DNA of 64,000 nt from Spiroplasma sabaudiense Ar-1343 (lineage in GTDB: Bacteria > Bacillota_I > Bacilli_A > Mycoplasmatales > Mycoplasmataceae): the NCBI RefSeq assembly GCF_000565215.1, contig NZ_CP006934.1, forward strand, positions 62,001 to 126,000, read 5' to 3'. Under the pieces are notes generated by a model. It saw nothing but the letters and a program-made list of their open reading frames with translations. It did no database searches and was not told the DNA's origin. Positions 1 to 64,000 of this stretch are shown here, piece after piece (the stretch's first letter is position 1; each line of letters opens with the position of its first letter). Both the position numbers and the translations under genes were made by a program.

Positions 1-1
1 A

Positions 2-2575
2 ATTCTTGGAATGATTTTTATTAATACCTTATTGGGAATGACCCAAGAGTTAAAGGCGCGAAGTTCAGTTAAAGCCTTGCAACGCCTTTCAAATCCAAAC
101 GCGACAGTAATTCGTTCAGGAAAGCAAATGGAAATTTCAGCTCATGATTTAGTTCCAGGAGATATTGTTATTTTACAAACTGGGGAATTCATTCCAGCTG
201 ATATTAGATTAATTTCTTCATCGCACTTAACTGTTGATGAATCTGCGCTAACAGGTGAATCAATGCCAGTTGTTAAAAATACTGAAGTCCTAAATGATGC
301 TACCCCGATTTTGGCAGAACAAAAAAACCTAGTTTTTATGTCAACTTTTGTTCAATCTGGTCGAGCAACAGGAATTGTTGTTGAACAAGCTCCAACTTCA
401 ACTATGGGAAAAATTGCCTCAACCATCGCTGAAACCAAGGCTCAAAAAACACCACTACAATTGAAGTTAAATCGTTTGACAAAATGAGTTTCGGTGATTG
501 CGACAGTAACAGCATTATTTTTGTTTGGTTTACTAATTATAATTGATATAATTCGTGCTGATCATAGTGGAATCGCTTGATCAGAAAACCTACTACTTTC
601 AGTATCTTCAGCAATTGCGATTATTCCAGCCTCACTGACAGTTATCGTATCGATTATTTTGTCAGTTTCAACTAACCAAATGAGTAAACAAAACGTAATT
701 GTTAAACAACTTCAAGCTGTTGAAACCTTGGGAAAAGTTAATGTAATTTGTTCTGACAAAACCGGAACCCTAACAATAAATAAAATGACAGTAACCAAAT
801 ATAATCAAGTCGGGGTAACTCGAACTGCAAATAACTTTACTTATGTGGCAGATGATATTGGTGATATCCATTTTGTTAATGCATTAACTTTGTGTAACGA
901 TTCAATAGTAAATGAAAAAAACCGAATGGGTTTACCAACAGAACTTGCCTTATATGACTGAATGGACAAAATGGGGTTTGACCCATTAACATTGCGACAT
1001 AAATATATGCGCATCGATGATGTTCCATTTTCATCAGATAACAAGTACATGGTAACAGTCAACCAAGTTGACGATAAAAAAGTAGTTTATGTCAAAGGGG
1101 CGATTGATAGAATATTGCAAAAATGTTCTCGTGCTGTTGTTGGGGGAGAAATTGTTAAATTAACACCTCAAATTAAAAAACAAGTCCTAGAAAACGCCGA
1201 AAAAATGTCTGGTGAAGCTTTGAGAGTAATCACAACAGCTTTCAAATATGTTAACGATGCAGATATGAAATCAAAAGACTATGTCAGCGATTTGGTGCTA
1301 ACAGGAATTGTTGGAATGATTGACCCTCCACGAGAAGAAGCTATTTCAGCAATTAAAATCGCTCATCGAGCTGGGATTCGAGTTGTAATGATTACAGGTG
1401 ACCACCTAGCAACTGCTATGGCAATTGGAGAAAAACTTGGTTTAGTCCGTGAAGGTTTTGCTGGAGTCACTGGAGAAGACTTGGACAAGATGTCAGATGA
1501 GGAACTTACAAAAAGAATTGACCGTATTTCGGTTTTTGCCCGAGTAAATCCAGATCACAAAACTCGCATTGTAACAGTTTTACAAGAAAAAGGTCTGATT
1601 GTTGCGATGACAGGTGATGGAATCAACGATGCCCCAAGTTTAAGAAAAGCTAACGTTGGAATCGCAATGGGAATGAACGGAACAGAAGCTGCTAAGGATG
1701 CTGCAAACGTAATTTTAGCAGATGATAACTTTAGCACTATTGTTGCTGGGGTAAGTGAAGGAAGAAATTCTTACCGTAAAATTAAAACTTCGGTTGCATT
1801 TGTTTTAGGAGCTAATCCCCAAATCATTGCGATGTTTTTAATAATTTTAATAACAGGTGTTTCACCACTAAATTCAATAAATATTTTATGATTTAACTTA
1901 ATCGTGGAAACTATTTTAGCAATTCCAATTGGAATGTCAAAATCAGACCCAAATGTCATGAATTTAAAACCAATTAAAAATAATGAATCTATTTTTGCAG
2001 GTATTTGGAGTCTCATATTTGTGACGATCACCTCAACAGGAATTGCGGTAATCTTAGCTTTTGTCGCAGGATTTTATATTTTCCCGGGAGCCAATCCTGT
2101 TCTAACGGGTCAGACTGCAGCATTTATTACAATTGCTTTTTCACCAATCTTCTTTGTGTGAATGATGAAGTTTCGCCCCGAGAAAAAAGAACGCCGCATT
2201 AGTTACAAAGAACGATTCAAAAATGCAAACTGAGCTTTATTTGGATCAATGCTTGGAGCATTTACATTAAATGTAATCGTTGTTTTTGTTCCAGGAGTTC
2301 GTGGTGTTTTCAAAATTAGTAGTTTAAATTGACAATTATGATTGTCAATTGCAATTTTGACAATTTCCCCAGCAATTACAATTGCTTTAATGCTTGTCAT
2401 TAAAACTCAAAAAATTCGAAATCAAGGTGAACCAGGCTTTGAAAGTCGTATTCGCCGCCGCTTTAAAAAATACCGTCGTCCAAAAATCGCAAATAACCAA
2501 AAATTATTGCGCGATTCGACAATGGATATTCACTCATATCAAAAGCGAAGACATCGAAAAAATTCAAATAATTAA
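2..2575 (+). CDS. P2-type cation-translocating ATPase (5' truncated by window)
   Basis: This is the C-terminal ~857 residues of a P-type ATPase whose start lies upstream of the window. Signatures run in order: the actuator loop TGES near nt 255-266, the phosphorylation site DKTGT near nt 755-770, and the hinge TGDGINDAP near nt 1612-1635, followed by C-terminal membrane helices with an Arg/Lys-rich cytoplasmic end. The spacing fits P2 (Ca2+-type, PacL/PMCA-like) pumps rather than heavy-metal P1B pumps, and I see no CPC motif in the part present. Family knowledge says such pumps export Ca2+ or other cations across the plasma membrane; the exact ion is not readable here. Several in-frame TGA codons are decoded as Trp. 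A hairpin terminator follows the stop immediately. Confidence 0.9.
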
Positions 2576-2583
2576 TTTATCAA

Positions 2584-2610
2584 AACCTTCTTTTAGAAGG
2601 TTTTTTTATT
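2584..2610 (+). terminator. Rho-independent terminator after the cation ATPase
   Basis: AACCTTCT (2584-2591) pairs with AGAAGGTT (2595-2602) across a 3-nt loop and runs into a T-tract. It ends the ATPase transcript; the secA promoter starts within the next few bases. Confidence 0.85.
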
Positions 2611-2613
2611 TTT

Positions 2614-2642
2614 TTAACATAGACCAACAATTGCATTATAAT
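2614..2642 (+). promoter_or_regulatory. Likely secA promoter
   Basis: TTAACA (2614-2619) and TATAAT (2637-2642) are separated by 17 bp, a near-consensus sigma-A promoter. It would leave a leader of roughly 120 nt before secA, in which I see no recognisable riboswitch. Confidence 0.55.
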
Positions 2643-2769
2643 AATAACCTACTGTCAAGCGGTGGAATTTTTTAGCCATTAAATTTCAAAATGAACTATT
2701 CAAATTAGTTTTTACTTGTTTTTTTTGTTAAAATATTACTAATGATTTAATAAAAAGTAGGGAAAGAAT

Positions 2770-5691
2770 ATGGCAAGAGACAAATCGATTATAAAAAAAT
2801 TAGGAATTATCGCTGATAAAATTATAGCTTTAGAGGAACACTATTCTAATTTTTCTGATGAGCAATTACGAGCTAAAACAGATGAGTTCAAACAACGCAT
2901 TCAAGAAAATAGCGAATCAGTTGACGACATTTTGGTTGATGCTTATGCTGTTGTTCGTGAAGCGGCTTGAAGAGTACTAAAATTAAAAGCTTATCGCGTC
3001 CAATTAATTGGGGGAATTATTTTAAATAGTGGTGACATTGCTGAAATGAGAACAGGAGAAGGAAAAACCTTGACAGGTTTATTTCCAGCTTACTTAAACT
3101 CACTAACAGGAAAAGGTGTTCACATTGTTACGGTAAACGAATATTTATCACAAAGGGATAGTGAAATTAATGGACAAGTTTATAATTTTTTAGGAGTAAC
3201 AGTCGGTCTTAATGGTCGAGGGCTTTCAAAAGACCAAAAACGTCAAGCTTACGCACAAGACGTGACATACACAACAAACTCAGAAATTGGATTTGATTAC
3301 TTGCGTGATAATATGGTTTACAGCTTTGGAGCCAAAGTTCAACGTGGACTAAACTTTGCAATTATCGATGAAGCTGACTCTGTTCTTATTGATGAGGCTC
3401 GAACACCTCTAATTATTTCTGGGGGAAGTAGTAATCGAGCAAATATGTACCAAGCAGCAGATCAGTTTGCTAAAACTCTAAAACAAACAGATGATTTTGA
3501 CATTGATTTAGAAACAAAACAAGTATACTTAAATGATATTGGAATGGAAAAAGCTAATAAATTTTTCTCAGTGAAAAATTTATTTGATGTTAAAAATACA
3601 GAACTATTTCACTTAATAATGAATGCCCTAAAAGCCAACTTTACTTTTAAAGAAGGTGTTGAGTATGCTGCTCAAAATAATGAAATCGTTTTAATTGATC
3701 AATTTACAGGAAGAATAATGGAAGGTCGTTCATATAGTGATGGTCTTCAACAGGCTTTACAAGCAAAAGAAGGAGTAGCGATTGAAGAAGAAACCGCAAC
3801 TCTTGCAACAATTACGTACCAAAACTTCTATCGCCTATATAGTAAACTATCAGGGATGACAGGGACAGCTAAAACCGAAGAAGAAGAATTTATTAAAATT
3901 TATAACACTCGCGTTGTAGTTACTCCAACCAATAAACCAATAATTAGAAAAGACGAAATTGACTTAACTTATGCTACCAAGAACGCCGCATTAAAAAGTT
4001 TAATTATTGACCTAAAGGAATTAAATGAATTGGGTCGACCTGTGCTTATTGGGACAACAAGTGTTGAATCTTCAGAACAGATTGAACGTTATTTATCAAA
4101 AGCTGGTTTAAAATTTGAAATGATTAACGCCAAAAACCATAACCGTGAAGCAGAAATTGTTGAAAAAGCCGGACAAAGAGGAGCAATTACACTTGCAACA
4201 AATATGGCTGGGCGTGGAACAGATATTAAATTGACAGAAGAGACAAGACAACTTGGAGGTCTATTTGTTTTTGGGGTTGAACGAAATGAAGCCCGAAGAA
4301 TTGATAATCAATTGCGTGGACGAAGTGGTCGTCAAGGAGATCCAGGAAACTCGCGTTTCTATATTTCAATGGAAGATGAACTAATGGTACGTTTTACAGC
4401 TCCTAAAGTTCGTCAAATGTTTTTACGCTTAGGAGATGAAGCTATTAAGTCAGCTATGTTTACTAGAGCAATTACAAATGCTCAAAAAAAACTTGAAGGA
4501 CTGAACTTTGATCAACGTAAAAATGTTCTAGATTATGACAACGTTTTAGCTCAACATCGAGAGGCAATTTATTCTCAAAGAGATGAAATCTTAAAACAAG
4601 AAGACTTGAAACTAGTGCTTTCACGATTCCAGTATACAACAGCATTTGAATTGGTTCTCAAAAACTCAGAATTAGTTCGCGGAGAAAGTACAATTAATGC
4701 AGAAATGCTTATTGCAGCGGTTGATAACAGTTTTGTAAAACCAGGAACTTTTAAAAAATCAGATTTTGCTCACCAAGATAAAGTTAAAGTTGCTAAAATG
4801 ATAAGTGACGCAATGATGGAATTTTATAAGGAGCGTATTGATCATGTTCCAGATGAAGTTTCTAAGGAGATTGAGCGCCGCACAATTCTGCAATCATTGG
4901 ACAAATTCTGAACTCGTCATATTAACTTAGCAAATAAATTGCGTTCAGGAATTTATTTGCAACAGTATGCACAAAATAACCCCCTTCATGAATATATTGA
5001 AGAAGCAGCTCGACTATTTAATAAAATGAAAATTGATACAGCCGCTGAGGTAATTGAAAATCTTTCACAAGTTGTTATTCGCGAAGAAGAACGAAATACA
5101 AGTCCAATGGCATCAAGAAATAACCGTCCAGTAATTGAAATTTCAGAAAAAGATATTGATAAAATTTTGACAGACATTAATTTGAGTAAAGACGAATTTA
5201 CAAGAGAAAATGTTCAAAAGCGTTTTGAAGAACTAATTAAAGAGGCTAGTGATAATAAAAACGACGAAGCAACTAAAAAACTTTTATTCCAACAAGAAGT
5301 GTTGAAGGGTTTGATGAATGAAATTGACAGAGTCCGTAGTGGTGCTGGATCACAATCACTTAATGTAAATTTAAGTCAAAAAGATGTTGAAGTTATTTTT
5401 AAAAAATTTGGTTTCAAGCCTGGAGATGAAGTTGATACCAAAAAAGTCGAAAGTAAATTTAAAAAGTTGTCAGCAGCAGTAGATAAAGATGCAAACCCAA
5501 AAGAACTGCAAAGACTTCTATTTGAAAAAGAAGTAATTCTAAATGTTGGTCCTCAAATTGCAAAGGCTAAAAAAGAATTTGTTGTTGAAGATAACTCAGG
5601 AAATATTAAAAAGAAAATTAAAACAAGCGGTATTGATATTGATGATGTTGACGATAGTGAACAAGTCCAATCAAAATCAAAAATCGGTTAG
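2770..5691 (+). CDS. secA: Preprotein translocase ATPase SecA, with duplicated C-terminal module
   Basis: SecA is the motor that drives preproteins through SecYEG. The product is about 973 residues, longer than the ~840 of Bacillus SecA. The first nucleotide-binding fold holds MRTGEGKT (residues 93-100) and the DEAD box (200-203); the helicase-like second fold contains GRSGRQGDPG. The usual C-terminal zinc-binding SEC-C motif is absent. In its place is an acidic/basic tail in which a segment of about 68 residues occurs twice (about 791-858 and 868-935), with matching SEKD/SQKD starts and LLFQQEVL/LLFEKEVI cores. The ATG follows AGGGAAAGA. The gene is monocistronic, bounded by a promoter and a hairpin terminator. 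Its partner secG is encoded at 17.8 kb. Confidence 0.97.
5140..5574 (+). repeat. Tandem protein repeat in the SecA tail
   Basis: Two diverged copies of a ~68-codon module lie at about 5140-5343 and 5371-5574. Shared positions include (I/L)S(E/Q)KD at the start, a charged middle and a LLF(Q/E)(Q/K)EV helix near the end. The copies are similar in protein but clearly diverged in DNA, so the duplication is not recent. Confidence 0.7.
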
Positions 5692-5704
5692 TAAATAGTT
5701 TAGC

Positions 5705-5733
5705 AAAAACTAGAAGTAATTTCTAGTTTTTTT
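5705..5733 (+). terminator. Rho-independent terminator after secA
   Basis: AAAAACTAGAA (5705-5715) pairs with TTCTAGTTTTT (5721-5731) around a 5-nt loop, followed by T residues. Confidence 0.85.
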
Positions 5734-5757
5734 CCACATAGATTGATAAGTGATGAA

Positions 5758-7734
5758 ATGAAGCAAGAACAAAATGATTTTAAATTAGTAACCGATTATC
5801 AACCGGCCGGAGACCAGCCTCAAGCAATTTTAGAACTTTATAATGGCCTAAAAGAGAACAAGAAACACCAAGTGCTTTTGGGGGCAACAGGAACAGGGAA
5901 GACTTTCACTATTGCAAATATAATTCAAAAATTTCAAAAACAGACACTAGTACTAGCTCATAATAAAACCCTTGCTATGCAATTGTATATTGAGTTAAAA
6001 GAATTTTTCCCAGAAAATCGTGTAGAATATTTTGTCTCCAACTTTGACTTCTTTCAGCCAGAGGCTTATATGCCAGCCAGAGATTTATATATTGATAAAG
6101 ATGCCAAAATAAATCAAGAGTTGGATATGATGCGCCTAAGCGCAATGAACGGTTTAATGTTGCGAAAAGACACAATTGTAGTAGCTTCTGTTGCATCAAT
6201 TTATGCTGCACAAAATCCCGAAGAATACGGAGCAGTTTTTTTTGAATTGCGTGTTGGAGAAACCTTAAGTAAAAAAGAATTATTATCATTCTTAATTAAA
6301 ACAGGATATGTTCGAAACGAAATCGAAACTGTACGAGGAACATTCTCAGCAAACGGAGATGTCATAAAAATTGTCCCAAGTTGAACGGACCAATTAATAT
6401 TTAGAATTTCACTATTTGGAAACGAAATTGAGTCAATTGAAACTTTGGAACCATATAATAACAAAATAATTCAAAGAATGACACTGGCAACAATTTTCCC
6501 AGCAACAAGTTATGTAACAGCTGAAGACAAAATGAAAACTGTAATAGAAAACATTAAAGCAGAATTAAAAGATCGCCTCAAAGAACTTCGTGAAGACGGA
6601 AAAATGTTAGAGGCTCAGAGATTGGAACAAAGAACTAACTATGATTTGGAATCCTTGAGTGAGTTTGGTACTGTAAGTGGAGTTGAAAACTATTCTGCAC
6701 ACTTAGATTTTAGGGCCCCAGGTGTTCCCCCATACACATTGCTGGATTATTTTGAAAAAGATTTTCTAACAGTGATTGATGAATCTCATATGATGATCCC
6801 ACAAGTTCGAGGAATGTCAAATACTGATAAAAGCCGAAAAAAAAATTTAGTGGATTACGGTTTTCGTTTACCTAGTGCAATGGATAATCGCCCATTAAAT
6901 TTTGAAGAGTTTTCAAATAAATTAAATCAAGTGATTTACACTTCAGCAACTCCTGGAGATTATGAAATGGAATTAACCGAGGGAAAATTTGTTCAGCAAA
7001 TTATTCGTCCAACAGGATTACTAGATCCAATAATTGAAGTTCGCTCAACAGAAAATCAAATTGAGAACATTATTGAAGAAATTTTAAAGCGTAGAGAGAA
7101 AAATGAACGAGTTTTTATAACAACCCTAACTATTCGAATGTCAGAAGACTTAACAAGCTACTTGCAAGAACGAAACATTAAAGTTGCTTACTTGCACTCA
7201 GAATTAAAAACAATTGAAAGAACAACGGTTCTAAATGATTTAAGAAAGGGAGTTTATGAAGCAATAGTGGGAGTTAACCTTTTAAGAGAAGGTTTGGATA
7301 TTCCAGAAGTAAGTTTGGTTTGTATTTTAGATGCTGATAAACAGGGATTTTTACGAAACACACGAAGTTTGATTCAAACCACAGGCCGAGCTGCTCGTAA
7401 TGCTTCGGGTTTAGTAATTTTTTATGCAGACCAAATTTCAAAAGCAATGCAAGAAACTATTGATGAGACAGATCGCCGCCGCGAAATTCAAGCTCGCTAC
7501 AATTTAGAAAATAATATTGTGCCAAAAACTATTTTGAAAAAAATTTCAGACTTTGGTATTGATGATGCCACTAGAAAGCAAATTATTTCAATGACGACTA
7601 AAAAGAATAGTGCGAAGAATCAAAAAAATAGTTTGGTTGAGAAATTGCGAGCTGATATGGTTGCCGCTGCTAAGGAATTAAATTTTGAGAAGGCTGCTCA
7701 AATTCGAGATATTATTATTGAACTAGAAGGATAA
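5758..7734 (+). CDS. uvrB: Excinuclease ABC subunit UvrB
   Basis: UvrB is the damage-verifying helicase-like subunit of nucleotide excision repair. The 658-residue product matches the family length. It starts with the typical [13 protein letters not shown] segment, has a Walker A GATGTGKT at residues 42-49, a DESH-type box in the middle, a helicase C-terminal fold with the QTTGRAARN motif, and a C-terminal UVR coiled coil ([14 protein letters not shown]) that contacts UvrA/UvrC. I chose the ATG at 5758; a TTG at 5743 is in frame but less convincing. uvrA begins 4 nt after the stop with its SD inside the end of uvrB, so the two are cotranscribed and probably coupled. Confidence 0.97.
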
Positions 7735-7738
7735 AAAT

Positions 7739-10582
7739 ATGAAAAAAGATGTAATTATTGTAAAAGGGGCTCGTGAACATAACTTAAAAAATGTTGACAT
7801 TGAGATTCCTAAAAACAAGTTAGTAATTTTTACAGGATTGTCAGGTAGTGGAAAATCTTCATTAGCTTTTAACACAATCTATGCTGAAGGACGTCGCAGA
7901 TATATTGAATCGCTGTCAGCTTATGCACGCCAATTTTTAGGAGGAAATGAAAAGCCAGATGTTGATTCAATTGAAGGACTTAGTCCAGCAATTTCAATAG
8001 ACCAAAAAACGACTTCTCATAACCCTCGCTCAACAGTTGGAACGGTGACAGAAATTTATGACTATCTACGTCTGCTGTACGCTAGAGTTGGAACCCCGTA
8101 TTGTATTAATGGCCATGGAGAAATTAAAGCATCATCGATTAAAGAAGTATTAGAGTCAATTGAAAAAGAGACCACAAATGATGAGCAAGTATTTATTTTA
8201 GCTCCAATTGTAATTGATAAAAAAGGGTCTTTTAAAGATCGCCTTGAAAAATTAAAAAGCGAAGGATTTATAAGAGTTCAAGTTGACGGAGAAATAAAAA
8301 ATTTAGATGATGAAATTGAACTTGATAAAAATATTCGCCATAACATCGATATTGTTATCGACCGATTAATTTTTAAAAATGATGAAGAAATTAAATCGCG
8401 AATTTATTCAGCAATTGAAGTTGGTTTGAAGTATTCTAATGGTCTAATCAAGGTGCATTATCCAAACCAAAATAAATTGGATAAGTTATTCTCAACAATT
8501 TATTCATGTAAAACTTGTGGATTTAGTATTGCGGATTTAGAGCCCCGACTTTTTTCTTTTAACGCTCCTCAAGGAGCTTGTGAAGATTGTAATGGTTTAG
8601 GGATTAATCTTGAACCAGATAATGACTTAATAATTCCTGATCGTAGCCTATCTGTTTCTGAAGGGGGAATCGTTTACTATAAAAATATTATTGCAAAGGA
8701 AAATATAGAATGACAACGCTTTAAAATACTCTGCGATCATTATTATATTGACTTAGCAAGCCCAATAAAAAATCTTTCTCAAAAAGAATTGGACTTAATG
8801 TTATGAGGAAGTGACGAGCCAATTGAATATAAAATTAAATCTTCTGGGGGAAATACTTTTGCTTCTTTTGATTACATTGAAGGGATTGCTAGTTTAATTA
8901 AACGACGCTATTTGGAAACTAAATCTGAAGAAAATCGTAAATGATATGCAAAATTTATGAGTTCTAAAACTTGTAAAACTTGTAAAGGGGCGAGACTAAA
9001 CCAAACCGCTTTAGCAATAAAGATAAATAATTTTTCAATAACAGAATTTACAAATTTAGCAATTGATAAAGAATTAGATTTTGTTTTGAACATTCAATTA
9101 ACACCTAACCAAGAAAAAATTGCTAACCTTGTTTTAAAAGAAATTATTTCACGAATTAGTTTTTTAAATGAAGTTGGTTTGAGCTATTTAAATTTATCTC
9201 GAACTGCTACAACTCTTTCAGGGGGAGAGGCTCAACGAATTAGACTCGCCAAACAAATCGGTTCACAGCTGACAGGAATTTTATATGTACTTGATGAACC
9301 ATCAATTGGATTGCACCAAAAAGACAATGACAAATTAATTGCAACTCTAAAACACTTACGTGACTTAGGAAATACATTAATAGTCGTTGAACATGATGAA
9401 GATACAATGCGCGCAAGTGATTGAATTGTTGACATTGGCCCGGGGGCTGGACTTCACGGAGGAGAAATTATTTTTGAAGGAACAATCGATGACATTCTTA
9501 GAAATGAAAAATCTCTAACAGGAAGATATCTGAGCGGTCGAGAAAGTATTCCGTTGCCAAAAAATTATCGCGGAGGTAATGGCAAAAAAATTGAAATTTT
9601 TGGAGCCACAGAAAATAATTTACAAAACATTGATGTAACAATTCCTTTAAATAAATTTATTAGTATAACCGGAGTTAGTGGTAGTGGAAAATCAACTTTA
9701 ATGGAAGATATCATTTATAAGAGTTTAAAAAAATCGTTACATAATGAACAAATTCGTCCCGGAGCTCACAAATCTATAAAAGGACTGGAAAATATTGACA
9801 AAGTAATTTATGTTTCTCAAGAACCAATCGGAAAAACACCAAGATCAAATCCAGCAACTTACACTTCGGTTTTTGATGATATTCGAGATTTGTTTGCCGA
9901 AACCACAGAGGCCAAAATGCGCGGGTATAAAAAAGGTCGTTTTAGTTTTAATGTTCCTGGAGGACGTTGTGAAAACTGTCAAGGTGATGGGATAATAACT
10001 ATTTCGATGCAATTTATGCCAAGTGTTGAAGTTGTTTGTGAAACTTGTGATGGAAAAAGATATAATGAACAAACACTACAAGTTGAGTTTAAAGGCAAAA
10101 ATATTTTTGATGTTTTAAGTATGAGCGTTGAAGAAGCTGCGATATTTTTTGAAAATATTCCTCAAATAAAATTGAAGTTAGATACAATTTTAGAAGTTGG
10201 TCTTGGGTATATAAAACTAGGCCAAAATGCAAAAACTCTTTCAGGGGGAGAAGCTCAAAGAATTAAGTTATCAACTTTTTTACTAAAAAAACAAACTGGA
10301 AAAACATTATTTTTATTAGACGAACCAACAACAGGACTCCACGTTGATGACGTCAAACGTTTAATTTCTGTTTTAAATCGCCTAGTTGATTTAGGAAATA
10401 CAGTTCTCACTATTGAACATAATCTTGACTTCATTAAGGTATCTGATTATATTATTGATTTAGGACCTGAAGGTGGCAGCGGGGGTGGCCAAGTTATTGT
10501 AACTGGAACGCCAGAACAAATTATTAAAAATGAAGTAAGCTACACAGCCAAATATTTAAGAAAGTATTTTAAAAATGATTAG
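7739..10582 (+). CDS. uvrA: Excinuclease ABC subunit UvrA
   Basis: UvrA is the ATP-dependent damage-recognition subunit of excision repair and loads UvrB. The 947-residue product has two ABC ATPase halves. The first has Walker A GLSGSGKS at residues 33-40 and a CxxC...CxxC zinc finger (CKTC, CEDC); the second has its own Walker A (GVSGSGKST) and a second zinc finger (CENC, CETC). Each half has an LSGGEAQRI signature. AGAAGG inside the uvrB end serves as the SD. The last 8 nt overlap the start of folC, so transcription continues into the folate genes. Confidence 0.98.
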
Positions 10583-11684
10583 TGTCAACGAGGAATTGCT
10601 TCCTAGTTTTTTAGAACCAAGCACCAAAAACTTAGATAAAATTTTGAAAAAGTATGGCAACTTTCAAAATAATATTCCGGTCATAAATGTTGTGGGAACC
10701 AACGGCAAAGGGACAACAAGTTACTTTGCCTCATTGGGATTTAAAAAATATTATTCAAAAGTCGGATTATTTATTTCTCCAGCCTTTTTATTTCAAAATG
10801 AGCGAATTCAAATTAATAACGAATATATTAGTGATAAAGACTTTAAAAGAATTTTAAATAAATTTATCATTGAGATTAACGAGGAGAAATTAAATTTTTT
10901 TGAAATTTACACCCTAATCGCAATGTGATACTTTTGGGAAAATAATGTCGATATTGCCATAGTTGAAGCGGGAATCGGTGGTCGTTTTGACACAACTAAT
11001 CTTTTTACAAACCAGTTGGGAACATTGCTAACTTCAATTAGCTTAGATCACGAAGAAATTTTAGGGCACACCATTGAAAAAATTTTAAGTCAAAAAATAG
11101 GAATTTGTAAATCGGGTTTTTTAATAGCAAGTGCTGACAACAAAAACCTAATTGAAAAAATTTTAACAGACCCAAATCTAAAACAGATAAACATCTTCCA
11201 AGCCCAATATTATTTAGGTGATAAAACTTATCAAAGCGGAAACAAGGGTTTAGTCGCGAAGTTATTTCAATTGTTTAACTTTGAAATTGACAATAGTTTT
11301 TTTAATCAACTTCCTCCGCTAGGTCGAATGACTGAAATTTGTCAAAACCCCAAAATAATTATTGATGGAGCTCATAACGTTGGTGCCATTGAGGCATTGG
11401 TTAATTCTGTTAAAACCAAATTAACAAACCCAGATGTTATTTTTGCAAGTTCGTTTAAGAAAAATTATCTTGATGAAATAAAAATTTTACAAAAAAATTT
11501 TAAAAATGTTTATTTCGCAGAATTTCAAGAAACTAATAATTGAAATTCGCAAAAAAAATTTGAAGTGACTGATTGAAAAGATAAAATTTTAAAAAATATT
11601 AAAAACAAAAAAGACACTTTAATTTGTGGAAGTCTATACTTTATTCCAATCGTATATGAATGAATGAAATCGAGGGATTGATAA
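10575..11684 (+). CDS. folC: Folylpolyglutamate / dihydrofolate synthase FolC
   Basis: FolC adds glutamate to folates, trapping them in the cell; some homologues also make dihydrofolate. The 369-residue product has the Mur-ligase-type P-loop GTNGKGTT at residues 41-48, a central [11 protein letters not shown] segment and the DGAHNV motif of the ligase C-domain. Three TGA-encoded tryptophans lie near the C-terminus. It overlaps uvrA by 8 nt and shares its stop codon base with the next start (TAATG). The next gene looks like a folate importer subunit, so import and polyglutamylation are coupled here. No de novo folate genes are seen in the window. Confidence 0.93.
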
Positions 11685-12412
11685 TGCTATACCTTTGAAC
11701 TAATTTAGCTGCTGCTTTAGGTATTTTTATTTTATTTATTTTAGCCTTTTTTATGGAGGGTTGAAGTTTTAAAAAACTTAATATAAAAACCATCTCAGTA
11801 ATATCTTTATTAACTGCTATGTCAGTTGTGCTGACAAATTTTATAGGTTACAGTTTTCCCTTGTTTGGGGGAACTGTAATTTTAGCTTTTGGGGATTGAA
11901 TATTATTTTTAACCGGTTTAACTTTTGGACCACTAGCTGGTGTAATTGTTGGTATTTGTGTTGACCTAACCGGATCACTAATCCAAATCTCTGGAACCTT
12001 TCATCTAGGTTTTATGTTAATAAAAGTAATGCTTGGTTTTGGGGGAGCGCTGATTTTTTATTTTAGAACAAATAATTTTATTTACTTAAAAATCTTATTG
12101 ATTTATGGAATTATTTACACAATAACCTCATTGCTGCTAAATCCAATTTGACTATATGCATCTGGTTGGGGTGAAGCTGTTTTTGTCAATTTTGTTTTTA
12201 AATTAATTAAATTGCCTTTTGGGATTGCTATTTATCCGCTTCTGACGTATTTTAGTTTTATAACGGTGACAAAACTGGTTAATGATTGGGACCCCTATCA
12301 AGTTTGATGTTTTCGCAAGGGAAAAATTGATTTCTTTGGTAAAATAAGTAAAGAATCAACTTCAATAAAAGTTGAAAAACAGGAGAATGAACATGAGCAA
12401 ATTGAGAATTAA
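11684..12412 (+). CDS. folT: ECF transporter S component, probably folate-specific (FolT-like)
   Basis: This 242-residue hydrophobic protein has about six membrane segments. It fits the small ECF S-component fold, with the characteristic FGDWILFLTGLTFGPLAG stretch followed by a conserved VDLTGSLI segment. S components bind the vitamin and dock onto a shared EcfA/EcfA'/EcfT module, which is not encoded in this window. Folate specificity is inferred from resemblance to folate-family S components and from the overlapping folC gene. The start overlaps the folC stop. The last 20 nt overlap hprK, with the hprK SD inside this gene. The C-terminal ~25 residues are charged and cytoplasmic. Confidence 0.75.
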
Positions 12413-13328
12413 AAATTTAGTTGATCATTTTGATTTAGAAGTAATTTCGGGATCAGAACACTTAGATAACATTATTGAGGTTTATGGTTTGAATCGAGCG
12501 GGACTAGAATTGGCTGGATATGTAGAAAAAGACGATCAAAAGAGAAGGGTAGTTTTGTTTTCAAATAAGGAAAATAACTATATAAGTACTTTCTCACCAG
12601 AAGAGCGTGAAAAAAAATATTATTCAATGCTGAAAATAGGAATTCCGGCGGTTATTATTACTGAAAGATTTCATGATGAATTTTTAGCAAAAGTAACAAA
12701 AGATTTAGAAATCCCGCTATTGAGAGTTGTTGGGCAAACTACAAGTGAATTTACCCAACAAGTCTTAGGCCTATATGATGATTATTTTTCCCCAACCGAA
12801 GAATTTCATGGTTCGCTTGTGAATATTTACGGTAAAGGGGTAATGATTATGGGGAAATCTGGAATTGGGAAATCTGAAATCACAATCGAACTTGTTAAAA
12901 AAAATCATTTATTTGTTGGTGATGATCGAATTGTTGCAATGCGTAAAGCAAGTAAAATTTTTGGAAAGAGCCATGAAATTCTAAATAATTTAGTTGAAGT
13001 TCGAGGAATTGGAATTGTTGATATTGCTCAAACAAATGGTTATCAGGTAATTCTTGATGAAACTGAGATTGAATTAATAATTGACTTAATAAAATTTGGG
13101 GAGAACGGTATTGATGACACAGATCGCCTTGGAAATGAATACAACAGTAAAAATATTTTAGGGGTTAAAATTCCTCACATTAGAATTCCTGTTTCTTCGG
13201 GAAGAAATATCGCCAATATCATTGAAACAGCTGTGGCCCAATTAAAAATTAAGCAAAGCGGTAATTGAGTTAATCCAACTAAAATTATTTCAAATCGAAT
13301 TGACAAAGTAAATCAAGATGATAACTAA
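12393..13328 (+). CDS. hprK: HPr kinase/phosphorylase
   Basis: HprK phosphorylates and dephosphorylates Ser46 of HPr according to energy state, tuning PTS sugar uptake. The 311-residue product has the family P-loop region GKSGIGKSE at about residues 154-162 and the signature VRGIGIVDI. AGGAGAA precedes the ATG at 12393; an in-frame ATG at 12372 lacks an SD. Its target ptsH, with Ser46 present, is at 47 kb. The gene sits between vitamin transport and lipoprotein-processing genes, and lgt begins inside its last 11 nt, the common Firmicute hprK-lgt order. Confidence 0.96.
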
Positions 13329-14769
13329 TTTATTGGCAAACATCCCAGCGCCTGGAACTCCAATTGATGATTTTCTAAAAAATCAGGCACAAAATGATCG
13401 CTTTTGAGGATGGATGCCAATCTACCCGCTTTTCATTTTTGCCGGTGTTATTGCGGTTTTGATTGCTTCAATTATAAAGTTCAGAATGCGTAATATCCCG
13501 CTTCAAGAGTTGGGAATGTCAATCTTTATAATTATTCCTACTGGACTTGTTGGAGCAAGTGTATTGGGAAAATTTGACCTCTTATATAACAACTGAAGAG
13601 TTTGAGAACTATTATTTTTCTGACAACCAGGAATGTCAATTTTTGGAGGATTAATTTTTGGAGGCGCTTGTGGTTTTGCTTGGTTTTACAAAAAAGGACA
13701 ACACTATCGAATTTCTACATGAGTTTATGCAGATTGCATAATTCCAAATGTTTTTTTGGGTCAAGCAATTGGACGCTGGGGGAATTTATTTAATCATGAA
13801 ATCATGGGAAGGGAAACAAGTCTGAAAAGCTTATTAAAATGATTACCAGATTGAATCGTTTCTAAGTTGTGATACCCAATAAATCCTTCCCCAGATGCCC
13901 TCCCAACAGATCAATGATATGTTATATATCGAGAACCGCTTTTTTTGTATGAATCAATTGGTTGTTTTGCTTTGTTTATTTTAACAACATTTTTTATTGC
14001 TAACCTAGGAAGATTTTTCAGTAAAAAACCTTGGAAAATCTACCCTAAAGATTACCCTTATAATAAGTGGGTGAATCAAGATAATATAGAAATTTCTGAT
14101 TATCAACGACCAATTCGCTATCGCAAAAAAACTAAAAATGGAATTGAAATGTTATCAATAGGCTTTTGAGAATCATGAAATAAAGCCTACTACTTAAAAA
14201 TGCTAGACAAAGACCAGATAATCTACTTTACAAATAAAGAAATTGAAATTGATAAAAATTTTCAATCAAAAGTTACTCAGCTTGAAAAAATAAAAAGTAA
14301 CAAAAGCCTAAGTCTGCAAACTTTAAATAATAGTTTTGCAAAGCAAGTTAAGAAGATAACAACTAAAGATGAAAAAAAAGCTTTAAAGAAATCTAAGAAA
14401 ATCGAAGAAAAAAAGATAATTAAAGAATATCAACCTAAAATAAAAAGCCTGAAATCTGAATTATCTTGATTTTCACGTTGTTGAAAAGCAGATTCAAGAG
14501 AGTTATATCAAGCCAACAACCCAAATAATTATTTTATAGTCCACTGTGGCACCCAGACCGGGTTTTACTTATTTAGTTATATGGTATTAAGATGAGTTTT
14601 GGAAACCCGCCGAACTGATGTTGAACTTGTAATTAAACATTATTTTGTCGCTGATATGTTACTATTTGCTCTATTTGCTCTATTTGCTCTATTTTTTATA
14701 GTTTTTGCTCAGGTAATTTCACCTAAAAAATATCGTAAAATCGATTGATTATATGAAAAATCATATTAA
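13318..14769 (+). CDS. lgt: Prolipoprotein diacylglyceryl transferase, copy 1, with large charged insert
   Basis: Lgt transfers a diacylglyceryl group to the lipobox cysteine of prolipoproteins. The multi-pass core carries the Lgt signature IGRWGNLFNHE, and the terminal helix region GFYLFSYMVLRWVLETRR matches the conserved end of Lgt. The protein is 483 residues against about 260-300 for typical Lgt. The excess is mainly a cytoplasmic Lys/Glu-rich segment at about residues 295-383 that looks like a coiled coil, inserted before the last helices. A 9-bp tandem repeat encodes LFALFALFA in the last helix. It overlaps hprK by 11 nt. A second lgt follows 45 nt downstream. The lipobox proteins at 26.2, 27.7 and 59.5 kb are likely substrates. 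Confidence 0.9.
14662..14688 (+). repeat. 9-bp tandem repeat inside lgt copy 1
   Basis: CTATTTGCT occurs three times in a row (14662-14670, 14671-14679, 14680-14688), followed by a partial fourth copy. It encodes repeating Leu-Phe-Ala in the final membrane helix. The unit is a multiple of three, so slippage would change helix length without frameshift. Confidence 0.9.
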
Positions 14770-14814
14770 TAAATTAAAATTATGTTAGAATTAAAAAAAG
14801 TGAGGTAAATTTCT

Positions 14815-16158
14815 ATGGTAGATTGAATTTTCGACACCAACGAATGAGAAATTTGAAAACTTGGTTGAGTTCAAGAATCATATGGATGATTTAGAGTGTA
14901 CGCCTTTACAATGACAACTGGAGTAATTGTTGCAATTGCTTTTTCGGCATTTAAGTTTTGAAGAAAAGAGCTTCAAATTACACATTTAGGCATTGGAGCT
15001 GTACCAATTGTAATATTTTCTTTGTTTGGTGGAAGTTTTTTTGGTAAATTAAACACAGGAGGATATGACCAAAATACATTCGGTGGAATTATGTCACTAT
15101 TTGCTTTTTGACAACCTGGAATGTCTATTCATGGAGGGGTTTTTGTTGGTTCCTTTGTGGGGATAATTATTTTTTACCTAATGGGAAGAAAAAGTAAGGT
15201 TTCAGTCTGAACCTATATGGATGCAATAATTCCAAATATTTTATTGGGTCAAGGAATTGGACGTTGAGGAAACTTTTTCAACCATGAAATAACAGGGCCT
15301 CCAATTGCCTTGGCATCAGAAAATAAACTTTGATGACTGCCAAATTTTATTACTCAAAATACTCAAGCTCTATATAAAGGGCAAACTGGTTCTGTAATAA
15401 ATGGCATCACACTAGAGAATGGTCAATTATATCAATTAAATCCGATTTTTGTTTATGAAGCTTTTTGGTTAACTTTCGCTTGAGTAGTGATCACATTTGT
15501 ATTGCCAAATATTTTAAAATGATTTGGTAAAAAACCAGAAAATATTAATATGTCAAAATTAACTCTGCAATTAAAAGAGGAATACTTTAGTTCTTTTGTA
15601 CCAAGCAATTTAGAGCTCCCATTTACTGGATATAGAACTTGAAAATTCAATCGTGTTTTTACACAAAATATTTCAAAGTATGGTATTGATAATTACCATA
15701 AAACCAAAGCTGATTTAGATGCCAAGCGCCAAAATAAGGAAATTTCATTTATAAAATATCGTTGAAAAGTCGGAAAATCCTTGGAAGAGGCAAATAACCC
15801 CTACAGATTCAAGGTAATGAGGGTTGGAGCTGAGGCTGGAGCCTACTTCTTTGCATGAAACTTTGTAAGATTTATATTAGAATTACAAAGACCTTCAAAC
15901 CACTTATTCATTCAGCATAACAAACCACTTTCATTAACACTTATTTTCCTTACTGCTTTAGTTGGTATTGGAATGATTTTATTTTCACAATTTGTATCGC
16001 CGTATCTGTTTAGAAAACCGGGATATGTTTTTGAAAAAGAATATTTTAAAGTTATTGAAGTCAAATCTAAAAAAAGTAAAGTCAAAACATCAAACAAAGA
16101 TAATTTAAAACAAGAAAAAGCGCAAGAAAAACTGATGAAACTTAAACAGAAAGTATAG
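14815..16158 (+). CDS. lgt: Prolipoprotein diacylglyceryl transferase, copy 2
   Basis: This is a second Lgt paralogue of 447 residues. It has the signature IGRWGNFFNHE, the earlier WQPGMSIHGG motif shared with copy 1 (WQPGMSIFGG), and the final helix region AYFFAWNFVRFILE. A long loop of roughly 100 residues lies between the core and the last helices, and the C-terminus is a Lys-rich tail (KSKKSKVKTSNK and onward). GTGAGGT precedes the ATG. Copies 1 and 2 are clearly diverged, so the duplication is old, and the two may differ in substrate preference or form a heteromer. whiA follows within 12 nt. Confidence 0.9.
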
Positions 16159-16169
16159 TGGGTGATTTT

Positions 16170-17126
16170 ATGTCTTTTGCTATGGAAGTTAAAGAAGAAA
16201 TTGTTACGCACACGTTCTCCGAAGAACAAAGGCGTGCTTTTTTATGTGGATTTATAAAATATAATGGTGAAATTATTATCTCAAATAACCAACCTAAATT
16301 AATTCTCTCAACAATCAGCAACAGAATAGCTCGAACTGTTATTAGTTTTTTAAAGACCTTTTATGAGGGCGAAATTTTAATATCAATTTTACAGTCACAA
16401 AAACTCAGAAAAAATAAAACTTTTCAGATAACTTTAAAGGATAATGTTTTTGATTTTTTATTTAAATTTAATATTTACAACACTAATAAAAGTGCTAAAA
16501 TAATATCAGTAGTTGATGAAGTGGTGAATAATTCCAGTTTACTGAGAGCTTATATTTCAGGCGTATTTATTGCGATTGGTAGCGTAAATTCTCCAAAGAC
16601 GAGCAACTACCATTTAGAGTTACAATTTAGAGATGAAGAGTCATCGCTATTTTTCAATGATTTATTAGAGCCGTTAGGATTTACTTTTAAAAAAATAAAA
16701 AGAAAAGCTAAGTTTATAAGTTATTTGAAAAAGTCAACTTTTGTTTCAGATTTTTTGAAGTTAATCGATGCTCCAAATGCAGTAATGAATTTTGAGAATC
16801 AGCGAATATCAAGAGATATGCTGAACAATATCAATAGGATGATAAATATAGATATTTCAAATCAAGCAAAAACTCTAGATGCCGGCCAAAGACAAGTTTA
16901 CCAAATCAACAATTTGAAAGAAAAAGGTTATTTTAGGTATTTGTCAGATAAGGCGAAATTTTTAGCAAATGCTAGACTTGATCGACCAGATGCCTCTTTT
17001 TCCGAATTAGAATCTATTTTAAATCAAAATAATATACCAATAACAAAGTCTGGAATTAGCAACTTGTTTAGAACCATAGAAAAACTTTATAAAAATAGTC
17101 AAGAGGTAAATTATGAAAAAAGATAA
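16170..17126 (+). CDS. whiA: WhiA-family DNA-binding protein
   Basis: This 318-residue WhiA homologue has an N-terminal LAGLIDADG-like homing-endonuclease fold (begins MSFAMEVKEE) and a C-terminal helix-turn-helix typical of the family (RPDASFSELESIL ... ITKSGISNLFRTIEKL). In Gram-positive bacteria WhiA acts in cell-cycle and sporulation control; in mollicutes it has been linked to ribosomal gene regulation. I chose ATG 16170, preceded by GGGTGA; a GTG at 16158 overlapping the lgt stop is in frame but adds nonconserved residues. The last 14 nt overlap the next gene. Confidence 0.9.
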   Translation: MSFAMEVKEEIVTHTFSEEQRRAFLCGFIKYNGEIIISNNQPKLILSTISNRIARTVISFLKTFYEGEILISILQSQKLRKNKTFQITLKDNVFDFLFKFNIYNTNKSAKIISVVDEVVNNSSLLRAYISGVFIAIGSVNSPKTSNYHLELQFRDEESSLFFNDLLEPLGFTFKKIKRKAKFISYLKKSTFVSDFLKLIDAPNAVMNFENQRISRDMLNNINRMINIDISNQAKTLDAGQRQVYQINNLKEKGYFRYLSDKAKFLANARLDRPDASFSELESILNQNNIPITKSGISNLFRTIEKLYKNSQEVNYEKR

Positions 17127-17337
17127 TGTAATTTCAATATTGAGCAAAAATATGAAAGAACTAAGAGTTAAAGCAAACCTTACTCAAGAAGAGTTAAGTT
17201 TTCGTTCAGGATTGCATAGAAATTATATTTCGGACACAGAGCGTGGAACGCGAAACATTTCAATAAAGGCTGTTGAAAAAATAGCCAAAGGACTTGAAGT
17301 TCCAGTTGAAAATTTATTTTCTAACAACAACGATTAA
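17113..17337 (+). CDS. Small Xre-family HTH transcriptional regulator
   Basis: This 74-residue protein is a single Cro/C1-type helix-turn-helix domain (MKELRVKANLTQEELSFRSG, then HRNYISDTERG). It has no sensor domain. GAGGT precedes its ATG within the end of whiA, giving a 14-nt overlap and suggesting coupled translation. Such minimal Xre proteins often regulate their own operon, but the target is not readable here. A strong terminator follows at once. Confidence 0.9.
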   Translation: MKKDNVISILSKNMKELRVKANLTQEELSFRSGLHRNYISDTERGTRNISIKAVEKIAKGLEVPVENLFSNNND

Positions 17338-17378
17338 ATAATAAAAAATGCTGACTTTAATCTGCATTTTTTATTATT
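17337..17378. terminator. Bidirectional terminator between xre and the rhodanese-like gene
   Basis: AATAATAAAAAATGC (17337-17351) and its exact complement (17364-17378) form a 15-bp stem with a 12-nt loop. A/T-rich flanks on both sides let it serve the plus-strand whiA-xre unit and the minus-strand gene ending at 17378. Confidence 0.8.
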
Positions 17379-17770
17379 TAAGTACAAAATGTTGTGTAGT
17401 TGTCAAGAGCGGCTGCGGTTCTAACCTCCTTATAACCACCATAGAGTATATATACTTTTATTTTTCGAGAATCTAGCAAATGGTAAATTTCTAAGTTGCT
17501 GCGATAATCTTCGTTAATTAGTAAAATTTTCTTTTGACGCTTTAAAGTTTTAAAATAACGAATCTTAAAAGTTAGGTGGTCAATATTTTCACTACCATTT
17601 AAGTGACTTGTGCTAAAACTAGCTGAAGGTCTTATATCAATAACTTGTCATTTTGCAGATTTAATGATTTTTGGAACTTTCTTCAAGTTCTTTGTTCGAT
17701 ATTTTCTTTTAAATGCATTTTTGGTAAAAATCATACCAAAAAACTTTATAATTGATTCAATAAACTGCAT
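17378..17770 (-). CDS. Membrane-proximal rhodanese-like protein lacking the catalytic Cys
   Basis: This minus-strand gene encodes 130 residues. An N-terminal hydrophobic stretch with basic residues after it is followed by a rhodanese-type fold: VIDIRPSASFSTSHLNGSENI matches the usual VIDVR...E(Y/F)..GHIPGAINI segment. Where active rhodaneses have a cysteine loop (CxxxxR), this protein has INEDYRSN, so sulfur transfer is unlikely. The end KVYILYGGYKEV fits the family's V..L.GG...W. One TGA is read as Trp. The ATG at 17770 has a GAGGT SD, and a -10 TATAAT lies on the minus strand at 17788-17793. Function is unknown; a binding or scaffold role is inference. Confidence 0.75.
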
Positions 17771-17787
17771 AAATATACCTCAAAATA

Positions 17788-17793
17788 ATTATA
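17788..17793 (-). promoter_or_regulatory. -10 element for the rhodanese-like gene
   Basis: TATAAT on the minus strand directly preceded by TG, about 18-23 nt upstream of the ATG at 17770. The -35 is poor. A divergent TATAGT element for secG lies at about 17809-17814 on the plus strand. Confidence 0.4.
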
Positions 17794-17842
17794 CATAATT
17801 TAAGTTTTTATAGTAAAATAATTAAAGGATTAGGTGATAAAT

Positions 17843-18124
17843 ATGCAAGGTGCAGGAACACATGAAATACAAAATATTATAATTACGGTGTTTGAAGTTT
17901 TTGCGTTAGTTGTTTCGTTGTTAATGATCGCAGTTGGGTTAATTCAAAACAAAAAATCGCAGACAGGACTGAGCGCTTTAAATGGTGGAAATGATGAACT
18001 ATTTTCAAATTCAAAAGAGCGTGGTCTAGATAAAACAATGTCAATTTGAATGTTTTCTTTAGGAATTAGCTTATTTGTTATTACAATAATTATATGTATT
18101 TTGACCAACACTATTCTAAAATAA
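17843..18124 (+). CDS. secG: Preprotein translocase subunit SecG
   Basis: SecG is a small two-helix subunit of SecYEG that assists SecA-driven secretion. The 93-residue product has one helix near the N-terminus, the conserved cytoplasmic loop QNKKSQTGLSALNGG followed by a KERGLDK segment, and a second helix at the C-terminus. One TGA encodes Trp just before the second helix. The ATG at 17843 is preceded by AGGTGATAA. It heads the secG-rnr-smpB-ssrA order common in Firmicutes. A hairpin spans its stop codon. Confidence 0.9.
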
Positions 18125-18136
18125 TAGTGTTTTTTA
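18108..18136 (+). terminator. Hairpin with T-tract overlapping the secG stop
   Basis: ACACTATT (18108-18115) pairs with AATAGTGT (18123-18130) and is followed by TTTTT. It overlaps the last secG codons. rnr begins 22 nt later, so it is probably a partial terminator or attenuator. Confidence 0.6.
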
Positions 18137-18157
18137 TTAGAAATTGAGGAATTAATA

Positions 18158-20269
18158 GTGATTAAATTAATAATAAAAAAATTAAAGGAAAAAAATGGTC
18201 GAAAAATTTATGAATTAAGTAACGAACTTCATATTGTTGACATTGAAGAATTTCAGAAAATAATTAATCAACTCGAAACTAACAACACAGTTGTTACCAC
18301 TGAAAATGACGAGATTTTTTTGCTTGAAAACAATATTAAAACTGGTTCAATCAAGATTAATGATAAGGGCTTTGGTTTTGTTAGAGATAATAATGATTCA
18401 GAAAATGACTATTTTGTACCTGCCAATTTTTTGAAAGGTTCTATAACAAGTGATGAGGTAGTCTACCGCGTTGAGACTGAAGATGACGGTCGCAGCAAAG
18501 CGGTAATTTTAGCAATCGCCAAACGAACTAAAAAATTTTTAGTTGGAGAAATCATGCCTTCGTGAGATGGCAAGTATTTGGATTTTCATCCAACAGAAAA
18601 TGGGTTTAAAAATTACCGCATTGTGATGGTTAATAAAAATAACTTCAAGTTAGAAAAAGATCAGTTGATTAAAGTTAAAATTATTGATATTCGTGAAAAA
18701 AAGATGTTTACAAAAATTGTTGAAATCATTGGGAATTCTAACAAGGCAGTGGATCGTATTTTATCAATTGCCTACGAATTTGATGTGCCAACAGAATTTA
18801 AAAAAGAAACTCTAAAACAAGCTGATGATGTTGCAAAACCAATTGACTACAATAACGAAGAAGTGAAAAGAAGAAATAAAATAATAGTTGACAAGCTACT
18901 TGTAACAATCGATGGAGAAGATTCAAAAGATCTTGACGATGCAATCTATGTTGAAAAAATAGAAAATGGTAATTATAAGCTTTATGTAGCGATTGCTGAT
19001 GTTAGTTTTTATGTTGAACCAAGAACAAGTTTAGACAACGAAGCGTTGTATCGCGGGAACTCAGTCTATTTGGCCAATAAGGTAATTCCAATGTTGCCGA
19101 AATCTCTTTCAAATGGTGTTTGCTCATTAAACCCAAACGAAGATAAACTGTGCCTAGTTTGTGAAATGGAATTTGATAGTTCAGGAAAAATTATTAATAA
19201 AACCGTCTATGAATCAATTATGAACTCTAAGGCTCGTTTAACTTACAAAGAAGTAAATGAATTTTTTCAAAATAAAATTAGCACAAGAGATGAAGCAATT
19301 CAAAACATGTTGTCAACAGCCAGAGAACTACATAATTTAATCGAAAAAGAGCGAGATGTTCGCGGGTCGATTGATTTTGACATTAAAGAAGCTAAGGTAA
19401 TTTTGGATAACGATTCTAATGTAATTGACATTGTTGCAAGAAGTACAGGAATAAGTGAAAAATTAATAGAAAATTTCATGGTTAGCGCAAACGAAAGTGT
19501 TGCACAGATTATTTTTGAAAAATCATTGCCCTTTGTCTACCGAGACCATGGTAAACCCAAAGACGAAAACTTAATTGAGTGATATGGCATGTTAACGAGT
19601 TTTGGGATTAACCCGAAACTAAATGATGAGAGCAAGCTGGACCCAAGAAACATTCGCCACACCCTAAAAGAAATCTCAAACCAAATCAAAGATAAAGATG
19701 AATGCGAATTAATAAACATTACATTACTAAGATTTATGGAAAAAGCAGAGTATAGTATTGAAAATATTGGTCACTTTGGTTTAGCAAGTCCGTGCTATAC
19801 TCACTTTACTTCTCCAATTCGAAGATATTCAGATTTAATGGTGCACCGTTATTTAAAACAATATTTAGTAAATAAAGATTTACACCATTTAGCACTTGAG
19901 CGAAATGAAAATTTTATTGAAAGAGCTTGCAACATTATTAATGAGACTGAAAAAAAAGGTGTAAATACAGAAAGGGAAGTAACCAAAGTCTGTATGGCTG
20001 AATATATGACTAAATTTATTGGTAAAGAATATGATGGCATAATTTCAGCTGTTTTAAAATTTGGAATTTTTGTTCAACTTCCTAACTGTGTTGAGGGACT
20101 AATCCATATTACTGAATTAGGAACTGATTTTCACTATGATGAAAAAATGCAAACAATGGTTAGCAAACAAAACAAAATTTATCGTTTGGGTCAAAAAGTT
20201 CGAATTCAGGTTAAAAACGCTGATGTTAAAAAAAGAATAATTGATTTTACTTTTGCAAAGAATGGATAG
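18158..20269 (+). CDS. rnr: Ribonuclease R
   Basis: RNase R is a processive 3'-5' exoribonuclease that degrades structured RNA and takes part in tmRNA quality control. The 703-residue product has an N-terminal winged-helix/cold-shock portion (KTGSIKINDKGFGFVRD), the catalytic RNB domain with the metal-binding DGEDSKDLDDAI motif and the HFTSPIRRYSDLMVHR segment, and a C-terminal S1 domain with a short Lys-rich end. The start is GTG with TTGAGGA upstream. smpB begins at the nucleotide after the stop codon, so the two are translationally linked. Confidence 0.96.
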
Positions 20270-20725
20270 GTGTTTAAAGTGGGTGAACATGTTATTGTTA
20301 AAAATAAAAAAGCTTATTTTAATTATGAAATTATTGAAACCTTTGAGGCTGGAATTGTTTTAAATGGTCCAGAAATAAAATCAATTCGAGCAAAGGAAAC
20401 ATCAATTAATGAGGCATTCATTTTAATTCGCCGAGGTCGTGTAGAAATCTTAAACATGACAATTAAAAAATACGAATACGCAACAAATATCAAACTAGAT
20501 CCAGATCGCAATCGATATTTGCTACTTCACAAAAAAGAACTTCAAAAGATATTAAAAAAAATTCAGTTAGAAAACTTAACACTTATCCCGTTGCGTCTTT
20601 ACCTAAAAGATAATTTAGCCAAATTAGAAATAGGTTTGGGAAGAGGTAAAAAAAATATTGATAAAAGAGAAACCATTAAAAAACGTGATGTTGAAAGAAA
20701 AATTGCAAAAATAAATAAAATATAA
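20270..20725 (+). CDS. smpB: SsrA-binding protein SmpB
   Basis: SmpB binds tmRNA and brings it to stalled ribosomes for trans-translation. The 151-residue product has the canonical [10 protein letters not shown] and [11 protein letters not shown] segments, [14 protein letters not shown] and [13 protein letters not shown]. The start is a GTG at 20270 abutting the rnr stop; a second in-frame GTG lies at 20279. Its RNA partner ssrA begins 70 nt downstream, behind an inverted repeat and its own promoter. Confidence 0.96.
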
Positions 20726-20742
20726 CAAGGTAGTTGAACTCT

Positions 20743-20779
20743 CCTTTATTGATTCCAATCACAATTGAATCAATAAAGG
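20743..20779. repeat. 13-bp perfect inverted repeat between smpB and ssrA
   Basis: CCTTTATTGATTC (20743-20755) and GAATCAATAAAGG (20767-20779) are exact complements around an 11-nt spacer. It ends 2 bp before the TATAAT of ssrA. No T-tract follows, so it may be an operator or a processing hairpin rather than a terminator. Confidence 0.75.
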
Positions 20780-20787
20780 TATATAAT
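20758..20787 (+). promoter_or_regulatory. ssrA promoter
   Basis: TATAAT at 20782-20787 lies 8 nt before the mature 5' end of tmRNA, with a weak -35 ATCACA at 20758-20763 (18-bp spacing) inside the loop of the inverted repeat. Confidence 0.55.
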
Positions 20788-20795
20788 TAACTTAT

Positions 20796-21205
20796 GGGGA
20801 TGTCCCGGTTTCGACAGGATATCTTCGGTGAAAAGCTGCAGTGGTTTGGTAGACCATAAGACTTCTAGGTTTGAAAAAATGCAAACAAAAAACGCGAAAG
20901 CGAAAACTTTGAAATGCCAGCATTTATGATCAATAACGCATCAGCTGGAGTTGCTTTAGCAGCTTAATAATTCTTTAGAATTATAGTATTTCCGCAAAAC
21001 AATAAATTGCATAGTATTGTTTTTGTGTAAGCCTATTGCAATAGAACTGATGACCGACAGTAAGTCAGTTCGAAATTTTACTGTCACCATTTTTTATAAT
21101 TTTTTGATAACTTTATTATATTAAATGCTCTCAAAGTTATCTAAACTGTAGATGCTCTTCACTGAACTATTTTGGACGCGGGTTCGATTCCCGCCATCTC
21201 CACCA
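20796..21205 (+). ncRNA. ssrA: tmRNA (transfer-messenger RNA)
   Basis: tmRNA rescues stalled ribosomes and tags the unfinished protein for proteolysis. The 5' end GGGGATG pairs with CATCTCC at the 3' end (one G-U pair), followed by a discriminator A and encoded CCA (21203-21205). The T-arm GGTTCGATTCC is present. The tag reading frame begins around GCA at 20881 and gives about 28 residues, starting ANKKRESE, containing EMPAFM and ending ASAGVALAA, then TAATAA at 20965-20970. The tag is much longer than the ~10-15-residue tags of most bacteria, as known in mollicutes, where Lon is the degrading protease. It follows smpB. Confidence 0.97.
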
Positions 21206-21282
21206 TTTTTTTATTTGTAAAAAATTTTTATTCAAAATAACTGTTTTTTATAAGTTTCAAAATTTAAAAGCGAGGTAAAATT

Positions 21283-23280
21283 ATGTCACAATCTATTTGA
21301 GTCATCATTGCAATTTGTTCGGCCTTTGTTGTTTTTGCAACATTTTTTTATGCACTGACTTTTGGATTGACTCGCCACTTATTTTTTAAAATCAAGGTTT
21401 ATTATGACATAATAATTGGGATTTTATATGGGATGTTGTCTGTGATAATGTCTGTGATAATAAAAACCAGATCATTTTCTCCAGAAATAACTAATTTAGC
21501 AATTTTTTTATCAATCCTTGTTTTTGGTTTGTCTTTGATGTTTAATGGATACACAACCGGCTTTATTGTTTTGGGCCTTAATTTAGTTAGCATACTAGTG
21601 ATGCCTTTTTGATTTCCAAAGTTATTTCACGGCATTACAAGTGATTATATTTTAACTTTAATTATTGTCAGTTACTCTGTAATTACACTGATGGCAATTT
21701 TAAAAAAATACATTAAAAAAATTAATAACTGATGAGTCTGATCAATATTTTCACTAGCGGTTATTAGTGTAGGAACGGTTTTCATTTTAGCTGAAAAATT
21801 TGATTTTGAACAGATTGAAAAAATTCTACTACTTTCTTCATGAATTTTAACTGGGTACCTTTGCTTTGGAACCTTCACAGTAATTGACTCAGTATATAAG
21901 CATGCTTTAAAATTGAGAAACATAATTGCATATGACCAAAATCGCTATGTTTTAGAAACCGGAGCTAATGCAGCTATTACAGAATATATATCAAAAAACA
22001 AAATTAGTTATGGTTTGTTTGTCAATTACTATATTGGTGGTTTTGATAAGTTTGAAAAAAAAGTAAGCGGTCGTGTCAGGGACTATATTGTCCAAAATAT
22101 TTCTGGTCAAGCAATCAAAAAGTTTCAAGATTTAAACGACAAAACCCTTTTCTTTAAATCCTCTTTTAAATTATTTGGTGCTTTTATCCCTTTAGAAGAA
22201 ATTGAAATAAATAAAGTGCAAATAGCCATCAAAAATAATCAAAGTCTTATTAGAAGCGGAGACGACATTTTATTGGGAGTCCAAGATGCTATAAGTAAAA
22301 TCGTAACAGATTTTAAAATTGACAATCATTTGATTTCTGTAAAACTTTTGGCTTCAGCTTCAATTTATGGAATCCACAGTAATGACATTGAACAGCTACA
22401 AACTTTTAATCGCTATTTAGAATCTGCTGTGGTTCGAGGAAAAAATGTTAACAAAATCCTTTTAATCGACCCAATTGAATTTAATTTTCAAAAAAATCAA
22501 AATCGTAAACTTTTGGCCTTAAACGAAATTGTCGATTTAAATCAGTGCTCAAATAGTTTTGAACCAATATTTTCAAGAGATAATAATAATTTAATTGGCT
22601 TTCATTTAAATAACCAAATCAATTTGGTGAATATAACAGATAACGCGAACAAAAAAACTTTGGAAACTATCAATGAAGCTGGGCTTGAATCGTTATTTAA
22701 TCGATTTTTAAGTTTTGAAAATTTAAAAAGTATTAGACAACATAAAGTGACAATCGTCAATAAGAAAGTTTTTATAAATTACGATCAATGAATTGTTTCT
22801 AGTGAAGACTTCTCAATAAAACAACTAGTGAAGAAAATTAATTCATTTCAATTAAAAGATATTGAAATAGTTTTTGTTTTTGATATAAGAAAAGAAATAA
22901 GCGCCTACTCAACTTTGGAAGAAAATATTAATTTAATCAAAAAAAATAAAATTCAAATCGCTTTAGAACACTTTGGTTCTAAAAATACAAATTATGAACT
23001 CATTAGTAGATATCAACCTGATTTTGTAATAATGGATGAAGAAATCATTCACAAATTAGGTAATGTCAAAGCCTTCGATGAAATTTTTGAAAGAGTAGTT
23101 AATATTGCTAATAAAATTGAGGCTAAAATGATTTTCAAGGGAATTGATAACTACACAATTTTCAAAAAAATTCAAAAACAAAACGCCGATTTGATTTGAG
23201 GAAAATTATTAGGGGAAAGCCGAATCCCAAAACCCAACCTAGCAGAGGAAACCTTATTTTTATTAAATAAAAAAGTCTAA
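21283..23280 (+). CDS. Membrane protein with degenerate GGDEF and EAL domains
   Basis: This 665-residue protein has about six membrane helices in its first ~200 residues, then two cytoplasmic domains. Residues ~240-390 follow a GGDEF layout: an NYYIGGFDKF segment where active enzymes have DIDHFK, KSSFKLFGAF (~291-301) in place of R.GGDEF, and ESAVVRGKN (~380-388) matching the usual A.Y.AK..G.N end. Residues ~425-660 follow an EAL layout: FEPIFSRDNNNLIGFHLNN (~426-444) where YQPI...GYEALLR is expected, IALEHFGSKN (559-568) for (D/I)DFGTG, FKGID (618-622) for AEGVE, and WGKLLGESRIPKP for the Q.G(Y/F)..G.P end. The key acidic residues are replaced. GCGAGGT precedes the ATG. It follows tmRNA and precedes mgtE. 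It is probably a receptor or relic rather than a c-di-GMP enzyme. Confidence 0.7.
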
Positions 23281-23289
23281 ATGTGAATA

Positions 23290-23298
23290 TGGTATCAT
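23290..23298 (+). promoter_or_regulatory. Extended -10 promoter for mgtE-trmB
   Basis: TGGTATCAT (TG-n-TATCAT) lies just downstream of the preceding stop and ~26 nt before the mgtE ATG. The -35 is poor, as expected for an extended -10 promoter. Confidence 0.4.
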
Positions 23299-23323
23299 TA
23301 AATAATATAGAATGGTGAAAAAA

Positions 23324-24766
23324 ATGGAAATGACTGAAGTAAAACAAATTGAAGAGCAAATAATTGCCCTGTTTAAGAAAAACGATTTGAAAGAAATAAA
23401 AAAAATTTGTGAATCGTATCCGCTAGTGGATATCGCCGAAGCCTTAGCTGAAATCGAACACGAATCAGTTTTGAAGATTATCAGACTTTTGGAAATTGAG
23501 GATTCATCGCATATTTTTATTTACTTGGGGCATAAGACTCAAGAATATTTGGTGAGGGAATTATCAAATGCCGAACTAAAACCAATCATAAAAGATATTT
23601 ACGTTGATGATGTAATCGATATCATTGATGAACTACCAGCTGAACTTGTAAAAAAAGTTTTAAAACTGGCTTCGCAAGAAGTTAGAATGAAAGTTAATCA
23701 AATTTTAGAATATGATGAAACCACCGCTGGGGCAATAATGTCGGTTGAATTTATTAAACTGCAAGAAGAAGTCACTGTCCAAGAAGCAATTAATGAAATT
23801 AGAAAACTCCATGACGCTAACGAAGAAAATGAAGATTTCTTTGTTGTTGATAAATTTGATTCTCTAAAAGGAACTGTTAAATTAAAGGATTTAGTCTTTA
23901 ATAATGAAAAAATTATTATTTCAGAAATCATGGATAAGCGGTTGATCTATGCGCAGACTACAACCGATCAAGAAGAAGTCGCTGATATTTTTAAAAAATA
24001 TGATATTGAAACTCTGCCAATTTTGAACTCAGAAAATAAATTAGCTGGAATAATAACCGTTGATGATGTCATTGATGTCATTGAAGAAGAAAACACTGAA
24101 GATATACATAAAATGGGAGGAATTAAACCGTTAGAGGATAGCTATTTTGATAATAATATTTGAAAGATGGTAGGATCTCGAGCAGGTTGGCTAACAGCAT
24201 TAATGTTATCAGCAACAATTGTTCAAATAATAATAATTGCGTTTATGGTAGCTTTCAAAGTTAACGATAGCAATAATAATTTAAATAGTAGTACCTATGT
24301 CATGACAATGATTTTAATGCCCTTGTTGGTTGTTGTCTTAACAACGGCTAGCAACTCTGGTAATCAATCTTCAACAATGATTGCCAGATCTATAGCCCTA
24401 AAAGAAATCAAGACAAAAGATTACTTCAAAGTTGTTTGAAAAGAACTTCGTGTATCAGTAATTATTGGGTTAATTTTAGTTATTTGTAATTTTTTAAGAA
24501 TGCTAATAGTTTATGCAGTTCAATTTAAGGGTGATATCAATAATGTTATTCTTTGGACCTCAATCGCCGTCACCTCAATCGCGCTATTTATTTCAGTTGT
24601 GATTTCTAAATTAATTGGGTCTACACTGCCACTAATTGCAAAGTTTATAAAAATTGATGCCGCCATTTTTGCATCACCAATCATCACTACAATTGTTGAT
24701 ATTTTATCAAGTGCTATTTTTCTAGGAATTGCCTTTGCAATGTATAGTCCAATTTTGGGAATTTAA
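23324..24766 (+). CDS. mgtE: Magnesium transporter MgtE
   Basis: MgtE is a Mg2+-gated Mg2+ channel of the inner membrane. The 480-residue product has the MgtE N domain (helical, residues ~10-130, with the PAELV and EYDETTAGAIMS segments), two CBS repeats that sense Mg2+ (~135-260), a plug helix and five C-terminal transmembrane helices starting near the segment MVGSRAGWLTALM. I chose ATG 23324 because GGTGA sits 7 nt upstream; an ATG at 23312 in the same frame has no SD. trmB begins 2 nt after the stop. Confidence 0.95.
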
Positions 24767-24768
24767 TT

Positions 24769-25419
24769 ATGAGATTAAGAAATAAATCATGAACAAGTGC
24801 TTTTTTAAAAGAGCACAATGAGTGGTTACTGCAACCCAATAAATTAAGTCCCATTTCAAGTGAAAAAAATTTTAATAACTTTAAACCGCTAAGTTTGGAA
24901 ATAGGTTGTGGCAAAGGCCAATTTATTACACAACTTGCGAAGCTAAATCCACATGAAAATTTTGTAGCAATGGAAAAAGAAGCAACTGTAGTTGGGGTGG
25001 CCTTGAAGAAGACAATTAATCTTGACCCAGATTTGGACAATCTGAAATTTTTAAATCACTATGCTGAAAATTTAGAAGACTACTTTCTAACAAATTCAGT
25101 TAAAAAAATTTATTTAAATTTTTCAGATCCTTGACCCAAATCTCGACACGCAAAAAAACGACTAACGTTTACAACATTTTTGAATACTTATGAAAAAATT
25201 TTGATTCCCCAAGGAGAAATTCAAATTAAAACCGACAACGACAAGTTGTATGAGTTCTCCTTGGAAATGGTTGCCCTAAATAATTGAAAAATTTTGAAAC
25301 AATCAACAGATTTATATAACGATCAGAATTTGTTAAAAGATAATATTCCAACAGAATACGAAACCAAATTCCATCAATTAGGAAAAAACATAAATTATCT
25401 TTTAATTACAAAAAATTAA
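24769..25419 (+). CDS. trmB: tRNA (guanine-N7)-methyltransferase TrmB
   Basis: TrmB methylates G46 of tRNA with S-adenosylmethionine. The 216-residue product has the SAM-binding motif [10 protein letters not shown], the family motif [16 protein letters not shown] (one Trp encoded by TGA) and the C-terminal segment [14 protein letters not shown]. It is cotranscribed with mgtE (2-nt gap). A bidirectional terminator follows. Confidence 0.95.
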
Positions 25420-25432
25420 GATAAACAAGTAA

Positions 25433-25465
25433 AAAACATCAACTTAAATATAAAGTTGATGTTTT
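25433..25465. terminator. Bidirectional terminator after trmB
   Basis: AAAACATCAACTT (25433-25445) pairs exactly with AAGTTGATGTTTT (25453-25465). It separates trmB from the convergent minus-strand gene ending at 25473. Confidence 0.85.
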
Positions 25466-25472
25466 ATTTTAT

Positions 25473-26042
25473 TTAATTTTCAGTTTGCTCCTTGGTATCT
25501 TTTTTTATATTAGTTTGGAATTCGATTCTTCACTTTAAAGCACTTTTTTTAATTTCCTCACTACTATTTAAAAGATAAGTTGTCATAAAAAAATTTAGAT
25601 ACAGCAGCGAAATGTTGATACTTCCAAGAATTAATGCAGGAGCCCAAGCCACCCTAAAGCTATCTTGGATATTAAAACCTTTAGCAATTGATGTACTTGC
25701 AACTATTATAAAAAACGAGACAATTGAAATTGTAATTGCTAAAACATGACAATACTTTGAAGTCTTAAACTCAACGCTTTTTGCTTGATTATTTTCTGTA
25801 TTTACTTCAAAATGGCTTTCATATAAGAAGCTAATTGAAGTTTTTCCAAAATTAAGAATTCCAATAACAGAGTTAATGATTATTAAGTCTAATACAAATT
25901 GGCTTGTTAAAGTAATTTTTGTAATAAGCGAAAAATTAATATTTAATATAATTGTCAAAGCCATTATTAAAATGAAAGCGTTTATTGCTCCGATTCAAAG
26001 GACCGGCTTCTTGGTTATTTTACGAAATTTTTGAATTTCCAT
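25473..26042 (-). CDS. Hypothetical four-helix membrane protein
   Basis: This minus-strand gene encodes 189 residues with four predicted membrane segments in two pairs, separated by a hydrophilic stretch of about 30 residues (SFLYESHFEVNTENNQAKS). The N-terminus is basic (MEIQKFRKITKKP) and the C-terminus charged. I do not recognise a family. GAGGTAAATAAT precedes the ATG at 26042, and a minus-strand TATAAT lies at 26061-26066. Two Trp residues are TGA-encoded. It is a single-gene unit convergent with trmB and divergent from the nucleoside importer genes. Confidence 0.75.
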
Positions 26043-26149
26043 ATTATTTACCTCATATACATTATAGCAATAAATCTTCAACAATTGATTAAAAGGGGAT
26101 TTTGAAAACAAAGAACTAAACCACTGTGGTCGTATTGGCAATAATCCGT

Positions 26150-26180
26150 AAAACGATTTTAGATTTAAAAAACGATTTTA
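26150..26180. promoter_or_regulatory. Paired AAAACGATTTTA boxes upstream of the BMP lipoprotein gene
   Basis: AAAACGATTTTA occurs at 26150-26161 and 26169-26180, starts 19 bp apart. Each is nearly palindromic around CGA. They lie ~60-90 bp upstream of the lipoprotein ATG and look like tandem operator half-turns. Confidence 0.4.
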
Positions 26181-26238
26181 TATTCAGTGACTTTTTTGCT
26201 AAGTTATGCGATATTTATAAAGTAAGGAGAGAAAAAAA

Positions 26239-27534
26239 ATGAAAAAATTACTATCAATAATAGCTTCAAGTGCCCTTGTGACGACTTCTGTTACAAGTGT
26301 TGTTGCCTGCGGAAATAATAAATTTACTGATATTTTTCTAATTTCAGATGTTGGAAGAATTAATGATAAATCATTCAACGAGTCAGCATATGATGGAGCA
26401 AACAAATTTTTAAATGAACAACTATCAATTACAGATCAAAAAATTTCATACTTGTTACCAACAACAACCAGCGAGATTGAAAAACAGTACGATACAGCAA
26501 GAAATAATGGTGCTAAAACATTATTGCTACCAGGATTTGCTCATCAAGAACACGTAGATCACGCCCAAGAAGTGATCAAAGATTCTGGAACAGCTATTTT
26601 ATTGGATGGTTCATCAAATGACAATAAGGATGTTATTGGTGTACAATTTAATTCAGAAATGTCAGGTTTTTATGCGGGGGTTGCTTCAATTCTTTACATG
26701 ATTGGCCAAGGTGAAAGAGATATAAAATTATCAGCTTATGGGGGACTACATAACCCAACAGGAGTAACTAATTTTATTAGCGGATATATGGCATCAATTG
26801 AATTTATTAATCAATTGCAAAATCAAGAAGATAAAACAACTTTGGATAGCTTAATTAAGGTATTTAATCCTGACAAATCGTCAGCTGATTTAAATTCTGT
26901 AAGTAGAGTCGCTTCTCAAAAAAATGAACCCACAAAAAACGACGATCAAAATTGATTTTCTGGTTCTTTTGGAGTTGGTGGAGGTAAGGCTATTAGTGAA
27001 AAACTAATTAGTGAAGGAGCCAATATCATTTTTCCAGTTGCAGGCCCACAAACCGAAGACACTTTAGGAACAATCAAAGAACGTAACAAGGAAGGTAAAG
27101 TTTTTGTGGTTGGGGTTGATACTGACCAAGTGCAATTATACAAAAACTACAAAAACTACTTTATAACATCAGCTTCTAAAACTCTTTCTATGGCAACACA
27201 AGCAGCTTTAATTAATAGTAAAGTTTATGAAGGAACCGTTTCAAAAGAAGACAAAGCTAAATATCAAGGTTATGAGAAAGATGGAACCCCAATTTCAGGA
27301 CCATGAGATGGACATGATGTTTGATTTAATGGTGATATAAGTTATGGTAGTGACAATAAAGTTAGTGAAGAAAATTACAGACAACTAATGGCATTACTTG
27401 AAGGAGCTGGTGAAGCACTTAGTGAAACTTATCACGAATTAACAGAGGGAAAAAATAGCGCTCAAGAAATTTTAGATTCACAAATCATTTCAAAAATGGG
27501 GTTAGCTGCTGCTGCAGCAACCAAAAAAATATAA
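26239..27534 (+). CDS. BMP-family substrate-binding lipoprotein, copy 1 (nucleoside-type)
   Basis: This 431-residue lipoprotein begins with a lipoprotein signal peptide (MKKLLSIIASSALVTTSV) and the lipobox VVAC, so it is anchored by the lgt products. The mature part matches the BMP/PnrA (Med) family: DVGRINDKSFNESAYDGAN near the start, the LPGF and FAG/VAGPQTEDT-type segments, and VVGVDTDQVQLY. These proteins bind nucleosides for an ABC importer; the exact ligand is inference. GGAGAG precedes the ATG. Downstream are a paralogue and the ATPase and permease genes. Confidence 0.88.
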
Positions 27535-27540
27535 TTTAAG

Positions 27541-27603
27541 TTATTGGAAAAATCACCACAAGAGAATTTTAATTAAAAAATATCTCCGATTTTTTCAATA
27601 ATA
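27541..27603 (+). terminator. Possible long-loop hairpin between the two BMP genes
   Basis: TTATTGGAAAAATC (27541-27554) can pair with GATTTTTTCAATAA (27588-27601) with one G-U pair, but the loop is ~33 nt. It may be a weak terminator. Confidence 0.35.
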
Positions 27604-27616
27604 TTTTAAATTTATG

Positions 27617-27622
27617 TATAAT
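27617..27622 (+). promoter_or_regulatory. -10 element for the second BMP gene
   Basis: TATAAT, directly preceded by TG, lies 53 nt upstream of the ATG at 27675. Downstream, TGAGCAC and GTACTCA form an imperfect inverted repeat in the leader. The -35 is weak. Confidence 0.5.
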
Positions 27623-27674
27623 AGTAATGAGCACTAATACAGGTACTCATAAAAAGTATTAATAGGAGGTAAAT

Positions 27675-29027
27675 ATGAAAAAATTATTAAGTATAATAGC
27701 GGTAGGAGCACTAACAACAACATCAGCATTGACAGTTGTTGCGTGTGGAAGCAATACCAAAGATTCAGAAGTCTGGGTTGTGACTGATACTGGAAGAATA
27801 AATGATAAATCATTTAACGAGTCAGCGTATAATGCAGCAAACATTTTTCTAAAAAATGATTTGAAGCGTGAAACAACAAGTTCATTTTTGCAGCCACCGG
27901 TAACTAGCCAGTTGGTTCAATCATATGAAGCATCAAGAAAAAATGGTGGTAAAGGTTTGGTTTTACCTGGATATCAACATGCAGAACACATTGAACAAGC
28001 ATCAAAAATTTATTCAGAGGGTGACAGAAAAGGATCTGTAATTTTCCTTGATGGAAGTTCTAAATCTGATGGTAAACAATTAGATAATGTAATCGGTGTT
28101 TTATTTAAAGCAGAAATTTCAGGATTTTATGCTGGAGTCGCTTCGATTCTTTATAATTTTCAAAATAATCAAAAAACCCCAGTTATTACAGCCTATGGGG
28201 GTGGGGCACACTCCCCATTTGCAACATCGAATGCTCTAGCTGGATATTTTGCTTCTGTAACTTTTATGAATCAATTATTAGAACAAAATAAAACTGGAAC
28301 TACTCCAGAATTACTAACTAAACTTTTAGGAATCATTGGTCACACTCCAGAAGATTACAAAACTGGTGGACAATCAGTTAAGTTCTCATCGGTTCAAAAC
28401 CTTGGAAAACCAGGAGAATCAATTATTGAAGATAACTTTTTTACAAAAACATTTAATGAAGGTGGGGGAACTGCGCTATCTACCAAATTAGTTACAGGAT
28501 CAAATGAAGCTGATAAAGCCAGTGTAATTTTCCCATTTGCTGGACCACAAACCGAAGATACTTTAAAAGTAATAAAAGATCAAAATTCAAAAGCACTAGT
28601 TGTTGGGGCCGATGTGGACCAAACAAATTTATATGCAAACTATAGTGATAAATTTATTACAAGTGCCTTGAAAGATTTAGAAGGTGCTGGAAGAGCGGCT
28701 CTAATTCACAGTAAAGCGTTTGAAGATCAAGAAATTGATTTAACAGCGGAAGGAATTATTAAAGGAACTGATAAAAACGGAGTTGAAGTTACTGGCAAAT
28801 GAGATGGCCAAGACGTTTACTTTGGTGGAAAAATCGCTACTGGTGAAAAAAATAAATTCAAAGCTGACCAAGCCAATAAACTAATGGAAGTTTTAAAAGA
28901 AGCCGGTGAAAAATTGAGTGAAGTATACCAAGCGGGAGAAAATTTAGAAAGTTTCTCTTATGTATTTTCATATGATTTTATTACAAGCTTAGCAACAGCT
29001 GCTTCGTCAACTTCACAAAAATCTTAA
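27675..29027 (+). CDS. BMP-family substrate-binding lipoprotein, copy 2 (nucleoside-type)
   Basis: This 450-residue paralogue has signal peptide MKKLLSIIAVGALTTTSAL, lipobox VVAC and the same BMP landmarks: DTGRINDKSFNESAYNAAN, LPGYQHAEH, FAGPQTEDTLK and VVGADVDQTNLY. An AGGAGGT SD precedes the ATG. The two copies are similar in order but diverged through the middle, where copy 2 has extra sequence, so they may bind different nucleosides for the same importer. The ABC ATPase gene starts 42 nt downstream. Confidence 0.88.
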
Positions 29028-29069
29028 AATATAATATAATTACTTAGTAGAATCAATGAGGAAACAATA

Positions 29070-30611
29070 ATGAAAAATGAAGTTCAATATGCGGTTGAAA
29101 TGGATTCTATTACTATGATTTTTAACAAAACCTTAATAGCAAATGATAAAATCGACTTTAGAGTAAAAAAAGGTGAGATTCACGCCCTTGTTGGTGAGAA
29201 TGGAGCTGGTAAATCAACTTTAATGTCGATTTTATTTGGTTTATACGAACCAACACAAGGTGAGATAAAAATTAACGGTAAGATGGAGTCAATTTCGTCG
29301 CCAGTGAAGGCAAACCAACTTGGAATTGGAATGGTTCACCAACACTTTAAATTAGTTGACATTTATCCTGTATGAATGAATATCGCACTAGGTGATGAGA
29401 TTACTAAAGCAAAACTATTTTTAGATAAAAATAAAATTAAAGCTAAAATTACTGAAATAATGGAAAAATATCATCTTGAAGTAGATTTGGATGCAAAAAT
29501 CGAAGATATTACAGTTGGGATGCAACAACGTACTGAGATTTTAAAAATTCTCTATCGTAGTGCTGACATTCTGGTTTTTGATGAGCCAACAGCTGTTCTA
29601 ACTCCAATTGAAATTAAAGGACTTTTGGATGTAATGAGAAAATTGCAAAAAGACGGTAAAACTATAATTTTTATTACTCATAAAATGTCAGAAATTCAGG
29701 CGGTTGCCAATTCAGCAACAGTAATTAGAAGAGGGAAAAAAATTGAAACTTTTGACATGAGCAAAACAACAATTGAAAAACTAGCCGAAGCAATGGTGGG
29801 AAGAAAATTGGTTGAAGTTAAAAATAACTACACCCCTTGTCAAGATAAAGTGGTACTAAAAATTGAAAATTTAACGATGAAAAAATTAAGTAACCACAAA
29901 GTAATTGGTTTGGAAAATTTCAGTTTAGATATTCATGCTGGTGAAATTGTTGCGATTGCCGGTGTTGAAGGAAACGGTCAACAAGAGTTGGTTGGAGCAA
30001 TTTCGGGACTTGAAAAAGTAAGTCAGGGAACACTATTTTTAAATAATGAAGATATTACAAAAGCTTCGATCAAAAAACGTTACCAAAAATATAAAATTAA
30101 TCACATTCCTGAGGACCGTCACAAACACGGTTTGGTTTTAGAAAATGATATTATTCAAAATATGGTTCTTCAAAATATTGACGACCCTGAGTTTAGCAGA
30201 TTTGGAATCATGAAAAAAAATGCGATCCAAAGTTATGCTCAAAAAATAATTGCCAAATTTGACGTTAGAGGATCGCAAAATGGTTTTGCAATCTCGCGTC
30301 AACTTTCGGGAGGAAACCAACAAAAGGCCATTGTTGGTCGCGAGCTATCCAGAGATCACAATTTAATAATTATTTTTCAACCCACAAGAGGATTAGATGT
30401 AGGTTCTATTGAGTTCATTCATAACGAAATCCTAAAAGAAAAAGAAAAAGGTAAAGCGGTTTTGCTTGTAAGTTACGAGCTAAGCGAGGTAATGGCCCTT
30501 GCTGATCGAATTGTAATTCTAAATGGGGGTAAAAAAATTGGTGAGGTTCCAGGTAAAGGAGCCAAGCGAGAAGAAATTGGATTAATGATGACAGGGAAAG
30601 GAGCTACTTAA
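29070..30611 (+). CDS. Nucleoside-type ABC importer ATPase (two fused NBDs)
   Basis: This 513-residue protein has two ABC ATPase domains. NBD1 has Walker A GENGAGKST and an intact Walker B (ILVFDEPTAVL). NBD2 has the degenerate Walker A region GVEGNGQQEL and the QPTRGLDVGS segment with a good signature (SGGNQQK). This arrangement is typical of simple-sugar and nucleoside importers (RbsA/NupA-like), in which the second site is altered. AATGAGGAA precedes the ATG. It energises the two permeases that follow, with the two BMP lipoproteins as substrate receptors. Confidence 0.93.
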
Positions 30612-30612
30612 A

Positions 30613-32676
30613 ATGGATTTTAAAATTGATAGCTGGCTAATGCGAGAAAAACTAAAAATTTCGCTAAAGTCAGATAAAACAAAAACCAAACTAAAGTACA
30701 TTAAGGCTTCTGCCCTTGCTTTAACTTTTGGTATCGTTCTTGGAATTATTATCATTTTTGCAAATGGTTATAACGGAATCGGTTACTTTTTTGAGTTATT
30801 CAAAGTTTCTTTTAACACAATCAAATTTGGAAATGGGCAATCTGATTTCGACCGAATGATGAGTCACTTTTCATCTTATATCATTTTGGCATTAGGATTA
30901 GCCATGGCATTTAAACTAGGACTATTTAATATTGGTGGTTCTGGGCAAGCTGTTTTGGGTGCTGGTCTTTCAATCATCCTTGTAGCTGAAATGGAAAAAT
31001 CAACTGGAATTTCTTTTGCCACAGTTGGGGGAAGTTATATTGTAGTAATTTTCCTAATCTTTGTATTATCTGCGGCGACAGTGTCTGCTCTTGCTGGAGT
31101 TTTAAAAGTATTTTTCAACATTCATGAAGTTGTAACAACTGTTATGATGAACTGAACAATATGATACTTTATTCGCTGAATCATCATGAGAAATTCAGAA
31201 GATTATATTAGTACAAATCAAGAAACCAAAGCTTTTGATCACAATTGAATAAGCATTGGGGGTAACCAATGAATTCTTGGGATAATCCTAGCGATTGTTT
31301 GTGTTGGAATAGTATTCTTTGTTTTAACATTTACAACTTTTGGTTATAAATACAACGTTGTAGGAAAGCAACATGAAGCGGCTAAATATGCTGGTATTAA
31401 TAACAAATCTTTTGTTATTGTAGCAACAGCTATTTCAGGGGCTTTGATCGGAATCGCTGCTTTTATCTATTACATTTCAATCGAGAAAAAAATTGGTTAT
31501 GCAACTAACACGCTTCCCACATTTGGTTTTGATGGAATATCCATTGCACTTGTGGCCTTTAATAATATTTTTGGAATAATTCCAATTTCATTCTTATGGG
31601 CTGTGATTAAGAGTTCTGCAACAGCAGCAACGGGGAATCCATTATATAATGGACTTTCAAATGAGGCAGCATCACTGATGTTTGGAGCTGTAATTTATGG
31701 GGCAGCCATTTACTCAGTCTTCTACCGCTTTGTACCGATTCAAAAAATTAAGTTTAGAATATATCAAGCAATGGATTTCAAAACTAAGATCGAGTACAAA
31801 AAAAACCTTGCAACAATCAAGGATTATAAACAAGAAATTAACAGTATTAAAAATGAACGTAACGCAGCTTTAAAATTAGTACCTAAAGTTGAAAAAAAAT
31901 TAGAAAAAAATCAAAATGATATCAGCTACTTATTAACTCCAAAAGAAATTGCCGCAGCACCATTTAATGATCGTATAAGTATCATTAAAAGCAAAATCAA
32001 TTCTCTAAAAGTTTTAAACAAAATTATTTGAGAAGAAGGATATCAAATTTACTTAAATAATGGACTACGCGGCATAAAAACTTGAAAACAAAAAAATGAC
32101 AATTTAATCTTAGGGACAACATTAGACGAGTTAACTGAATTTGTAATTGAAAGAAACCATAAGGTTTTGCAAAGCAAGAAAACCTTTAAACAATTTTTAA
32201 AACATTCAGAACAAATGAATGATTCAAAACTTGATGATGCTATTTTAAAACAAAACGCCAAACAAAAACATGGGGTTGAAAATGCAGAACAAGAATTGTT
32301 GGATAAGACAATTGCCATTAACACCGACTTTAAAGAATCGCTTATGGATTATAAATTACGTCGCGATTTAGAAATTAAAAATGCTAAGCAAGAAGCTGCA
32401 GTTGCGGGGGAAAAATCAGTTATCGCCTACAACAAAGTTATTAAAGTCAATAATGAAAATTATAAATTAATGTTAGAATCGGTAAAAAAAGAGTATGAAG
32501 TAATTGAAGAAAATTTGAAAAGCCAATTGCAAGAATTAAAAAGTATTTATCAAAAAGATTTAGAAATTGCAAAAGGTGACAATCAAAAAATTAAAGATCT
32601 CAAAGATAACTATGAAAAAAATCTTATGAACTTAAAAGCCCAAAGCTTTGAGAAAAAAATGGAGGTGAAATATTAA
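30613..32676 (+). CDS. ABC importer permease 1 with ~310-residue coiled-coil tail
   Basis: The first ~375 of 687 residues form a multi-helix permease of the BPD_transp_2 family (NupB-like), with the NIGGSGQAVLGA and HEVVTTVMMN segments seen in nucleoside and sugar permeases. Residues ~378-687 are a cytoplasmic, Lys/Glu/Gln-rich, helix-forming tail without membrane segments (for example KIEYKKNLATIKDYKQEI and ending EKKMEVKY). Normal members end soon after the last helix. The frame stays open through the junction and contains several TGA Trp codons. The start is 1 nt after the ATPase stop. The stop overlaps the next start (TAATG) with GGAGGTG as SD. Confidence 0.88.
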
Positions 32677-33602
32677 TGATTACAGTAATGTTCGCCTTCA
32701 TTTCTGGAGTTTTTGCCATCTTTCTAATCGCAGCAATTTCAGGAACACTTTCAGAGAGAGCTGGAGTTGTCAATATTTCGATTGAAGGTTTTATGACAAT
32801 GGGTGCTCTATCATTTGCAATCGTTGGAAGTTTTATGAATGAAGATGGTCAAAATAATTGATCTCAAATTATTGCTTTGCCAGCAGCAATGGCAGTTTCA
32901 GGACTGTTTGCGCTACTTCACGGGTACGCTTCAATTAGATTGAAATCAAATCAAGTGGTAGTTGGAACCGCAATAAATATTTTAGCGCAAGGAATTGCTT
33001 TATATTTGGCCACTTCAGGAATCTTGGGATCAGATGGTACTAGAATTCCAACAAACTATTCACCTGTTCGATTTGATGGTAATGCTGGGATTCTAAACTT
33101 GTATCTAGTAATCGCCATCGTTGTTGTAATTGCTGTGGGGGTATTCTTCACCTTTACTAAAACTGGTAAACGTTATGCAGCTGTTGGTGAAAATCCTAAT
33201 GCTGTTGATGCAGCTGGAATTAACATAATTAAATACCGCTACTTTGCAATTGTTTTATCAGGGATGTTAGCTGGATTAGCGGGAGCAATGTTCGTTGTTG
33301 TAAAAACTTCAGGAACGTTCCGTGGTTCAACTGATGGTTGAGGATTCTTGGCCTTGGCAATCATGATCGTTGGGCAATGAAGAATGAAATTTATTGCCCC
33401 GGCCGCATTATTATTTTCAGTAATGTTTGGTCTTGGAGAATGATTATGAGCAATCAATGGAGTACCACTATTTATAAGTCAAAATGCAGATTTATTAAAA
33501 GTATTTCCATTTCTTGGTTCGCTACTTGTTATGGTGTTATTTAGTAAATGGTCGAAAGCTCCAAAAGCTTCAGGAATCCCATTCGATAAGGCTAAACGTT
33601 AA
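32676..33602 (+). CDS. ABC importer permease 2
   Basis: This 308-residue, roughly ten-helix permease of the BPD_transp_2 family is NupC-like. The conserved GTLSERAGVVNISIEGFM near the N-terminus and TGKRYAAVGENPNAVDAAGIN in the middle are typical of this family's second permease. It pairs with permease 1 to form the channel and lacks the long tail of its partner. Its ATG overlaps the upstream stop. It is the last gene of the importer operon, followed by a terminator. Confidence 0.92.
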
Positions 33603-33683
33603 TAGCGAAAATATTCTTACCTTAAAAAGCCAATTTTGCAAAAGATGCTTTTATAAGGACAAAATATATTTTATAAATTTATT

Positions 33684-33712
33684 AAAAATCGACTCAATAG
33701 AGTCGATTTTTT
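33684..33712 (+). terminator. Rho-independent terminator after the nucleoside importer operon
   Basis: AATCGACTC (33687-33695) pairs with GAGTCGATT (33700-33708) around AATA, followed by T residues. Confidence 0.85.
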
Positions 33713-33902
33713 AATTATGATTAATGATTTAAAAAAACATATTTTTTTGGGTAATTAATATAAGATTTACATTAAAGCAAGTAATAATATAATACTATAA
33801 AGTGATTGTGTTTTCAAATTTAAATTATAAAAATCCTGCTATTTTAGAAATTAATTAAAATAATGCGATAAAATAAATGTACTATATTATGAAAGGATTA
33901 CC
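33713..33902 (+). other. AT-rich leader region upstream of nrdJ
   Basis: The ~300-nt gap between the importer operon and nrdJ holds the terminator at 33684-33712, a promoter at 33766-33793 and a ~100-nt leader. I looked for the conserved core of a cobalamin riboswitch and do not see it. A partial palindrome ACTATAAAGTG lies at the start of the transcript. Confidence 0.5.
33766..33793 (+). promoter_or_regulatory. Likely promoter of the B12/RNR cassette
   Basis: TTTACA (33766-33771) and TATAAT (33788-33793) with 16-bp spacing. No other good promoter is visible until after 37954, so it probably drives all three cassette genes. Confidence 0.55.
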
Positions 33903-36380
33903 ATGTATTCAAAAAAACTAATTGAGTCACTAAATAATGACATAAAAACAAATTTTCAGAACTTAAAAGAAATTAGCCCAAATTTTAAAATTACTTTTGA
34001 GGGAGTTTCTAGAATGGTTATGTTAGATCGTTATTCTCAAAAGGATTTGGGATTAAAAACTTTAAAAGTTGGCGATCTTGTAATTACAACAATTAAACCC
34101 GACCCAGTTTTTCCATCAAGAGGAATTGGTAAAATAATTAAGAAGTTAAAAGATGACCGCTTTCAAATACAAATTGAACCAAGCTATGTTGGGATCATTG
34201 ATCCAGAACTAACCATTGAAAGTGGTTTGGAAGATGTTGTCATAAAGAATTTAATTGAAATCGATAAACCCCTAGAAATCTTTTGAGAGCAAATTGCTTA
34301 TCGAGTTGGTCAAGCACTTGGAAGAATTGAAAAAACAGATCAAAAAATAATCAGCGAAAAATTCACCCAAGAACTTGAAAAATTAAATGTTATTCCTGCG
34401 GGAAGAGTTTTATTTGGTGCTGGAAGTAATAGTGCTGTAACTTTTTTTAATTGTTATGTAATGCCCTTTATAAAAGATGATCGAGTTGGAATTGCTGAGC
34501 ATCGACAACAAGTCGCAGAAATAATGAGCCGTGGTGGAGGGGTTGGAACCAATGGTTCAACCTTGCGACCAAGAGGCGCAATTGCTAAGTCTGTTGGAGG
34601 AAAGTCTTCTGGATCGGTAAGTTGATTAAATGATTTATCGGGACTAACTCACTTAATTGAGCAAGGTGGTTCACGTCGAGGAGCGCAAATGATTATGATG
34701 GCTGATTGACACCCAGACATTATCGAATTCATTATTTCAAAAATGCAAAATACAAATATTTTATTGTGATTGCGTGAACATTCACAGTCACAATTGATTC
34801 GCGAACAAGCCAACAACAAATTGCGTTTTAAGCATTTAACTCAAAATGAGCGCAAAATGCACGAAGCCATAATTCAAAATAAAAAAAATATTGATGAAAA
34901 CATTGTTGGAGACTCAAAAGCAATTTTAAAAGCCGAAGGAGTTTGAACCGTTGCAAATCCTGATTTTTTATCAGGGGCCAATATTTCAGTAACAATTACA
35001 GATAAATTTATGTGAGCGGTTGAACGCGATCTTGATTGAGAACTAAAGTTTCCTGACTTAGATTCTTTAGATGCAAAGCAAAAAAACTTCTATGACACAA
35101 ATTGAGACAAGATGGGTGATGTGTTTGAGTGGGAAAATAAAGATATGCCAACCAAGGTTTATAATAAAATCCCTGCTCGAGACCTTTGAGACCTAATTAA
35201 TTTCTGTGCAACTTACTCTGCTGAGCCAGGAATATTTTTTATCGATAAAGCAAATAAAATGACTAATGCACAAGGTTATGGAATGAAAGTTGTTGCCACT
35301 AATCCTTGTGGAGAGCAACCCTTAGCTCCGTACTCAGTTTGTAATCTAGCGGCGATTAATCTAGAAAACTTTGTAGATAAGCAAAACAAAACAATACTTT
35401 ATGAAAAATTAGCAGAAACCGTTGCCAACTGTGTTCAAATGCAAGACAACGTTATTGATGCAACTCCTTATTTTTTAGAAGCAAACAAAATTCAAGCTTT
35501 AGGAGAACGACGAGTTGGACTTGGGGTAATGGGGCTTCACGACATGCTAATTTGAGCGGGATTGCGATACGGATCTTCTGAGGCCAATAAAGTAGTTGAT
35601 AAAGTTTTTGAAACAATTTGCTTAAGTGCTTATCGAAAATCAATTGAAATTGCAAAAATAAAGGGATCGTTTCCGTTTTTAAAAAATAAAAAAGAATTTA
35701 TTAAATCAGGATTCATCCAGTCACTACCCAAAGAAATTCAAAACGATATTGAAAAATATGGAATTCGAAACTCTCACCTTCTAACGGTTGCACCAACGGG
35801 ATCAACTGGAACAATGGTGGGGGCTTCAACAGGATTAGAACCTTATTTTGCCTTTTCTTACTTTAGATCAGGAAGACTTGGTAAATTTATGGAAGTTAAA
35901 GCCCGAATTGTTGAGGAATGATTAAAATATAATCCAGAGTTCATTGATAAACCACTACCAGATATATTTGTTTCTGCTATGGAATTATCACCAGAAGAGC
36001 ACGCAGATGTGCAATGCATTATTCAACGTTGAGTTGATTCTTCAATTTCAAAAACTGTAAATGCCCCAAAAGGTTATACTGTGAAGCAAGTTGAACAAAT
36101 TTACAACCGACTATACAAAGGTGGTGCCAAAGGTGGTACAGTTTATGTTGATGGGAGTCGCGACACCCAAGTTTTATCACTAAGTGATGAGGACCAAACA
36201 ATGGAAGACAATCTTGAAGTTATTTCAGCTAATAAATTAGGCAAACCAGTTGAAGGTGAACAAAAAGTCGGTAATGAAATTGGTGATCTTTGCCCGGTTT
36301 GTTCAATCGGTACTTTAATTGATTCGGCTGGATGCGTTACTTGCAACAATTGTGGAGCTCAACTGAAGTGTGGATTATAA
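33903..36380 (+). CDS. nrdJ: Adenosylcobalamin-dependent (class II) ribonucleotide reductase
   Basis: This 825-residue enzyme reduces ribonucleotides to deoxyribonucleotides using adenosylcobalamin as the radical source. Visible landmarks: the first redox cysteine in FFNCYV (Cys184); the active-site NPCGEQPL with Asn467, the radical Cys469 and Glu471; the second redox cysteine in YSVCNLAAIN; the phosphate-binding VAPTGSTGTM; and a C-terminal CxxC zinc-ribbon-like tail (CPVC, CVTCNNC, ending KCGL) typical of class II enzymes. No NrdF-type radical subunit is adjacent. GAAAGGA precedes the ATG. The following genes encode cobalamin transport and activation functions, which supports the cofactor assignment. 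Class Ib NrdEF is the RNR I would expect in this clade. Confidence 0.9.
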
Positions 36381-36413
36381 TCAAGGGTTCATAATGAAAG
36401 TTGAGGACTTAAC

Positions 36414-37490
36414 TTGAATCAGCGTGTAAAGCTATTATTCCGCTTAACAATTATTCCAGTATATGCAGCAATGGTTGTTGGTGCAAAAGAAGCTTTGGCT
36501 TTAGTGCCAAACATTGAATTAGTAACCTTTTTATTAAGTTTTGCAGCATTGGTCTTTCCTGTTTTAATGGTTCTGGGAATAATTACGGTCTTTACTTTTA
36601 TTGAGGTTTTTATCTATTCTTATGGTGTGGCAAATTGAATGCTGTTATATTTGGTTGCTTGACCAATGTTAGTTTTAATAGTCTTGCTACTTCGTAAAGC
36701 AATTAAGTGAAATTGAATTATTTTTGTTATTATTAACACATTGTTTGGTTTTGCTTTTGGATTAATTGATGCCACTTTGAACTTCTTTGTTTGATTTAAT
36801 TTTGATTTTCCAGTAACGGTGGCATATTACTTAAGAGGAATTACTTTCGACATAATTCATGGAGTTGGAAATTGTTTGATTTCATTTATTTTATATAAAC
36901 CTGTAATGTTACTGTGAGAAAGTCATTTAAAAAAATACTTGGGAGGTATTGAAACAATGAAGCAAGAAAAAGGCTATTTTCATATTATTATGGGGGAAGG
37001 TAAAGGTAAAACCTCAGCTTTAAATGGAATGGCTCTAAGAGCAATCGGAGACGGCTGAAATGTTAAATACGTCAGATTTTTAAAAAATCGTCCCACTAGC
37101 GAAAACAAGGTTTTAAAAAAAGCCAAAATTGTTGTCGAAAATTACTACCATTTTTCAAAAAAATTTATTTGAGAGATGGATGATGCTGAACGTGTAGAAT
37201 TTAAGGCAGAAACCCAAAAAGGACTTGACCGATTAAAAAAAATTTTTCAAGACAGCAACATTGACATGGTTTTAATTGACGAAGTATTAGGAGCAATTGA
37301 AAATAAATTAATTGACGAAGATGAATTTTTACTAATTTTAAAAAATCGCAAACCTAATATTGAAGTTGCGATTTCAGGTCGATACGCATCAGATAATTTA
37401 ATTAAATATGCTGACTTGGTAAGTAAAATAGAACCCGTAAAACACTACATCGATCAAAATGTGGAATCTAGAAAAGGGATTGAATATTAA
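36414..37490 (+). CDS. ECF S component (cobalamin, CbrT-like) fused in frame to corrinoid adenosyltransferase (CobO/BtuR type)
   Basis: One uninterrupted frame of 358 codons covers two activities. Residues 1-181 are a ~six-helix membrane domain with VGAKEALALVPNIELVTFLL, typical of ECF S components related to the cobalamin carrier CbrT. Residues 182-358 are a cob(I)alamin adenosyltransferase of the CobO/BtuR type: P-loop GEGKGKTS (194-201), VLIDEVLGAI as Walker B-like strand and SGRYASDNLIKYADLVSKI at the end. The start is probably TTG 36414, with TTGAGGA upstream; ATG 36394 is out of frame and stops after 11 codons. ATG 36957 at the domain junction has a strong GGGAGG 10 nt upstream, so the enzyme may also, or instead, be made alone. 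The S part needs the EcfA/A'/T module encoded elsewhere. Confidence 0.78.
36941..36959 (+). promoter_or_regulatory. Internal SD and ATG at the S-component / adenosyltransferase junction
   Basis: GGGAGG (36941-36946) lies 10 nt before ATG 36957, which is in frame with the upstream membrane domain. No stop codon separates the two parts. The site could give a free adenosyltransferase in addition to the fusion. Confidence 0.6.
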
Positions 37491-37954
37491 TGGGTGATAA
37501 ATTTAAAATTTGAATTTATAGTTCAATTGCAGCAGTTTTCCTAGCTATTTCGGTGGTATTAAATGTTATTTTTATTTCAAAAAATTTACTTTTAAAAGAT
37601 AGCCTAAATCAAAAAGAAAATATTTTTTTAACCACAATTACCTATGACCGTGATAATAATCTTTTATATGAAAAAACTTTTGTAAATGTTGAGGCCGGTA
37701 GTTTTTATGAAATTACCAAAACAGATAACAGTTTTCAATATTCTGACCCGGGCCCTTTCGGGGTAATGTTAGAAAATGTAAAAAATTACGAAAAGGCTAG
37801 TAATGAGTATTTTGCAATAACTTCAAGTACTCACGAAAAGTGCGCAGGGAAAGGTTATGATCAAGAAAAAGAACCAAACGCTTGTGAAGTTGGAGCATCA
37901 TCTTTGATGGTAACTAAACCAGAAACTTTTGTCATTAAATTAATGGCGTTTTAA
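37490..37954 (+). CDS. Membrane-anchored protein resembling transcobalamin C-terminal (DUF4430) domain
   Basis: This 154-residue protein has one N-terminal membrane helix (residues ~8-30), no lipobox, and an extracytoplasmic domain of ~120 residues. The pattern of the outer domain (TTITYDRDNNLLYEK, then PFGVMLENVKNYEKASNEYFAI, then VGASSLMVTKPETFVIKL) resembles the DUF4430/transcobalamin-like domain that binds B12 in some surface proteins. Two cysteines flank a charged loop. The ATG overlaps the stop of the preceding gene (TAATG). The position directly after the importer-adenosyltransferase supports a role as B12 receptor. The fold assignment is tentative. Confidence 0.5.
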
Positions 37955-37961
37955 AATCAAG

Positions 37962-38004
37962 ATAATAAATAAAAACATTTTAGTTTTTATTTATTATTTT
38001 TTTT
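37962..38004 (+). terminator. Rho-independent terminator ending the B12/RNR cassette
   Basis: ATAATAAATAAAAAC (37962-37976) pairs exactly with GTTTTTATTTATTAT (37983-37997), followed by a T-tract. Confidence 0.85.
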
Positions 38005-38068
38005 ATATAATACATATAGAAAAAAATTTATAAAAAACTAAATATATAATTTTTACTCTATGTGGTAA

Positions 38069-38074
38069 TATAAT
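38069..38074 (+). promoter_or_regulatory. -10 element for deoD-tsaD
   Basis: TATAAT 24 nt upstream of the deoD ATG. No good -35 is visible. Confidence 0.45.
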
Positions 38075-38097
38075 GGTGTAAAGGCAGGTAGACAAAG

Positions 38098-38802
38098 ATG
38101 ACACCACATATAGAAGCTAAAAAAGAAGAAATAGCAAAAGTAGTAATTATGCCAGGAGACCCCCTAAGAGCTGAAGTAATTGCTAAGAAATTCTTAACCG
38201 ATTACAAACTAGTAAATAAAGTTAGAAATATGTTTATGTATACTGGAAAGTACAATGGCACAGAAGTAACTATCGCGGGAAGCGGAATGGGTTGTGCAAG
38301 TATTGGGATTTATTCGTATGAATTATTTAAGTTTTATGATGTAGATAGTATTATTCGAGTTGGTTCAGCTGGAGCATATAGCCCTAATTTAAAAATTTAT
38401 GACATTGTAAATACAACAATTGCTTTTGGGGAATCACCATTTCCTAAACTTGCAGCTGGAATTGACAGTAACGAAATTTTGGCAAGCAAAAAACTATATG
38501 ATTTGATAAACCAAACCGCTAAAGAAAATAATATTAAAGTAACTCCAGCACGAGTTCATTCAAGTGATGTATTTTACCGTAAAACAGACTCGATGGCTTA
38601 TGCTAAAGAAAATAATTTGGACTGTGTAGAAATGGAATCTTTAGCATTATTTGCAAATGCTGTGGAAACTAAAAAAAATGCAGCATGTCTACTAACTATC
38701 TCAGACAGCTTTGTGACAAAAGAAGTGACAACAGCAGAAGAGCGTCAAAATAACTTTATGGATATGATTAAGATTGCTTTAGAAACAGCAACAAAGCTGT
38801 AA
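38098..38802 (+). CDS. deoD: Purine-nucleoside phosphorylase DeoD
   Basis: DeoD cleaves purine (deoxy)nucleosides with phosphate to base and (deoxy)ribose-1-phosphate, feeding salvage. The 234-residue product matches the hexameric DeoD family: MPGDPLRAE near the N-terminus, the GSGMGCASIGIYSYEL segment, RVGSAGAYSP and VEMESLALFANA, then the catalytic-loop region SDSFVTKE. It would use purine nucleosides brought in by the ABC importer at 26-33.6 kb. tsaD begins 4 nt after the stop. Confidence 0.96.
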   Translation: MTPHIEAKKEEIAKVVIMPGDPLRAEVIAKKFLTDYKLVNKVRNMFMYTGKYNGTEVTIAGSGMGCASIGIYSYELFKFYDVDSIIRVGSAGAYSPNLKIYDIVNTTIAFGESPFPKLAAGIDSNEILASKKLYDLINQTAKENNIKVTPARVHSSDVFYRKTDSMAYAKENNLDCVEMESLALFANAVETKKNAACLLTISDSFVTKEVTTAEERQNNFMDMIKIALETATKL

Positions 38803-38806
38803 ATAA

Positions 38807-39760
38807 ATGAAGCTTTTAGCATTAGAATCAAGTTGCGATGAATTAAGCATCGCAATTTTAGATAATGGCAAAATTTTAAGTAACATTATTTCGAGCCAAA
38901 TTGAAAGACATAAGGAATTTGGGGGAGTAGTGCCTGAACTTGCAGCGCGGCTACACTTAGAAAATTTGGACTGAGTAATTAGCTCCGCTTTAAAAAAAGC
39001 CAAAATTGAAATCGACGCAATCGACGCAATCGCATATACCCAAGCACCTGGTCTTATCGGCAGTTTAATTGTTGGTAAAATTATTGCTGAAACCATTGCA
39101 ATGTATTTAAATAAGCCACTAATCCCTTGCGATCACATCCAGGGTCATATTTATGGTGCAAGTATTGATAATGAATTTGTCTATCCTGTTTTAGCTATGG
39201 TTGTTAGTGGAGGTCACACACAAATTGAATTGATTAATTCAGTTACAGACTATCAAATTATTGGCCAAACTCAAGATGACGCAATCGGAGAATGTTATGA
39301 TAAAGTTGCTCGTTATTTAGGATTACCTTATCCAGGGGGTCCTGAAATTGATAGACTAGCTGCAAGTGGCAACTCTCAAATTTATCCACTACCAATTCCA
39401 AAAACAACTCAAGAATTTGACTTCTCTTATTCAGGATTGAAAACCGCTGCAATAAATTTAATTAATAAAATTAAGCAAAAAGGCGAAGAAGTTGATATCA
39501 ATAATTTTGCAGCTTCATTCCAAGATGTTGCGGTTAAAACAATTATCCAAAAATTTGATTTAGCAATTAAAAAATACCAGCCCAAAACAATAACTGTTGC
39601 TGGAGGAGTTAGTGCTAATTCTTTAATTCGTCAAGAAATTCAAAGATTGGGTAATGAAAATCAAGTTCCAAATATAATTATTCCAAAAATGGAGTATTGT
39701 ACCGATAATGCGGCAATGATTGGAAAATTAGCACAAGAATTAATAAATATTTCCAAATAA
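38807..39760 (+). CDS. tsaD: tRNA threonylcarbamoyladenosine transferase subunit TsaD
   Basis: TsaD transfers the threonylcarbamoyl group to A37 of ANN-decoding tRNAs, with TsaB and TsaE. The 317-residue product starts LALESSCDE, has the metal-binding HIQGH region (usual H-x-E-G-H), the SGGHTQ phosphate motif, GECYDKVAR(Y)LGLPYPGGP and [11 protein letters not shown]. One TGA encodes Trp. It is cotranscribed with deoD. Confidence 0.96.
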
Positions 39761-39805
39761 TTGATATAATAGTTGTATAAAGAATTTTTAGAAGGAGGTA
39801 TTTGT

Positions 39806-40600
39806 ATGAGGTCATTTTTAGTAAAATTAGCTACAATCGATGAAAATATTTTAACTAGTCGAGAAACGCAAATTGTTGAGTATATTAAAGCGAATTTACA
39901 CGAAATTGTAAACAGTAATATGAAGATTGAAAGACTAGCACAAGAAGTGGGAACGGGTTATAGTGCAATCTATGGACTTTTAAATAAGCTAAACATTAGA
40001 GGATATCGAGACTTTTCGATTTCGCTTTCAAATGATGCAGATTCTCAAGAAATCGAAGTAGCTAAAAATGATGAAAATGTTGCAGCGAGCTATATAAACT
40101 TAATTAAACAAAACTACTCTTTAATAGAAAAGCGCGCTATTTTTGATTCATTAAAACTACTAAGAAAGTCACAAAGAATTTTTATTTGTTATTGAGAAAA
40201 CTCTCTTATGGGTCCTGCACAAGTTTTAGAGAACTTTTTATATAAAGAAAAATTAAATTGTTACTTAATGGATAATGACTGAGATACACTAGTTGATCGC
40301 GTTGAAACATTAAGAGAAGACGATTTATTCATTTTTTATACAAAATATGGTCAATCAAAACACCTTGAAAGAATCATGGAAAAAATTAAGGATAAAAATG
40401 GAGATATAATTTATATTTCTGGAAGAGTTTCAAATCCTGAAATTGCTCGAATGGCAAACTCATCACACACTTTAATTATTGAAAATTATGAATCAACTCA
40501 ATTTAATAGCTATGTATCCCAATCGGTTCCGTTTCACTATTTCAATGATTTATTTATTTATCATTTTGTGAATACATCAAATCAAGAAAGAACCGATTAA
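39806..40600 (+). CDS. MurR/RpiR-family transcriptional regulator
   Basis: This 264-residue regulator has an N-terminal RpiR helix-turn-helix (LTSRETQIVEYIKANLHEI, then MKIERLAQEVGTGYSAIYGLLNKL) and a C-terminal SIS-like sugar-phosphate domain that is weakly conserved. GAAGGAGG precedes the ATG at 39806; the in-frame codon at 39773 lacks an SD. It sits directly upstream of manA and may sense a hexose phosphate; this is inferred from position. A terminator hairpin overlaps its 3' end. A second RpiR regulator is at 56 kb. Confidence 0.82.
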
Positions 40601-40611
40601 GGTTCTTTTTT
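40587..40611 (+). terminator. Terminator at the 3' end of the RpiR regulator gene
   Basis: AAAGAACC (40587-40594) pairs with GGTTCTTT (40601-40608), with T residues after. It overlaps the last codons. manA starts 15 nt later, so it may act as an attenuator. Confidence 0.7.
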
Positions 40612-40625
40612 AAAAGGAGAAAATA

Positions 40626-41546
40626 ATGGAAATATTAAAATTACAACCCTTTTATAGCGAGCGTCTGTGGGGTGGACAAAAGTTAAAGACTTTAGGATTT
40701 GACATTCCTGCGGATAAAAAAATAGGTGAGGCCTGAATAATTTCTGCCCATGAAAATGGAATGTCTTACATAACTACACCAGGAAAATACCAAGGCTTAT
40801 CTTTGAAAGAGTTATTTACTAAGCATACAAAATTATTTGGTTCTGGTTATAGCGAATACCCATTGCTGGTTAAAATAATCACTGCCAACGATTATTTATC
40901 GGTTCAAGTTCACCCTGATGACAACTATGCTTTAAAACATCATCAATCTCTTGGAAAACCAGAAAGCTGATATGTTTTGGAAGCTCCCAAAAACAGCAAT
41001 TTGATTTATGGACATAACGCTCAAAGTCTTGAGGAGTTTCAAGAGCTTGTAACAAATCAATCATGAGACAAATTGTTGAAAAAAGAGCCAATTCAAGAAG
41101 GCGACTTTCTCTATGTTCCTCCAGGAAAAGTCCATGCTATTACCCCAGAAGTTGTAATTTATGAATTACAAAGGTCAAGTGATATAACATATCGTCTTTA
41201 TGACTATGATCGCAAGGATAATCATGGCAATCCGCGAGAATTGCATATTCAAGAATCTTTGGATAATACCAAAATTCCTGATACCGATCATTTTATGACT
41301 GCAAATGCTCAGGGAAATGTTTTTTCTTCAGAATACTTTAGCCTAAGTATCGTTGAAGCTCAAAACCAAAATAGCTTCACTTGTCCAGAACAAGCTGATT
41401 GACTACAAATCACAGTAATAGCTGGTGAGGGTTTGATAAATGGAGTTGATTTTAAAAAATCCCAATCAGCAATTACAATTAACGGAATTGAAACTTTAGA
41501 AATTTCTGGAACTTTAAAATTATTGGTTTCTTGAATCAAAAAATAA
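40626..41546 (+). CDS. manA: Mannose-6-phosphate isomerase, class I
   Basis: ManA interconverts mannose-6-phosphate and fructose-6-phosphate. The 306-residue product is a zinc cupin with the metal-binding QVHPDD motif, the YERLWGG-type start (FYSERLWGGQKL), VPPGKVHAI with a second metal-binding His, and VIYELQRSSDITYRLYDYDR. AAAAGGAG precedes the ATG. It follows an RpiR regulator and is bounded by a terminator. The product feeds glycolysis together with the PTS fructose branch. Confidence 0.93.
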
Positions 41547-41584
41547 GTTAAAACTTTTAGAAAATTAAAAGTTTTAACTTTTTT
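41545..41584 (+). terminator. Terminator after manA
   Basis: AAGTTAAAACTTTT (41545-41558) pairs exactly with AAAAGTTTTAACTT (41567-41580) and is followed by Ts. Confidence 0.85.
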
Positions 41585-41647
41585 ATTTTTACTTCAGAAA
41601 ATGCAATATTAGAGACCATTTTGAAATATATTAGATAAAAATTATTG

Positions 41648-41653
41648 TATAAT
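41648..41653 (+). promoter_or_regulatory. -10 element for asnS
   Basis: TATAAT preceded by TTG, 29 nt before the asnS ATG. A TTGAAA at 41621-41626 is 21 bp upstream, longer than usual spacing. Confidence 0.4.
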
Positions 41654-41681
41654 TGTTAAATAAAGTAAAAGGACGAAAAAA

Positions 41682-43046
41682 ATGGATTTAAAAAAATTGT
41701 TAACTAGTTATCAAACACTAGACCAAAAAACTATTACTCTAATAGGTAGAATTCGCAGCAACCGCCAAGGGAAAGTGGTTTCGTTCGCGGTAATAAATGA
41801 TGGAACTGATATTAATGATGTCCAAGTAGTTTATAAAAGTGATATTCAAGGGCACGAAGATGCACTAAAAGCCCGTGTGGGATCAATAGTTGAAGCAACC
41901 GGAAAAATTATTTTAACTCCGGGAAAACCTCAACCGTTTGAAATCCAGGCAACTGCCATCACACTATTAGACCAAGCAATTGAAGAGTACCCGTTGCAAA
42001 AAAAGGAGCACACCCCTGAGTTTTTAAGGGAAATTGCACATTTGCGCGCAAGAACCAAAACCTATAATGCTGTTTTTAGGGTGCGTTCAACTCTGGCTTT
42101 TGCTATACATAAATTTTTTCAAGAACAGAATTTTGTATACGTGCAAACACCAATTATTACAAGTAACGATGCTGAGGGTGCTGGAGAGGCTTTTGTGGTA
42201 ACCACAAGAAGTGATGATAAATATGAACAAGATTTCTTTGGTAAGAAAGCCTCGCTAACAGTTTCGGGACAATTAAATGCTGAAGCTTATGCTCAAGCCT
42301 TTAAAAACGTTTATACTTTTGGACCAACATTTAGAGCCGAAAACTCTTTTACAACAAAACACGCCTCTGAATTTTGGATGATTGAACCCGAAGTCGCTTT
42401 TGCTGATTTACAAGATAATATTAAGTTAATTGAAGAAATGCTAAAAAGCATAATATCATATCTATTTGAAAAAAATAAGGCAGAATTGGAATTTCTTGAA
42501 GCAACCCAAGAAGAGGGTCTAATAAAAAAATTAGAAGGAATTATAAAAGCAGATTTTGCAGTAATGAAATATGAAGAAGTTTTAGAAGTTCTAAAAAAGG
42601 CAATTTCAAACGGTCACCAATTTGAAGAAAAAAATATTGTATTTGGTTTAGATTTAGGAACTGAGCACGAGCGTTATATTTGCGAGCAGTTTAATAAAAA
42701 ACCGACATTTGTAATTGATTATCCAAAAGACATTAAAGCCTTTTATATGAAAGAAAATGATGATAAAAAAACAGTTGCTGCAGTTGACCTTTTAGTTCCA
42801 GGAATTGGAGAACTAGTTGGGGGAAGTCAGCGAGAAGCTAGTTTTGATAAAATTATTCAAAGGGTTAGAGATATGAAAATTAACGAAGAAGAATTAAGTT
42901 GATACACTGATTTACGTCGTTTTGGATATTTTAAGTCATCAGGTTTTGGTTTGGGATTTGAGCGTCTAGTAATGTATGTTACGGGAATGGCTAATATTCG
43001 AGATGTAATCCCATACCCAAGAACACCAAAAAATTTATTATTTTAA
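41682..43046 (+). CDS. asnS: Asparaginyl-tRNA synthetase
   Basis: AsnRS charges tRNA-Asn. The 454-residue product has an N-terminal OB anticodon-binding fold ([24 protein letters not shown]), class II motif 2 ([10 protein letters not shown]) and motif 3 ([15 protein letters not shown] ending IPYPRTP). The AsnRS-type segment NAEAYAQAF distinguishes it from AspRS. One in-frame TGA encodes Trp near the C-terminus. It is a single-gene unit with a terminator at once after the stop. Confidence 0.96.
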
Positions 43047-43066
43047 AACCCTTTTTGGGTTTTTTC
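43045..43066 (+). terminator. Terminator after asnS
   Basis: AAAACCC (43045-43051) pairs with GGGTTTT (43057-43063) around a T5 loop, with further T residues. Confidence 0.85.
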
Positions 43067-43160
43067 ATTTAATGTCAAAAATAGATTCTTAATGAAAGTA
43101 TTATTTTTTTATAAACCAGAAATAGTGTAAAATTATATTAAGAATTGAAGGTGAATTAAC

Positions 43161-44108
43161 ATGATAGTTTCAATAATAATAGCAACACAAGGTAAAAAAA
43201 CACGCCTAGTAGAATCATTTTATAGTATTCAGCAGCAAACAAATTCAAACTACGAAATTATAGTTATTAATGAAGGTAGTGACAATGAATGTGAGCAGCT
43301 TTTAAGACAAGAGTTTTTAAGAAATAAAAATTTGAAAGTTGTTTTTAATACTAAAAATCAAGGAACAGCTTATGCTTGAAATATTGGAATTGAATTAGTA
43401 TCGGGAAGATATTTTGTCTTTTTAAAAGAGGGAAATACAATCGACCCCAATTTTGTACAAAGAATTGAAGATGTAATCAAAAGTAATTCAGAAAAAGTGG
43501 ACATTATGGAATTTACAATTCAATATACAAAATTAAGTGATTCTAAATCAGACTCGGTTCTAAAATCAGATCACCTATATAACCTAAAAACAGATTTTGA
43601 TCCGTTTGCTTATACAAATCCGATAATTTATAACAAACTTTTTAGAACAGACTTTATTAGAGAAAATAATTTTTCATTCCGTCGCTTTACAAGATTTGAT
43701 GCTTTGTTTGTTTATAAAGCCCTGGGGCAAGCAACAAACTATCTATATATTTCAGAAGTTTTAATGAATCACAGATTAAGCGTTATGAGATATTCTGCTT
43801 TTGACCTAGTGAATCAATGACCTCATATTATGAATTACTACCGCCGAGTAGGAAAATTCAAAAAGTTGAAAGACGAAATTACCTACGCTTATTACAAAGA
43901 TTTAATCTATCGTTTCTTATGAATGATTACAAAGTTTGATAATAAAATTCTTGTTAAAAAAGGGGTCGCTTTTGTTGAACGAAAAATAGGTAATAAGTTA
44001 GATGAGATTAAGGAAAACCCAGTGTTTTTGAAAAATCTTGAGCCTGAATTTGGAAAGATTGTTAGTAATTTAAAAGATTACTTTAAAGATATCTTAAAAA
44101 ATAGTTAA
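43161..44108 (+). CDS. Family 2 glycosyltransferase
   Basis: This 315-residue GT-A-fold glycosyltransferase starts VSIIIATQGKKTRLVESF and has VINEGSDNECE in place of the usual V(N/D)DGS, and FNTKNQGTAYAWNIG matching N.G.s.ArN.G. The acceptor half is diverged, and the C-terminus (GNKLDEIKEN and onward) is charged and helical. I see no membrane helix. Mollicute GT2 enzymes often make glycolipids or capsule; the substrate here is unknown. GAAGGTGA precedes the ATG. The stop overlaps the next start (TAATG). Confidence 0.82.
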
Positions 44109-44800
44109 TGGAAGATTCACAAATTAAAGAGCCAAGTGGCAAAACTTGAGAGATTGCTTCAATGACAAGGATTGGGTTTGCAAGAATTTTTGATTTATTA
44201 ATTTGTTCAATCCCGGCAATGATAGCAACTTTTTTCTTGCCGCTTCAAGGTTGAACCTCAATTTTAGCAAGTTCCATGATTGCTTTTGTCGTACTTGTTA
44301 GTTATTTTATTGTAGTTCCTTTGTTTTTCCATGGAAACACAATCGGAAAAATAATTTTTAGAATAAAGTTAAAAAAGGCTTCTAAAATTACTTTTTTAAA
44401 CATTTTTTTGCGAGAAAGTTTTTTTGTGATTTTACCTTGACTAATTTCGATGTTACTAAAAATTGGTGCTTTTACAATTTTTAGTATTGGTGATTCGCAA
44501 AATGATAATCCTAATTCTAACGGCTTTTGAATTGCTTTTGCAATTGGGCGACTGGGGGACTTATTTTATTTAGTCTGAGCTTTATTTTTATTTTTAACAA
44601 TTAAAATCCAAACTAATCATCAAAGCGGAATTGACTTGCGCTTTGGAATTTATGCTGTAAAAAATATTGCCTTGGAAGACCGAAAAGATTTCGTCAAATC
44701 AAGCCCTACAGAAGAAGTTGGCAAACACGTTCACCTCCAAGACAATCTTCCAGCTAAATTTTCAGAAGATGTTATAAAAGAAATTAATGATATAGATTAG
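44108..44800 (+). CDS. RDD-family membrane protein
   Basis: This 230-residue protein has about four membrane helices. The N-terminal TRIGFARIFDLLICSIPAM fits the RDD family start (Arg near a helix, then F-D), and the HGNTIGKIIFRIKL segment matches the family's t.Gk...ki.v. An acidic, soluble C-terminal tail of ~45 residues ends the protein. RDD proteins are small transporters or accessory proteins, some linked to Na+/H+ tolerance; function here is open. It is translationally coupled to the glycosyltransferase, and pcrA starts 9 nt downstream. Confidence 0.75.
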
Positions 44801-44809
44801 GGAAAATAT

Positions 44810-46990
44810 ATGAGCACACAATTTATAAAGGACTTGAATGTTGACCAACTAAGCGCTGTTACAATTGCTGATAAACCATTGAGGGTAATTGCAGGGGCTG
44901 GTAGCGGGAAGACAAAGGTTATTACATCAAAAATTACCTATTTAATTTCTGAACTAGGAATTCCCAGTTGAAAAATTTTAGCAGTGACATTTACAAATAA
45001 GGCTACTAAAGAAATGAAGACGCGAGTTCAAAAAATGATGCCAGAACTAAAATCACAACCATTTATCAGTACTTTTCATGCCTTGTGTGTCAGAATTTTG
45101 CGTGAAGAATTTTTAGAAGTAAATTTAGAAAAAAACTTTTTGATTATTGATACAACAGATCAAAAAAATATTATCAATAAAATCTTAAAAAACATTAATA
45201 TTAGCTCGGATTCAATTCGTAAATATGAAAAAATTGCAATAAACAAAATTTCAGATTGAAAAAATAACTTTATGAGCCCAGCAGAAGTTCAAGATCAAGC
45301 AAATAGTGAATTTGATTTTCAAATGGCAAAAACTTATGAGAGATATTTGGCTGAGTTAAAGCGTTTAAACTCAGTTGATTTTGATGACTTAATCTTACTG
45401 GTGCATAAGTTATTTAAAACAAATATTGTTATTCAAGAAAAATGAAGAAACCGCTTTGATTATGTTTTAGTAGACGAATTTCAAGATACAAATGAAATTC
45501 AATTCGATTTAATTAAGTGATTAACTTTAGGAAAAGATAACTTAACAGTTGTTGGTGATCCTGACCAAACAATTTATTCTTGACGCGGGGCCCAAGTTGG
45601 CATTATATTGAATTTTGAAAAAAATTACAAAAATGCTAAAACTGTTATTTTGAAAGAAAATTACCGTTCCACCCAAAACATTCTAAATTTGGCAAGTGAT
45701 TTTATAACCCACAATAAAAACCGAGAAGCAAAAGAAGTTTTTTCAAATAAAAGTAGCGGTGAAAAAATCGCCTTAAAAGAAGCGGCATCAAAGGCGTTTG
45801 AAGCTAAGTTTGTCGTTGAAAAAATTAAAGAATTGGTTGAAAAAGAAAATTATAAGTACTCTGATTTTTATATTCTATATCGTATCAATGCCTGGTCGCT
45901 AGATTTTGAAAAAGCGCTAAACCATTCAAAAATTCCGTTTCAAATGGTTGGGGGACTGAAATTTCGCGACCGTAAGGTAATCAAAGATATTTTAGCACTT
46001 TTAAAACTTGCAACATTTGGGGATGATTTAGCAGCCTTAAGAGTTCTTGGTTTTACACCAAAAGTTGGAGCAGTGACGATTGAAAAATTAAGCAATATTG
46101 CACAAGAAAACAATTTATCGATTTATGAACTTTTGACAACTCGAGAAGATCTAGTTAATTTGGTATCTAAAAATTTAGGTGATATTATAGCGGCACTATT
46201 GGAAGGTCAAAGTTTAATTAATCAGGGAATTGGAGTTTTTGAATTTACAAAGAAAATGCTAAATTTAACTGGATATTGAGACCGCCTAAAATTTTTAAAT
46301 AAAGATGACGACAGCTTGCAAAATCTACAGGCTTTCTTGGATCAAGTCGAAATTTTTGACAAGGATTTTAAAGTCGATGAATACGGCGAAGAAAATCACG
46401 TCCTAGCATTTTTGCAAAATGAGGCTTTGGATAATTCAGAAATTGATAATTTTACGGCAAACAAGGTAACTTTAATGACAATTCACGCAGCTAAAGGATT
46501 AGAAAACAAAGTTGTTTTTATTGTCGGTTTAAACAACAACGTCTTCCCATTAAGGTCGGCCTTTAATTCAATTTCTAGTCTAGAAGAAGAAAGAAGAGCC
46601 TTGTATGTTGCGATTACAAGAGCAGAAGAAAGGTTATTCCTTTCATATGTTGTTGGAGAGCGCTCTTATATTTCAGATGGTGAACTATCACCTAGTCTGT
46701 TTATTAAAGAACTTAATCAGGATTTATACGATTTTGAAAAAAATATTTTTTATCACTCTGATGGAGTTATGAGCTCAAATCATTTTGATAACTTTAATGC
46801 TTCATTGCCAACAGCTCAAAAAATTGATTCCAATTATAAAAAGGGAGTTTTGGTAAAGCACGTTATTTTTGGTGATGGTGTTGTAACAAAAGTTCTTGAG
46901 CGCCAAGTAATGGTGGCATTTGATAATCCAAAAATTGGGGTAATGTCAATTTCAATTAATAGCACTGCATTACAAATAATAAAGCATTAA
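44810..46990 (+). CDS. pcrA: ATP-dependent DNA helicase PcrA/UvrD
   Basis: PcrA is a 3'-5' SF1A helicase for excision repair and for clearing replication obstacles. The 726-residue product has the Q motif LNVDQLSAV, Walker A GAGSGKT, motif Ia TFTNKATKEMKTRV, motif II DEFQDTN, motif III GDPDQTIYSWRG, motif V/VI ending VAITRAEERLFLS, and a C-terminal Tudor-like domain (GVLVKHVIFGDGVVTKV) known to contact RNA polymerase. Its ATG at 44810 follows TAGGGAAAATAT. It works with UvrA/UvrB encoded at 5.7-10.6 kb. Confidence 0.96.
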
Positions 46991-47002
46991 GTTTTATAAC
47001 TA

Positions 47003-47030
47003 TTTACAAATTTTACAAAAAGTTTATAAT
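47003..47030 (+). promoter_or_regulatory. ptsH promoter
   Basis: TTTACA (47003-47008) and TATAAT (47025-47030), 16-bp spacing, 30 nt upstream of the ptsH ATG. Confidence 0.6.
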
Positions 47031-47059
47031 CATTAAAGTGAGAAGAGGAGGATTATGAA

Positions 47060-47323
47060 ATGGCACAATTTACTGCAAAAGTTATTGATAAAGTCGGGCT
47101 TCACGCAAGACCAGCATCAGTTTTGGCTAAAGAAGCTTCAAAATTTCAATCAGAAATTAAAATTAAATCTGAAGGAAAAGAAGGTAATTTGAAATCAATC
47201 ATGAACGTAATGGCATTAGCTATTAAATCAGGGGCTGAAATCACAATTGAAGCAACCGGAGCTGACGAAAAAGAAGCAATCGCTGCAATCGAAAAAGCAA
47301 TGAAAGAAAACGAAATTATTTAA
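47060..47323 (+). CDS. ptsH: PTS phosphocarrier protein HPr
   Basis: HPr carries phosphate from enzyme I to the sugar-specific EIIA domains. The 87-residue product has the phosphorylation site His15 in VGLHARPAS and the regulatory Ser46 in GNLKSIMNVMAL, which is the target of HprK encoded at 12.4 kb. AGAGGAGG precedes ATG 47060; an upstream ATG at 47055 is out of frame. It forms its own transcription unit with promoter and terminator, separate from ptsI, which would allow independent HPr dosage. Confidence 0.97.
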   Translation: MAQFTAKVIDKVGLHARPASVLAKEASKFQSEIKIKSEGKEGNLKSIMNVMALAIKSGAEITIEATGADEKEAIAAIEKAMKENEII

Positions 47324-47330
47324 TTTTGTA

Positions 47331-47357
47331 AAAAACCACCATAAGGTGGTTTTTTTT
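47331..47357 (+). terminator. Terminator after ptsH
   Basis: AAAACCACC (47332-47340) pairs with GGTGGTTTT (47345-47353) around ATAA, followed by a T-tract. Confidence 0.88.
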
Positions 47358-47442
47358 AACTGTTTTTATATTATTGGAAAAAAAATTTTAATTTTAATAA
47401 TATTTTCTATTGCAATTTCTAACTTTGAGAAAAAATAATATG

Positions 47443-47448
47443 TATAAT
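47443..47448 (+). promoter_or_regulatory. -10 element for ptsI
   Basis: TATAAT directly preceded by TG, 32 nt before the ptsI ATG. TTGAGA at 47425-47430 is too close (12 bp) to be a normal -35. Confidence 0.45.
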
Positions 47449-47479
47449 AAGAATTGAGTATAAAAAAGGGAGAATAATT

Positions 47480-49204
47480 ATGAGTAAAAAAATCACCGGT
47501 ATTGGAGCTAGCGAGGGAATCGCGATTGCAAAAGCTTATGTTTTGGTGGAAGATCACATTAAGGTATCAGATACAAAGGTAAAAGATACTAAAAAAGAAC
47601 TAAAATTAATCGATGAAGCTCTAAGTAAAGCTAAAAAAGATTTATCAAACTTACAAAAAATTGCATTAGAAAAATTAGGTCCTGAAAAGGCGGCTATTTT
47701 TGAAGCGCACGAACAAATTTTAGAAGACCCAGCAATGAGTGAAGAATGAAACAAATTAGTTCAAGAAGAATTTTGTAATGCCGCTTTTGCTGTTAAAACC
47801 GTTGCTGACAAGTATTCAGCAATGTTCTTGGCAATGGAAGATGACTACTTTAAAGAACGTGCCGCGGATGTAAAAGACGTGACAGAACGTCTAATTCGCT
47901 ATATTTTAAATATGCCAGTCTTGGACTTAGCAACAATTGCTGAAGAAGTAATAATTGTCGCAGATGACTTAACCCCAAGTCAAACAGCGCAGCTAAATCC
48001 AAAATTTGTTAAAGGTTTTGCCACAAACATTGGTGGAAGAACAAGCCATGCCGCTATTATGGCTAGAAGCTTGGAAATCCCAGCTGTTTTAGGATTAAAA
48101 AATATTACAACAACAGTTAAAAGTGGTGAAATGCTGGCGATTGATGGTCAAACAGGAAACCTGGAAATTGCGCCAAGCGATGTAAAGGCTTGAGCAACCA
48201 AAGAAGAACAGTTCAAAAAAATTAAGCAAGAATTAATGTCGTTTAAAAACAAAAAAACCATTACAAAAGATGGGTTTGATAAATTCATTCTTGAAGGTAA
48301 TATTGGAGCACCAAAAGATGTTGAAGCAGTTTTGAGTAATGGAGGAGAAGGGATTGGACTATTCCGTTCAGAATTCTTATACATGGACAATGATCACTTC
48401 CCAACTGAAGAAGAACAATTCGTTGCATATAAAAAAGTTGTTGAAGACATGAATGGCCATGTGACAATTATTAGAACTTTAGATATTGGTGGAGACAAAA
48501 AATTATCATATTTTAAATTCCCAGAAGAAATGAATCCATTTTTAGGATATCGTGCCATTCGTTTTACATTAGATCGTAAAGATATTTTTAGAGAACAAAT
48601 TCGCGCTTTATTAAGAGCTAGCGCATTTGGACCTTTAGGAATTATGTTCCCTATGATTGCCACAATTGATGAGTTTAAAGCTGCAAAACAATTCACCTTA
48701 GATTGCAAAAAAGAACTTGAAAAAGAAGGGGTTAAAATTGGAAAAGATCTACAAATCGGAATGATGGTCGAAATTCCTGCTGCTGCTGTGAACGCAGAAA
48801 ATTTTGCAAAACATGCTGACTTTTTCTCGGTTGGAACAAATGATTTAGTACAATACTCAATGGCTGCTGACCGTATGAGTGAAAACGTTACTTACTTATA
48901 CCAACCTTACAATCCCTCAATTTTAAGATTATTAAAAATGACAATTGATGGAGCCCACAAGCACGGTAAATGAGCTGGAATGTGTGGAGAAATGGCTGGA
49001 GAGCCCCAGGCAATCCCGCTATTAATGGGACTTGGTTTGGATGCTTTTAGTATGTCTGCCACAAGTATTTTGCGTGCTCGCAGCATCATTTCAAAACTGA
49101 CATTAAAAGAAACACAAGAATTAGCATCAAAAGCTCTTGATTGTGAAACAACAGATGAAGTTTTAAAATTGGTTGATGCATTGCTGGCAAAATCAGAAAA
49201 ATAA
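47480..49204 (+). CDS. ptsI: PTS enzyme I
   Basis: Enzyme I autophosphorylates from phosphoenolpyruvate and passes the phosphate to HPr His15. The 574-residue product has the active-site [13 protein letters not shown] with His190, the PEP-binding [17 protein letters not shown] and [11 protein letters not shown] segments, [17 protein letters not shown], and the catalytic Cys region [11 protein letters not shown]. Several Trp residues are TGA-encoded. AAAGGGAG precedes the ATG. A complex hairpin region follows before crr. Confidence 0.97.
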
Positions 49205-49212
49205 TTTCAATA

Positions 49213-49286
49213 AAATGAACTTACAAGTTAATATCATTGGTGCTTGGCTAAATGATTTGACTTGGTGGGTTCATTTTTATTTTTTA
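49213..49286 (+). terminator. Multi-segment hairpin between ptsI and crr
   Basis: Three nested complementary segments build one long stem: AAATGAAC (49213-49220) with GTTCATTT (49269-49276), CAAGT (49224-49228) with ACTTG (49260-49264), and ATCATT (49233-49238) with AATGAT (49251-49256). T-rich sequence follows. It is larger than other terminators here. Confidence 0.7.
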
Positions 49287-49361
49287 AAAAGCTATTCCTT
49301 TTAAAAAATATGTAAAAATTACTTATAAATGGTATTATATTATTGTAATCGGAGGATAAAT

Positions 49362-49838
49362 ATGAGTTTATTTAGTAGAAACAAAGAAGTGCAAATTTTT
49401 GCACCCTGTGATGGGGAAATCATCGGCTTAGAAAAAGTAGAAGATGAAGTCTTTTCAGAAAAAATGTTAGGTGATGGTTTTGCAATTGACCCAACAAACG
49501 GATCTTTTGTAGCACCAATGGACGGAAAACTAGTAACAGTTTTTCCTTCTGGACACGCCTATGGTATTAGACATAAATCTGGTCTTGAAGCATTATTGCA
49601 CATCGGCTTAGATACAGTAAGTCTTGACGGTGAAGGCTTTGACATCAAGGTTAAACAAGGTGACTCAGTTAAATCAGGTAATGCTCTTGTGGAAGTTGAT
49701 TTAAAAGGAATTAGCGGCAAAGTTCCTTCAATTAAAACACCACTTGTCTTTACACAAGATTCTTTAGAAGGCCGCACTATTGAAATGGTGGCTAAGGGAA
49801 AAGTTAAACAAGGCGACCTAGTTGCGATAATAAAATAA
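49362..49838 (+). CDS. crr: PTS glucose-type EIIA protein (IIA-Glc, Crr)
   Basis: This 158-residue single-domain EIIA of the glucose family receives phosphate from HPr. The conserved core runs from APCDGEIIGLEKV through SGHAYGIRHKSG to LLHIGLDTVSLDGEGF; His80 is the expected phosphorylation site and His65 its partner. Being free-standing, it can serve several EIIBC proteins and may regulate other systems. GGAGG precedes ATG 49362. A palindromic terminator follows. Confidence 0.95.
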   Translation: MSLFSRNKEVQIFAPCDGEIIGLEKVEDEVFSEKMLGDGFAIDPTNGSFVAPMDGKLVTVFPSGHAYGIRHKSGLEALLHIGLDTVSLDGEGFDIKVKQGDSVKSGNALVEVDLKGISGKVPSIKTPLVFTQDSLEGRTIEMVAKGKVKQGDLVAIIK

Positions 49839-49868
49839 AAAAAACGGAAATTTAAATTTCCGTTTTTT
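49839..49868. terminator. Bidirectional terminator between crr and the SOD-like gene
   Basis: AAAACGGAAATTT (49841-49853) and AAATTTCCGTTTT (49854-49866) form a perfect inverted repeat with A/T tracts on both sides. It serves crr on the plus strand and the minus-strand gene ending at 49895. Confidence 0.85.
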
Positions 49869-49894
49869 GTTGCCTATTATAATTTCTAATTCTC

Positions 49895-50506
49895 TTATTT
49901 TAAAGCATTTGTATAAAGTTTTTGAACCATTTCTCAATCAATATTTTTCAAAACATTTCTTACATATTCTTCTCGATTATCAAGATAATCAAGAGTGTAG
50001 GCGTGCTCTCAAACACAAATTCCAATAATTGGGGTCATACCCAAAAATCACGGGTTATCCTGGTTAAAAGTGTTGTAAATTCTCATGTTTTCGTTTCTAT
50101 CAATAACAAGCCATGTTCAGCCACTTCCGAAGATCGATAGCGCATATCTTGCAATTTCGTCACAAAATCCTTCTACAGTTTTAAAGTTATAAAGGATTGC
50201 TTCCTTCAAAGGTCCATCGGTCAATTTTACGTCTTTCTTTAATATCTTGAAGTAAAAGTTGAGGTTTATTAAACCCCCTCCAAATTGGCGCACCGCCACA
50301 TGAAGTTCTTTTGGCAAACTTAGGTAATTTCTAACTAAATCTTCTAGAGTTTTAATGGACTCTGGTAATTCATATTTAGATAAAACTTTGTTTAGCACAG
50401 TTTCGTAAGCAAGATGATGTCTATTGTAGTGTAAATCAATTTGTTCTTTTGAAATAACTGGTTCTAGAAAATCAATTTCTTCCCCCAGCTCAATTCTTTT
50501 AAACAT
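49895..50506 (-). CDS. Fe/Mn superoxide dismutase homologue lacking two metal ligands
   Basis: This 203-residue protein has the length and layout of Fe/Mn SOD: HYNRHHLAYE (ligand His26 kept), GGGLINLNFYF where active enzymes have GGGHANHxxFW, GSGWTWLV, and GICVWEHAYTLDY where active enzymes have G(L/I)DVWEHAY. The second ligand His is Leu82 and the ligand Asp is Cys164; the last ligand His168 is kept. The protein is otherwise well preserved over full length. The ATG at 50506 has GAAGGA upstream; an in-frame ATG 24 nt earlier lacks an SD. Metal-dependent superoxide dismutation is therefore doubtful. It could be a structural or redox (Cys-containing) derivative. Confidence 0.85.
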
Positions 50507-50600
50507 TTTTTTCCTTCTTTCTATTAACACCTAAGATAATATTATATTAATAATCAAAAATTGCATTATTAAAGTAAAATAAATTATAGGAGGTTTTTTT

Positions 50601-51629
50601 ATGAACAATTTGTATCCAAATAATAATTTAACTGATGAAGAAGTCATAAAGCCTAAAAATAAGAAAAGAGGCTGAGAAGCAATTGAAATTCCAAGTCGAT
50701 TGGTAAATGTTAATTATCCTTTTGATTTTAAGACTTATACAAAAAAAAGTGTTGGAATAATTTTTTTATTTACAGGTTTAATCATTCCGCTAACTATTGG
50801 ATTAATTTTAAAATATGTATTTTCTCCAGAAAGTGATTTTAATAGTAGTTTGACTTTGATAAATTGACTTTTCTATGTTATTTCCAATGGAATTGGTTTT
50901 TTTATAATATGAGATAAGCGGCGCTCAAAGATATTCAAAACAACACTTTCACTGTTTTATCTTTATATCTTGATGCCAATTATCGTATCAATAATTGCTG
51001 CGGTTTTTGCAATGGTGCCTAATGTAAACTCAAATATCCAGTTTTCAATTCAAATAATTTTGCAAAGTATTTTTTATGGTTTCATGATTTTTTTAACCTT
51101 TAATTATATCCCTGATTTCAAAGCACGGTTTTCAATTACATTGAAGCAAAATTGAAAAATGTTTTTAGTAGTTATACTAGTTGGATTTCTAGCAATTTTA
51201 ATATTATCAATTGCTTATAATCAAATCCTTAAAGCAATCGGCTGAAATCTGGGTAATTCAAACAACCAAGAAAGCTTAATCTCGCCATTAAAAGACCCCA
51301 ATATTGGAGTGAGAATTTTTGCGGCTATTTCACTGTTTGTTTTTACTGTTATTGCCGCCCCGCTTTTAGAGGAAATTGTTTTTCGTGATGCTGTCTTTGT
51401 TGGAACTTCAAACCGTTGAACTGGCTGAATAATGTCAATGTTTCTATTTGCATATGTTCATATTTATCAAACTGGTGAATTTCAAAGTATTTTTCAATAT
51501 TTAATCGGTGGTTTTGTTTTAGCAACAGCATTTAATGTTTGTCGCGGAAACCTTGTTTATACTTGAGGAATTCACGCAGCTTATAATTTATTTTCATTTA
51601 TTTTGATAGTCATCGAGGCTAGTCAATAA
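50601..51629 (+). CDS. CPBP-family intramembrane metalloprotease
   Basis: This 342-residue protein has a soluble N-terminal ~50 residues and about eight membrane helices. The C-terminal part carries the CPBP (CAAX protease / Abi) motifs: LLEEIVFRD with Glu257, Glu258 and Arg262; FAYVHI with His287; and WGIHAAYNLF with His325 and Asn329. All expected catalytic residues are present. Bacterial members are proteases or bacteriocin-immunity proteins; the substrate is unknown. AGGAGG precedes the ATG. The pseudouridine synthase gene begins 2 nt after the stop. Confidence 0.88.
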
Positions 51630-51631
51630 TT

Positions 51632-52549
51632 ATGAAAAAAATTGTTATTCAAAAAAATGATGAAGGTCAGTCATTATTTAAGTTCATAAAAAAAAGTTAT
51701 TCAACAACGCCATTATCAGTAATTTATAAATGGTTTAGAACCGGCAAGATAAAGGTAAATAATAAGAAAACTAAAGATCAAAAGTTTTTGCTAAAATCTG
51801 GGGATGAAGTTTGAATTTATGATACAAATAATTCAGTTATTCGAGACCAATTTAGAAGAGAGGAATTCTCAGACTTGCAAATTGTTTATGAAGATAGTAA
51901 CTTGGTAATTATTGACAAGCCTCACAATACTGAAGTTCACTCACCAATTAACAATTGTTTGGATAATAAGGTAAAATCCTATCTTCTAGAAAAACAAGAA
52001 TACAATCCAGATCAAGAAAATAGCTTTATGGTAAGCCATGTCCACCGCCTAGATAAATTAACTCGTGGGCTAATTATTTATGCTAAAAACCGACAGGCTT
52101 TAGAGGTGCTTTTGTTAGCAATAAAAGACAAGCAGCAAATCAAAAAAACCTATTGAGCCCAGTTAGAAAGCGATTGAAGTGGGGAGAAAAGATGTGATGG
52201 TTGAATCAAGTACAACAGTGACTTGCAAAAAGCAGTTTATCAAGAAAATTTCAAGGAAGGTTTCAAAGAAGCGAGTACGGTTTTTTCTGAACTGATACCC
52301 AATTCAAGTTGGGTCGAGGTTTTGTTGGAGACTGGTCGCAAGCACCAAATAAGAGCAACCCTTGAGTTTTTAAGAAAACCAATCAAGTTTGATTTTCGCT
52401 ATGGAGCAAAGCGGAAGACCAGCGACAAATTAATTATGTTATTTGCTGTTGAACTAGAATTCGCAAATCTTCCCGAACCACTGCAGTATTTAAATGATGT
52501 AAAAATCTCAATTAAAGAAAAAATTAAAGAACTATATGAAACTATTTAA
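51632..52549 (+). CDS. RluA-family 23S rRNA pseudouridine synthase
   Basis: This 305-residue enzyme isomerises uridines in rRNA. It has an N-terminal S4 RNA-binding domain (STTPLSVIYKWFRTGKIKVN) and the RluA catalytic motif HRLDKLTRGLIIYAK with catalytic Asp141, then the conserved LLETGRKHQIRATL segment. It resembles RluC/RluD, but the target uridine cannot be told from sequence alone. Two in-frame TGA codons encode Trp. It is cotranscribed with the CPBP gene. Confidence 0.9.
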
Positions 52550-52619
52550 GAATTTGATTTAAAAAAAATTAAAGGATAAAACACGGATATGTTAAAATAA
52601 TTTAGAAAGAGGAATGATT

Positions 52620-54530
52620 ATGGTTTCAACAAAACACGGAATTACAAGCACAATTGTTGGAACAATAATTTCTTTGTTTGGAGCACTAATTCAATTCCTA
52701 ACTTTATATTTTGTTTTAGAAAAATTTGGATCAACATTTAACGGGTTTGTTAAAATAGCAACAGCAATTGGAGCACTAATCGGGACAGCAGACGGAGCTT
52801 TAGGAATTGCTACAACAATTTTATTGGTTAAGCCTATTGCTCAAAAAGATTGAATAACAGCTAACGAAATTTTCTCAACAGCACGAAAAAACTACCGAAA
52901 GGGAGCCAAACTATCAGTTACTTTACTATTGCTATCGGCTATTTTCTATCCAATTTGAGTAGTTATTAGTAGCTCAACAACTGACTTTAGCGAATTTTTT
53001 AAGCATTTTGGAATAGTTTTAAACGGTAATTCAAATGTAACGTTCGCCCCTTATTGACAAATGCTTTGCATCATATTACTATTTGGAGCCAAAAATTTGG
53101 GTTCAGGAGTTTTCTTTGGTGTCTATGAAAATATTATCACCGCAGATAGTGAAAATGCAGTAAGGCGAATAATTATTTTATTTACAGATATTATTGTTTA
53201 TTCAATATTCTTTTATTTACTTACATTTGATTCAACAGATCCAATAATTCCCTTTTTGGCAATGCTAATTTATTCGCCATTGCGGGGTTGCTTAATAATG
53301 ATTTATGTTAAAAGGACTTATGTATGAATTAAATTTTATCCAGAGTTTAATAACTATAAATTAAAAATTGCAGCTAAAGAGATTTCTCAAAGTAATTTGG
53401 GAACTTCGGTTTTAATGAACACAGATATTTTAATTGCAGCGGTATTATTGGGTTTGAATGCATCTTCGGTGTTATCGCTTTACTTTGTAATTGCTGTTAA
53501 TATTCGCTTAATTATGACTAATTTTATTACTTCATTTAGGGAGTTTTTTGTAGTTCTAGTAATTAAGAACGGTCGAATTTATTGAAATAGTTATTCAAAG
53601 TATGAAATTTATACTTATATTGTCGGCGCCTTTACTTTTATAAATATGGCTATTTTATCACCTTATTTAGTAAGTGCCCTATATGGTAACTTAATGGACG
53701 CCCAAATTGCTAACTCTGTTGGTGAAAATATTTGAACAAACTCGGAATTAATTTTATACCGCTATGTTTTTTATAACCCAACATTCTCAATGATATTCGC
53801 GGGAATAACCACCTTAGCAATTTTGTGTGAATCACAAATAAATATTATTCAAGCAAAGGGTCGTTTTGCTGAGGTAACTAAAGTCCAAAATTTTCTAGGT
53901 TTTACATATATTGTTCTAGCATTTGCTGTTACTGCACTATTTGCTTTTCTTAGAGTTGGTGGCGATCAATATTTAGTTTTATCACTAATGATGTTTATGC
54001 TTTTAAAATTGTTCTTTTTATTTATTCGTTATTCATACCTATGATTTTATGTTTATCGATATGGAACATACAATTCAAATATTAAAAATGTTATTCAGAA
54101 TGCATTAATTTTAATTGTCCCAATAGCAATTGCCACAACAATTCAACTTACAGTAATTGGTCGTGTTATCCCGTTAAATTTAGAACATCTACGATTCTTA
54201 CCGTTAGTTGGATTATTTTTTACAACTGTATTTTGTTCAATTGCGTTGATATTTTTAGTTGCAATAATTTTATCACCAAAAATGGTGGTCGGCATAGTTC
54301 GCCGCCTACCAATACTTGGAGAGAGATACCGCCGCCGCAAGGAAAAAGAGCGCGATGAGCGTTTAAGTAAAAATAATATTTCATTGGCAGATGTAAATGC
54401 CAAGGGAAATTTAATCGTCCAAGATTATATTAGTATTAATGAAAATGAAATTGAAAAAGAATTAGAAAATCAAAATTTGGGCAAGACCCAAACTACAGAA
54501 GCTAAAAAAGTTTACAAATTGAAAGGTTAA
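52620..54530 (+). CDS. Large polytopic membrane protein, MOP/flippase-like
   Basis: This 636-residue protein has about 12-14 membrane helices. The arrangement (paired helices with short loops, an amphipathic segment after the first half) resembles polysaccharide or lipid flippases of the MOP superfamily (Wzx/MurJ-like), but no diagnostic motif is clear. The C-terminal ~75 residues are soluble and strongly charged (an RRRKEKERDERLSK stretch and a Glu-rich end). I chose ATG 52620, 6 nt after GAGGA; ATG 52614 is in frame but too close to the SD. It is coupled to the next transporter gene (2-nt gap). The glycosyltransferase at 43 kb could supply a substrate, but that is speculation. Confidence 0.6.
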
Positions 54531-54532
54531 AC

Positions 54533-55813
54533 ATGAAAAATCACAATCAAACAGAAGACCAGCAGGATCATTTTTTTCAAGAGACTGCTGCTCAAAAAAA
54601 TCACAAAACCGTCTTGATTGGAATTTTAGTTGGACTTTGTAGTGCAATAATATATTCTTTAATGCCACTACTAAGTAATATCGAAACAGCCATCGAAAAT
54701 TCGCAATCAGGATTTGGGCGTTATGGGCCTTACACTGTATCAACTCTTTATGTAACATGACAAGAAATTGCTGCTGCAATAACAATATTTTTTATTTTCG
54801 GACCAATGCGAGCAATTCGCTCATTTAAATTATTAAAACATCGCGAAGCTTGATACATTGTATTGTTTGGTTTCCTTGGGGGACCAGTTGCAATGGTCTT
54901 CATCACGCTAGCGGCACTATTTGTAATGACTGGTGCTGGACTAAGTGATGGAACCATCGGTTCAATGCTGTTAAACTTACAGCCAGTATTTTGTGCTCTT
55001 GCAGCAATGTTTGTTTTAAAACAGAAACAATCAAACTACACAATCGCCGCTTTGGCAGTTACAGCAATTTTAATGGTTGGTTTTGTAACTACTTTTGGAG
55101 TAAAAGAACAAATCCAAACTAAATCAATACTGGGAATAGTTTTCGCCTTAATCGCGGCGGGACTATATACCCTTGAAGCTATTGGAATGGAAAAATTAAT
55201 GAAGTATTCAAAGTACAATTTTCCGTTCCAAGAAACCACTTTTATTAAAACAACATTTTCAGCGCTTTTCATGATTGTTTTAATGCCAATTGCAAGTTCA
55301 ACTGATTTTTGAACTAGTGGTGGTTCAGTTGGTGCTAAGAATTATGGTCAAGCATTTATTGATGGTTGGGCCTCTTTTGAAATTATGAAGTCTTGAGTTG
55401 TTGCCCTGAAATTTATTGGTTGTGGGGTATTATTAGCTTTTGGTCGTTCAATGTACTACTTTGCAATCAAAAAAGCCAGTGGTACTTATGCAGCATCAAC
55501 GCAATTGTTAATGTTAATTTGAACCCCAGCAATTCAATACTTAATGAACGGTATTGCTCAGGCAACCGGCAAAATAGCCCAAACTGATGTTCCGTGAAAT
55601 GCTAATTCAATAAATGATATAAGAATTCTAACATCAGAGCCGCAAACATATTATTGATATTTTGTAGTTCCAATTATTTTATGTTTATTTATAATTACTT
55701 TTAACCAGCTGTTTGTTGATTTACAAACAAAAGGTTGAGTAGTGACTAAGGAAATTTGATTTACAAGAACTAATAAAAACAAAAAACCAAGTAAAGTAAT
55801 TGAAGAAAATTAG
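54533..55813 (+). CDS. DMT-superfamily (EamA-like) transporter
   Basis: This 426-residue protein has about ten membrane helices in two halves, consistent with the EamA/DMT layout (first half with LVGLCSAIIYSLMPLL and a GGPVAMVFITLAAL helix, second half with GIVFALIAAGLYTLEAIGMEKL). A hydrophilic N-terminal ~20 residues and an extended loop near residue 260-290 make it longer than the ~300-residue norm. Several Trp are TGA-encoded. Transported solute is unknown. It follows the polytopic protein gene by 2 nt and ends with a terminator. Confidence 0.75.
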
Positions 55814-55827
55814 TTATAAAATATTTT

Positions 55828-55856
55828 AAAACACAGCTTTTAGAGCTGTGTTTTTT
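55828..55856 (+). terminator. Terminator after the EamA-like gene
   Basis: AAAACACAGCT (55828-55838) pairs exactly with AGCTGTGTTTT (55844-55854), with extra Ts. Confidence 0.88.
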
Positions 55857-55956
55857 ATTGGTTATTTTGAAATAATAAATTTAAAAGGTTTAGGCAATTT
55901 GTTCTACCTTTTAGGCTTTAAATAATTTAAAATAATAATATGCAAGAGGAAAAAAT

Positions 55957-56763
55957 ATGATTCTAGAACAAATTTATAAATATAGCAAAGAAAGCGAAAC
56001 CAGCAACGCCTCAATCTCAAAGTCAATCATTGATGAAATTACAAGTAATAAAGGCTTCAATTTAACGGTAGTTCAATTGGCAGAGAAAAGCGGCTGTAGT
56101 CAGTCTACGGTTTCAAAATACATTAAAAACGCTTTGGAAATAGAAACTTATCGTGAACTTGTGGTTTGCTTGAATAAGGAAATCACCCGCTATTTTGAAG
56201 ATAAGTATAACAATAATAATTTTGAAGAAAATTCCATAGCAATTATTTCGGATTTGCAAAAAACTCTTAAAAATTTAGACCCCCAAAAAGTTAAAGAAGC
56301 CGCCACTCTCATTTTTAATGCCGAAAAAATTTGTATTGCAGCCATTGGGGGCAATATTGCATTAAAATACGAGATTGAACATAAACTATCTCAAACGGGG
56401 AAGTTTATCATGATAGGAACTGATTGGCACCAACAATCAATTAACATTAATTTTATGAAAAAAAATGATGTTGTAATATTAATATCCTATTCAGGTGATA
56501 AATTCGAAACTAATAGAATCATTGAAAAAGCAAACGAAAAGGGAATTACTGTAATAACTTTCACAGGAGCATTCCCCTCTAAAGTGAAGAGTAAATCCAA
56601 TTGTGATTTTCAAATTGAGTCAAAGGATGCCAAATTTAGGTCATTTTCATTTACGAGCCGAATTTGTGCCTTTGCAATTTGAGAAATGATCTTTAAAGAC
56701 TTTTTATCAATGGATGTAATAACAAGCGATGTTATTGATGCTTGAAAATGACAACAAAAATAA
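55957..56763 (+). CDS. MurR/RpiR-family regulator with SIS domain, next to fructose PTS
   Basis: This 268-residue protein has an N-terminal RpiR helix-turn-helix (NLTVVQLAEKSGCSQSTVSKYIKNAL) and a C-terminal SIS domain that binds phosphosugars (ICIAAIGGNIALKYEIEHKL, then VVILISYSGDKFET). It precedes the fructose PTS gene and probably controls it through the palindrome at 56830-56854, with a phosphosugar as effector; this is inference from position. AGAGGAAAAA precedes the ATG. Two in-frame TGA near the end encode Trp. Confidence 0.88.
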
Positions 56764-56766
56764 ATC

Positions 56767-56796
56767 AAAAAAACGGAAATTACTTTCCGTTTTTTT
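56767..56796 (+). terminator. Terminator after the RpiR regulator
   Basis: AAAAAACGGAAA (56768-56779) pairs with TTTCCGTTTTTT (56784-56795) around TTAC. Confidence 0.88.
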
Positions 56797-56829
56797 GTGT
56801 TTATATGTTAAATTCAATAAAATCTGGAA

Positions 56830-56854
56830 ATTATATTCCAAATTGGAATATAAT
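56830..56854. promoter_or_regulatory. Palindromic operator upstream of the fructose PTS gene
   Basis: ATTATATTCCAA (56830-56841) and TTGGAATATAAT (56843-56854) are exact complements around a single A. Further CTGG...CCAG bases extend the symmetry. It ends 4 bp before a TATAAT, so a bound protein would block RNA polymerase. Confidence 0.75.
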
Positions 56855-56858
56855 CCAG

Positions 56859-56864
56859 TATAAT
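56859..56864 (+). promoter_or_regulatory. -10 element for the fructose PTS gene
   Basis: TATAAT 22 nt before the ATG at 56887; the -35 region falls inside the palindrome at 56830-56854. Confidence 0.6.
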
Positions 56865-56886
56865 CAAAACAGAAAGAAGGTTTAAA

Positions 56887-59376
56887 ATGACTGATGATAT
56901 TTTCAAAAGTGAACTGATTTTTTTAGATCAGCAATTAAATTCTAAAGCAGAGGTTTTTGACTTTATTGCTGAAGTTAGTTTAAAAAATCAGCTCACAAAT
57001 AACAAACAGGCTTTGATTAGTGGTTTTGAAAATCGTGAGCAAGAAGGCTCAACTGGATTTGAAGATGGTTTTGCAATTCCTCATGCAAGAATAGCTGAAG
57101 TAAAACAAGCAGCAGTTTTCATTATAAGATTGAAAAATGGGGTCGATTGGAATTCCTTAGATGGAAAACCTACTAACGTAGTAATCGCCTTGCTGGTTCC
57201 TGACGGACCTAGCGGAGATGAACACTTGAGTATCTTAAGTAGTATTGCCACAAAATTATTAAACGAAGATTTCAAATCTAAAATGAATTTGGCTAAATCA
57301 AAAAAACAAATTCTAGAACTACTTAGAGCCAAGGAAGACCAAAGTTCTGCTATAAAAGAGTTACAATCTGAAAATCAAAATGCAAAATTGAAAGTCGTTG
57401 CAATTACTGCTTGTATCACCGGAATCGCTCACACTTATTTAGCAGAAGAAAAATTACTACAAGAGTTGCCAAAGCATGGTTACTCTATTCGTGTGGAAAC
57501 CCAAGGTTCTAAAGGGGTCGGAACCCCTTTGAAGGAATCTGAAATTAAAGAAGCAGATTTAGTGATTTTTGCAACAGACACAAATGTTGACAAAAGTCGT
57601 TTTATTGGTAAGAAGTGTTATCAAACAAAAGTTGCCAAGGCTATGAAAGACCCCTTGGGAACAGTTAAAAACGCGATTGATTTGGGAACTATAATTGAAG
57701 GAAAAACTAATTTTCAAACCAAGTCCTCAAAAGATCGCGAAGGTGTAATGTCTCATATTATGGCAGGAATTTCATATATGATACCTGTGATTGTGCTTGG
57801 GGGAATTTGTTTAGCTTTCTCAATTGGAATTGCTAAGGCCATTTGGGGACCAACTGCTGGAACAGACGGACCCAATGGTGAATACAAGTGGGGAATTTTA
57901 AATACAATGAGCCTTGTGGGGGGGGCAGCCTTTGCAATGATGATCCCAATTTTAGCAGGGTTCATTGGTAATTCGATTTCTGGAAGAGCTGCAATTGCCC
58001 CAGCAATGGTGGGAGCTTTCTTAGGAAACAACCCAGCAAACTTTATGCCATTGCCTGGAATGGATGTTGTAGCAACTCCAGCTGGATTTCTGGGAGCAAT
58101 CGCAGCTGGATTAATGGCTGGTTATGCTGTTAAATGAATTAATACTTGAAGAGTTCCAAGAACCTTACAAGCAGCAATGCCAATTTTCTTCATTCCAATC
58201 GTTGTTGGATTGGGAATAGGGTTATTATTTATTTATGTAATTGGGGGACCAATTGGATGATTAATGGATCAAATTTCTAAAGGCTTTTCTCAGGCCTATA
58301 AATCTAAGCTTGGAGTTTTTGCTGGCCTAGGCTTAGGAATGGCTTTGGGAGCAATGGCTGGTTTTGATATGGGAGGGCCTGTTAATAAAATCGCCTTTGT
58401 TACAGGTTCAGCACTTATAACTGCTGGAATTTATGAACCAATGGGGGCTGTAGCTGCGGCTATTCCTGTGGCCCCATTAGGAATGGGAATTACAACATTG
58501 GTTGTACCAAAGTTCTTCGACAAAGATACAAAAAATTTAGGAATTGCTGCAATTATTATGGGTTGCATTGGAATTTCTGAGGGAGCAATTCCTTTTGCGA
58601 TTCGTGACCCAAAAAGAGCTGTTGTTTCTAATGTCCTTGGATCAGCTGTTGCTGGGGGAATTGCTGGAGCCTTAATGGTAACTAATGCGGCCGCTCATGG
58701 TGGACCAATTGTTGCAATTTTGGGAGCAGTTCCATATGGACTACAAACCTTATTTTTCTTTATTGCCATTATTGCTGGGGTTGCCACAACTACTTTAGTA
58801 TATTCTTCATGATTATTATATGATGCTGGTAAACCTGGATCTGTTAAAGAAGCGCATGTTGAAAGACTTTACCAATTAAATCAAAATTGTAAATCAGAAA
58901 TTAATGATTTGAAAGAACAAATCTTTATTAAAAAAAGCGTTTCTAAAAAACAAATTCGAGAAGCAAAATTATCAAATCAAGATTTCAATAAAATTAAAAC
59001 TGCTACAAATTCTGAAATTCAAGAAATTCAAGAAAAAATTAAACAAACTAAAAATGATTATAACTTGCAAAAAGAAAAAGCTAAAATTGCTTTCAATTTA
59101 ATTAAAAAAGATGAAGCAACCTTTTTGAAAACCAAGGTATCTGAGGTAAAAGAATTTTTTGGTAAAGCTGGTTTTGAAAAAAAAGAAAAACTAAAATCTT
59201 TAAAAGATGATTTAACAAAAAAAGAGGCTTCAGCCAATAAATTGGAAGTTAAAAATTTGAAAACTGAATTTTTGAATCAAAAGCAGGAATTAGATTCTGA
59301 CTACAAAGAACAAATAAAAAACTATCAAATTAACATTCATAAAAAATTTGTTGATCAATACAAACAAATAGTCTAA
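56887..59376 (+). CDS. fruA: Fructose-type PTS EIIABC with ~185-residue coiled-coil tail
   Basis: This 829-residue fusion imports and phosphorylates a sugar, probably fructose. The EIIA-fru domain has FAIPHARIAE with His66; EIIB has VAITACITGIAHTYLAEE with Cys176; EIIC is a ~10-helix domain from about residue 285 to 642, with GGPVNKIAF and EGAIPFAIRDP typical of the fructose family. After the last helix, residues ~643-829 form a charged, helix-rich coiled-coil tail without counterpart in typical FruA. Phosphate comes from HPr (47 kb) and enzyme I. GAAAGAAGG precedes the ATG, and a palindromic operator and terminator bound the gene. Confidence 0.93.
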
Positions 59377-59398
59377 AAGTTATTACATTATTTTTCTT

Positions 59399-59440
59399 GC
59401 CCTCAACTAAAGCAATTTTAGTTGAGGGCTTTTATTTTTG
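59399..59440 (+). terminator. Terminator after the fructose PTS gene
   Basis: GCCCTCAACTAAA (59399-59411) pairs exactly with TTTAGTTGAGGGC (59417-59429), followed by a T-rich run. The longest GC-containing stem in the window. Confidence 0.9.
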
Positions 59441-59532
59441 ATTTTTTGAAAAAGATGGTCTAAGCACCCAATCTAAAAAAATAGCAATTCAAGTTGACTA
59501 AGATTTTATTTAATAAATGTGAGGAGAATAAA

Positions 59533-60741
59533 ATGAAAAAAATACTAAGTTTCTTGGGAACAACCTCAATTGTTGTATCAGCTCCTCTAAGTGCTGTGGC
59601 TTGCCGCAGTATTGATAAAATTAAAGAAGAATTTGATTTTGAATTACTAAAAAATCAAATGATGGAAACTATTAACACAATTTTTCAAGAATATTTAAGC
59701 TCTGACTTTGAAAACTTCTATTTTATTGAAGAGGGAACCAAGGCGCCTCTAGAAAAATATTTGGTTGCTGATTTAATTGCCAATAAAGAAGAAATCGAAT
59801 CTAAAGGATCAGCTTTTTTTGAATTAAGTGAAAGCATCAAGGGAATTATTAATTGACAAAAAATTTTAAAAGAGGTCAACCAAGAAGTTGTTACCAACGT
59901 TCAGTACAGACAATTATTAATTGACGGGCAAAACCCATTAAAAAATGGCTATGAAATAAGCGAAATCACAATCGAGCCAAAAGCCAACGACACGGCAGTT
60001 ACTATTAATTTAAAAATACAAGCAGATGTTTGGTTTCTTGACAAAATTCAAGAACAAGCATTTGAAACTATTTATTTCACAAATCAAATTAGCATTTTTG
60101 AAGAAAGCCAAGATGTAGAAAAATTAACAAGTATTCAAAAAAAATACAAGGCTGAAATTAATAGTTCTGAAATCGCTAATAGCTTTTTCTACAATAGTGA
60201 TCATGGAGATTTAGAAGAAACTGCCCGTAATATTAGTTCGGATAAAGAAATCAAAAATCAAATTATTAATATTGTAGAAGAAATTATTGAGGACGAAAAT
60301 CTCGTTATTAATAAGGACTTTTTAATTAAACCATCAGCCAATGATTCCCTACAATCAGCCTCTCCTGTAACTGATGAGCCTAATCTAGATGATCTTATTG
60401 ATTTAATGATTGACGCTATGAAATCAGGTAGCAAAGAAGACTTTGAGGATGTTGCATCCAAAATATTAATTTCTGAAAACGAGTTATATTTTGAATTTTA
60501 TGACACAATTGGTATTGATCCCCCCAAAGATTCAAAAACCTCAAACTTAATTAATCCTTACTATTTGGACTTTAAATATAATTCGACTCTTGATTCATTA
60601 TTTAAAATGGCTCTAGTAATTCAGGGTAATAAATTTAAAATTGATCCAGAAAATGATGATATTAATACTATTGCAATTTTTAAGACTGAAATCTCAAAAA
60701 TTAAACTGGAATACAAAAATTCAAGTTTTGAGTTGCCCTAA
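59533..60741 (+). CDS. Lipoprotein of unknown function (5' part of an interrupted frame)
   Basis: This 402-residue product has a lipoprotein signal peptide (MKKILSFLGTTSIVVSAPL) with lipobox AVAC, then a hydrophilic, acidic extracellular region. No family is recognised; acidic helices alternate with short beta-like segments. GAGGAGAA precedes ATG 59533. The frame continues past the UAA at 60739-60741 for another 169 codons, interrupted once more by a UAA at 60853-60855, so the original protein was probably ~570 residues. One TGA is a Trp codon. Such surface lipoproteins vary strongly between mollicute strains. Confidence 0.7.
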
Positions 60742-61248
60742 ATGTGAATTGTTGTTCGCCAGCAATTAACTGAAACACAAAGTGTTGATAGTGTTTTAAA
60801 AAACTTCTATTCAAATGCTTTTGAACTACAAAGAAGCTTTTACAATCTTGATTAAGAATTTTATGAAAATGAATATGCCGAGCAATTGCAGATCTTAAAA
60901 CCCGAGAAGTGAAAAGAAATTAAACCAGAAACTAAATTATTAGCCACAGATTATTTTGATGATTTAGTTGACGCAAATAAAGAAGCCAAAGCGATAAGCA
61001 GTGAATTCGGGCTTACAAACTATTTTTCCTATCAAGATAATCGTTTTTTTCGTTATAACAATATTAAATGAATTGATTTTGATGAAAAAGACATTATGAA
61101 GTTATATGTTTCTGATGATTATGATGAAGATAGCTGATATAAACCCAAAATGAATACTTATTTTTTTTCAAATGGAAAAAACTGGCTTAAACGCTCCCAA
61201 CTTTGTTTCAATCTTGGTGAAGCGGGTATAGATTTTTTACTAATCTAA
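60742..61248 (+). pseudogene. 3' remnant of the lipoprotein gene, cut by in-frame UAA codons
   Basis: In the same frame as the preceding lipoprotein, 60742-60852 encodes a segment starting MWIVVRQQLTETQSV, then UAA at 60853, then 130 further open codons with good protein character (DYFDDLVDANKEAKAI, and YDEDSWYKPKMNTYFF with a TGA Trp) to UAA at 61246-61248. No SD supports a new start inside. The pattern fits a decaying gene with two nonsense mutations, or readthrough. Confidence 0.65.
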
Positions 61249-61298
61249 TTGCCCTTATAAATTTGGTAACTTTATTGCAAATTTAAACTTTATATATA

Positions 61299-61347
61299 AA
61301 AAGTCAACCAAAAGAAGTGATAACTACTTTTTATATGGTTGGCTTTT
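61299..61347 (+). terminator. Terminator downstream of the lipoprotein remnant
   Basis: AAAAGTCAACCA (61299-61310) pairs with TGGTTGGCTTTT (61336-61347) with one G-U pair and a ~25-nt loop. Confidence 0.55.
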
Positions 61348-61431
61348 ATATTAGAATGACTAGCTTTTTTAGAGATTGCTTTTCCAACCAAACTGATTTA
61401 TTATTGTAGTTTTTTAGTCCTTTTGATACTA

Positions 61432-61440
61432 TGCTATAAT
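61432..61440 (+). promoter_or_regulatory. Extended -10 promoter for the polytopic protein gene
   Basis: TGCTATAAT (TG-n-TATAAT) lies 19 nt upstream of the ATG at 61460. No clear -35 is needed for this class. Confidence 0.6.
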
Positions 61441-61459
61441 ATTGAAAAGGAGTATTGTC

Positions 61460-63088
61460 ATGCAATTATCTTTATATGGTCTTGGTTTTGCAACCTTTTT
61501 AATTTTTGTCAGCTACACGTCAGGCAATATTATTTCCCAGGTTTTTAAATTTCGTTCAAAAAATTCTTTTTCTAACATTGCTTTAGGATTTTTTTCATAT
61601 TTTGCTACTTTGACAATTTTGTCATTCCCGCTACAATTATTTGGTAATTTACCCTATATATTTTTTATTTATTACACAATAGTTTTATCTCAGGTTTATT
61701 TGCTTGTTTGCTTATTATTGTTTCGTTATTGAATTACATCCTCAGTTTTTTCAATTGGATCAATAGTCTTTTTTACTGTTGTTTTAATTCTAATGGGAGT
61801 CAATTTTATAATTCAAATTTATTTGCGACCAGGAAATTTTGCAGAGTATAAAACCAGTTTAACAATTCTTGAGTGGTTAAAAGATAATCCTGTATCGCTT
61901 TTTAATAGCAATAACACATTATTTAACTTTTTAGGATTTAAACCAATTCAGTCTTGATACACATTTCAGCTATCAATGATACTGTTAACCGGATCACAGC
62001 CATTTGAATACGATAGTTTAATCTTGACATTTAATTTCTTTTTAGAATCATTTATTTTAGCATCGATTTTAATCACGGTTGCTATTCGATTCAATGAAGT
62101 TCAACATCAAGGTTATCGCCAAATCGGATTAGTTTCAACTATTTTACTATTTATAATGCTAAAGTTCTTTTTGGGATTTATCGATTTTGCAATTTGAAAT
62201 GAATTAACGTATTTTATTTATTTAATTTTTTATGCAATTACTTTGTTAATAAGTTATTCATCTCCAAAGTTTCGCGAAGCAAATTTACCGATGGTGATTG
62301 GATTTTTACTTGCTGGTTACATTTCGTTTTCATGGGAAAATTCATATCCAATGATTTTTTTATTGTACTGCATTGTTTTTACATTACAAAGTACGCTATC
62401 AAAAAATTACACAAAAGATATTATTAAGATTATTATGTTCCCCTTGATCAACTTAATCTTCTTCAACGTTCTTCAACGCCTTTATGTTCAGGCTGTAATT
62501 TTCTCTGTAATTATATTAATTTTCTTCTTGGTTATTTACTTTATGACAAAAAATTATTCAAAAATTATAAAATTTGAAACCGCCTTCGATAATCATAATA
62601 AGTTTTTTATGCTTTTTCTTCCGGTTGTTTTCTCAGCTATTTCATTAATTTTAATATTGTCATCAAATCAAAATTTGAAAGATATGTTTATAAATTATTT
62701 AAGCTTTATATATAAATGAACAATTTTAGTTGAACTTCCAGCGGCTCGTGAGTGAATCGCATTAATCTCAACCATTTTACTAATTGTTTTATCACTAGTT
62801 TGAATTTTTATCAGAAAAAGATTTGAACCAAGCCAAACAACAGCAATTATTGATTTAACAACGATTAGTTTTATAACTTTTTATAATCCTTTGGTTATTA
62901 GATTTATTTCCGTGATTTATAGTGATTTTATTAATCTAAATGGATTCATCATGGCAGTTCTTTTTGTTGAATTAATAACTGTGGCACTCTACTCCTTAAC
63001 AAACCGTTTTGGAAAATACTTAGAAAACCGTACCATTAAAAACCGCCCCAAAGTTAGGTATAAACCAAACTTTATTGAAATTAATTAG
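61460..63088 (+). CDS. Polytopic membrane protein of unknown function
   Basis: This 542-residue protein has about 13-14 membrane helices, with one hydrophilic loop near residues 120-170 (YLRPGNFAEYKTSL) and a short basic C-terminus (NRTIKNRPKVRYK). I do not recognise a transporter family or catalytic motif. AAAAGGAG precedes the ATG at 61460. Four or more TGA codons encode Trp. ligA starts 11 nt after the stop, so it is probably cotranscribed with ligA, but no functional link is apparent. Confidence 0.75.
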
Positions 63089-63099
63089 AGGAAAATTAT

Positions 63100-64000
<901 letters not shown>

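Follow-up and report, generated by a model that had tools for sequence, protein, structure and literature searches.

A predicted vitamin B12 acquisition-and-use operon for ribonucleotide reduction in Spiroplasma sabaudiense

Three consecutive genes of the wall-less insect bacterium Spiroplasma sabaudiense Ar-1343 very probably form a unit that acquires vitamin B12 and uses it for ribonucleotide reduction. They lie at positions 33903-37954 of the window that we analyzed, a stretch of 64,000 nucleotides (positions 62,001 to 126,000 of contig NZ_CP006934.1, a single chromosome of 1,075,953 bp, denoted G000:C1 below). They encode a class II ribonucleotide reductase (NrdJ), a fusion of a CbrT-type ECF S component with a BtuR/CobA-type adenosyltransferase domain, and a membrane-anchored protein with a predicted transcobalamin-like fold. 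What we observed is gene content, reading frames, protein families, predicted folds, co-occurrence, and adjacency; what we say below about ligand, transport, hand-over, activity, and dependence is predicted from these. The gene set itself is already known from lactobacilli. As far as we searched, what is new is the fusion of CbrT to BtuR, which we found in three sister genomes only, and the exchange by which a B12-dependent reductase stands in place of a metal-free one.

With genetic code 4, in which TGA encodes tryptophan, there are three consecutive open reading frames on the + strand. The first two are separated by 33 nt, and the second and third overlap by 1 nt, as an earlier note on this DNA had reported from the sequence alone. 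If the region is read with table 11, then the three frames are interrupted by 12, 8, and 1 TGA codons. The same frames are open in two sister genomes, so we consider all three to be genuine genes. The same note had proposed one promoter and one terminator for the whole cassette, and a plausible candidate is found on either side. Upstream, the best promoter match in the region is TTTACA-16-TATAAT (33766..33793, + strand), which agrees with the consensus at 11 of 12 positions and is a consensus match only; all three genus members share its -10 block. Downstream, there is an AT-rich hairpin with a T tail (about 37959..38004, + strand; -15.1 kcal/mol, z = -7.8), which is a likely intrinsic terminator. 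A terminator scan that requires G-C pairs overlooks this hairpin. Flanking the operon are a sugar/nucleoside-type ABC transporter and deoD.

Between the promoter-like site and the start of nrdJ, a 24-nt leader block, TTTCAAATTTAAATTATAAAAATC (33812..33835, + strand), is identical in three genus members except for one free position. It is possible that this block is an operator or a leader element. It occurs just once in the whole S. sabaudiense genome, so we rejected the idea that it is the operator of a regulon. The block has no match in Rfam, and an Rfam search upstream of nrdJ, at gathering level or at a permissive one, found no cobalamin riboswitch.

The first gene (nrdJ; 33903..36380, + strand; 825 amino acids) is well supported, by its family and its residues, as encoding a class II ribonucleotide reductase that would depend on adenosylcobalamin. 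Against NF005991, a model of vitamin B12-dependent ribonucleotide reductases, the protein reaches 1246.7 bits (the cut-off is 854), and against TIGR02504 (NrdJ_Z) it reaches 563.3 bits (the cut-off is 399.95). Its NPCGE motif (residues 467-471) aligns with the NPCGE of NrdJ from T. maritima, which includes the catalytic cysteine and glutamate, and the cysteines of the redox pair (in FNC and VCN) align with the same protein as well. The C-terminal tail has two CxxC pairs and resembles a zinc ribbon. These results agree with the earlier identification of a class II enzyme from NPCGE and a C-terminal CxxC.

The second gene (36414-37490, + strand; 358 amino acids) is a single uninterrupted frame that begins with TTG, opposite an ATG in both sister genomes. 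Sequence similarity supports its N-terminal half (residues 1-181; 36414..36956, + strand) as a CbrT-type S component, which would transport cobalamin. This half matches PDB entry 6fnp (ECF-CbrT from L. delbrueckii) with E = 3.8e-5 as a single sequence and E = 5.9e-27 as a profile. In the profile search of PDB, 6fnp was the only significant match, and the sole other match was another S component (4hzu_S, E = 0.5). When we ran Foldseek on a model of the fused protein, only the BtuR half gave significant matches, so the assignment of the S component rests on sequence.

The second half of the fusion (residues 182-358; 36957..37490, + strand) is similarly supported as a BtuR/CobA-type ATP:corrinoid adenosyltransferase domain, with catalysis being predicted. 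It matches PF02572 (E = 7e-50; model positions 1-172 of 172), its P-loop (GEGKGKT) fits GxGKGKT, and it is similar to CobA from Salmonella both by sequence (E = 2.6e-19) and by Foldseek (E = 1e-8). It does not reach the cut-offs of two narrower NCBI models (115.4 bits against 167.75 for TIGR00708 and 144.2 against 185 for PRK05986), so we view it as a divergent member of PF02572 that lies outside the narrower equivalog. Overall, the suggestion that an S component is joined to a corrinoid adenosyltransferase holds up. Of 395 genomes sampled across the class, the three genus members are the only ones with the fused frame.

The third gene (37490..37954, + strand) encodes a protein of 154 amino acids with an N-terminal membrane-anchor helix and a soluble outer domain (residues 42-154). 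A sequence search of PDB gave no match for this protein, family searches also named nothing, and DUF4430 in Pfam (PF14478) did not match the protein itself at E = 1. There was a weak Pfam match to "Phycodna_minor_capsid," which is below the cut-off and which we rejected in favor of the fold result. We built an AlphaFold2 model from 19 relatives (pLDDT 86.8). The best PDB match to the predicted outer domain is the DUF4430 protein 3u7z (Z = 13.2); transcobalamin, intrinsic factor, and haptocorrin have Z scores of 10.2-11.4, and the next row scores 5.5. With Foldseek, the first 19 rows are all DUF4430, transcobalamin, intrinsic factor, or haptocorrin. Thus the predicted fold is that of the beta-domain of the mammalian carriers and of bacterial DUF4430. 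In contrast to those carriers, the third protein is a single domain with a membrane anchor, and it lacks the alpha-domain, which in mammals contributes the remaining half of the cobalamin site. Its identity with the carriers and 3u7z is 12-16%. In Erysipelothrix-type genomes, relatives of the third protein adjoin cbrT and nrdJ; in Enterococcus and Lactobacillus genomes, they adjoin nrdJ. The relative beside nrdJ in Enterococcus matches DUF4430 with E = 2.3e-23, and relatives beside cbrT in two other genomes (G033 and G030) reach only E = 0.004-0.02. Given the fold match and the relatives beside cbrT or nrdJ, the transcobalamin-like pattern that the earlier note had seen in the sequence was a good call, and the third protein is a probable corrinoid-capture partner of CbrT.

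The other components of the predicted transporter are encoded elsewhere. EcfT (G000:C1:837768-838505; E = 2.5e-39) is about 740 kb from the operon, and two ORFs for ECF-type ATPases (EcfA1 and EcfA2), which we assigned by reading the sequence and from context, adjoin it. The three genes are located among rpoA and other translation-related genes. The cassette had been described as self-contained, which it is not: EcfT, EcfA1, and EcfA2 are distant and shared. When we searched S. sabaudiense for B12-binding-domain families, no protein was over the cut-off.

We propose that the N-terminal helix would hold the third protein in place while its transcobalamin-like domain picks up corrinoid outside the cell and passes it to CbrT. 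Together with the shared EcfA1-EcfA2-EcfT module, this S component would import the corrinoid. Once reduced, the corrinoid would be adenosylated by the BtuR domain, which CbrT carries at its cytoplasmic C-terminus, and NrdJ would use the resulting adenosylcobalamin to form deoxyribonucleotides, whether or not oxygen is present.

To see which genes accompany nrdJ, we considered 60 genomes from the family, of which 19 have an intact nrdJ. All 19 also have an intact btuR, 18 have an intact cbrT, and 16 have an intact transcobalamin-like gene. The association with nrdJ is strong for each of the three genes (Fisher p = 1e-13 for btuR, 4e-13 for cbrT, and 9e-10 for the transcobalamin-like gene, all of which are optimistic because the 60 genomes are related). 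The whole set is intact in all three genus members. The proposed link between the B12 genes and dNTP synthesis is therefore strengthened by the co-occurrence of all four genes. Physical linkage is tight for capture and import and loose for activation and use: the transcobalamin-like gene is at most 1.2 kb from cbrT in all 18 measured genomes that have both, nrdJ is at most 2.3 kb from cbrT in 14 of 19 genomes measured, and for btuR the distance is at most 2.5 kb in 6 of 18. The earlier note had counted nrdJ homologs without linked B12 genes against its reading, and this objection holds in part: in G016 and G058, an intact nrdJ is unlinked to cbrT, btuR, and the transcobalamin-like gene, and one further genome has no cbrT at all. 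It is co-occurrence and not physical linkage that carries the argument. In a phylogenetic tree, the 19 NrdJ proteins of the family form one clade apart from relatives in Erysipelotrichia and Enterococcus (support 100/99), which is consistent with an old gene that has been lost many times. Across the order, NrdJ is found in other families as well (37 of 298 genomes in all).

The genome that lacks cbrT (G022) has an intact nrdJ (G022:C1:1375148-1377679) along with btuR, a broken transcobalamin-like gene, and no NrdF. The absence of cbrT implies that B12 enters this bacterium by another route.

The earlier note had suggested looking through the rest of the S. sabaudiense genome for NrdE, NrdF, and the EcfA, EcfA', and EcfT components. 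EcfT and two ATPases were found, as described above, and the reductase subunits were not: family searches of the genome, on which these absences rest, gave no NrdF above the cut-off and no match to NrdE. With NrdE and NrdF both missing, we found no oxygen-tolerant reductase other than NrdJ in S. sabaudiense. We also considered whether NrdJ is the sole reductase and rejected this, as the genome encodes an intact anaerobic class III reductase (NrdD); hence NrdJ may be dispensable when oxygen is absent. NrdD enzymes are sensitive to oxygen. Since neither NrdE nor NrdF turned up, S. sabaudiense probably relies, when it grows in oxygen, either on NrdJ with scavenged B12 or on deoxynucleosides that it imports. 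Across the 60 genomes, ten of those with nrdJ have no NrdF, and nine have both.

In ten of the 60 genomes, our searches gave no class I, II, or III reductase (G001, G002, G015, G017, G020, G021, G025, G026, G051, and G053), which suggests that these bacteria are fully dependent on imported deoxynucleosides.

Why would CbrT and BtuR be fused? In S. culicicola, the genes are unfused and abut, with a stop codon and a ribosome site in between. In the three fused genomes, the stop has been lost, and a Shine-Dalgarno sequence and an in-frame ATG or GTG are kept at the junction; in S. sabaudiense, these are GGGAGGT and the ATG of codon 182 (36941..36959, + strand), with a spacing of 10 nt. Because this possible internal ribosome site is retained, free BtuR may also be made from the fused gene. 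The arrangement in S. culicicola and the retained site both fit the view that the fusion is a by-product of the lost stop codon, with no channelling and with the internal start supplying most of the BtuR. We give this explanation somewhat less than an even chance. Against it, the three genomes have kept the frame open while their proteins diverged by about 20%, and the linker is constant in length. More tentatively, the fusion might couple import to adenosylation: CbrT would release cobalamin into the tethered BtuR, and the internal start would tune how much free BtuR there is. With the transcobalamin-like receptor added, the result would be a relay from capture to coenzyme that feeds a single enzyme, in a lineage without the metal-free class Ie reductase that its relatives have and that it has lost. 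That the fusion is an error of sequencing or assembly is extremely improbable, as the same frame of 358 codons in three separate genomes already refutes it, and we found no point in its favor.

Two other explanations concern what the operon is for. The third protein and CbrT could import another corrinoid or a tetrapyrrole, such as cobinamide or heme, instead of cobalamin. The ligand does not follow from the fold by itself, and ECF-CbrT from L. delbrueckii carries cobinamide too (PMC5997447). But cobinamide would still need to be completed and would still serve NrdJ, and co-occurrence with nrdJ and btuR over 60 genomes fits a cobamide and not heme, so we think that this is unlikely. Alternatively, NrdJ might be a back-up for special conditions, with most dNTPs derived from the anaerobic NrdD or from imported deoxynucleosides, so that B12 would be useful and not limiting. 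The intact NrdD, the nucleoside-type transporter and deoD beside the operon, and the ten relatives in which no reductase was found (so that salvage alone can suffice) are all compatible with a back-up role. The oxygen sensitivity of NrdD enzymes argues against it, as does the maintenance of the intact B12 set in all three genus members, with no other user with a B12-binding domain found. We consider a back-up role possible and rather doubtful, and we favor a unit whose B12 serves ribonucleotide reduction.

The closest known system is the nrdJ-cbrS-cbrT-pduO cluster of L. delbrueckii, which has been interpreted in a like manner (PMC5997447, where Rodionov et al. 2009 is cited), and L. delbrueckii ECF-CbrT is a proven B12 transporter (PMC5997447). 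In both bacteria, a class II reductase, CbrT, a cobalamin adenosyltransferase, and one further gene are clustered, and the ECF module is elsewhere. The gene order differs (nrdJ, cbrT-btuR, and then the transcobalamin-like gene in S. sabaudiense), and the adenosyltransferase of S. sabaudiense is of the BtuR/CobA type and is fused to CbrT, whereas that of L. delbrueckii is of the PduO type (PF01923), a different family. Outside of the Mycoplasmatales, Erysipelothrix-type genomes have the third-protein gene, cbrT, and nrdJ in an operon-like run (L003, L004, and L006), but btuR is not adjacent and the S component is unfused. In a search of openly readable papers, we found no report of a fusion between an S component and BtuR. 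Among the papers that we found and consulted on Spiroplasma with B12 or class II reductases, we saw no discussion of the S. sabaudiense locus.

These results suggest that, in oxygen, the DNA precursors of some Spiroplasma are made with a vitamin for which only scavenging genes were found here, so B12 from the host or the community could control their growth. With the fused importer and enzyme, one could readily test whether ECF transport can involve vitamin channelling, and the partner of CbrT, with its transcobalamin-like fold, could be a bacterial model for how this fold captures B12.

The earlier note had described class Ib NrdEF as typical of this clade. Instead, all 23 NrdF proteins checked from the family (L164-L183, L052, L053, and L081) have V, P, and K in place of the three glutamates that bind the metal, as numbered by what we take to be the E. 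coli NrdF sequence, and none of the 23 is an iron- or manganese-type R2. These substitutions are the signature of the metal-free class Ie reductase (PMC11846895). The clade's alternative to NrdJ is therefore class Ie and not class Ib, and the NrdFIE type is absent from S. sabaudiense. Class Ie (R2e VPK), as in Mesoplasma florum (PMC11846895), has a radical source unrelated to that of NrdJ. Thus, two oxygen-tolerant reductases are found in this one bacterial family, the metal-free class Ie and the B12-dependent class II.

In S. taiwanense (L081; G046:C2:111484-123061), nrdJ, cbrT, and btuR are all broken and the transcobalamin-like gene is open. A few kb away, nrdF and nrdE are kept and open, so class II is apparently giving way to class Ie. 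That the three B12 genes are broken together also speaks for the B12 reading of the operon. In another genome (G050:C1:680957-687000), the transcobalamin-like gene and cbrT are beside nrdE and nrdF instead of nrdJ.
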